The notes under the pieces: generated by a model
The model's database searches: none
Told to the model about the DNA's origin: nothing
Seen by the model: only the letters and a program-made list of their open reading frames with translations
Program-made: the position numbers and the translations under genes
Part shown: piece after piece, positions 1 to 37,241 of the stretch
Numbering within the stretch: the stretch's first letter is position 1
Layout of the letters: each line of letters opens with the position of its first letter
Assembly: GCA_029881895.1 (NCBI GenBank)
Contig: JAOULS010000005.1
Location: 1-37,241 of the forward strand
Direction: 5' to 3'
Origin: Cyclobacteriaceae bacterium
GTDB lineage: Bacteria; Bacteroidota; Bacteroidia; Cytophagales; Cyclobacteriaceae
DNA length: 37,241 bases

Positions 1-419
1 CCTCTATACCCTTCATTTTGAGTTAAATTAGTTCGATAACGATTATAGTAATCCAGTGCCTTATCAAAATCAAGACCGTATTGATAACTTCTACCAATTA
101 AATACAAAATATTGAAGCGATATTCATTGTCTGCTGCTAATACTCTTTCAAGATATTTGGCTGCTCTCTCTTTTCCTACGGTTTGCAAAAAAGCATTCCC
201 CGCTTTAAAATTACCCGATATATTATCAGGGTCAGCATCAGCAGCCAAAGTATATAATTCTCTAGCCAGATCTAACGCTCTTGTCTCAGCTAATGTTAAG
301 TCTCCTTGTTCTTCATAAACCTTTGATAATTCCTTGGGATCATCTTGAGCCAATAATGAATAAGGGGAAAATAAAATTCCCAAAAAAATAAAAAACGATA
401 ATTTCCGTAAGAAGGACAT
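1..419 (-). CDS. Secreted TPR-type protein, N-terminal part (partial)
   Basis: A minus-strand reading frame stays open from an ATG at 417-419 to the window edge, giving about 139 residues. It begins with a signal peptide (MSFLRKLSFFIFLGILFSPY, then SLLAQD), so cleavage after ...LLA is likely. The mature part is helical with TPR/SEL1-like spacing: 'LAADADPDNISGNFKAGNAF', then 'RAAKYLERVLAAD', then 'LIGRSYQYGLDFDKALDYYN'. This resembles the N-terminus of the large Bacteroidota outer-membrane proteins that join TPRs, PD40 beta-propeller repeats and an OmpA domain, but the C-terminal part lies outside the window, so that full architecture is inferred. A good promoter lies 55-85 bases upstream. 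The start is secure because the signal peptide begins at once. Confidence 0.75.
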   Translation of the reverse strand, partial: MSFLRKLSFFIFLGILFSPYSLLAQDDPKELSKVYEEQGDLTLAETRALDLARELYTLAADADPDNISGNFKAGNAFLQTVGKERAAKYLERVLAADNEYRFNILYLIGRSYQYGLDFDKALDYYNRYRTNLTQNEGYR

Positions 420-473
420 CCGTTGGTCGATTAATAATTACCTTTGAAACAGTTTAAAAAATTTAATAACAAT

Positions 474-504
474 TAAATATAAGTTGCTTTTATTACGTTT
501 CAAA
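474..504 (-). promoter_or_regulatory. Bacteroidota-type promoter for the TPR gene
   Basis: Read on the minus strand, TTTG (501-504) is followed by exactly 19 bases and then TATATTTA (474-481). This matches the Bacteroidota consensus TTTG-N19-TAnnTTTG at all positions but the last. Transcription would start near 467, leaving about 48 bases of leader before the ATG at 419. Confidence 0.6.
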
Positions 505-678
505 AGATATAAAAAATAAAAAACAACATTAATTATTATGCTTTCACACAACACAAATAAGCTTTATAGTTAATAATCAGACACTTAGCCAAATATGTAG
601 TGTATTACAAAACATAAATAAGGTAAATATTAACGATATATGCAACTGTACTTAAAGTAAAAATTTAACTCCCATTCA

Positions 679-1278
679 ATGAAAATCACTTCTTCACAAT
701 TTGTGATAAGCAATACTGACTATAACAAATGTCCAAAACCTGACCTTCCTGAGTTCGCCTTTATAGGTAGATCCAATGTTGGCAAGTCTTCTTTGATCAA
801 TATGCTCACGGATAAATCCAAGCTTGCGAAGACCTCATCTAAGCCGGGAAAGACACAGCTCATTAACCATTTTATTATTAATAGTAATTGGTATTTAGTT
901 GATTTACCGGGTTATGGGTGGGCAAAAGTGAGTAAATCGGAAAAAATTAAATGGAAAATAATGATTAATGATTATTTTATACATCGAAAAAATTTATCAT
1001 TAGCATTTGTACTTATTGATTCTCGTTTAGACCCTCAAAGAATTGACATTGAATTTATTAACAATTTAGGAGAAAGTGGAATTCCTCTCGCTCTTATTTT
1101 CACAAAATCGGACAAACAGACCAAGAACAAAACAGATTCATCAATTGCCAAGTTTAAAAATGAGTTATTAAAATCTTGGGATGAAGTCCCTCCCTACTTT
1201 GTTACATCAGCAGAAAAGCATACAGGCAAGAAAGAAGTATTAAATTATATTGGTGAGATTATTTCATCAATAAAATAA
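679..1278 (+). CDS. engB: EngB/YihA ribosome-biogenesis GTPase
   Basis: This 199-residue protein has the whole TRAFAC GTPase motif set: G1 GRSNVGKSS (30-38), G3 DLPG (75-78) within DLPGYGWAKV, G4 TKSD (142-145) and G5 TSAE (176-179). The length and the 'PEFAFIGRSNVGKSSLIN' signature are typical of the EngB (YihA/YsxC) family. These cytoplasmic GTPases bind GTP/GDP and are required for assembly of the large ribosomal subunit. The first Met lies a normal distance ahead of G1. It is followed after 30 bases by the DUF5606 gene. The 259 bases upstream (420-678) hold the oppositely directed TPR promoter; I found no convincing promoter for engB itself. Confidence 0.97.
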   Translation: MKITSSQFVISNTDYNKCPKPDLPEFAFIGRSNVGKSSLINMLTDKSKLAKTSSKPGKTQLINHFIINSNWYLVDLPGYGWAKVSKSEKIKWKIMINDYFIHRKNLSLAFVLIDSRLDPQRIDIEFINNLGESGIPLALIFTKSDKQTKNKTDSSIAKFKNELLKSWDEVPPYFVTSAEKHTGKKEVLNYIGEIISSIK

Positions 1279-1290
1279 TTTATATTTTTG
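1262..1290 (+). promoter_or_regulatory. Probable promoter for the DUF5606 gene
   Basis: TATTTTTG at 1283-1290 is a full match to the -7 element TAnnTTTG, and it is followed 18 bases later by the ATG at 1309. The -33 element is weak: TTTC at 1262-1265, 17 bases away and inside the end of engB. The short leader and the intact -7 box suggest that the gene can be transcribed apart from engB. Confidence 0.4.
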
Positions 1291-1308
1291 CAGTCATAAA
1301 CAAAAATC

Positions 1309-1725
1309 ATGACATATAAAGATATCGCTTCAGTAGCTGGCAAAGGAGGGTTACATAAGATTATTCAACCTACACGTACAGGTGTTATTTTAGAATCACT
1401 TGACGATAAAAAATCTAAGTTAGTTGCGGGCATGAACCATCGCATTTCTGTATTGGATGAAATCTCTATTTATACTACTTCTTCTGAGGAAGCAGTTCCT
1501 CTTCATAATGTAATATCAAAAATTCATGAAGAATTTAATGGAGACCCTGGTGTTGATAGTAGTTCAGACAATGACGAGCTTAGGGCTTTCTTTACTCACG
1601 TTTTACCTGAACATGATCAAGAAAGGGTATATATTTCAGACATTAAGAAAATTGTAAGTTGGTACAAAATTATTCTTAAAGAGCTACCTGAATTACTTGT
1701 GACAGAAAAAATACAAGAAAAATAA
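1309..1725 (+). CDS. DUF5606 family protein
   Basis: This 138-residue soluble protein has no signal peptide. Its N-terminal half (residues 1-60; 'SVAGKGGLHKIIQPTRTGVI' and 'LDEISIYTTSSEEAVPL') has the pattern of DUF5606, a family found almost only in Bacteroidota. The C-terminal half, 'LRAFFTHVLPEHDQERVYIS' followed by 'DIKKIVSWYKIIL', is helical and also typical of the family. The function is unknown. The stop codon directly abuts the ATG of the next gene, so the two are surely co-transcribed and probably translationally coupled. The family call is from memory of its motifs. Confidence 0.8.
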   Translation: MTYKDIASVAGKGGLHKIIQPTRTGVILESLDDKKSKLVAGMNHRISVLDEISIYTTSSEEAVPLHNVISKIHEEFNGDPGVDSSSDNDELRAFFTHVLPEHDQERVYISDIKKIVSWYKIILKELPELLVTEKIQEK

Positions 1726-2040
1726 ATGAACAATCCCCCTGATGATATCTCCCAAGTATCTTCTTTAATTAAAAAGGACTTCGGACTTGATCATTCAGAA
1801 TTAACCAACCTCACTATTTTAGATGAATTAAAACAACAGCTCACACAGATAGTCACTTATCTTTTAGACAAAGATTTTCAACGATTATTATCTGCAATGT
1901 ATCGCATTGATATAAGTGAGCGAAAATTTAAAGAAGTACTATCTAAAGATCCTCCTTCTGAAATTGCTGCTAATATTGCACAACTCATCATAGACCGAGA
2001 ATTACAAAAAGTAATCACAAGAAGGAAATATTCCGAATAA
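1726..2040 (+). CDS. Small conserved Bacteroidota protein, unknown function
   Basis: This 104-residue soluble, helical protein has no signal peptide or metal motif. Its core (about residues 35-85) reads 'LTQIVTYLLDKDFQRLLSAM' then 'YRIDISERKFKEVLS', ending in 'IAQLIIDRELQKVITRRKYS'. I recall similar short proteins in other Bacteroidota genomes but know no function. The ATG starts on the base after the upstream stop codon, which supports coupling with the DUF5606 gene and a shared role. It ends 160 bases before the convergent fbp gene; no terminator hairpin is visible between them. Confidence 0.75.
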   Translation: MNNPPDDISQVSSLIKKDFGLDHSELTNLTILDELKQQLTQIVTYLLDKDFQRLLSAMYRIDISERKFKEVLSKDPPSEIAANIAQLIIDRELQKVITRRKYSE

Positions 2041-2200
2041 ATAAATTCAATTAACATTTATAATGATGCTCTTCTTATAAACTTAATTTTGTGATACGTT
2101 AAAAATGTTCCTCGTAGCAATACTATGGCTTCGCTTTTTTTCTTTCTCAAAGGCAAATTCCTTACAAAATCTTCTATGCCTTTATAAACATTAATTGGTA

Positions 2201-3193
2201 TTACTTGAAAAAAGTTTTTGCTTTTTCAACCATTTTTCTTGATCCCACAAAAAACGGAACTCTTTGATGCAATTCATCAGGCTGTATTTCCATTATTCTT
2301 TTCTCTCCGTCTGTAGCTGTCCCTCCTGCCTGCTCGGCAATAAAAGCTAAACAATTGCATTCGTACATTAATCGAAGTTTTCCATTCGGAGCACTATGCG
2401 TTTTAGGATAAATATAAATCCCACCTTTCAGCAGATTTCTATGAAAATCGGCCACAAGTGAGCCAATATACCTTCCTGAATAATTACTTTTTCTACAGTG
2501 ACTTATATACTCCTTTACTGGTTTTTCAAAACTATTATACGCTCCTTCATTAATCGAATATATTTTCCCCTCTTCGGGCAACTTCATGTTCGGGTGCGAC
2601 AAAAAATATTCTCCTAAGGATGGCTCGTAGGTAAACCCATTTACACCATTCCCTGTAGTATATACCAACATCGTAGATGATCCATACAAAATATAACCAG
2701 CTGCTATTTGCTCTACTCCTTTTTGCAGTACATCTTCTTTTGTAATAGGCGTATCTACAAGTGATACTCTTCTGTAAATTGAAAAAATAGTTCCTATTGA
2801 AACATTCACATCAATATTGGAAGACCCATCCAATGGATCTATAGCTACTACATATTTAGCTGATTCACTCCCTGTTTCAATCACTTGCTCGTCTTCCTCG
2901 GAAATAACGGCACACACCTCTCCTCCCTTTGTTAAGGCACGTATAAAACGAATATTTGACAATACATCTAGCTTTTGCTGTTCCTCGCCTTGTACATTTT
3001 GGGTGCCTATCGCACCCGAAATATTTATCAACCCTGCCTTATTTATCTCTCTATTCACTACTTTACCTGCAAGAGCAATATCCCTCAAAAGTTGTGATAA
3101 TTCGCCAGTTGCGTATGCGAAATGCTGTTCCTTGGCGTTAATGAAACGATCAAGGTTTGTTCCTATTGGGGCTGCTATTCTAGAATCTTCCAT
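2201..3193 (-). CDS. fbp: Fructose-1,6-bisphosphatase, class I
   Basis: This 330-residue cytoplasmic gluconeogenesis enzyme hydrolyses fructose 1,6-bisphosphate to fructose 6-phosphate. The metal-binding signature [10 protein letters not shown] is at residues 119-128 and is preceded by the acidic loop SEEDE (98-102), which supplies Mg2+ ligands. The substrate-binding segment is '[20 protein letters not shown]', followed by '[20 protein letters not shown]'. The length is that of a normal class I enzyme. The N-terminus '[18 protein letters not shown]' fits the family, so the first ATG is accepted. It is divergent from the aspartate kinase gene, with an 85-base shared spacer and no clear consensus promoter. 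Confidence 0.97.
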
Positions 3194-3278
3194 GAAAGGA
3201 TTTATTTTACTTTTATAAGGTTAGTTGTCAATATGTGTTTAAATTCATGTGAATTTAATATTAAAATTTCAATATAAA

Positions 3279-4538
3279 ATGAAGGTGTTTAAATTTGGTG
3301 GTGCTTCTATAAAAAATGTTCAAGCAATTCAAAACATGATTGCTATTATTGGAAAATATCAAAATGAAAGTTTGATAATAATCGTATCGGCTATGGGGAA
3401 ATCAACCAATGCATTAGAAGAATTGATTGATTTGACATTAACAAAAAAAAAATATCACAATGAATTAAATAAATTTGAACAGTACCACAAAAATCTAATT
3501 CATGAACTACCTACTCCTCACTTTAATGAACTTGAAAAAGAAATAACATTTTATTTTAATCAATTAAAGTACTTTCTTGAACGGGTTTCTCTTGAAAATT
3601 ATTCTAAATTCTACGATCGTATTGTTTCTATTGGAGAACTATTATCAAGTACTATTATTTCATTTTACCTGAAACAATCAAACATAAAGACATTATGGGC
3701 TGATGCTCGTACCCTTATAAAAACTGATCATACTTTTCAAGATGGAAAAGTAGACTGGGATTCAACAGCAACTAATATCACGACACTTATCTCCTCCAAC
3801 TCTGATTATTCCATCTTCTTAACACAAGGATATATTGGTAGTACTCATGATAATGAAACCACTACTTTGGGACGAGAAGGTTCTGATTACACCGCAGCAA
3901 TTTTTGCCTATTGCTTAAATGCTGAAAGTGTGACGATTTGGAAAGATGTGCCGGGCATTTTAAATGCCGACCCTAAAATTATTAACGATGCAATATTGTT
4001 TAAAGAGCTCCCTTACAATGAAGCATCAGAAATGACCTATTACGGAGCAAAAGTGATCCATCCAAAGACCATCAAACCTTTAGCTAATAAAAAAATCCCT
4101 TTACATGTTCGCTGTTTTGAAACTCCTGAAAACAAAGGCACTATTATCCGTGACTGTATATTGAAGGAAATACCAACAACAATTATTTACAAGGAAAACC
4201 AATGTTTAGTGTCTTTTAAATCAAAAGACTTGAGTTTTATCAATGAAAAAGGATTGAGCATACTATTCAATGCGCTACACCAACTCAATATGACCATTCA
4301 TATTATGCAAAATTCAGCTATTTCCTTCTCTGTATGTATCGATTATCATCCTCAAAAAGTGGTTGAATTAATAAAAAAACTTAGTTCAGAATTCATCATT
4401 TTATACAATACTGGATTACAACTTGTCACCATCAAGAATTACACAAACAAAACATTAACAAAATACAAACCTAAAGGAGAGCTATTGCTTGAACAAGTGT
4501 CAAGAAATAATTATAGAATACTCTTTCAACCCGAATAA
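3279..4538 (+). CDS. lysC: Aspartate kinase (aspartokinase)
   Basis: This enzyme phosphorylates L-aspartate, the first step toward lysine, threonine, methionine and diaminopimelate. From the ATG at 3279 the protein has 419 residues and begins with the family motif KFGGAS (5-10). A GTG at 3249 could extend it by ten residues, but the motif normally sits at the very start, so 3279 is preferred. The kinase domain (1 to about 285) contains 'TTTLGREGSDYTAAI' (195-209) and 'IWKDVPGILNADP' (220-232). The rest forms tandem ACT-type regulatory repeats (from about 300). No homoserine dehydrogenase domain follows, so it is monofunctional. Whether lysine or threonine inhibits it cannot be read from the sequence. 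Confidence 0.93.
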   Translation: MKVFKFGGASIKNVQAIQNMIAIIGKYQNESLIIIVSAMGKSTNALEELIDLTLTKKKYHNELNKFEQYHKNLIHELPTPHFNELEKEITFYFNQLKYFLERVSLENYSKFYDRIVSIGELLSSTIISFYLKQSNIKTLWADARTLIKTDHTFQDGKVDWDSTATNITTLISSNSDYSIFLTQGYIGSTHDNETTTLGREGSDYTAAIFAYCLNAESVTIWKDVPGILNADPKIINDAILFKELPYNEASEMTYYGAKVIHPKTIKPLANKKIPLHVRCFETPENKGTIIRDCILKEIPTTIIYKENQCLVSFKSKDLSFINEKGLSILFNALHQLNMTIHIMQNSAISFSVCIDYHPQKVVELIKKLSSEFIILYNTGLQLVTIKNYTNKTLTKYKPKGELLLEQVSRNNYRILFQPE

Positions 4539-4589
4539 TAGCATTATGCACAAATACATCCTTATATTGAAACTAGATTATAGTCATAG

Positions 4590-5363
4590 ATGAAAAAAAT
4601 ATTACTGTTACTATTTCCTGTTATCGTAAATGCACAAGTTATAAATGATAATATAGCCAATAGAATATCATTAGCACTTAATGAAGAAGTTATATCCAAT
4701 ACGGCCAACTGTACTGTAGAGAAAGCGTGTGTAGATGAATTATTAACTGGCAAGTGTATCAAGTATCATAATGATCAATGGTTTTCATTTCAATCAGAAA
4801 AAGAGCAAAAAATCTATGTAAATATTTATGGGCAGAAATGTAGAGATTTAAGAGGGGTTCAACTTGTTGTAATTGATGGCACTCCTTGTGAAGTATCTGA
4901 TTATACTATATTGTCCTGTGTATCATTGGCTTCACAGGATAACTTTTACATAGAACTTGATTTAGAAAAAGAGAAAGAGTACTTATTAAATGTTGATGGT
5001 TATTTACATGACCACTGTAATTTTTTCATCTCTATTGATACTACCTCATATGGATTTCCTACTTACGCAGATTTTCCTTTAGAAACGGATATTATTAAAA
5101 ACGAAAAAGAAATAACATTAAAATGGAAAATACCCGACTCACTTTCTACACAAATAAAGCATTTTGAAGTTCATCGAAGAAAGAATAAAGAATATAGACA
5201 TGAATATATTAACTCAATACCTATAGAGCTCAATTCCTTTGGTTCTTCTAAAGAAAAATACATGTATATTGACACTATTTCACAATATAGAAGGTTACAT
5301 TATAAACTTATAGCAGTTGATATAAATGACAAGTTTCGCCTTATTTCAGAATTTGAATTTTAA
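4590..5363 (+). CDS. Secreted protein of unknown function, Cys-containing with possible Fn3-like end
   Basis: This 257-residue protein has a clear signal peptide (MKKILLLLFPVIVNAQ). The mature part carries cysteines spaced as 'NCTVEKACVDELLTGKC' (about 40-56), then Cys at 'GQKCRDL', 'GTPCEV' and 'ILSCVS', and one at 'DHCNFF'; these probably form disulfides in the envelope. From about residue 170, 'KEITLKWKIPDSLSTQIKHF' and 'EVHRRKNKEYRHEYI' look like a fibronectin type III-like beta sandwich, as in many Bacteroidota surface proteins. I see no type IX secretion C-terminal domain. I do not recognise the family. Its end lies four bases from that of the convergent phosphatase gene. Confidence 0.7.
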   Translation: MKKILLLLFPVIVNAQVINDNIANRISLALNEEVISNTANCTVEKACVDELLTGKCIKYHNDQWFSFQSEKEQKIYVNIYGQKCRDLRGVQLVVIDGTPCEVSDYTILSCVSLASQDNFYIELDLEKEKEYLLNVDGYLHDHCNFFISIDTTSYGFPTYADFPLETDIIKNEKEITLKWKIPDSLSTQIKHFEVHRRKNKEYRHEYINSIPIELNSFGSSKEKYMYIDTISQYRRLHYKLIAVDINDKFRLISEFEF

Positions 5364-5367
5364 CAAA

Positions 5368-5832
5368 TCATGAAATCAATTCTTGCAATAACACATTACA
5401 TGACCTATCTAAAATAGTATACACATTCTGAAAACCTTGAGAACCTCCAAAATAAGGGTCAGGAACGTCTTCTCCTTTTCCTTCTGAATCATACGCTCTC
5501 ATAAGTTTGATTACCGAATTTGAAAATTTTGCTTCCGGAAAGCTCATGATGTCATTATAATTATCACTATCCATAGGAATGATGTAATCAAAATCATTAA
5601 AATCATCAACTGTGAATTGTCTTGCCTTATGATTCAAAGGAACACCATTTAATATCGCATTTTCTTTCGTTCTAGGATCAGGCTGACCTCCAATATGATA
5701 ATTTGAAGTACCACATGAGTCACATAAAATGCTATCCATCAAATTATTATGTTCTATTAATCGTTGAAAAATTCCTTCAGCTAAAGGAGATCGACATATG
5801 TTTCCGAGGCATACAAACAACACTCTTATCAT
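5368..5832 (-). CDS. Low-molecular-weight protein-tyrosine phosphatase
   Basis: This 154-residue cytoplasmic enzyme has the phosphate-binding loop near the N-terminus: C8-L-G-N-I-C-R14-S, the C(x)5R signature with C8 as nucleophile and R14 binding phosphate. The general-acid aspartate is D125 in 'VPDPYFGG' (123-130). The length and both motifs are those of the LMW-PTP/arsenate reductase-like family. The DPYFGG motif and single CX5RS loop favour phosphatase over arsenate reductase. No tyrosine kinase or capsule genes are adjacent, so the substrate is unknown. It lies 72 bases downstream of the large histidine kinase gene on the same strand and might be co-transcribed with it. Confidence 0.93.
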   Translation of the reverse strand: MIRVLFVCLGNICRSPLAEGIFQRLIEHNNLMDSILCDSCGTSNYHIGGQPDPRTKENAILNGVPLNHKARQFTVDDFNDFDYIIPMDSDNYNDIMSFPEAKFSNSVIKLMRAYDSEGKGEDVPDPYFGGSQGFQNVYTILDRSCNVLLQELIS

Positions 5833-5904
5833 TTTAAAGTATTTTATTTTGTTACTTTACTTAAAAAAAAATAGATTGACCAAAAAAATAACATAATACA
5901 TGAT

Positions 5905-8900
5905 TTAGTCTACCTGAGGTAACTCTATAAAGAAAGAAGTACCCCTTCCAATTTCAGTCTCAAACCAAAGTTTTCCACCCGCATGTTCTATTCCATGCTT
6001 TGCAATAGCTAGTCCAATTCCCGACCCACTTTCTTTTGTAGTGAAATTAGGTATAAATATTTTTTCCTGTACATCTTCTGGAATTCCATCGCCATTATCT
6101 AGTATTTCTATTACGATTTTACTTTGATTAAGATTTTTTATTGAAAGAGAAATAATCACCTGTTTATCAGAAGATTGTTCTGCATTCAAAATCATATTAA
6201 GAATAATTCTACCCATTAACTTCTCATCACCCATCACAAACATTTTGTGGTTTGGAATAACTTCAGTGATTTTTGTTTTACTTTTATGTAAAGCAATGGT
6301 TTGTTTTACCAGGTCTGTTAGTTCATAACGTTCATGTTCAGGAATGGGCATTTGAGCAAATGAACTAAATGAAGAAACAATATCTGTAAGTACATCTATT
6401 TGTCTCATTAGCGAATTTACGGGCTTATCCAACCCTACATCGTGCTTATCCCCCAACAAAGTACGTTGTAAATGTTGCAGCGTCAACTTCATAGGGGTGA
6501 GTGGATTTTTTATTTCATGTGCTACTTGCTGCGCTATGGTTCGCCAAGCAGATTCTTTTTCGGTACGTGCCAATGCTTTTTTACTTTCATCTAAGTTCAC
6601 AATCATCTTATTATATTCACTTACCATAAGTCCTATTTCATCATCTGACTTCCATTTTAGAGGGATGTTTTTTTCTGATAGTGTAGTATCCTTTAACTTT
6701 TGAGTAATAAATCGTAATGGAAATGTCAACCACTTCGAGGCAAAGTATGAAATGATTAAAAAGCCAATAAAAACGACTGCAAAAACATTAACAATCGTCA
6801 CAAACACTTCTATTTTTTCCTTTTCTAAATTAAATTCAGACTTAAAATAGGGAACGCTTAGCACAGCTAATAATTGACCACTAACTGGAGATTGAATACC
6901 AATATAAGTGGCATTATAAGTCAACTTTCCAACTGATTCAAGAGCTGTAAAACTTTGATCTTTCCTTTCTACTATTTTTGCATGTGCAGCCGAGGAAATA
7001 TATTCAGAAAGCACATTTTTCTTATAGATAAGCGGTTGACTACTTGCTATGAGTCTCCCTCTAACATCGAATAAATTTGCATCTGTATTGGCCATGACAC
7101 TCGCAAATTTTAATTTATCACTTAGTTCTTCACCAGATAGCGACAGTCCCTCTCCCACTCCATTTTCAATGTTTTTTCCAATGATAAGTGCCTTTTTATA
7201 ATGCTCATATTTCACTTCTTCCTTGTACGAATTAGTGACGAGGCTTAAAGTAACGGAACTCACCACAATAAGTGGAAGAAAGAAAGCCCAATTAAAATAC
7301 AATTGAATTCGAGCTGAATAGTTTAATGATTTCCCAGACAGATAATAATACAACCCATAAATAAGTAGTAATACCACTACTAAGAATATCATTAAAATTA
7401 ATAAAAATGAAAAATTTGACAATACATTAAAATAACTGTAACACAAGCCACTTACCACTACTGTCCTATTTTCTGTTTCGTCCACTATAAGGTGACAGTA
7501 TCCATTATCATCAGCTTTGTGCCCTGATGATCTTTCTAATTCAAAATTTTGTTGATAGTTATATTCTCCAGAACTATACACAATTTTTCCACCTGCAAAA
7601 ATTGCATAGCTGAAATTTTTATTTTCATAAGGCAATAAAAAACGACTATCTACAAGTAAATCAGGGTACACATTATCAGGAATAATTTTTTTCATTTTTA
7701 ACGTGATAACAACAAACCCTACACTTAACCCATATTTTTTCACCTCAGAAATACTCACATATCCTTTAGTATACTCTTCTTTATAATCACTTATAAAGTA
7801 AAGATTATTTCCTACTGTAGAAGAATTATTAACCAAGCCTTCTTTTAGTAATGAAAGTTCCAATTGACTTTCTTCCGTAAATGACTTTCCTTTTGCATTG
7901 TACAGAGCGATATCAACATCATATTTATCAAAATAGCTAGATAAAAACACTTTTCTTACCTTTTCCTTTACGACTTCCTTTGATAGGAAAGGGGTAAACA
8001 TCCTGGATTTTATAAAGGCATCGTTACTAATACCATAGCTTGCTTCGGAAAGTAAATATTCTGCGAGTTCATCGTTTCCGATCAAAAATTGCTCTACAAA
8101 TCGCTGTTTATTTTCTATATTTCTCTTCTCTTCTAGTTCTTTAATACTATACGTCATAAGTAAGGACGCAAATATTAGCCCAATCAAAACATAAGTGAAG
8201 GATTGATAACTAACATTTGAAAAACGTTCAGGAAGTTTCGTGATTATTAACAAAGTAAAATAAAGAACACTAAACAAAACAGTCAACCAATTCCCTTGTC
8301 CTGACACATGTATTATGCCGCCAAAAAGGAGTAATCCTGAAATAAATATCAGCCCAGATATTAATACTCGATCAGGTTTACATAAAAAATTAAATAGTTT
8401 ATAGATGATATGGCTATATAGTATAAATAAAAAACCTCCCATCATGAGCACAATAAAAACCAAAACACGCTCTTTTGAAAAGTCAACAGAAGAGGAGATA
8501 TCTAACGTATAATTAGAATTATAATAAACCGTTTCAATTAATAAGTATAACTGCCATAATCCTAGACTACTGATTAACCCAATCAAAAAACTCCCTGAAT
8601 TCTTAAATTTAAATTTGAATTGGTAATCTTTAGGTATAACATAAAACACATAACCTACTACAAGTAATAGTAGTGTCATATTTATCACCAAATCAGCTAA
8701 TGTTGGTGTAATGAACGATGAAGCAAAAACTTGTGGATTAAAAAAAGAGTTGCTAAAAGCATTGATATGCCAGTCTGTTTGTAGCATGATTACCCTAATA
8801 AGGGTCAAAACAGAAATTAAAAAAATCACACTCAATCCTCGAGAATTTTTTCCTATTTTAAAAGAAAAAATAAAAACACTTATCATTAGAAAAAACAGAC

Positions 8901-9546
8901 CAAATGCCATGACAACTAACCCTGAGGATTTAACTTTTTTGTTTGTAGTAAAATAAGTATCATTAATATCTACAAAAAACAAACATTCAGATGTGTCAAG
9001 ACATACCTGTAGCATCGCTCCATGATTCGTTTTACTAATTTGAATCGCATCACTTTTAAAAAAAGTAGGATTAGTTTCAGCAAACAAATACTGGTTTTCT
9101 ATTAACGAGTTGATATGTAATGGCAATAAAACAAAAACCTCAAATTCTTGTATTGAAGTTCCCCATTTAAGCACAACGAATTTACCCTTTCTAGTCTCAA
9201 TGTATTTTCTGTAATAATCACCGATTACATCTACATATTTGGGTACGTATTCGTGAGAAGACCAATACGATAGCTCACCATTTTTGAACACAAAATATGG
9301 ATATGAAGTATCTATAGTATTAAGAAACTCAAACGCTACATTTTGATGGTTTTTAAGATAAGATAATACGGGCTGTATTTCTTCTGTAATTTTTTTCGAT
9401 TCTAAACTTAATTTAATTGCTATTTGTGATAGCTCATCCTTTTTTGAATATTGACTATCTTGAAGCTTGAATACAAAAAAACCAATCGCAATAAGAAATA
9501 GAGAAAAGACAAATAGAAGAATTGATTTTCTAGTAAATATATGCAC
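5905..9546 (-). CDS. Large multi-membrane-span sensor histidine kinase, NtrY-like (orphan)
   Basis: This 1213-residue membrane sensor has the order: one TM at 8-26, an extracytoplasmic region to about 200, a cluster of TM helices at about 205-470, a second extracytoplasmic sensor region, a TM near 715-735 and another near 755-775, a third sensor region, a TM at about 905-925, a HAMP linker (about 925-985, 'SKWLTFPLRFITQKLKDTTL'), then HisKA with the phospho-acceptor in 'AHEIKNPLTPMKL' (H1010). The ATPase domain has an N-box Asn (N1121), DNGDG (1150-1154) and the G2 box GSGIGL (1174-1179). The H-box and C-terminal half match NtrY-type kinases; the multi-TM front does not. GTG at 9546 is the only good start. 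No response regulator is adjacent. The stimulus is unknown. Confidence 0.9.
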   Translation of the reverse strand: MHIFTRKSILLFVFSLFLIAIGFFVFKLQDSQYSKKDELSQIAIKLSLESKKITEEIQPVLSYLKNHQNVAFEFLNTIDTSYPYFVFKNGELSYWSSHEYVPKYVDVIGDYYRKYIETRKGKFVVLKWGTSIQEFEVFVLLPLHINSLIENQYLFAETNPTFFKSDAIQISKTNHGAMLQVCLDTSECLFFVDINDTYFTTNKKVKSSGLVVMAFGLFFLMISVFIFSFKIGKNSRGLSVIFLISVLTLIRVIMLQTDWHINAFSNSFFNPQVFASSFITPTLADLVINMTLLLLVVGYVFYVIPKDYQFKFKFKNSGSFLIGLISSLGLWQLYLLIETVYYNSNYTLDISSSVDFSKERVLVFIVLMMGGFLFILYSHIIYKLFNFLCKPDRVLISGLIFISGLLLFGGIIHVSGQGNWLTVLFSVLYFTLLIITKLPERFSNVSYQSFTYVLIGLIFASLLMTYSIKELEEKRNIENKQRFVEQFLIGNDELAEYLLSEASYGISNDAFIKSRMFTPFLSKEVVKEKVRKVFLSSYFDKYDVDIALYNAKGKSFTEESQLELSLLKEGLVNNSSTVGNNLYFISDYKEEYTKGYVSISEVKKYGLSVGFVVITLKMKKIIPDNVYPDLLVDSRFLLPYENKNFSYAIFAGGKIVYSSGEYNYQQNFELERSSGHKADDNGYCHLIVDETENRTVVVSGLCYSYFNVLSNFSFLLILMIFLVVVLLLIYGLYYYLSGKSLNYSARIQLYFNWAFFLPLIVVSSVTLSLVTNSYKEEVKYEHYKKALIIGKNIENGVGEGLSLSGEELSDKLKFASVMANTDANLFDVRGRLIASSQPLIYKKNVLSEYISSAAHAKIVERKDQSFTALESVGKLTYNATYIGIQSPVSGQLLAVLSVPYFKSEFNLEKEKIEVFVTIVNVFAVVFIGFLIISYFASKWLTFPLRFITQKLKDTTLSEKNIPLKWKSDDEIGLMVSEYNKMIVNLDESKKALARTEKESAWRTIAQQVAHEIKNPLTPMKLTLQHLQRTLLGDKHDVGLDKPVNSLMRQIDVLTDIVSSFSSFAQMPIPEHERYELTDLVKQTIALHKSKTKITEVIPNHKMFVMGDEKLMGRIILNMILNAEQSSDKQVIISLSIKNLNQSKIVIEILDNGDGIPEDVQEKIFIPNFTTKESGSGIGLAIAKHGIEHAGGKLWFETEIGRGTSFFIELPQVD

Positions 9547-9566
9547 GTTGACTAGTAATGATTATT

Positions 9567-9597
9567 TAAAAATAGCGATTAATTCTCTTTTCAGAAA
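9567..9597 (-). promoter_or_regulatory. Possible weak promoter for the histidine kinase
   Basis: Read on the minus strand, TTTC (9594-9597), 19 bases, then TATTTTTA (9567-9574) resembles TTTG-N19-TAnnTTTG with both G positions lost. The leader would be only about 14 bases before the GTG at 9546. It is offered as a candidate only. Confidence 0.25.
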
Positions 9598-9618
9598 GCA
9601 ATAATCAATCCATCATTC

Positions 9619-10005
9619 TTACTCACCTCTCGACCAACTGTCATCATACTTTACTCCTCCAAATAGATGTAAGAATAACACTCTAGAATATCTAAAAATC
9701 AAAGGGAGAAGTAGAATGACAATAGATAATACAGTTACTATAAAAATAACTAGATCACGAATATTAAATAGCCACATAATAACACCTGTGATTATTAAGA
9801 CAGCAACATTAACAGCATAACTAAAATACATGGCACCAAAGAAGAAACCAGGCTCTACTTCAAACCTTAGCCCACATGTTTCACAAATTTCATGCATCTG
9901 AGTGAATTTATTTATCTTAGAAAGAGGAAACACAAACATAGATCCTTCTCTACATTTTGGACATTTACTTTCCAGTATTGCTTGATATGCTTTTTTCTGA
10001 TACAT
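9619..10005 (-). CDS. DUF983 membrane protein with two CxxC motifs
   Basis: This 128-residue protein has an N-terminal zinc-ribbon-like region with C15-P-K-C18 and C41-E-T-C44, followed by 'GLRFEVEPGFFFGAMYFSYA' and two hydrophobic helices (about 58-80 and 85-105). This is the DUF983 pattern, often found near cytochrome oxidase genes. Its function is not established; the paired CxxC motifs suggest metal binding. The start overlaps the end of the preceding small gene by 41 bases. I keep it because the CPKC motif normally lies about 15 residues from the N-terminus. It is the last gene of the probable oxidase-assembly group, 72 bases before the histidine kinase. Confidence 0.88.
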   Translation of the reverse strand: MYQKKAYQAILESKCPKCREGSMFVFPLSKINKFTQMHEICETCGLRFEVEPGFFFGAMYFSYAVNVAVLIITGVIMWLFNIRDLVIFIVTVLSIVILLLPLIFRYSRVLFLHLFGGVKYDDSWSRGE

Positions 10006-10222
10006 TTTTTCTACTATTCTTATACCAAAAATAAGCTACAACTCCGACTAATAAGTATGGGGTAACAAATAAGTATAATATTCCGAAATTTATTGTTGAT
10101 GCAATACCCCCTTCTCCATTGCTAATATTATTCTCTAATGACGTTCGACACATTGCACATTGAGCGAAGCTAAACTGTATGGAAACAAAGAAAAAAAAAG
10201 AAAGAAATAAAAACCGTTTCAT
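9965..10222 (-). CDS. Small membrane-anchored periplasmic CxxC protein, unknown
   Basis: This 85-residue protein has a signal peptide ending ...FSFAQ (residues 1-21), at once followed by C22-A-M-C25-R at the start of the mature protein. A single TM helix follows (about 48-68, 'ILYLFVTPYLLVGVVAYFWY') and then a short basic, Ser-rich cytoplasmic tail. The CAMCR element just outside the membrane recalls metal- or thiol-handling proteins. I recall similar small proteins beside oxidase genes in Bacteroidota, without a known function. It sits between the DUF420 and DUF983 genes and overlaps the latter by 41 bases. A role in copper or redox handling during oxidase assembly is inferred from position and motif only. 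Confidence 0.78.
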   Translation of the reverse strand: MKRFLFLSFFFFVSIQFSFAQCAMCRTSLENNISNGEGGIASTINFGILYLFVTPYLLVGVVAYFWYKNSRKNVSEKSISSNTGK

Positions 10223-10242
10223 AATATCTAAAAGTACATACT

Positions 10243-10755
10243 TTATACGTAAAAAGGACTAATCATAAGGTAAACTATTACACCACTAAAAGCAACATAT
10301 AACCAAATCGGGAAGGTGATTCTTGCTAATTTTTTGTGCTTATCAAATTGCCTTGTTAGTGTTTTAGAAAGTGTAAAGAGTACTAGAGGAACGACTAATA
10401 CTGATAATAAAATATGTGATAATAAGACAAAATAATAAATGTATTTCATAGAACCATGACCTGCATAGATAGTAGGTTCTGAAGTAGTATGATACATGAT
10501 ATACATGATCAAGAAGGAAGAAGACAATAATAAATTAACCTTGATAATACGCTCATGAGCTAACCTTTTTCCATTTTTAATAGCAATTACAGCAATTATT
10601 AAAAGTACCCCAGTTATTCCGTTTATAGTAGCATATATAGGGGGAAGAAATGAAAGATCTACTCCTACAATTTTGACATTGAATAATAAAGCTACTACAA
10701 CTGGGATAATTATTGATAAAGTAATAATTATACGATTTATACGTTTCTCATTCAT
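10243..10755 (-). CDS. DUF420 membrane protein, probable oxidase assembly factor (CtaM/YozB-like)
   Basis: This 170-residue protein has five predicted TM helices (about 6-25, 36-58, 74-92, 105-128 and 146-166). Conserved polar residues lie between helices 3 and 4 and in helix 4: 'YHTTSEPTIYAGHGSMKYIY' followed by 'LLSHILLSVLVVPLVL', with His residues that may face a metal or heme. This is the DUF420 family, which includes Bacillus YozB and Staphylococcus CtaM. CtaM is needed for maturation of a heme-copper oxidase. The gene starts one base after the SCO-like stop, so the two are surely co-transcribed. The assembly role is inferred from the family and the location behind the oxidase operon. 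Confidence 0.87.
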   Translation of the reverse strand: MNEKRINRIIITLSIIIPVVVALLFNVKIVGVDLSFLPPIYATINGITGVLLIIAVIAIKNGKRLAHERIIKVNLLLSSSFLIMYIMYHTTSEPTIYAGHGSMKYIYYFVLLSHILLSVLVVPLVLFTLSKTLTRQFDKHKKLARITFPIWLYVAFSGVIVYLMISPFYV

Positions 10756-10756
10756 T

Positions 10757-11323
10757 TTATTTATTCTCGTTTTCAGATAATATTTTAATTTCTACAATTA
10801 GTCTATCTATTTCTTTATCACTAATTTCATAATAACCTCTAATTCTATTTTCAGAATCTAAGAGAACCCAATTATCATACTCATTACTTAATAATGAGCA
10901 ATTCCAAAACGCTTTTATATTATCATTAAGCTTAAGAAAATTGAAATTTTCATAATTAGAGAGATTATTCTTGAACGTATTAGTAAAAACAACCATCTGA
11001 AAAACATTACCAATTCGTTCATTTACACTTAACATATGTAACATATAATTATCGTCTATAACAGGAATATAGGCTATTATAGTGATAAGATCATCCAAAA
11101 TAAGCTTACTACTGTCTATTCTATTACTATTGTCAATAGCATTGAAGTCAAATAAATATGGAGCTGTCACCTCTTCACATGGCGCATTTATTAACTCTTC
11201 CTGGGTTTGATAATACAAAGGAATATTAAATTGATTATTACCAAATATTTTCAGGAATGTAAAAATACAAACTGGTAGCAGTATTGCTAAAAATAAAATT
11301 ATTGATTTATATATTTTCTTCAT
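10757..11323 (-). CDS. SCO1/SenC-like protein lacking the copper-binding motif
   Basis: From the ATG at 11323 this is a 188-residue protein with one N-terminal membrane anchor (7-27, 'SIILFLAILLPVCIFTFLKI'), as in Bacteroidota SCO proteins. The C-terminal part 'LLDSENRIRGYYEISDKEID' matches the SCO end, where a hydrophobic strand, D-x-x-x-R-I-R-G-Y-Y and a helix close the thioredoxin fold. The position between the subunit IV and DUF420 genes is where SCO is expected. However, the CxxxC copper site is absent: 'TIIAYIPVIDDNYML' lies where it should be. The only cysteines are C19, C49 and C142, and the only His is H96. It is therefore probably a diverged, non-copper-binding homologue. A TTG at 11335 is a poorer start because it abuts a terminator. 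Confidence 0.65.
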   Translation of the reverse strand: MKKIYKSIILFLAILLPVCIFTFLKIFGNNQFNIPLYYQTQEELINAPCEEVTAPYLFDFNAIDNSNRIDSSKLILDDLITIIAYIPVIDDNYMLHMLSVNERIGNVFQMVVFTNTFKNNLSNYENFNFLKLNDNIKAFWNCSLLSNEYDNWVLLDSENRIRGYYEISDKEIDRLIVEIKILSENENK

Positions 11324-11328
11324 GGTAT

Positions 11329-11363
11329 AAAACAAAACAGGCTAAAGATAACTCTTTAGCCTG
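11329..11363 (-). terminator. Strong intrinsic terminator after the subunit IV gene
   Basis: Read on the minus strand, CAGGCTAAAG (11354-11363) and CTTTAGCCTG (11338-11347) form a perfect 10-bp stem with a 6-base loop. The stem is followed by TTTTGTTTT (11337 down to 11329). It lies 25 bases after the stop of the subunit IV gene and ends 6 bases before the ATG of the SCO-like gene. It should end most transcripts of the respiratory operon and leave the assembly genes to readthrough or an unseen promoter. Confidence 0.85.
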
Positions 11364-11388
11364 ATAAATTGTGTATGTTTTCACTATA

Positions 11389-11718
11389 CTACCAACCTCT
11401 AGCTTGTAGTATCGCCCAACTTTCGTAACGAAAAGCGATCAACATCCATACTACAAAAATCATAGGTAGTAAAATTGACCACATTAATGTTTTTGATTCA
11501 TGCTTTAAGTGCATGAATTCACCTACTATATAAGCTGCTTTCACAATTGTCATAACAACAAATATGCTTAACTTAAGCATTCCTGATGGAATAGTAAAAG
11601 CTACAATAAATTCTAAAGTAGTAATTAACCCTAGTATACCTGCTACTTTCCAAATATGTTTAATTTTATTCTTATCAGCAGGAATTACCTGTATGTTAGA
11701 AGTTTCTTCAGATGACAT
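11389..11718 (-). CDS. ctaF: Cytochrome c oxidase subunit IV
   Basis: This 109-residue membrane protein has three hydrophobic helices (about 23-43, 48-70 and 78-98). The segment 'IVKAAYIVGEFMHLKHESKT' followed by 'LMWSILLPMIFVVWML' is the signature of prokaryotic subunit IV (CtaF/CyoD-like), a non-catalytic stabilising subunit of the oxidase. It is the last structural gene before the terminator, 41 bases after the first subunit III gene. The gene name is by analogy with the Bacillus caa3 operon. Confidence 0.87.
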   Translation of the reverse strand: MSSEETSNIQVIPADKNKIKHIWKVAGILGLITTLEFIVAFTIPSGMLKLSIFVVMTIVKAAYIVGEFMHLKHESKTLMWSILLPMIFVVWMLIAFRYESWAILQARGW

Positions 11719-11759
11719 ATTATTTTTAATTATCAGTGTAAAATTTATTCAACAATCCG

Positions 11760-12491
11760 TTAGATCAAATAGAAGAAGGTAAATACGAATACCCAAACTA
11801 AATCTACAAAGTGCCAATACAGACCTACTTTCTCTACCATTTCATAATGACCTCTTTTTTCATACATACCTGTTACAGTTCTATAGTAAATCAAGAAATT
11901 CAATAATACTCCACTTAGCACGTGTGTTCCATGAAACCCTGTAATAAAAAAGAATAGGGCAGCAAAATCAGGTGGTCCGTATGAGTTATATGAAAGGCTA
12001 GATCCAGCATGTATAAAATGATTCCATTCCCAAGCCTGACAGCCTAAGAAAGTTAATCCTCCTATAATCGTCCAAAGCATCCACTTTTCAACTGCTTTTT
12101 TATCCATTCTGTGACCAGCCTCTACAGCCAAGACCATTGTAACGCTACTCATGATAAGTATAAAAGTCATTATACCTACAAATACTAATGGAGCATGATC
12201 AAATCCTAATTGATGAGCAAAAGGAAAAGAATTAAAAACAAAGTCTGGCAAAGGCCAATATCCTTGTGAAAAAGGAAACACGTTATCAACTATAGCCCCA
12301 TGAACAGAAGGGTCATAAGCTGCATGGCTATAGCGAACCATTCCATACGTTACTAACAATGCTGAAAATGTAAATGCATCAGATAGTAAGAAGAACCACA
12401 TCATAAGCTTACCATAACTCGCATTAAATGGAGATTGTCCCCCATTCCAAATACTTGTCTTCGAACTAATTTCAGTTGTAGCAGTTGACAT
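11760..12491 (-). CDS. ctaE: Cytochrome c oxidase subunit III
   Basis: This 243-residue protein has several TM helices and the subunit III signature near the end, 'FFFITGFHGTHVLSGVLLNF', closing with 'VEKVGLYWHFVDLVWVFVFT'. These carry the conserved HGxHV and YWHFVDxVW elements. Subunit III has no metal center and stabilises subunit I and its proton uptake. The protein has a longer hydrophilic part between TM2 and TM3 (about 60-95) than the neighbouring paralogue. It is 20 bases after the second subunit III gene. The order in the operon (III', III, IV) is common in Bacteroidota. Confidence 0.95.
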   Translation of the reverse strand: MSTATTEISSKTSIWNGGQSPFNASYGKLMMWFFLLSDAFTFSALLVTYGMVRYSHAAYDPSVHGAIVDNVFPFSQGYWPLPDFVFNSFPFAHQLGFDHAPLVFVGIMTFILIMSSVTMVLAVEAGHRMDKKAVEKWMLWTIIGGLTFLGCQAWEWNHFIHAGSSLSYNSYGPPDFAALFFFITGFHGTHVLSGVLLNFLIYYRTVTGMYEKRGHYEMVEKVGLYWHFVDLVWVFVFTFFYLI

Positions 12492-12511
12492 AAATGTTTT
12501 AATTTAATCTC

Positions 12512-13093
12512 TTAACGATATAACAATAAAAATATAAATAAATACAACCAAAGTCCACCTAAAAAATGCCAAAAGGTAGTACACATTTCTATTTGTGCCA
12601 TATTTTTAGAATGAACCTTTAGTTTAATTGTTGATTTCAAAACAATCAACAAGAAAATTAACCCACCAACAAGGTGAATACTATGCAGTCCTGTAAGGAC
12701 ATATACAAATGACCCAGAAGGATTTCCAACAAGAAAAATATTAGAATTAACTAAATCACCCCATGCCATTACCTGACCTATTAAAAATGTAAAACCTAAT
12801 ATAGCTACAGCACCAATTCCGATTTTCACATTTTTAGTATTGTCATTTTTAGCAGATACATATGCCCAATGCATAAAGATACTACTGAATAATATTATCC
12901 CAGAATTAACCCACAAAATTTTTGGTAGTTCAAAAATTAGCCAATTACCTTCTGCTTGTCTTACAATGTAAGCACTTGTTAATGAGGCAAAAATCATTAC
13001 TACAGTAGTAATAAACAACCACATTGCAAATTTCTTAGGATGTATCGTAAACGTCTTTTTTGGTTCTTCCATAATATGTAATTGCGTATTCAT
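12512..13093 (-). CDS. Second cytochrome c oxidase subunit III-like protein
   Basis: This 193-residue protein has five TM helices (about 24-44, 59-78, 93-111, 130-150 and 172-190). It carries shorter versions of the subunit III motifs: 'VLTGLHSIHLVGGLIFLLIV' (about 132-151), then 'TTFWHFLGGLWLYLFIFLLL' at the end. WHF is kept, but the YWHFVDxVW signature is altered to FWHFLGGLW. It is therefore a paralogue of the next gene, common in Bacteroidota oxidase operons. Whether both are in one complex cannot be seen here. The ATG at 13093 lies one base after the ctaB stop, so the pair is translationally close. Confidence 0.9.
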   Translation of the reverse strand: MNTQLHIMEEPKKTFTIHPKKFAMWLFITTVVMIFASLTSAYIVRQAEGNWLIFELPKILWVNSGIILFSSIFMHWAYVSAKNDNTKNVKIGIGAVAILGFTFLIGQVMAWGDLVNSNIFLVGNPSGSFVYVLTGLHSIHLVGGLIFLLIVLKSTIKLKVHSKNMAQIEMCTTFWHFLGGLWLYLFIFLLLYR

Positions 13094-13094
13094 A

Positions 13095-13949
13095 TTATAA
13101 TTTATCTAGTAAATAGGCGATTTGGACTATTGGCAAATACAAAAATGAACCAAACATAATTTTTAATGCCGATTTACGTGAACCATCTTTCATCAACCCA
13201 AAAGTTTGAGTTAAAAAAAGTGCTCCACAAACGGTAACTATAATTGCAGAATTAATTCCAGTTAAACCAAATTTGGCGGGTAGTAATCCCAATGGAATTA
13301 AAAACAACGTATATATCATGATGTTAAATGCAGTATTTAAATCTTTCTTTCCCTTTGAGGGTAATAATTTAAATCCTGCCTTTTTATAATCATCATCAGC
13401 TACCCATGCAATAGCCCAAAAGTGAGGAAACTGCCATATAAACTGGATGCCAAAGATAATTAAAGCTTCAATACCTATATTACCTGTAAATGCTACCCAA
13501 CCCAACAGGGGAGGTAATGCACCTGGTATTGCTCCTACGACTACAGCTATAGGACCTACTCTTTTTAAAGGAGTATATACAAAACTATAAAGCAAAAGAG
13601 AAATTAAAGATAAAGCTACGGTCAAAAAATTAGTACTAACATATAATAAGAACAAGCCTATTGCTCCTGTAAATATTGCAAAATATATAGCCTCATTAAT
13701 AGATAATCTACCGGTAGGCAATGGCCTTCCTTTCGTTCTTTCCATTAACTTATCTAAATCCTTTTCTATAATTTGATTTATTATAACTGAAGATCCTGAA
13801 ACTAAAAGACCTCCTATAAATAATGACATAAAAATAGACCAATTAATCTGACCGAAAGAAGCTAACGCATAACCAAAACCAGAAGAAAATGCAACAAGTA
13901 ACGATAATCTGAACTTTAATAGCTCAAAATATGCTTTCATCTTACTCAT
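13095..13949 (-). CDS. ctaB: Protoheme IX farnesyltransferase (heme O synthase)
   Basis: This membrane enzyme of the UbiA superfamily adds a farnesyl group to heme B to make heme O, the precursor of the heme A used by this oxidase. From the ATG at 13949 it has 284 residues; a GTG at 13988 would add 13 residues but is less likely. The first prenyl-diphosphate motif is N58-Q-I-I-E-K-D64-L-D66-K-L-M-E-R71-T-K-G-R75-P, and a second acidic motif is 'ADDDYKKAGFKLLPS'. Eight to nine TM helices are expected. The heme A synthase gene (ctaA) is not in the window. The gene is separated from ctaD by a hairpin-bearing spacer of 127 bases. Confidence 0.96.
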   Translation of the reverse strand: MSKMKAYFELLKFRLSLLVAFSSGFGYALASFGQINWSIFMSLFIGGLLVSGSSVIINQIIEKDLDKLMERTKGRPLPTGRLSINEAIYFAIFTGAIGLFLLYVSTNFLTVALSLISLLLYSFVYTPLKRVGPIAVVVGAIPGALPPLLGWVAFTGNIGIEALIIFGIQFIWQFPHFWAIAWVADDDYKKAGFKLLPSKGKKDLNTAFNIMIYTLFLIPLGLLPAKFGLTGINSAIIVTVCGALFLTQTFGLMKDGSRKSALKIMFGSFLYLPIVQIAYLLDKL

Positions 13950-14030
13950 GATGAAATTTCCTGAAGTTATGTCTACTACTGTTCTCACTATTTACTTGTC
14001 AATCCTAATAAAATTAAGGTATTCTATACA

Positions 14031-14068
14031 AACTGATCAGAAGACTAAAAACAGGCAACTGATCAGTT
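14031..14068 (-). repeat. Paired TGATCA palindromes able to form a stem-loop between ctaD and ctaB
   Basis: AACTGATCAG (14031-14040) and CTGATCAGTT (14059-14068) form a 10-bp perfect stem with an 18-base loop. Each arm is also close to self-palindromic around CTGATCAG, so the arms are direct repeats as well. The T-tract needed for an intrinsic terminator is missing (the RNA continues UGUAUAGAAU). It may be an mRNA 3'-end or processing hairpin that sets different levels of ctaD and ctaB, or a protein-binding site. Confidence 0.6.
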
Positions 14069-14076
14069 ATTTATTA

Positions 14077-15966
14077 TTATTTTACTTCTATTGCTTTATC
14101 ATCTTCATCTTCTAAAGCAATAAGTTCATTTTCATTTGGAAAATTTGTCTCAGGTGTTTTAGAAAAAGGGATATTCTGAGGGATAAAATCAGGCACATTT
14201 TTCATTTCTTCATCTGAAAATTTCGCAGCATATTCATCGTTTACAGGCTTACCTAAATCGTAAGGCCATCTGTATACTTTAGGAATATCTCCAGGCCAGT
14301 TTCCATGACCAGGATCAACTGGTGTTGTCCACTCTAATGTAGTAGATTTCCATGGGTTAGCAGTAGCTCTACGTCCTTTGAACATACTATAGAAGAAGTT
14401 AAAAAGAAATATAAATTGCGCCACGAATGTAAATATGGCTGCTATACTAACAAACATATTTAAGTCAGTAAATCCATTGAAAGTATCAAAATTTGTCCAA
14501 GAATAATATCTTCTTGGGAATCCTGCGATACCAATATAATGCATTGGAAAGAATATTAGGTATACACCAATAAAAGTAAACCAAAAATGTATATACCCTA
14601 GTTTAGCATCCATCATACGACCGAACATTTTTGGAAACCAATGGTATACTCCAGCCAACATGCCAAAAAATGCTGCGCTACCCATTACTAAATGGAAATG
14701 AGCTACAATAAAATATGTATCATGAATTTGTATATCAATAGCCGAGTTTCCCATAAACAAACCTGTTAAACCACCAGATATAAAGTAAGACACTAAACCT
14801 ATTGAGAATAACATAGCGGGAGTAAAAATCAAATTACCTTTCCAAAGAGTAGTTAAGTAATTAAATACTTTTACAGCAGAAGGTATAGCTATGATAAGGG
14901 TTAACAAAGTGAATATAGAACCTAAAAAAGGATTCATACCTGTAACAAACATATGATGAGCCCATACAACAAATGATAAGATCGCAATACCTAACATTGA
15001 ACCAATCATGGCACGGTATCCGAAAATAGGTTTTCTAGAATTAGTAGCAATAATTTCAGAAGTAATACCTAGTGAGGGTAATAATACAATATATACCTCA
15101 GGGTGACCTAAAAACCAAAATAAATGTTGGAATAAAATAGGGCTACCACCTGTATTAGGTAACGCTTCACCACCTATATAAATTTCTGATAAATAAAAAC
15201 TTGTGCCAAAACTCCTATCAAATATCAACAATAAAGCTGCAGATAAAAGAACTGGAAATGACAATAACCCAATAATTGCTGTTAAAAAGAATGCCCAAAT
15301 CGTAAGCGGGAGCTTAGTAAAAGACATACCATCAGTTCTCATGTTTATTATGGTCGTAATATAATTTATACCACCTAACAAAGTAGACACAATGAACAAC
15401 GCCATAGCTACTAACCACATCGTCATACCAAGACCTGACCCTGACATTGCCTGTGGCAAAGCACTTAAAGGAGGATATATTACCCATCCACCTGAAGCTG
15501 GTCCTGTCTCCAAGAATAGAGATATAAACATGATAGTACTAGATGTAAAAAAGAACCAGTATGAAAGCATATTCATAAATCCAGAAGCCATATCTCGTGC
15601 TCCGATCTGTAAAGGAATAAGGAAATTACTAAATGTACCACTTAAACCTGCTGTCAAAACAAAGAAAACCATAATTGTACCGTGCATTGTGACCAATGCT
15701 AAATAAAACTCAGGATCTAATTTCCCTTGTATATCTATCCATTCGCCAAGAACAGGTTTTAACCATGATAAATCCATATCAGGGAATCCTAATTGCAAAC
15801 GAAAAATAACAGATAAAGCACCACCTAATAATGCCCAAATGATTCCTGAAATCAGAAATTGTTTGGCTATCATTTTATGATCAGTACTGAACACATACGT
15901 GGTCCAGAAATTTCCATGGTGATCATGGTCATGTTCGTTGTTATGCATAGTATCTTCAGTAGACAT
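14077..15966 (-). CDS. ctaD: Cytochrome c oxidase subunit I (A1-type heme-copper oxidase)
   Basis: This 629-residue catalytic subunit reduces O2 to water and pumps protons across the inner membrane. It has twelve TM helices. The low-spin heme ligand lies in 'LALVTMHGTIMVFFVLTAGL'; the CuB and cross-linked Tyr motif is 'FWFLGHPEVYIVLLPSLGIT'. The CuB His pair is in 'VWAHHMFVTGMNPFLGS', and the heme ligands of helix X are in 'DTYFIVAHFHLVMGSAAFFG'. The glutamate of the GHPEV motif marks an A1-type D-channel enzyme. A His/Asp-rich N-terminus (HNNEHDHDHHGN) and a charged C-terminal tail flank the core. It follows ctaC by 54 bases. Confidence 0.98.
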   Translation of the reverse strand: MSTEDTMHNNEHDHDHHGNFWTTYVFSTDHKMIAKQFLISGIIWALLGGALSVIFRLQLGFPDMDLSWLKPVLGEWIDIQGKLDPEFYLALVTMHGTIMVFFVLTAGLSGTFSNFLIPLQIGARDMASGFMNMLSYWFFFTSSTIMFISLFLETGPASGGWVIYPPLSALPQAMSGSGLGMTMWLVAMALFIVSTLLGGINYITTIINMRTDGMSFTKLPLTIWAFFLTAIIGLLSFPVLLSAALLLIFDRSFGTSFYLSEIYIGGEALPNTGGSPILFQHLFWFLGHPEVYIVLLPSLGITSEIIATNSRKPIFGYRAMIGSMLGIAILSFVVWAHHMFVTGMNPFLGSIFTLLTLIIAIPSAVKVFNYLTTLWKGNLIFTPAMLFSIGLVSYFISGGLTGLFMGNSAIDIQIHDTYFIVAHFHLVMGSAAFFGMLAGVYHWFPKMFGRMMDAKLGYIHFWFTFIGVYLIFFPMHYIGIAGFPRRYYSWTNFDTFNGFTDLNMFVSIAAIFTFVAQFIFLFNFFYSMFKGRRATANPWKSTTLEWTTPVDPGHGNWPGDIPKVYRWPYDLGKPVNDEYAAKFSDEEMKNVPDFIPQNIPFSKTPETNFPNENELIALEDEDDKAIEVK

Positions 15967-16020
15967 AGTATATTTCTTTTGTTATAATAAAGCTAACGCT
16001 TCTTCTAAATTATATTCAGT

Positions 16021-17094
16021 TTATTTTTTTACTTCTTCACTTGATTCAACAGCAGCTACTTCTGTTTTAACCTTGCCTTTTACTTTTGCTAATTCCTTTT
16101 TATCATCTGGCACAAGGTTAAACAATATTTCATTTTGAGCTACAAGTGATGTTTGTTCTGATTTCCATTTTTCATACTCTTCGGGTGTGTCAACTACAAT
16201 AATCATTCGCATTGCGAAATGTCCACGTCCACAAATTTCAGCACATGCTAATTCATAATTAAATTCAGCATTCCCTGTTTCTACTCTCATTTCAGCAGTC
16301 GTTTTTGTAGGAACAAAATGAAATGAAGTAGGCATTCCTGGTACAGCATCCATTTTTACTCTAAAATGAGGTGCATACACACTATGGATAACATCCCTAG
16401 CGCGAATTTTAAATAAAACCGGCTTTCCTTTAGGTAAATGAATCTCTCTAGGAATAAAATCATCATAAGAACCATCATCGGTAAAGTCAACTCCCATTTT
16501 ATTATCATCTCCAATCAAGCGATAATCAAAATCACCTAACCTATTGTCTGAACCCGGGTAACGAGGTGTCCAAGCAAATTGCTGTCCCATCACTTCTACT
16601 ACCTCTGCATCTTCAGGAGCTTTACTAGTTATGTCTCCCCAAACTTGTAATCCTTTAAAAATTAATACTGATAGTACAACAGCAGGTACTATTGTCCAAA
16701 TTAATTCTAATTTATGATTTTCAGGAAAAAATAGTGCTCTTTTATTTTCTTCATAGCTATATCTGATAGGGAAAATAAAAAGTAAGATGTGAGTAATTAA
16801 GAATACAACTCCTGTAATTGCCATTGTTACCCAAAACATATAATCTGTTTCAACACCATGCTCTGAAGCTAAGGGAAGATTATAATCATCAAAATACACA
16901 TATGAGTAAATAAAAATCCACCCAAAACCTATAACAAGTAATACAACAAACAAAGCTGCATTTACCTTATTACTTTTAGTTACTACCTTCTGGTTTGAGC
17001 CTTTTACTACATCGAGTAAAGTGCCTATTCTGAACAACATGAACAGAATTAAAACAACTAGAAGAATTCCAATACCAATAACAACTTGAAACAT
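16021..17094 (-). CDS. ctaC: Cytochrome c oxidase subunit II (CuA)
   Basis: This 357-residue protein accepts electrons from cytochrome c at the CuA center. The CuA ligands are all present: H237 ('VIHSVYAPHF'), C284 and C288 ('CAEICGRGHF'), H292 and M296, with E286 between the cysteines. The N-terminal part has four hydrophobic helices (about 3-22, 46-66, 86-110 and 130-150), two more than the classic subunit II, as is usual in Bacteroidota. There is no fused cytochrome c domain, so the oxidase is aa3-like; electrons probably come from ActA or ActE. It ends with a Lys/Glu-rich tail and follows actF by 29 bases. Confidence 0.96.
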   Translation of the reverse strand: MFQVVIGIGILLVVLILFMLFRIGTLLDVVKGSNQKVVTKSNKVNAALFVVLLVIGFGWIFIYSYVYFDDYNLPLASEHGVETDYMFWVTMAITGVVFLITHILLFIFPIRYSYEENKRALFFPENHKLELIWTIVPAVVLSVLIFKGLQVWGDITSKAPEDAEVVEVMGQQFAWTPRYPGSDNRLGDFDYRLIGDDNKMGVDFTDDGSYDDFIPREIHLPKGKPVLFKIRARDVIHSVYAPHFRVKMDAVPGMPTSFHFVPTKTTAEMRVETGNAEFNYELACAEICGRGHFAMRMIIVVDTPEEYEKWKSEQTSLVAQNEILFNLVPDDKKELAKVKGKVKTEVAAVESSEEVKK

Positions 17095-17123
17095 ATATCT
17101 ATATTTTTATTGTATATACTTTC

Positions 17124-18482
17124 TTAAATATGATGATGTAAACTTTCCTCCAACATAGGATGGTTTTTTGCTACTAAAGGTGCTTTCGCAAGATTATGCA
17201 GCATAATATATATAAACAATGCTAAAAAGATCATCAACATTCCTATTTCTAAAAGACCAATAGCACCATCTGTTTTCATTACTCCAGGAGTAACCATTAA
17301 ATAAAAATCTACCCAATGTCCAATAACTATTATTGGACTTACTAACATTAACATTGACATTTGGCGTTTAGCATCACGTGTCATTAATAGTAAAAATGGC
17401 AATACAAAGTTTAAAAGTATGTTTGTATAGAACACCCAGGCATAATTACTTGCTTTCATACGCTCTACAAAGTATACAACTTCCTCAGGAATATTAGCGT
17501 AATAAATTAATAGAAATTGTGAGAACCATATATACGTCCAGAAAATACTAAATCCAAATACAAATTTACCAATGTCATGTAAATGATTTTCATTCACGAT
17601 TTTCAAATACCCTTGTCTTTTTAACATTACTACAACTATCGTAATAAAAGCAAGACCACTAACCCACCAACTGGAGAAAATATACCAACCAAACATGGTA
17701 CTAAACCAATGTGGATCAATTGACATCACCCAATCCCAAGCTGACACTGAAGAAGATACTGCAAAAATAACTAAGAATATAGCTGATAAACTTCTTGCCT
17801 TTTTCCAATGATTTAAACCACCATCAATGTCTTCGGCAAGCATATGTTTTTTTATCATTACAAAAAACCAATACCATAAGCCAAAGAATATCACCATTCT
17901 AGCTATATAAAAAAGTGGTAATGAAGAACCAATTTCATTTGGCCAATACCACAATGCTGCTTTTCCTTGTATAATTGAATCTCCACCTTCAGCAACTGGT
18001 AAATATAACGATGCGTGTGTCCAATGAAACACATCTCCTTTGACAACAAACCAAGATACCAACATAAGTATTCCTGCAATAGGCAAATAACTAGCCATGG
18101 CTAAAGGAATTCGTTTCATTCCTGCTGACCAACCTGCCTGTGAAGCATATTGTATTGTAATAAAGAACAAACCAATTATTGCTAATCCTGTAAAATATAC
18201 ATTATTAATCCAGAGATTAGAGAAGATTCTTTTTAACCAAGGAGCTGTTTCATGATGAGCAGCTTCTCCATGTGCATCTTCTGATAAAACAATAGCGTTT
18301 TCATCGGTACTTGCTAACAAAGAAGTTTCTTCAATTGTATTTAAAGCATGTGCAGCTTCATCACCATGGCCATCACTTTTAGCCATAAAAACTCCTAATA
18401 TAAAAAGTACGATACCAACAGCACCAAGAATAAAAATCTTCTTTTTTGCTCCTGCGGTAAATTCATATCTTTCTTCCGTCAT
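17124..18482 (-). CDS. actF: Alternative complex III subunit ActF (integral membrane subunit)
   Basis: This 452-residue protein begins with one TM helix (about 14-33), then a His/Glu-rich loop (about 35-80), then nine or more TM helices. It belongs to the NrfD-like membrane subunits of alternative complex III (ActC/ActF pair). ActF is the shorter partner of ActC and is thought to help form the proton path of the quinol-oxidising module. Motif-like stretches include 'SAWDWVMSIDPHWFSTMFGW' and 'FGFSIFWTYIWFSQFLLIYY'. It is the last of six act genes in the canonical order A to F, 22 bases after actE. It ends with a His-rich tail (LHHHI). Confidence 0.92.
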   Translation of the reverse strand: MTEERYEFTAGAKKKIFILGAVGIVLFILGVFMAKSDGHGDEAAHALNTIEETSLLASTDENAIVLSEDAHGEAAHHETAPWLKRIFSNLWINNVYFTGLAIIGLFFITIQYASQAGWSAGMKRIPLAMASYLPIAGILMLVSWFVVKGDVFHWTHASLYLPVAEGGDSIIQGKAALWYWPNEIGSSLPLFYIARMVIFFGLWYWFFVMIKKHMLAEDIDGGLNHWKKARSLSAIFLVIFAVSSSVSAWDWVMSIDPHWFSTMFGWYIFSSWWVSGLAFITIVVVMLKRQGYLKIVNENHLHDIGKFVFGFSIFWTYIWFSQFLLIYYANIPEEVVYFVERMKASNYAWVFYTNILLNFVLPFLLLMTRDAKRQMSMLMLVSPIIVIGHWVDFYLMVTPGVMKTDGAIGLLEIGMLMIFLALFIYIMLHNLAKAPLVAKNHPMLEESLHHHI

Positions 18483-18504
18483 GATAACTTATTTATAGCC
18501 TTTA

Positions 18505-19125
18505 TTATTGTTTTTGAAGTTTTTGTACATAACGAGCAATTCTCCATCGCTCATCTACGCTTAATTGTGAAGCATGAGCTCCCATACGTCCTTTACCATG
18601 AGTAATAACATGAAATACATGTCCTTCTGGTTTGTCTTTTATTGCCGCAGAATTATAAGCTGGAACTCCTAAAAATACATCTCCTACTTTTCCCGGGGTA
18701 ATTCCATCCTTACCATGACAATGATCACAAAATTTCTCATATAATACTTTACCATCTTTAAGTATCGCCTCATTGCCTTCAGGGTAAGGACTAATAACAT
18801 TAGCAGCAGAATCTAAATCGTCTTTAGCAACACGATATGGTGATTTACCTCTTGCAATAGTATTTGCGGGAGGTGTTCTCATGTTCATTCTATTAGGATT
18901 TAATGGGTTAGAACTGTAATACTCACCATAGTTACTGTTCTCTTGATCCATTTGCACCCAATCACCAGCGTTTTCATCTGTTATCTGTTTAAGTGGCTCA
19001 TAGGCAACTGAATGGTACATGTTTGGCGCATATTCCAAGCCAGGGTTATCAACTCCTGCACAAGATACCATTGCTACTCCTAATGCCAGCACAACTGCGG
19101 ATTTTATAGATTTAAGTAGATTCAT
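18505..19125 (-). CDS. actE: Alternative complex III subunit ActE (monoheme cytochrome c lipoprotein)
   Basis: From the ATG at 19125 this is a 206-residue lipoprotein: the signal MNLLKSIKSAVVLALGVAMVSC has a lipobox with C22 as lipidated residue. The cytochrome c domain has C133-D-H-C136-H137 for heme attachment, with M181 (GRMGAHASQ) as probable axial ligand. ActE is the single-heme subunit thought to pass electrons to cytochrome c or straight to the oxidase. An in-frame ATG at 19140 and a TTG at 19155 would lengthen the N-region; 19125 gives the most typical lipoprotein start. It begins 22 bases after the actD stop. Confidence 0.94.
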   Translation of the reverse strand: MNLLKSIKSAVVLALGVAMVSCAGVDNPGLEYAPNMYHSVAYEPLKQITDENAGDWVQMDQENSNYGEYYSSNPLNPNRMNMRTPPANTIARGKSPYRVAKDDLDSAANVISPYPEGNEAILKDGKVLYEKFCDHCHGKDGITPGKVGDVFLGVPAYNSAAIKDKPEGHVFHVITHGKGRMGAHASQLSVDERWRIARYVQKLQKQ

Positions 19126-19147
19126 GTGTATATCTCTCATTTGAATA

Positions 19148-19675
19148 TTAATCAAAATTTTTATCGTTTACCTCACTCGCTCCTGATTCATTAAGAACCT
19201 TTCCTATCTCATCTTTACTAAGATTATTTGTACCTAAATCAACAGCCATAACGTGCTTATCATCTGTACTTCGGACATCAAACATACGAGGCTTTTTATA
19301 TGGTTTTAAATCACTTATAATCATAAAAGTACCTACCATCCCTAGTGCTGAAATCAACACAGTTAGCTCAAAAGAAACTGGAACAAAAGGAGGTAATGAA
19401 ATGAAATTTTTACCACCTATAATCATTGGCCAATCAACACCTAACATCCATGTTTGCATGGTTACTGCTAGAGTAAAACCTAAAAGTCCAAACATAAATG
19501 CAGCTATAGGAAGGCGCGTTCTCTTATACCCTAGTGCATGCTCTAATCCATGTACAGGAAATGGAGAATACACCTCATGAATTTTAACGCCACTATCTCT
19601 TACCTTAGTGACTGCTTCCAATAATACATCCTCATCGTCATATATACCGAGGACAAAGTTTTTTCCGCTTTCCAT
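19148..19675 (-). CDS. actD: Alternative complex III subunit ActD (DUF3341)
   Basis: This 175-residue protein of family DUF3341 has a small soluble N-terminal domain (residues 1-55; 'FVLGIYDDEDVLLEAVTKVR' and 'IHEVYSPFPVHGLEHALG') and two TM helices (about 57-78 and 100-122). A short C-terminal region faces the cytoplasm. ActD has no cofactor and packs between the two NrfD-like subunits in alternative complex III; its exact role is not settled. The start lies three bases after the actC stop, showing coupling. The C-terminus ends 22 bases before the chosen start of actE. Confidence 0.94.
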   Translation of the reverse strand: MESGKNFVLGIYDDEDVLLEAVTKVRDSGVKIHEVYSPFPVHGLEHALGYKRTRLPIAAFMFGLLGFTLAVTMQTWMLGVDWPMIIGGKNFISLPPFVPVSFELTVLISALGMVGTFMIISDLKPYKKPRMFDVRSTDDKHVMAVDLGTNNLSKDEIGKVLNESGASEVNDKNFD

Positions 19676-19678
19676 ATA

Positions 19679-21040
19679 TTATTTTTTTTCAGAGCTTGAC
19701 TTTACAATACTTTTAAGTTCGGCCATATTAAGTACTGGAAAAAATTTCGAGAACAATAAAAAGGCAGTAAAAAAGAACCCAAAAGAAAACAAATAAACAC
19801 CTACATCATACCTTGTTGGGTAGAACATTGCCCAACTAGATGGAATATAATCCCGATGTAATGATGTTACAATAATTACGAATCGTTCGAACCACATTCC
19901 AATATTTACAATTATTGAAATGATCATAGTAGAAACAATACTCGTTCTTATTTTCTTAAACCAGAATAGTTGAGGAGCAATAACATTACACGTCATCATT
20001 GTGTAGTATGCCCAATCGTAAGGGCCAAATGCTCGATTAATAAATGCATATTGTTCGTAAGGAACCCCTGAATACCAAGCTATAAAAAACTCAGTAATAT
20101 AAGCGACTCCAACAATTGATCCTGTAATAATGATTACAATATTCATCAACTCAATGTGGTATATGGTAATGTAATCTTCTAACTTAAAAAGCTTTCTAGT
20201 CACTAACATCAATGTTAGTACCATAGCAAACCCAGAGAAAATAGCTCCCGCTACAAAGTAGGGAGGAAAAATAGTTGTATGCCACCCTGGTATTACTGAA
20301 GTAGCAAAATCCATTGATACAATCGTATGTACTGAAAGTACAAGTGGTGTAGCTAAGCCAGCAAGTATTAGCGAAACAGACTCATATCTCATCCAAGTTT
20401 TAGCTGCTCCATCCCAACCGAAACTTAATGCACCATATATTGCTTTTGAAATTTTATTTGTTGCTCTATCTCTTATTGTTGCAAAATCAGGTATTAATCC
20501 AATATACCAAAACACTAAAGATACTGTGAAATATGTCGAGATGGCAAATACATCCCAAAGTAAGGGTGAATTAAAATTAACCCAAAGAGAGCCAAATGTA
20601 TTAGGTAATGGCAATGCCCAGTAAAAACCTACCCACATTCTCCCCATGTGTAATGAAGGGAACATTAAAGCACACAATACTGCGAATATTGTCATCGCTT
20701 CAGCAGCTCTGTTAATTGACATTCTCCATTTTTGCCTAAAAAGAAGAAGTATGGCAGAAATTAAGGTACCTGCATGACCAATACCAACCCACCAAACAAA
20801 GTTTGTGATATCCCATGCCCATCCTACTGTCTTATTCAATCCCCAAACACCAATACCTTCCCACAACAATGTGAATACAGCATACCCACCGATGGTTAAA
20901 CCACCTAAGGATAATGCTAAACCCATCATCCAACTTTTTGAGGGCTTACCTTCTACCTGTCGACAAATGTCTTCGGTAATATCATGTACGGTCTTGCCTC
21001 CGGTAACTAATGTTTCTCTTAAAGGTGAAGTAACTTGCAT
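19679..21040 (-). CDS. actC: Alternative complex III subunit ActC (NrfD/PsrC-like quinol-binding subunit)
   Basis: This 453-residue integral membrane protein of the NrfD/PsrC family has about ten TM helices. The quinol is oxidised at its periplasmic side and electrons pass to the ActB iron-sulfur chain. Typical stretches are '[20 protein letters not shown]', '[20 protein letters not shown]' and '[20 protein letters not shown]'. The N-terminal 40 residues are soluble and face the cytoplasm, and the tail is basic and Ser-rich. It follows actB by 40 bases and precedes actD by three. Both the order and the length match known Bacteroidota act operons. Confidence 0.96.
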
Positions 21041-21080
21041 ATTATACGTTTTATACTATCTGATTCGTGAAATAATTTAC

Positions 21081-24000
21081 TTACGCTTTGTTTCTAATTT
21101 TTGTCAAGTAAAACACATTTGGTCTTACTCCTATTTCTTCAAGCACATGGTAAGCACGCTTATTTTTCATAATTTTTATTTCCTTGCCTTTTTCTGCGTC
21201 TTCGATTTTCATCAAATTACTTATCTCACTTTTAGCATTATTCATATCACCAAAAGTGATCGCTCCTGCAGTACAAGCTGCGGCACATGCCGTTGTAATA
21301 TCAGAATCTTCTAATTCTCTTCTATCTTTTTTCGCTTCCAATTTACCTGATTGAATTCGCTGAACACAGAAAGAACATTTTTCCATAACACCCCTAGACC
21401 TTACCGTTACGTCTGGATTCAATACCATTTTTCCTATTTCGGTATTCATTTGTGGATTAGCATCAGCAAATTGATCGTTGTCATGATATTTAAACCAATT
21501 GAAACGTCTTACTTTATAAGGGCAGTTGTTTGCACAATACCTAGTCCCTATACAACGGTTATATACCATTTGGTTAAGTCCTTCAGTACTATGAGTAGTT
21601 GCTGCAACAGGGCAAACTGTTTCACAAGGAGCATTGTTACAATGTTGACACATCATTGGCTGAAAAACAACCTCAGGATTTTCAGCTGATTTTTCCATTT
21701 CAGCATAATCCGTAACATCATCTGTTGCACTACTATAGTACCTATCAATACGTAACCAAGTCATCTCTCTTCTATTGATGATTTCTTGTTTACCTACCAT
21801 TGGAATATTGTTCTCTACATTACAAGCCACAACACAAGCACTACAACCATTACATGCATTCATATCTATGGTTAGTCCCCAATGATGACCATTATATTCA
21901 TGCCCTTTCCACAAAGTTAATTCTTCGGGTTTCACCTGTCCACTCTCACTTTGCCATGTGGCTACATGAGGATGAAACCTACCAGCTCCCTCATCTTTTT
22001 TGAATTCTTCTAATGTAGCTTCTTGAATGATTGTCTCACGACCCATAAAAGTATTCTGAGTCTGTGTTTGAGCTAATTGATGCACTTCTTCAGTAACCTC
22101 AACAGATACACCTTTTGAAATTCTTAAACTTTGTGTTCCATTCACATTAACTAAAAGAGGATAAATATTTTTTCCTATATTATCTCCTACCCTTCCTGCA
22201 CTTGTTCTTCCGTACCCTAATGCAATACCAATGGTACCGCTTGCCTGACCTGGCTGCACCATGATTGGTAGGTTAATTGTTTCTCCACCAACGGTAACAT
22301 TTGCTGTTTTAGTTTTCGCATCATCTAAACGAAATCCAGCATCTGCTACAGACATGGTAATGTAATTATCCCAAGTTGCTTTGGTTATAGGATCAGGTAA
22401 TTCGTGTAGTAATGGATTATTTCCTTGTGATCCATTACCAATAGTTGATTTTTCATAAATCATCAGCTCTACATCACCTGATTTATAATTACTACTGATT
22501 GCGTTAGCCTCTGAATTTACATCTCCAACAAACTCATATTCAACATTTTCTATTTCAGATGCATTATTATATACACCATCATGTAATGCTTTATCCCAAA
22601 AAGGTTGGAAGCTACCTGTAGATTTTTCTTTCCAATTATTTTGAAGGTATTTAAAATAATCACCATCATTATCAGACCATATTAAGAATGATGATTGTGC
22701 TTGTCTTGTTTTAAAAATTGGAGTAATAGTAGGTTGAGCTAAGCTATAGTGTCCTTTTTTAGGACTAGCGTCATTCCATGACTCCAAATAATGATTATCA
22801 GGAGCAATATAATCAACCAAAGAAGCTGTTTCATCTTCTACTGAAGAAGTAGAAATTTTTAATGCAACCTTACTTAAGGCTGCTGCTAATTTTTCACCTT
22901 GATAGTAATCATATACAGGGTTTGCATTAAAAAATATCACAGCTGCTACTTTTCCTGAAGATGCATCGTTAATAAATGCATCCATTATTGCTTCATCTCC
23001 TTTTCTATAATTCACAGGAGTATTTAAGTCAATGGTACTACCATAATTACCTAAAAGGTTATTTATAGCATTTACCACTACCTGAATAGAGGGATCGTTA
23101 GATCCAGCAACTACTAATGATTTCCCTTTGGCCTTCCAAAGATCATTCGCTGCTTTTGATATTGTCTCTTTATCTATTTTATTTGCTTTAACAGCAGGAA
23201 CACCTGCTTTTGAAGCAAGGATATTATATATATTAGCAAGTACTGATCCTTCTTCCGAAGGCTTAATCATACTTCTATAATCTGCATTAGACCCAGTAAG
23301 TGTCAAGTTTGACTCAAACTGAAAATGACGAGACATTTTTTTATCTTTTAACTTTCTAGTTTGTGCGTACTGATAGGTATTTTCTATTGGTGCACCCCAA
23401 GTTGAAAGAAAATCAGCTCCTACTCCTACAATTACTTCCGCTTTAGAGAAATCGTATGAAGGGATAATCTTGGTTCCAAAAGAACGTTCATTCGCAATCG
23501 CCATTCCACTCATAGAAACCTGATCGTACATCACATGTTCCGTAGTAGGGTATTTTGTTTTAAAATCTTCTATTGATTTCAAAGTACTTGGGCTAAGTAC
23601 TGTATTACTTACGATTCTTATATTACCGTCATTAGAAGCTATTTTTTCTAATTCCGAAATAATACTATCATCAATCTGATCCCAAGTAGACGCTTCACCT
23701 TTTGACTTAGCTCCTCTTAAACGAGCGTCATCATAAAGAGATAATACAGATGCTTCAACTTGTGCTGAAGTACCTCCATTAGTTACTGAAGACAGTTTGT
23801 TTCCACTTACTTTAATTGGTCTACCTTCACGAGTTTTCACTAATACGCTACAATAATCACCCCCATTAAGGTAGGTAGATGCATAATAGTTTGCTACTCC
23901 TGGATCAACATCAACAGGCTTGTTTAAATAAGGGATAGCTTTTCTTACAGGTGCTTCGCAAGCTGCTAATGAAGCTGCGGCCACACTAAATCCCATTATT

Positions 24001-24140
24001 TTTAAGAAATCTCTACGAGAACTTTCACTTGACTCTTGTGTAACAGATTCAGGAAATTCACTTTCCGCATTCTTAACAAACGCAGCATCGTTAGATAATT
24101 GTTCTATACCTTTCCAGTACGTTTTCTTATTATCTTTCAT
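21081..24140 (-). CDS. actB: Alternative complex III subunit ActB (iron-sulfur, molybdopterin-like)
   Basis: This 1019-residue periplasmic subunit has a twin-arginine motif S-R42-R43-D-F-L-K and a lipobox-like LAAC ending at C61, so it is probably Tat-exported and lipid-anchored. Residues about 90-700 resemble a molybdopterin oxidoreductase domain, here without visible cofactor ligands. The C-terminal third is a ferredoxin-type domain with cysteines at 763, 766, 769, 773; 831, 834, 839, 843; 863, 869, 873; 922, 925; 952 and 956. In the third group CIGTRYC has Thr866 where a Cys is usual, which fits three [4Fe-4S] and one [3Fe-4S] cluster, as known for ActB. It carries electrons from ActC toward the hemes of ActA. 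Confidence 0.96.
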   Translation of the reverse strand: MKDNKKTYWKGIEQLSNDAAFVKNAESEFPESVTQESSESSRRDFLKIMGFSVAAASLAACEAPVRKAIPYLNKPVDVDPGVANYYASTYLNGGDYCSVLVKTREGRPIKVSGNKLSSVTNGGTSAQVEASVLSLYDDARLRGAKSKGEASTWDQIDDSIISELEKIASNDGNIRIVSNTVLSPSTLKSIEDFKTKYPTTEHVMYDQVSMSGMAIANERSFGTKIIPSYDFSKAEVIVGVGADFLSTWGAPIENTYQYAQTRKLKDKKMSRHFQFESNLTLTGSNADYRSMIKPSEEGSVLANIYNILASKAGVPAVKANKIDKETISKAANDLWKAKGKSLVVAGSNDPSIQVVVNAINNLLGNYGSTIDLNTPVNYRKGDEAIMDAFINDASSGKVAAVIFFNANPVYDYYQGEKLAAALSKVALKISTSSVEDETASLVDYIAPDNHYLESWNDASPKKGHYSLAQPTITPIFKTRQAQSSFLIWSDNDGDYFKYLQNNWKEKSTGSFQPFWDKALHDGVYNNASEIENVEYEFVGDVNSEANAISSNYKSGDVELMIYEKSTIGNGSQGNNPLLHELPDPITKATWDNYITMSVADAGFRLDDAKTKTANVTVGGETINLPIMVQPGQASGTIGIALGYGRTSAGRVGDNIGKNIYPLLVNVNGTQSLRISKGVSVEVTEEVHQLAQTQTQNTFMGRETIIQEATLEEFKKDEGAGRFHPHVATWQSESGQVKPEELTLWKGHEYNGHHWGLTIDMNACNGCSACVVACNVENNIPMVGKQEIINRREMTWLRIDRYYSSATDDVTDYAEMEKSAENPEVVFQPMMCQHCNNAPCETVCPVAATTHSTEGLNQMVYNRCIGTRYCANNCPYKVRRFNWFKYHDNDQFADANPQMNTEIGKMVLNPDVTVRSRGVMEKCSFCVQRIQSGKLEAKKDRRELEDSDITTACAAACTAGAITFGDMNNAKSEISNLMKIEDAEKGKEIKIMKNKRAYHVLEEIGVRPNVFYLTKIRNKA

Positions 24141-24180
24141 ATTGTATATATAAGTAGAATCTTATCTAAAATTAACTGTA

Positions 24181-25431
24181 TTAATAATGACATTTAGCAC
24201 ATTCCAATCCGCCATTATCTTCAACGGTAAGTGCTTTGTCGCTGTCTTCTTTATGTAGCTCTACTAGCTTGTCGTAGTACTTATTGTCTTTTGTATTGAG
24301 CTCGGTATTTCTGTGACAATCAACACACCATCCCATCGTAAGTAATGATTGTTGCTTTACAACATCCATTTCTTCGATTGGTCCGTGACAAGTTTGGCAT
24401 TCAACACCTCCCACATTCACATGTTGAGAGTGATTAAAATAAGACAAGTCAGGCAAATTATGAATACGAACCCATTCTATTGGTTGATCATTTTCAATTG
24501 CAGCATATATTTTCTTGATTTCATCTTCTCCAGTATTCGTTCCTTTTGTAATCGCACTATGGCAATTCATACAGATATTAGGAGAAGGTATGTTTGCATT
24601 TTTACTTTTCATTACACCTGTGTGGCAATAATTACAATCAATTTCATATTGACCTGCATGAATTTGATGAGAAAAAGCGATCGGTTGAGTAGGTTGATAC
24701 CCCATTTGAACTCCAACTGAAAACAATCCATTAATCACCACTTTAAACACGATAGCCGTAAATAAAAATACTGCTAAAAACATAAATGGTTTACTTGTAA
24801 GTGTAGCTCCTAGGCTAAACGACTGATTAACTACTTCTTTATCAATATCGTCAAGACCATCTTTATTATTTACATACTTGGTAAGTACGGTAGTAATTAA
24901 AATTAATACAACAAAGATAAGTGCCAACACTACAATAAGACCTACCACAATTACATTTAAATAGGTACTAGATACTGCTTCGTTATTTTGTGATGCGTCT
25001 CCAGAATCTGCTACAGCTACCTCAACAACTGCTGGGTTATCTGTTTCATTCTTTATAAAAGATAAAATATCAAGAATTTCTTCATCAGAAAAGGAATCAA
25101 ATGAAGTCATTTCAGTTTTGTTGTATTCATTATACAATGCAACTGCATACTCATCACCACCTTTAATAACCTTTTGTGAATTTCTCACAAAACTAAAAAT
25201 CCATTCAACTGATGGAGTTCTATCGTATACATTTTTTAATGCAGGCCCAACTAACTTATTCTCGACACTATGGCATGCCTTACAGTTAGCGTCAAATAAT
25301 GACTTACCGTTACTGATATTCGCATCATCCGTTGGGATGCTTTGCGCAAAAACACCTGCAAAATTAAAGGCTAATAGTGCTGTAAATGCGAATGTCTTCA
25401 AAATGCGAGCGGTCAAACTTTTTCTCGTCAT
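24181..25431 (-). CDS. actA: Alternative complex III subunit ActA with six heme-binding sites
   Basis: From the ATG at 25431 this is a 416-residue protein with a signal peptide ending ...FAGVFAQ (residue 30). An N-terminal cytochrome c domain has C50-K-A-C53-H54. Then come two hydrophobic stretches (about 155-185 and 210-235). The C-terminal multiheme part has five sites: CNYCH, CMNCH, CQTCH, CVDCH and, three residues from the end, CAKCH. ActA is usually described as the pentaheme subunit; here a sixth site is fused in front. A TTG at 25485 would add 18 residues but falls at the predicted transcription start. It is the first gene of the operon. Confidence 0.94.
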   Translation of the reverse strand: MTRKSLTARILKTFAFTALLAFNFAGVFAQSIPTDDANISNGKSLFDANCKACHSVENKLVGPALKNVYDRTPSVEWIFSFVRNSQKVIKGGDEYAVALYNEYNKTEMTSFDSFSDEEILDILSFIKNETDNPAVVEVAVADSGDASQNNEAVSSTYLNVIVVGLIVVLALIFVVLILITTVLTKYVNNKDGLDDIDKEVVNQSFSLGATLTSKPFMFLAVFLFTAIVFKVVINGLFSVGVQMGYQPTQPIAFSHQIHAGQYEIDCNYCHTGVMKSKNANIPSPNICMNCHSAITKGTNTGEDEIKKIYAAIENDQPIEWVRIHNLPDLSYFNHSQHVNVGGVECQTCHGPIEEMDVVKQQSLLTMGWCVDCHRNTELNTKDNKYYDKLVELHKEDSDKALTVEDNGGLECAKCHY

Positions 25432-25492
25432 GCTTAGGTTATTTGTTATAACTTTTTTTACAGCTTTGCGTACATATCTATACAAAGCGACA

Positions 25493-25523
25493 CAAATCTA
25501 ATACGTCCATGATATAATTCAAA
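25493..25523 (-). promoter_or_regulatory. Consensus Bacteroidota promoter of the act-cta operon
   Basis: Read on the minus strand, TTTG (25520-25523), exactly 19 bases, and TAGATTTG (25493-25500) match TTTG-N19-TAnnTTTG at every defined position. Transcription should start near 25487, giving a leader of about 55 bases before the actA ATG at 25431. This is the clearest promoter in the window. Confidence 0.85.
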
Positions 25524-26044
25524 TACAATATCACATCCTTTTTTTTATTATCAGACTAAATCTAAAACTAGAATTAAAAATATGTGCTTTTATTTCACGG
25601 AAAAGCCGTTTTGTTTTTTTTAATTTTCGTTATTTATAATCATTATAAATAATTATTATTTTATTTATTTTTTAATTTGGTATTTACAAAAATTCACAAA
25701 TCAGATATTAAGTGAATAAACGCCCTATTACTTCTCTGTTGTGAATGAGTGACTTAAATGCCAGTTCATCAACTCAACTACATAATCAGGATACTACTAT
25801 CTTATGAAGGTTGCTATCACAAGACTAAAAACACGTATTTTCATTTTTCAGAATCCAGAAACACTATACTGTTTATATTATTGATTCCACCTAAACCCCT
25901 TCATTAAAACGCAGATTCATTCACTCCCTTCCATACACCAAATCAAATAGATTAAATCATTTTATTTATTTTTAAGGTTTACATTTAAAAAATGTATAAA
26001 TTTCATTTCCCTATATGTTTTATGACTTTAATTAAAAATATCAA
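25524..26044. other. Long divergent intergenic region between actA and the right-hand locus
   Basis: About 520 bases remain between the actA promoter and the next gene. The left 150 are very AT-rich and hold a 23-base palindrome (25630-25652). The part from about 25710 to 25930 is less AT-rich but has no open frame of useful length on either strand, and I see no tRNA, repeat or mobile-element trace. Upstream of 26045 there is a weak -7-like TAAATTTC (25997-26004) with no -33 partner. Confidence 0.5.
25630..25652. repeat. 23-base AT palindrome upstream of the actA promoter
   Basis: TTATTTATAAT (25630-25640) and ATTATAAATAA (25642-25652) are perfect inverted arms around a single C at 25641. 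It lies about 107 bases upstream of the actA -33 element. It could be an operator for a dimeric regulator or only an AT-rich chance palindrome. Confidence 0.45.
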
Positions 26045-26698
26045 ATGACACTTTTTTCTCAAAATTTAAGTACTCTGCATTATCATAGAGCAATTATATT
26101 CATCATCTTATTATCAATTTCGGCACCTTCAATAAGTCAAGACTGGTATAACGCACTAAAAAGTGAGCATAAACGCGCTCGATTTGGTGTTGGAATAATC
26201 GCAAGCGATCCTCTTGGCATAGAATTAGAATTATTTAAAGGAGAATTTTGCAGTAATGGAAATGGTTATAAAGCCGCCACGATATGGATGCTTAACCTAG
26301 GTGTTGAAAATATAATTTCAAATATACCTTCATTTACTGATAATGTTATGTACGACCAAACAGGAGAACTAAAACCTGGTGGTATGAGAGGTGAATTTGG
26401 CGTGTTACTTAAACTGTTTTCAATTACGGCAGATGCTTTTACTGTTCAATTTCACATTGGCCCTACTATTGAGGGAGGAAGCAGGAAGTATCAGATTGAT
26501 AACGATCCAACAACTTCTACTTTTGATATTGCAGGCAATGGACATGCACGACTAACGTTAACTTCAAGTGGAGTAGAGGTTGGTCATGGTTTAGTTTTTG
26601 TTAGCTTTCATGCAGGTTTAAAATATCAGCAGGTATTTAATGCAGATTACAGCTATTTAAAACCAACTTTTGGTGTAGTTTTAAGAAAAGTGAGATAA
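26045..26698 (+). CDS. Secreted/outer-membrane protein, unknown
   Basis: This 217-residue protein has a signal peptide (about 1-32, ending ...SAPSISQ). The mature part alternates short beta strands with Gly-rich turns ('ARFGVGIIASDPLGIELELF', 'GEFGVLLKLFSITADAFTVQ', 'GLVFVSFHAGLKYQQVF') and ends in a strand, 'PTFGVVLRKVR'. This looks like a small outer-membrane beta-barrel of eight or so strands, although the C-terminal residue is Arg rather than the usual Phe. I do not recognise the family. It is 62 bases upstream of the methyltransferase gene on the same strand; whether it belongs to that operon is unclear. Confidence 0.7.
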   Translation: MTLFSQNLSTLHYHRAIIFIILLSISAPSISQDWYNALKSEHKRARFGVGIIASDPLGIELELFKGEFCSNGNGYKAATIWMLNLGVENIISNIPSFTDNVMYDQTGELKPGGMRGEFGVLLKLFSITADAFTVQFHIGPTIEGGSRKYQIDNDPTTSTFDIAGNGHARLTLTSSGVEVGHGLVFVSFHAGLKYQQVFNADYSYLKPTFGVVLRKVR

Positions 26699-26760
26699 AA
26701 TAATCTGCTCATAAAATACATGAATAAATATGTGTTATTAACTCAATTTTTAATTTAAGT

Positions 26761-27834
26761 ATGCAAAATTTAACCGAAAAACAGCTTACCGCACTCAATC
26801 CAAAATTTGAAGCACAAAAAATAGCCTTCTCACCTATTGTATTTCAAACTGTAATTTCATTAAGAGAGTTAGGTATATTAGATTATCTGTTTGATAATTT
26901 TTCAGAAGCAACTATTGAGGACATCTGTGATCACTTAAAATTAAGTGACTATGGCGTACGAGTTCTGTTAGAGATGGCCGAATGTGCCGATATAATTGAG
27001 TACATTAATAAAGATAGAGTCAAACTCACTAAAGTTGGTTTTTTTATTCTCAATGATGAACTTACAAGAGTCAATCTTAATTTTGTAAATGATGTTTGCT
27101 ACCATGGAGCGAAGTCGTTGACCGAATGTATTAAGACTGGTAAACCCGAAGGGTTAAAAGTCTTAGGGAATTGGAAAACTGTATACGAAGGGTTATCTCA
27201 ATTACCAGAAAAAATAAAAACATCTTGGTTCGAATTTGATCATTATTATTCTGATGATGCTTTCCCTACGGCTTTAAAAATCGTTTTTAATGAAAACCCA
27301 AAATATATATTTGACATAGGAGGAAATACTGGAAAATGGTCATTTGCCTGTTGTGATTTTGATAAAAATGTAAATGTTAAAATTCTCGACCTACCTGGCC
27401 AATTAAATATAGCTAGAGAAAATGCTAAAAATAGAGGGCTACTAAACCGTGTTGATTTTCATCAAATAGATTTATTAGATGAATTCCAAAAGATACCGAA
27501 GGGTGCAGACGCTATATGGATGAGTCAATTTTTAGATTGCTTTTCACCTGAAGAAATTATTAAAATACTTAAAAACGTAAAACAAGCAGCTAGTGATACT
27601 ACCAACATATATATTATGGAACCATTCTTTGACAATCAACGATTTCCTGCTGCCAAATATAGTTTAACAGCTACCTCTCTTTATTTTACAACAATAGCAA
27701 ATGGAAACAGTAAAATGTATAGCTGCAATAAAATGAAAGAATTAGTTTCTAAATCTGGCTTAGAAGTAGTAGAAGTTTTTCCGCTTATAGGAGATAGTTA
27801 TCATACTATCTTAAAATGTCGTAAAACACAATAA
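26761..27834 (+). CDS. SAM-dependent methyltransferase with N-terminal winged helix
   Basis: This 357-residue protein has an N-terminal winged-helix-like dimerisation region (about 25-95, 'LRELGILDYLF' and 'TIEDICDHLKLSDYGVRVLL') as in small-molecule O-methyltransferases. A class I SAM-binding domain follows, with motif I D185-I-G-G-N-T-G-K-W and the acidic end of strand 2 at D210 ('ILDLPGQLNIAREN'). 'IWMSQFLDCFSPEEIIKIL' matches the catalytic region in which plant and bacterial enzymes carry a His; here Gln256 stands near that place. It probably methylates a phenol or ring carbon of the product of the locus. It is 17 bases from the next gene. Confidence 0.85.
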   Translation: MQNLTEKQLTALNPKFEAQKIAFSPIVFQTVISLRELGILDYLFDNFSEATIEDICDHLKLSDYGVRVLLEMAECADIIEYINKDRVKLTKVGFFILNDELTRVNLNFVNDVCYHGAKSLTECIKTGKPEGLKVLGNWKTVYEGLSQLPEKIKTSWFEFDHYYSDDAFPTALKIVFNENPKYIFDIGGNTGKWSFACCDFDKNVNVKILDLPGQLNIARENAKNRGLLNRVDFHQIDLLDEFQKIPKGADAIWMSQFLDCFSPEEIIKILKNVKQAASDTTNIYIMEPFFDNQRFPAAKYSLTATSLYFTTIANGNSKMYSCNKMKELVSKSGLEVVEVFPLIGDSYHTILKCRKTQ

Positions 27835-27851
27835 CCTAAATTTAATACAAT

Positions 27852-28325
27852 ATGAAGTTACTTGTCCACCTATTTTTACCCTTATTTATCACACTACTTC
27901 CTCAACAAAAAACATCTGACAGCTATTACCTGTCCTTATCTTCTAATGAAAAAAACAAAATTGATGAGCAAATAAGATCACTTGAGGAACAATCTACTTC
28001 CTCTCAAACAAGGGCTTATTATGGTGCTATTCTTATGAAGAGGTCTTCATTTGAAGATATTGTTAAAAATAAAATTGCCATGTTCAGAAAAGGTCATGAC
28101 TTACTAGAAGAGGAAATAGATGCTTTTCCTAAAAATATTGAATACCGTTTTTTACGCTTAGCGGTACAAGAAAATGCTCCTAATATTTTAGGATACAATA
28201 CAGATATTAAAGTAGATAAGTCAATCATAGTAAAACAATATAAGGAACTTCCTAGCACGTTAAAATCTCATATATTGAGTTATTGCAAAAGTTCAAAAAT
28301 ACTTTCTTCGGAGGAGTTATTATAA
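27852..28325 (+). CDS. Small secreted helical protein of flexirubin-type loci, unknown
   Basis: This 157-residue protein has an N-terminal signal or membrane segment (MKLLVHLFLPLFITLLPQQ). The rest is helical, with the pattern 'TRAYYGAILMKRSSFEDIVK', 'LLEEEIDAFPKNIEYRFLRL' and 'AVQENAPNILGYNTDIKVDK'. I recall similar small proteins, with the stretch 'RL.(I/V)QENAP..L.YN', in flexirubin clusters of flavobacteria, with no assigned function. This recall should be checked. The gene lies 17 bases after the methyltransferase and 51 bases before darA. A TPR-like or chaperone role for the membrane enzymes is possible but not shown. Confidence 0.7.
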   Translation: MKLLVHLFLPLFITLLPQQKTSDSYYLSLSSNEKNKIDEQIRSLEEQSTSSQTRAYYGAILMKRSSFEDIVKNKIAMFRKGHDLLEEEIDAFPKNIEYRFLRLAVQENAPNILGYNTDIKVDKSIIVKQYKELPSTLKSHILSYCKSSKILSSEELL

Positions 28326-28376
28326 ATGTGAAAAATAATAATTATTATGGTAATTCATTTTTTTTAAATTGACCCT

Positions 28377-29297
28377 ATGAAAAACATTTTAGTAGTTAAT
28401 TACTCACAAACGGGACAATTGAATGATATTTTAAATAATATCACACAGCCTTTACAGCATCACACCATAGAGGTTATTAGGGTTTCTCCACGTGAAAATT
28501 TCCCATTCCCATGGACGGGAGAAGCTTTTTTTAACGCAATGCCAGAAACAGTACTTGAAGAACCTATCGAGCTATCTCCTATACTCTTTAAACGAGATAA
28601 ATACGATTTAGTGATTTTTGGGTATCAACCATGGTTTTTATCACCATCATTACCTGCAACCTCCATCTTAAAAAATAAATCTTTCGCTAAAGTTATTAAA
28701 GGCACTCCAGTTATTACTGTAATTGGCGCTCGAAACATGTGGTTAAATGCTCAAGAAAGTGTAAAAACTCTGATACATGAATCGGGAGGGAAATTAGTAG
28801 CAAATATTCCATTAATCGATAGAAATAACAATTTAGTGAGTGCTCTTACTATTATGCATTGGATGTTTGGAGGTGAAAAAACAAAAAAATGGGGAATGCT
28901 ACCCAAGCCAGGGATTATTCAAGAAGACATTGACAGTTCTTGTGATTTTGGAGAAATCATTAATGTATCGATCGATGAAAATGAATACCATACGCTTCAA
29001 GAAAAAATACTTGAATTAGATAGAATAATTATTAATACCAATATTTTATTTATCGAAGAGAGAGCTAAAAAATTATTCAAGATTTGGGCTAATCTTATTA
29101 AATCGAAAGGACTTACGACAAAGAAGAGAAAATTTTGGGTTACTTTTTTTAAGTATTATCTCATTTTTGCTTTATTTGTTGTATCTCCAATAGTGCTTTT
29201 TGTATTCAATATTTTAGTAAAACCATTTATTATGAATAGCCTACAGAGAAAAAAAGATTACTTTTGTTCAGTTAACTTAAATACAAAGAATGCCTGA
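28377..29297 (+). CDS. darA: DarA-like dialkylresorcinol-forming enzyme with C-terminal membrane anchor
   Basis: This 306-residue protein begins with a flavodoxin-like fold: 'MKNILVVNYSQTGQLNDILN' has the phosphate-loop pattern S10-Q-T-G-Q, and strands 'YDLVIFGYQPWFLSPSLPAT' and 'GTPVITVIGARNMW' follow. The family is annotated as dialkylresorcinol condensing enzyme DarA. Published work on dar genes assigns DarA the aromatisation of the cyclohexanedione made by DarB, which fits a flavin fold. A long hydrophobic helix pair (about 253-286, 'YYLIFALFVVSPIVLFVFNI') anchors it to the membrane. It overlaps darB by 8 bases (ATGCCTGA). The family call is from memory of its motifs. Confidence 0.8.
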   Translation: MKNILVVNYSQTGQLNDILNNITQPLQHHTIEVIRVSPRENFPFPWTGEAFFNAMPETVLEEPIELSPILFKRDKYDLVIFGYQPWFLSPSLPATSILKNKSFAKVIKGTPVITVIGARNMWLNAQESVKTLIHESGGKLVANIPLIDRNNNLVSALTIMHWMFGGEKTKKWGMLPKPGIIQEDIDSSCDFGEIINVSIDENEYHTLQEKILELDRIIINTNILFIEERAKKLFKIWANLIKSKGLTTKKRKFWVTFFKYYLIFALFVVSPIVLFVFNILVKPFIMNSLQRKKDYFCSVNLNTKNA

Positions 29298-30432
29298 AGT
29301 ATATATAACACGCACAGCTAGCTTTTTACCTAACAACCCGATTGGAAATGATGAAATCGAAGATTACTTAGGGTTTATTAATGGTGCTGCATCAAGAACT
29401 AGAGCATTGATTTTACGTAACAATAAAATTAAACAACGGTATTATGCAATGGACAAAAGTGGGCAGCTTACCCATACGAATAGTGAAATTGCTGCTACTG
29501 CTATCAGAAACCTTTTCGAAAAACATCCTGATGAGATAAAAGATGTAGAATTATTGAGTTGTGCCACCTCCTCACCTGATCAGATAATGCCTTCACATGG
29601 CATGATGGTTCATGGAGAATTACCTGAATCAGGTAATATGGATGTCACTTCGCCATCTGGTAATTGCTGTTCGGGGATGCATTCCTTAAAATATGCATAC
29701 TACGCTATTAAGTCAAAAGAGATAACTAAAGCCGTTACATGTGCTTCTGAAAGATTGGGACAGGTAATGCGTCACGATAAATTTGAAGAAGAGATTCAGC
29801 GATTAGTAGAAGTAGAAGATAAACCAATTCTAGCATTTGAGAAAGACTTTTTGAGGTGGATGCTATCGGATGGAGCAGGTTCATTCTTAATCGAAGATAA
29901 AAAAAGTGAAACTGGAATATCATTAAGGATTGACTGGATTGAATCTGTTTCTTTTGCCAACCAAGAAGAGGCTTGCATGTATCAAGGATGTGAAAAAATG
30001 AAAAATGGGAGTACTAAAAGTTTTAAAGAGTACACTCCTGAGGAGATAATAAATCAATCGATTTTAAGCATTAAACAAGATGTGAAATTATTAGGAGAGA
30101 AAATTGTTGCTTTAGGGTCAGATACATGTGCTGAAATACTTGCCAAAAGAGGCGTTAAATCGAGTGAAATCGATCACTTTCTCACGCATATGTCTAGCTT
30201 TTATTTTGAAGATAAAATAGATGACAGAATGCATGAAAAAGGAATTCCTGTACCGAAAGAAAAATGGTTCACTAACCTTGATAAAGTTGGGAACGTTGGG
30301 TCTGCCTCTATCTATATTATGATAGATGAATTAATGAAAAGTGGCAAATTAAAAAAAGGAGAAAAAATTCTTCTTTCTGTTCCCGAAAGTGCTCGATTCT
30401 CGTACGCATATAGCATGCTAACCGTTTGCTAA
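29290..30432 (+). CDS. darB: DarB-like ketosynthase (KAS III type)
   Basis: This 380-residue thiolase-fold ketosynthase has the KAS III catalytic triad: Cys127 in 'PSGNCCSGMHSLKY', His300 in 'DHFLTHMSSFYF' and Asn335 in 'KVGNVGSASIYIM'. An extra Cys126 precedes the nucleophile. The N-terminus 'PEVYITRTASFLPNNPIGND' and 'RYYAMDKSGQLTHTN' fit DarB proteins of flexirubin-forming bacteria. DarB joins two fatty-acid-derived beta-ketoacyl units into a dialkyl cyclohexane-1,3-dione, which DarA then aromatises. The length is that of a DarB/KAS III protein. It overlaps darA by 8 bases and is 2 bases ahead of the next gene. Confidence 0.9.
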   Translation: MPEVYITRTASFLPNNPIGNDEIEDYLGFINGAASRTRALILRNNKIKQRYYAMDKSGQLTHTNSEIAATAIRNLFEKHPDEIKDVELLSCATSSPDQIMPSHGMMVHGELPESGNMDVTSPSGNCCSGMHSLKYAYYAIKSKEITKAVTCASERLGQVMRHDKFEEEIQRLVEVEDKPILAFEKDFLRWMLSDGAGSFLIEDKKSETGISLRIDWIESVSFANQEEACMYQGCEKMKNGSTKSFKEYTPEEIINQSILSIKQDVKLLGEKIVALGSDTCAEILAKRGVKSSEIDHFLTHMSSFYFEDKIDDRMHEKGIPVPKEKWFTNLDKVGNVGSASIYIMIDELMKSGKLKKGEKILLSVPESARFSYAYSMLTVC

Positions 30433-30434
30433 AA

Positions 30435-30833
30435 ATGGAGAAAAAAAATGTACCGCAAGACAAATCGGCTTTATCAGGATACACGCGAGACGTATGCTAT
30501 GTAAAAAATAAAGATGGCAAATACGAAAAAGCATTAAGTACAGGTTGGGAGGTGAAAGCCGAAGCACTTGGAAATGCTTGGGACGATATTCACAACAGAG
30601 TTGAAGAAGCTAAAATTGCGGTAAAAAATGGAAAAAAAAGTCCTATCTATTATTTTTTTGAATTGAAATTAATGGACATGCATGTCATTTCAGGGTATAC
30701 TGGTTTTTGGAGTTTCACCATAAAAAGACACATGAAGCCTCATGTGTTCAAAAAACTAAGTAACCGAAAGCTTCAAAAATATGCAGATGCATTTGACATT
30801 TCGTTAGAAGAGCTAAAAAATTTCAATGGATAA
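30435..30833 (+). CDS. Small soluble protein of the dar locus, unknown
   Basis: From the ATG at 30435 this is a 132-residue protein without signal peptide or TM helix; a TTG at 30426, inside darB, is less likely. It has 'ALGNAWDDIHNRVEEAKIAV', 'SPIYYFFELKLMDMHVISGY' and a basic C-terminal part, 'VFKKLSNRKLQKYADAFDIS', that resembles the second half of a helix-turn-helix. I recall homologues in flexirubin clusters but no function. The XRE-like tail may be chance, because the rest is not a DNA-binding protein. It overlaps the BtrH-like gene by 8 bases (ATGGATAA), so it is surely part of the same unit. Confidence 0.75.
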   Translation: MEKKNVPQDKSALSGYTRDVCYVKNKDGKYEKALSTGWEVKAEALGNAWDDIHNRVEEAKIAVKNGKKSPIYYFFELKLMDMHVISGYTGFWSFTIKRHMKPHVFKKLSNRKLQKYADAFDISLEELKNFNG

Positions 30834-31866
30834 GACCACCACACCTACTGTCAAATTTAACCATCTACAAACCGCTCATTGTGAAAATGGAGTCACTACA
30901 AGTCTGCTCCAACATCATGGGATTGACTTCATGAGTGAACCTTTAGCATTCGGGTTAGGCGCTGGCCTTTTTTACATTCATGTTCCGCTAATTACTGTTT
31001 TAAATGGTCCATTTATCTCATTCAGGACTCTTCCAGGCACTATTTTTAAACGTACCTGTAAGGCGTTAGGGGTTAAAGTAGAGCGCATAAAATTTAGCAA
31101 CAAAAACACTGCTCAGGATTATCTTGATAAACAAATAGAAAAAGGAAGGTTGGTAGGGAGTCAAGTAGGTGTATTTCACTTACCCTACTTCCCACCAGAG
31201 TATCGCTTTCATTTCAATGCACATAATATCATTATCTATGGTAAAGATCAAGAGGGAAACTATCTAGTAAGTGATCCTGTAATGGAAACCACTAATGTCC
31301 TTACGCCAAATGAATTACAAAAAGTAAGATTTGCACAAGGACCATTAGCGCCAAAAGGTCAACTTTACTACCCTGTAAATGTAAGCAAGGTTTCTACTGA
31401 CTTATTAAAGAAAGGGATCATAAAAGGGATCAAAAGAAATGTAAGAGACATGCTGTATATTCCTGGTTTTTTTGCTGGTTCGAAAGGAATAAAATTTACC
31501 GCTGGTCAGGTTAGAAAATGGCGTGACAAACTAGGACAAAGAAAAGCAGGACTCTATTTGGGTCAGATTGTACGAATGCAAGAAGAAATAGGTACTGGTG
31601 GCGGTGGTTTTCGTTTTTTATATGCTGCTTTTTTAGAAGAGTCAGCAAGTTACTTCGATGGAAACGAAGAACTACTAAAAGCATCGGAACAAATTACAAA
31701 AGCTGGAGATTTGTGGCGAGATAGTGCTGTTCAAATGGCTGGCATTTATAAAGGCAGACTAACCGAACAAAGTGATTATAATTTATCAGCCTCTATTTTA
31801 GAAGAAATATCAAACGTAGAGCAACAGGCTTTTCGTCAGTTATCAAAACTTAAACTATCTTCGTAA
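30826..31866 (+). CDS. BtrH-like acyltransferase (BtrH N-terminal and DUF4872 regions)
   Basis: This 346-residue protein starts with the papain-like BtrH N-terminal domain: C19 in 'HCENGVTTSLL', H133 in 'FNAHNIIIYG' and D150 in 'YLVSDP' give a plausible Cys-His-Asp triad. The C-terminal half ('IGTGGGGFRFLYAAFLEESA', 'AGDLWRDSAVQMA') resembles DUF4872. BtrH moves an acyl group from an acyl carrier protein onto an aminoglycoside, so this protein may transfer an ACP-bound acyl chain, here perhaps to a resorcinol hydroxyl as an ester. That substrate is inferred. An ACP gene lies four genes downstream in the same unit. It overlaps the ABC ATPase gene by one base (TAATG). Confidence 0.85.
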   Translation: MDKTTTPTVKFNHLQTAHCENGVTTSLLQHHGIDFMSEPLAFGLGAGLFYIHVPLITVLNGPFISFRTLPGTIFKRTCKALGVKVERIKFSNKNTAQDYLDKQIEKGRLVGSQVGVFHLPYFPPEYRFHFNAHNIIIYGKDQEGNYLVSDPVMETTNVLTPNELQKVRFAQGPLAPKGQLYYPVNVSKVSTDLLKKGIIKGIKRNVRDMLYIPGFFAGSKGIKFTAGQVRKWRDKLGQRKAGLYLGQIVRMQEEIGTGGGGFRFLYAAFLEESASYFDGNEELLKASEQITKAGDLWRDSAVQMAGIYKGRLTEQSDYNLSASILEEISNVEQQAFRQLSKLKLSS

Positions 31867-32600
31867 TGTCTTCCAATATTTGTATTGAAATACATGAACT
31901 CTCAAAAAAATACAAAAATGCTACTCATAATAGCCTTAACAAGGTAAACATCAACATAAAAGCTGGTGATAAATTTGGGGTTATAGGCCCTAATGGGGCT
32001 GGAAAAACTACACTTATCTCTATCATTTGTGGAATCATCCCTGGTTCATCGGGCAATGTTAATTTTCTGCAAACTGAAAACATAAAACAACAATTAGGTT
32101 TTGTTCCACAAGATTATGCTTTTTATCCGCAACTAACGCCTGTCCAAAATTTTGAATATTTTGGGGCACTTTATAACTTAAATAAAAAAAACATATCTGA
32201 TAGGATTGACAACCTTCTTCCCATTCTGGGGTTAGAAAAAGTAGCAAACAAAAAAATAAACACCTTTTCAGGAGGCATGAAAAGAAGGGTGAATTTAGGA
32301 ATAGGCATATTTCATGAACCATCAATATTACTATTAGACGAACCAACGGTAGGTGTTGACGTCCAAAGTAAAAATGCTATCATGAAATTACTACATGAAC
32401 TCAATAAAAATGGAACAACAATTATTTATTCTTCACATCATCTTAGTGAAGCGGAAGAATTCTGCAATACAATTGCTTTAATTGATCATGGAGAAATTAT
32501 TGCTAACGACTCGACATCCGTTTTGTTAAAAACATATCACTCAAAAAATCTACAATCATTATTTATTCAACTCACAGGCACCGAATACCGAGATGTTTAA
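31866..32600 (+). CDS. ABC-2 type transporter ATP-binding protein
   Basis: This 244-residue cytoplasmic ATPase has Walker A GPNGAGKTT (41-49), Q-loop Q82, signature FSGGMKRR (134-141), Walker B ILLLDEP (154-160) and H-loop H191. The layout matches DrrA/CcmA-type ATPases that pair with an ABC-2 permease. It would power export of the locus product, or move lipid precursors across the inner membrane. It overlaps the permease gene by 8 bases (ATGTTTAA), which shows tight coupling. Start and length are normal. Confidence 0.95.
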   Translation: MSSNICIEIHELSKKYKNATHNSLNKVNINIKAGDKFGVIGPNGAGKTTLISIICGIIPGSSGNVNFLQTENIKQQLGFVPQDYAFYPQLTPVQNFEYFGALYNLNKKNISDRIDNLLPILGLEKVANKKINTFSGGMKRRVNLGIGIFHEPSILLLDEPTVGVDVQSKNAIMKLLHELNKNGTTIIYSSHHLSEAEEFCNTIALIDHGEIIANDSTSVLLKTYHSKNLQSLFIQLTGTEYRDV

Positions 32601-33864
32601 ACTAAAGACCTCCATAAAAAAAGAATTTTTAATTCTACTAAATGACAAAGTAGGCTTATCTATCATGTTTGGTCTTCCGATAGTCCTTGTTTTTTTAATG
32701 ACCATCATTCAAGATAGCGCTTACAAAATAGTAAATGAAAATAAAGTAAAGATCCTTATTTCGAATCAAGATAAAGGCACTTTAGGAACAAAGTTCATCC
32801 ACCTTATTGAAGATTCTAAGTCTTTTGAAATAGAATTAGACAATCAATTAAGTTTAATTGCCACGAATCGTGAATTACTAAAGAGGGATAAGCTTATTGC
32901 ACTATATATTCCTGAAGTATTTTCAGCATCTATGGAAGAAAAGGCCAATTACATTTCAAAAAAAATGCTTGTAGATTTAGGGTTAGCTAGTGACACCATA
33001 ACCGATAAATTATCAAAAACCGAAATCACATTTTTTCACGATCCTATTTTACAAGATAATTATGCTAGTTCAATTATGGGGCTCATCTCTACTTTTTTAG
33101 GAAGTATAGAGCAAAACTTAATGGTTGAAAGAGTATATCATCAAATGGGTTTCGAAAATCCTAAAAATCTTGAGCATACAATTCTGGAAAACAGAACGAA
33201 AATCACTAAAATAGCTTCCTCTACTTCTAACAAAGTACCCAACCCAAATTCAACACAACATAATGTCCCTGCATGGACGATATTTGCGATGTTTTTCATG
33301 GTACTTTCGCTTGGAAGTAATATTACACAAGAGAAAAACAGTGGTAGTTTTATTCGTCTTAAAACCATACCTACACATTATAGTATGATCCTTATTAGTA
33401 AAATGCTTGTATACATTTTTGCTGCACTCCTACAGGTAATCATTATTTTTTCAATAGGAAAATTTATTTTTCCTTATATTGGTTTACCTGACCTAGAAAT
33501 GCCCACTCATTTTGGTGCGTTTGTTTTGATTGTGGTATTAAGTAGTATAGCAGCAGTAAGTTATGCCGTAATGATAGGCAGTATTTCCAAAACTCCAGAA
33601 CAAAACAATGGTATAGGTTCTATATCCGTTATGATATTCGCAGCACTTGGCGGTATCTGGGTCCCCCTTTTTGCTTTACCTGATTACATGGTATTTATTA
33701 GTAATTTTTCCCCCATGCGATGGTGCTTAGAGGGCTTTTATTTATTATTTTTAAGTGATAATGGATTAAAAGAACTAACAGGCGTAGTAATTTCAATAAT
33801 CATTTTTATTATTGTCTGTCAGGTCATTACCTTTGGAAAATTAAAACACGAAAAATTAATATAA
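32593..33864 (+). CDS. ABC-2 type transporter permease
   Basis: This 423-residue protein has the ABC-2 permease layout: TM1 at about 20-40, a large extracytoplasmic domain (about 45-220), then five TM helices (about 225-250, 265-290, 300-330, 340-370 and 395-418). 'PMRWCLEGFYLLFL' near the end is typical of DrrB/YhgE-like permeases. It is the partner of the preceding ATPase. It may export a resorcinol ester or move it to the outer membrane; the substrate is inferred from context. The acyl carrier protein gene starts four bases after its stop. Confidence 0.93.
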   Translation: MFKLKTSIKKEFLILLNDKVGLSIMFGLPIVLVFLMTIIQDSAYKIVNENKVKILISNQDKGTLGTKFIHLIEDSKSFEIELDNQLSLIATNRELLKRDKLIALYIPEVFSASMEEKANYISKKMLVDLGLASDTITDKLSKTEITFFHDPILQDNYASSIMGLISTFLGSIEQNLMVERVYHQMGFENPKNLEHTILENRTKITKIASSTSNKVPNPNSTQHNVPAWTIFAMFFMVLSLGSNITQEKNSGSFIRLKTIPTHYSMILISKMLVYIFAALLQVIIIFSIGKFIFPYIGLPDLEMPTHFGAFVLIVVLSSIAAVSYAVMIGSISKTPEQNNGIGSISVMIFAALGGIWVPLFALPDYMVFISNFSPMRWCLEGFYLLFLSDNGLKELTGVVISIIIFIIVCQVITFGKLKHEKLI

Positions 33865-33868
33865 GAAA

Positions 33869-34138
33869 ATGGATAAAGAAGAACTTAAAACCGAATTAAA
33901 AAATCACATCATCAAATACCTCAACCTTTTGGATTTAACCCCTGAAGACATCAAAGATGACGAAGTGCTTTTTGGAGAAAACCTTGGTCTTGATTCAATA
34001 GACTCAATAGAATTAATTGTTATGTTAGAGAGAGAGTATAAAATAAAAATAAAAGACCCGAAAGAAGGAAGGAAAGTTCTAATAGATGTAAATCATATAG
34101 CCGATTATATTATTTCAGAAAACGAAAAGTCTGCATAA
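33869..34138 (+). CDS. Acyl carrier protein
   Basis: This 89-residue acidic protein has the phosphopantetheine attachment site GLDSIDSIEL with Ser43. Helix 2 after the site ('SIELIVMLEREYKIKIKD') and the closing helix ('DVNHIADYIISENEK') are typical. It is distinct from a housekeeping AcpP in sequence and sits as the last gene of the unit, so it most likely serves DarB and the BtrH-like protein; published dar operons also carry an ACP (DarC). The end is 8 bases from that of the convergent TerB-like gene. Confidence 0.95.
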   Translation: MDKEELKTELKNHIIKYLNLLDLTPEDIKDDEVLFGENLGLDSIDSIELIVMLEREYKIKIKDPKEGRKVLIDVNHIADYIISENEKSA

Positions 34139-34146
34139 TAGTAACC

Positions 34147-34557
34147 TTACGCAACACCTTTATATTTTAACATCAGCTGTTTTTTAATCTCTTTTTGTTC
34201 AATCATAATAGCATCGAGCGATAACTTTAGTTGGTTGTGATAAAGTTGATAGATTAATTTCCATTCTTCCTTATCCATAAAACCATCTGAATTGGCGATT
34301 ACACACAACCAAGCAATGTACCGTATTTGTATTTTCTTTTCAAATTTTCGAAGCACTGAAGAGCATTCAGGCAAAAGTTTCTTATAGTCTACTTCTTCCA
34401 AGCGATCTATTTCATTATAAAAAAGCTCTGAATTTAGCCCTTCAACCTCTACAAGCTTCTTCCCCATTGCTATTTCTTTATCATCTACCCTGCCATCAGC
34501 ATGAATTAATAGATAGTACAGTTGGGCAATGGTCGCATTAGGATTTAAAGCATTCAT
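34147..34557 (-). CDS. TerB-like family protein
   Basis: This 136-residue soluble, all-helical protein has two TerB-like repeats: 'YYLLIHADGRVDDKEIAMGK' (about 14-33) and 'WLCVIANSDGFMDKEEWKLI' (about 83-102). These carry acidic loops (ADGRVDDKE, SDGFMDKEE) typical of TerB/DjlA N-terminal domains, which can bind metal ions. The family is linked to tellurite resistance in some bacteria, but no other ter gene is near, so a tellurite role is not supported. A -7-like element TAATTTTG (34589-34596, minus strand) lies upstream with a weak -33. It is convergent with the ACP gene. Confidence 0.75.
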   Translation of the reverse strand: MNALNPNATIAQLYYLLIHADGRVDDKEIAMGKKLVEVEGLNSELFYNEIDRLEEVDYKKLLPECSSVLRKFEKKIQIRYIAWLCVIANSDGFMDKEEWKLIYQLYHNQLKLSLDAIMIEQKEIKKQLMLKYKGVA

Positions 34558-34647
34558 AATATCATGTAAGTTTTTCGGTTAAATCTAACAAAATTATGCC
34601 AAATTATAAAAGCTTCCTAAAGATAGATATTCGCATTTTTTTATTTA

Positions 34648-34672
34648 CATATTTCTCAATATGAGAAATATG
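34648..34672. repeat. 25-base palindrome in a divergent spacer
   Basis: CATATTTCTCA (34648-34658) and TGAGAAATATG (34662-34672) are perfect 11-base inverted arms around ATA. It lies between the divergent TerB-like and S9 peptidase genes, where no transcript needs to end, and has no T-tract in either direction. An operator for a dimeric regulator is the simplest reading. Confidence 0.6.
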
Positions 34673-34782
34673 GATTCAATTCAGGAAATTCAACACATAA
34701 TATCCCTCCAACTTTTATTTATTTCATGATAATTTTTCATCCATCTATTTTTCATTATCTTTTGCTTTTTAATTATCAAACT

Positions 34783-37113
34783 ATGAAAAAATTACTACTG
34801 TACATTCCTGTTTACATGCTTCTTTCTTCTTTTGCGATTGGTCAATCTCAATTAACCATACCACAAATCATGGAAGGAACTAAGTTTGTTGGAAATTCTC
34901 CAAACGCAATTTACTGGGACGAACATGGTGAGTATTTATACTTTAACTGGAATCCTGAAAATAATTTAGGTGACTCACTTTATCGTATTTCTATGGAGGA
35001 TCATTCCCCTATAATGGTGAGTGCCAAAGAATTATCAAAATTGCCTTCTAAACAAGGGAACTACACTAAAGACAAAACAAAAAAGACGTATACAAAAAAT
35101 GGCGATTTGTATCTATATAATCTAACTACCCGTGTGGAGCAACAAGTAACAAATACTATTCAAAGAGAGTCTTCGCCAATATTTTCCTCTGATCAACAAA
35201 AAATATTTTATTCCTTATCGGGAAACCTATACGCTTGGGAGATCAAATCAGGCATTACAACTCAATTAACTGATTTTAAAAAAGGAAATAAAAAAATAGA
35301 AGCCAAATCAGAAGACTATACTACCTGGATAAAAAAAGAAGAAATGGAGTTGATAAAAACGCTTCAAGAACGGGAGGAAAAGAGAAATCTACAGATCAAA
35401 AATAATAAAAGTAACGACCCTAGTCGAGCAAAAACCATATATACTGGCAAAGCAAGTGTATCTACTATTCAGATAAGTCCTGATGAAAATTTTATAACCT
35501 ATTCGTTATTCGAACGACCTGCCAATAGTAATAGAACAAATGTACCCAACTACGTTACTGAGTCGGGGTATATTGAAACACTCAATTCAAGACCAAAGGT
35601 CGGGTCTCCAACCTCGAAAATGAACGTGGGTATTTATGACATACAAAATGATACCACCTATAGGGTTTCTACATCTGACTTACCAAACATTGATCTACGT
35701 CCTGACTTTGTACTTGATAAGAATAAAAAACGTGAAGTGTATGTTCATGCACCCTTATGGTCTGACGAAGGAGGAAATGTGATTTTAATCGTTCGATCGA
35801 AAGATAATAAAGACCGATGGATTTGTTTACTCGATATCAAAACAGGAATATTAGAATCGCTAGACCATCAGCATGATGATGCTTGGATAGGTGGTCCTGG
35901 TATAGGATGGTCGCAATGGGACAAAACCATAGGGTGGATAGACAGTCAAAGCATCTGGTTTCAGTCCGAAGAAACGGGCTACTCACATCTTTATACTATA
36001 AATATAAAAACAGGAAAGAAACAAGCACTCACCAAAGGTAAATTTGAAATTTATAATCCAAGAATTTCTGACGATAAACTATCATGGTATTTTGAAAGTA
36101 ACATGCAGCACCCTGGCGAACGTTATGTGTACAAAATGGATATAAAAGGAGGGAAATTCATTCAGCTAACGTCTACTCTTGGTCGTAGTGATGCATACTT
36201 TTCACCTGACAATAAAAAAATAGCTCTTCGCTATTCTAATAGCATGCAACCATGGGAGTTATATCTAATGGACAATCAAGAAGGTACTAAACCAAAAAGA
36301 ATTACAACCTCTACCACTTCTGACTTCGATAAATATAACTGGAGATCGCCTGAACATATTACTTTCAAAGCAAAAGATGGAGCAAACGTACATGCTCGGC
36401 TATACAAACCCGAAAAAGCAGTCCAAAATGGACCTGCCATTATATTTGTTCATGGTGCAGGCTACTTACAAAATGCTCACAAATGGTGGAGTTCTTACTA
36501 TCGCGAATATATGTTTCATAATTATTTAGTAGACAATGGATACACTGTGCTAGATATTGATTATCGAGCTAGTGCTGGATATGGAAGAGATTGGCGAACT
36601 GGAATTTATCAGCACATGGGAGGACTCGATTTAAGCGATCAAATAGATGGCGCAAACTACTTAGTCAATATGCACAACATAAATGCTAAAAAAATTGGAA
36701 TCTACGGAGGATCTTACGGTGGTTTCATTACGTTGATGGCGATGTTTACAGCACCCGATGTATTTGCTGCTGGGGCTGCTCTTCGTTCTGTAACCGATTG
36801 GGCACATTATAACCATGGATATACTTCAAATATTTTAAATACGCCTATCGAGGATCCTGAAGCATATCGAAAAAGTTCACCAATTTACTATGCTGAAGGA
36901 CTAAAAGGAGCATTATTGATGTGTCATGGTATGATCGATACAAATGTCCAATTTCAGGATATTGTACGGTTGAGCCAACGATTAATTGAACTAAAAAAAG
37001 AAAATTGGGAACTAGCCGTCTACCCTTTAGAAGGGCATGGGTTTGTTGAACCTAGCAGTTGGACAGATGAATATTCTAGAATATTTAAGTTGTTTGAGGA
37101 TAATTTGAAATAA
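34783..37113 (+). CDS. S9 family peptidase (prolyl oligopeptidase/DPP IV-like), secreted
   Basis: From the ATG at 34783 the protein has 776 residues; an upstream in-frame ATG at 34726 would add 19 residues ahead of the signal peptide and is less likely. The signal peptide ends about ...SSFAIGQ. Residues about 40-520 form a beta-propeller with DPP IV-type repeats ('ESSPIFSSDQQKIFYSLSGN', 'DAYFSPDNKKIALRYSNS'). The alpha/beta-hydrolase domain has Ser644 (GGSYGGF), Asp719 (GMIDTNV) and His752 (EGHGF). It probably cuts small peptides in the periplasm after proline or alanine; exact specificity is unknown. A TATCTTTT element at 34756-34763 could be a poor -7 box. Confidence 0.94.
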   Translation: MKKLLLYIPVYMLLSSFAIGQSQLTIPQIMEGTKFVGNSPNAIYWDEHGEYLYFNWNPENNLGDSLYRISMEDHSPIMVSAKELSKLPSKQGNYTKDKTKKTYTKNGDLYLYNLTTRVEQQVTNTIQRESSPIFSSDQQKIFYSLSGNLYAWEIKSGITTQLTDFKKGNKKIEAKSEDYTTWIKKEEMELIKTLQEREEKRNLQIKNNKSNDPSRAKTIYTGKASVSTIQISPDENFITYSLFERPANSNRTNVPNYVTESGYIETLNSRPKVGSPTSKMNVGIYDIQNDTTYRVSTSDLPNIDLRPDFVLDKNKKREVYVHAPLWSDEGGNVILIVRSKDNKDRWICLLDIKTGILESLDHQHDDAWIGGPGIGWSQWDKTIGWIDSQSIWFQSEETGYSHLYTINIKTGKKQALTKGKFEIYNPRISDDKLSWYFESNMQHPGERYVYKMDIKGGKFIQLTSTLGRSDAYFSPDNKKIALRYSNSMQPWELYLMDNQEGTKPKRITTSTTSDFDKYNWRSPEHITFKAKDGANVHARLYKPEKAVQNGPAIIFVHGAGYLQNAHKWWSSYYREYMFHNYLVDNGYTVLDIDYRASAGYGRDWRTGIYQHMGGLDLSDQIDGANYLVNMHNINAKKIGIYGGSYGGFITLMAMFTAPDVFAAGAALRSVTDWAHYNHGYTSNILNTPIEDPEAYRKSSPIYYAEGLKGALLMCHGMIDTNVQFQDIVRLSQRLIELKKENWELAVYPLEGHGFVEPSSWTDEYSRIFKLFEDNLK

Positions 37114-37114
37114 T

Positions 37115-37241
37115 TTAAAAAGAGATAACGTCTTTATCCACTCTTTTTTTCATTGCTTTTTTATATAGAATTCTTTCATAAAATGATTCCATAGGTTTTA
37201 GAAGTAAAGCAATAATGATTTTAGCGCCAATGCTCGAATAT
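37115..37241 (-). CDS. C-terminal end of an unidentified protein (partial)
   Basis: A minus-strand frame enters at the window edge and stops at 37115-37117 (TAA), giving 41 residues. It has a hydrophobic stretch (GAKIIIALLLKP) followed by a basic tail (ERILYKKAMKKRVDKD), as in a protein that ends just after a TM helix. It is too short to name. Confidence 0.45.
   Translation of the reverse strand, partial: YSSIGAKIIIALLLKPMESFYERILYKKAMKKRVDKDVISF
37117..37150 (+). terminator. Likely intrinsic terminator of the S9 peptidase gene
   Basis: AAAAAGA (37117-37123) pairs with TCTTTTT (37142-37148), and inside it GATAA (37124-37128) pairs with TTATC (37134-37138) around a 5-base loop, with a 3-base bulge. 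A run of seven T ends the structure at 37150. It lies three bases after the stop codon. It overlaps the end of the partial minus-strand gene. Confidence 0.6.

Follow-up and report, generated by a model that had tools for sequence, protein, structure and literature searches.

Does a compact dialkylresorcinol locus lying apart from any aryl-polyene genes specify a product of its own, or is it one half of a flexirubin pathway whose other half is encoded elsewhere? Flexirubins are yellow-orange bacterial pigments. The question is raised by a group of genes in a member of the Cyclobacteriaceae, for which the original prediction offered both answers: either the acid half is made elsewhere, or the locus makes a different methylated or acylated dialkylresorcinol. 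On the basis of sequence comparisons we consider it highly probable that the locus supplies the dialkylresorcinol half of a flexirubin pathway that is split, with its polyene half located elsewhere in the same genome. The absence of aryl-polyene genes has this ordinary explanation, and the anomaly disappears at the scale of the genome.

Organisation of the dar operon

The stretch of DNA analysed (the window) is an entire contig of 37,241 bp (G000:C195) from a fragmented MAG of 2.85 Mb in 312 contigs, which is 90% complete with 4.4% contamination. Nine tightly packed open reading frames, all on the plus strand, span positions 26761-34138 of the window in the following order:

26761..27834, + strand: FlxJ-family SAM methyltransferase, 357 aa (NF053543, 469 bits)
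27852..28325, + strand: small protein with a putative signal peptide, 157 aa (BLAST matches adjoin DarA in other loci)
28377..29297, + strand: DarA, dialkylresorcinol aromatase with a flavodoxin-like domain and a C-terminal hydrophobic helix (alignment, AlphaFold)
29290..30432, + strand: DarB, KAS III-like cyclase/ketosynthase (NF053539, 594.7 bits)
30426..30833, + strand: DarG, flexirubin biosynthesis protein (NF053545, NF053536; start probably ATG 30435)
30826..31866, + strand: DarH, predicted BtrH-related acyltransferase (NF053550; Pfam BtrH_N and DUF4872)
31866..32600, + strand: ABC transporter ATPase (Pfam ABC_tran, 2.4e-28)
32593..33864, + strand: ABC-2 type permease (Pfam ABC2_membrane_3, 7.8e-27)
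33869..34138, + strand: acyl carrier protein, ACP (Pfam PP-binding, 8e-9)

These limits, and the common direction of all the genes, are exactly those predicted; the count of eight genes has to be raised to nine. DarG (30426-30833) and the small exported protein (27852-28325) had not been named. That most of the genes overlap also holds, with overlaps of 1-8 nt at five of the eight junctions (four of the eight if DarG begins at the ATG at 30435 rather than at a TTG) and gaps of 4-51 nt at the others. No aryl-polyene genes are present on the 37,241 bp contig and the operon is closed on both sides by unrelated genes, both as originally described: a 217-aa ORF and a minus-strand cytochrome c gene lie upstream, and a minus-strand 136-aa gene and a peptidase-like ORF lie downstream. 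The 217-aa ORF (26045-26698), which is directly upstream of the operon and has no family match, was considered as a possible member of the operon and rejected, because it is absent from this place in the sister genome (G001).

Assignment of the operon products

DarB passes its NCBIfam profile (NF053539; 594.7 bits against a cut-off of 550, E 7e-179), in line with the original description of a DarB-like KAS III protein, and matches the solved ketosynthase StlD (5gk0) over its full length (E 1.5e-107). Residues Cys126, His300 and Asn335 are invariant in an alignment of DarB homologues. Loci L018, L019, L020, L021 and L022, from relatives at the family or order level, encode a longer DarB-like protein, with open frames of 617-648 aa as compared with 380 aa for the flexirubin type. 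The protein first described as BtrH-like passes the DarH_acyl profile (NF053550; 442.9 against 300 bits, E 6.5e-133) and comprises the Pfam domains BtrH_N and DUF4872. Its residues Cys19, His133 and Asp150 are invariant in 14 aligned homologues; a search of solved structures by sequence returned no match to DarH. DarG exceeds the cut-offs of two NCBIfam models (NF053545, 184 against 170 bits; NF053536, 177 against 70 bits; E 1.2e-54), and since its predicted fold is poor (pLDDT 55) no function was read from the model. The genes encoding the ABC ATPase and the ABC-2 permease hold the same position in other dar operons. The ACP, which is 89% identical in the sister genome, has an intact phosphopantetheine site (DSI, within the sequence LGLDSIDSIEL).

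No model matched DarA in Pfam or NCBIfam scans, and its assignment rests on alignment and gene position rather than on a curated model. This 306-residue protein, correctly anticipated to be DarA-like, is 39-77% identical, aligned along its length, to the proteins that occupy the DarA position beside DarB in 12 other loci. Its AlphaFold model (pLDDT 79, pTM 0.84) consists of a flavodoxin-like domain (approximately residues 1-200) followed by a long helix at the C-terminus, and FMN flavoproteins and flavodoxins match it in VIA-align (Z about 12 over residues 1-200); searching solved structures by sequence gave no match. The model suggests that DarA binds FMN. DarA and DarB are annotated as DAR-aromatase and DAR-cyclase, respectively (PMC3949708), and a flavin-type fold fits the former annotation, since the conversion of a cyclohexanedione to a resorcinol is an oxidation. 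The small 157-aa protein showed no confident family in Pfam and NCBIfam scans. Its position directly before DarA is conserved in several flexirubin loci, and its BLAST matches adjoin DarA in L004-L007, L100, L102, L103 and L104.

Polyene genes elsewhere in the genome

The flx genes were located by ketosynthase and aromatic ammonia-lyase searches of the genome, both of which matched contig C152. Here FlxA, a tyrosine ammonia-lyase, passes NF053541 (844 against 700 bits), the reductase FlxB scores 396 bits against a cut-off of 340, and LolA2 and LolB2 pass flexirubin-specific cut-offs. The same contig encodes ketosynthases, dehydratase-like proteins, two ACPs, a thioesterase, an acyltransferase, a deacetylase and a glycosyltransferase. 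A further ketosynthase pair and an FAD enzyme are located on C268, and C2 carries a FlxY-like ligase with 54% identity to the ligase of G016, together with an MMPL-type exporter, a further FAD enzyme and a short ORF resembling a PPTase. The aryl-polyene ketosynthase and dehydratase genes, for which a search of the genome had been recommended, are found on C152 and C268, and the flx set on C152, C268 and C2 supports the suggestion that the acid half is made elsewhere.

The sister genome holds the same dar operon, with proteins 67-89% identical, and the same flx set, most proteins of which are 56-98% identical. Mis-binning of the flx contigs was considered and judged unlikely, because the sister carries both halves at comparable identity and the GC content agrees, being 33.3% in both the dar part and the flx part on C152. 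Among the loci found, the nearest relative with a name is the Cyclobacteriaceae MAG JAOUKH (L004). An FAD enzyme divergent beside FlxA (L076, G000:C152, 9156-10451) has the halogenase CmlS as its best NCBIfam match, at 170 bits and below cut-off, and may bear on chlorinated flexirubins.

Association of dar and flx genes in the Bacteroidota

Among 395 Bacteroidota genomes, DarH is found in 31 and FlxA in 33, and all 31 genomes with DarH also possess FlxA (Fisher p 5e-44, a value that overstates the number of independent events because the genomes are related). FlxA is likewise present in all 30 of the genomes in which DarB is over the cut-off. These counts bear on the alternative that the product is a dialkylresorcinol, either free or carrying other acyl or methyl groups, which serves as a signal or antioxidant independently of a polyene. 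Such a product would suit an operon with its own ACP, methyltransferase, acyltransferase and exporter, and the dar genes of Pseudomonas chlororaphis do make dialkylresorcinols without a polyene. However, the P. chlororaphis cluster as described consists of darA, darB, darC and two regulators and has no BtrH-like gene, both this genome and its sister carry an flx set including FlxA and FlxB, and none of the 395 genomes has DarH or an over-cut-off DarB while lacking FlxA. We regard this alternative as extremely improbable; the different methylated or acylated dialkylresorcinol originally entertained finds no support. The absence of polyene genes from a dar locus does not by itself point to a new product: in the sampled Bacteroidota, DarH and the flexirubin-type DarB are always accompanied by FlxA elsewhere or nearby in the genome.

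The original prediction also held that the dar genes of flexirubin producers are normally part of a large cluster. This is true to the extent that DarH lies within 30 kb of FlxA in 26 of the 31 genomes, but separate loci are also a known arrangement. In the other five genomes the two genes are apart, either on different contigs (G000, G335 and G426) or at a distance of 186 kb (G055) or 813 kb (G304), although the separation in G426 probably reflects only an interrupted contig, its dar operon being next to polyene ketosynthases. In G016, a member of the same family, dar and flx are about 285 kb apart. The split between dar and flx is found in a minority of genomes but recurs. In G055 even the members of the dar set are scattered (L099, G055:C1, 9883-11343), with DarG and DarH on C1, DarB on C8, FlxA 186 kb from DarH and FlxJ at another site on C1.

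It is also conceivable that dar and flx form one contiguous cluster that was broken in the draft assembly, given that the MAG comprises 312 contigs, that C152 and C195 end within a few kb of biosynthetic genes and that G426 looks like a break of this kind. Against this, the operon is bounded by unrelated genes to either side both in the window (which extends 26 kb upstream and 3.1 kb downstream) and in the sister genome, more than 12 kb of unrelated genes follow the flx set on contig C186 of G001, and true splits are seen on the long contigs of relatives, namely G304, G055 and G016. We consider such a break very unlikely as the explanation, and favour a genuine split of the flexirubin pathway.

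Comparison with published systems

Chitinophaga pinensis, a flexirubin producer of the Bacteroidota, likewise has dar (Cpin_6850-6851) and flx (Cpin_1853-1877) at separate loci and possesses FlxA, FlxB and FlxY homologues (PMC3992019); FlxJ, by its name, is a member of the flx cluster there, whereas a FlxJ homologue heads the dar operon here. Flavobacterium johnsoniae has the same enzyme classes, but its dar and flx genes are united in a single 37-kb flexirubin cluster (PMC3992019). In Azoarcus sp. BH72, the dar locus (darA-darK) is separate from two polyene loci, and the organism makes arcuflavin, a hybrid of polyene and dialkylresorcinol for which an ester linkage is predicted (PMC3949708). 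Like the operon in the window, this locus encodes DarA, DarB, a conserved hypothetical protein, a BtrH-like protein, an ABC ATPase and permease and an ACP, and lies away from the polyene genes. In contrast to the window, it additionally contains a ketosynthase, plus two genes with PilT-domain and prevent-host-death annotations, and lacks a methyltransferase, arcM being situated in an arc locus; the Azoarcus polyene begins from 3-hydroxybenzoate (XanB2 type), whereas here it would begin from tyrosine. Since nearly the same dar gene set has been published for Azoarcus BH72, there is already a known example of a compact dar locus that has an ACP, a BtrH-like protein and an exporter of its own. 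In a survey that covered 16 genomes with dar genes, these genes lay inside or beside polyene genes in nine (PMC3949708).

Proposed pathway and the FlxJ-type methyltransferase

For characterised homologues, dialkylresorcinol has been obtained by heterologous expression of darA with darB, and FlxA and FlxY have been reported to initiate polyene synthesis (PMC3992019). By reference to characterised homologues and annotation, DarB would condense two fatty-acid-derived thioesters to a cyclohexanedione, which DarA would oxidise to a 2,5-dialkylresorcinol. The flx genes on C152, C268 and C2 would make the aryl-polyene acid from tyrosine, with FlxA converting tyrosine to coumarate, FlxY activating the coumarate, and the ketosynthases, FlxB and the dehydratases extending the chain derived from it. 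BtrH is an enzyme that transfers an acyl group carried by an ACP, and DarH, as a predicted ACP-dependent acyltransferase of this type, most likely attaches the polyene acid to a hydroxyl group of the resorcinol. This role is suggested by the invariant Cys19, His133 and Asp150, by the BtrH type of the protein and by its never occurring without FlxA in our sample, a near-perfect pairing that supports the idea of DarH as the ester-forming enzyme; a proposal of 2014 had assigned this step to the ligase-like FlxW (PMC3992019). The ABC pair may have a part in pigment transport towards the outer membrane.

For the FlxJ-type methyltransferase of the dar operon, the most likely role is C-methylation of the polyene's aryl ring, because the polyene ring of the C. 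pinensis flexirubin bears a methionine-derived methyl group (PMC3992019). It seems very unlikely that the dar-linked enzyme has instead switched its substrate to the dialkylresorcinol while a second copy on contig C245 keeps the aryl ring, which would give a flexirubin methylated on both halves. The FlxJ family profile (NF053543) matches the window methyltransferase over the full model at 469 bits (E 8e-141), below the equivalog cut-off of 560 bits. This cut-off looks strict, since none of the 15 flexirubin genomes tested has a FlxJ above it, and we describe the putative methyltransferase as FlxJ-family only. It occurs at the same operon position in the sister genome (83% identity) and in L005 (67% identity), and relatives sit near FlxA in G016, G288 and G335. 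The sister genome has a single FlxJ match. The second FlxJ-family methyltransferase of the present genome (L096, G000:C245, 2784-3842) is 61% identical to the window copy and lies on its own among unrelated genes; in a tree, the window copy groups with those of G001 and L005, and the C245 copy is their sister.
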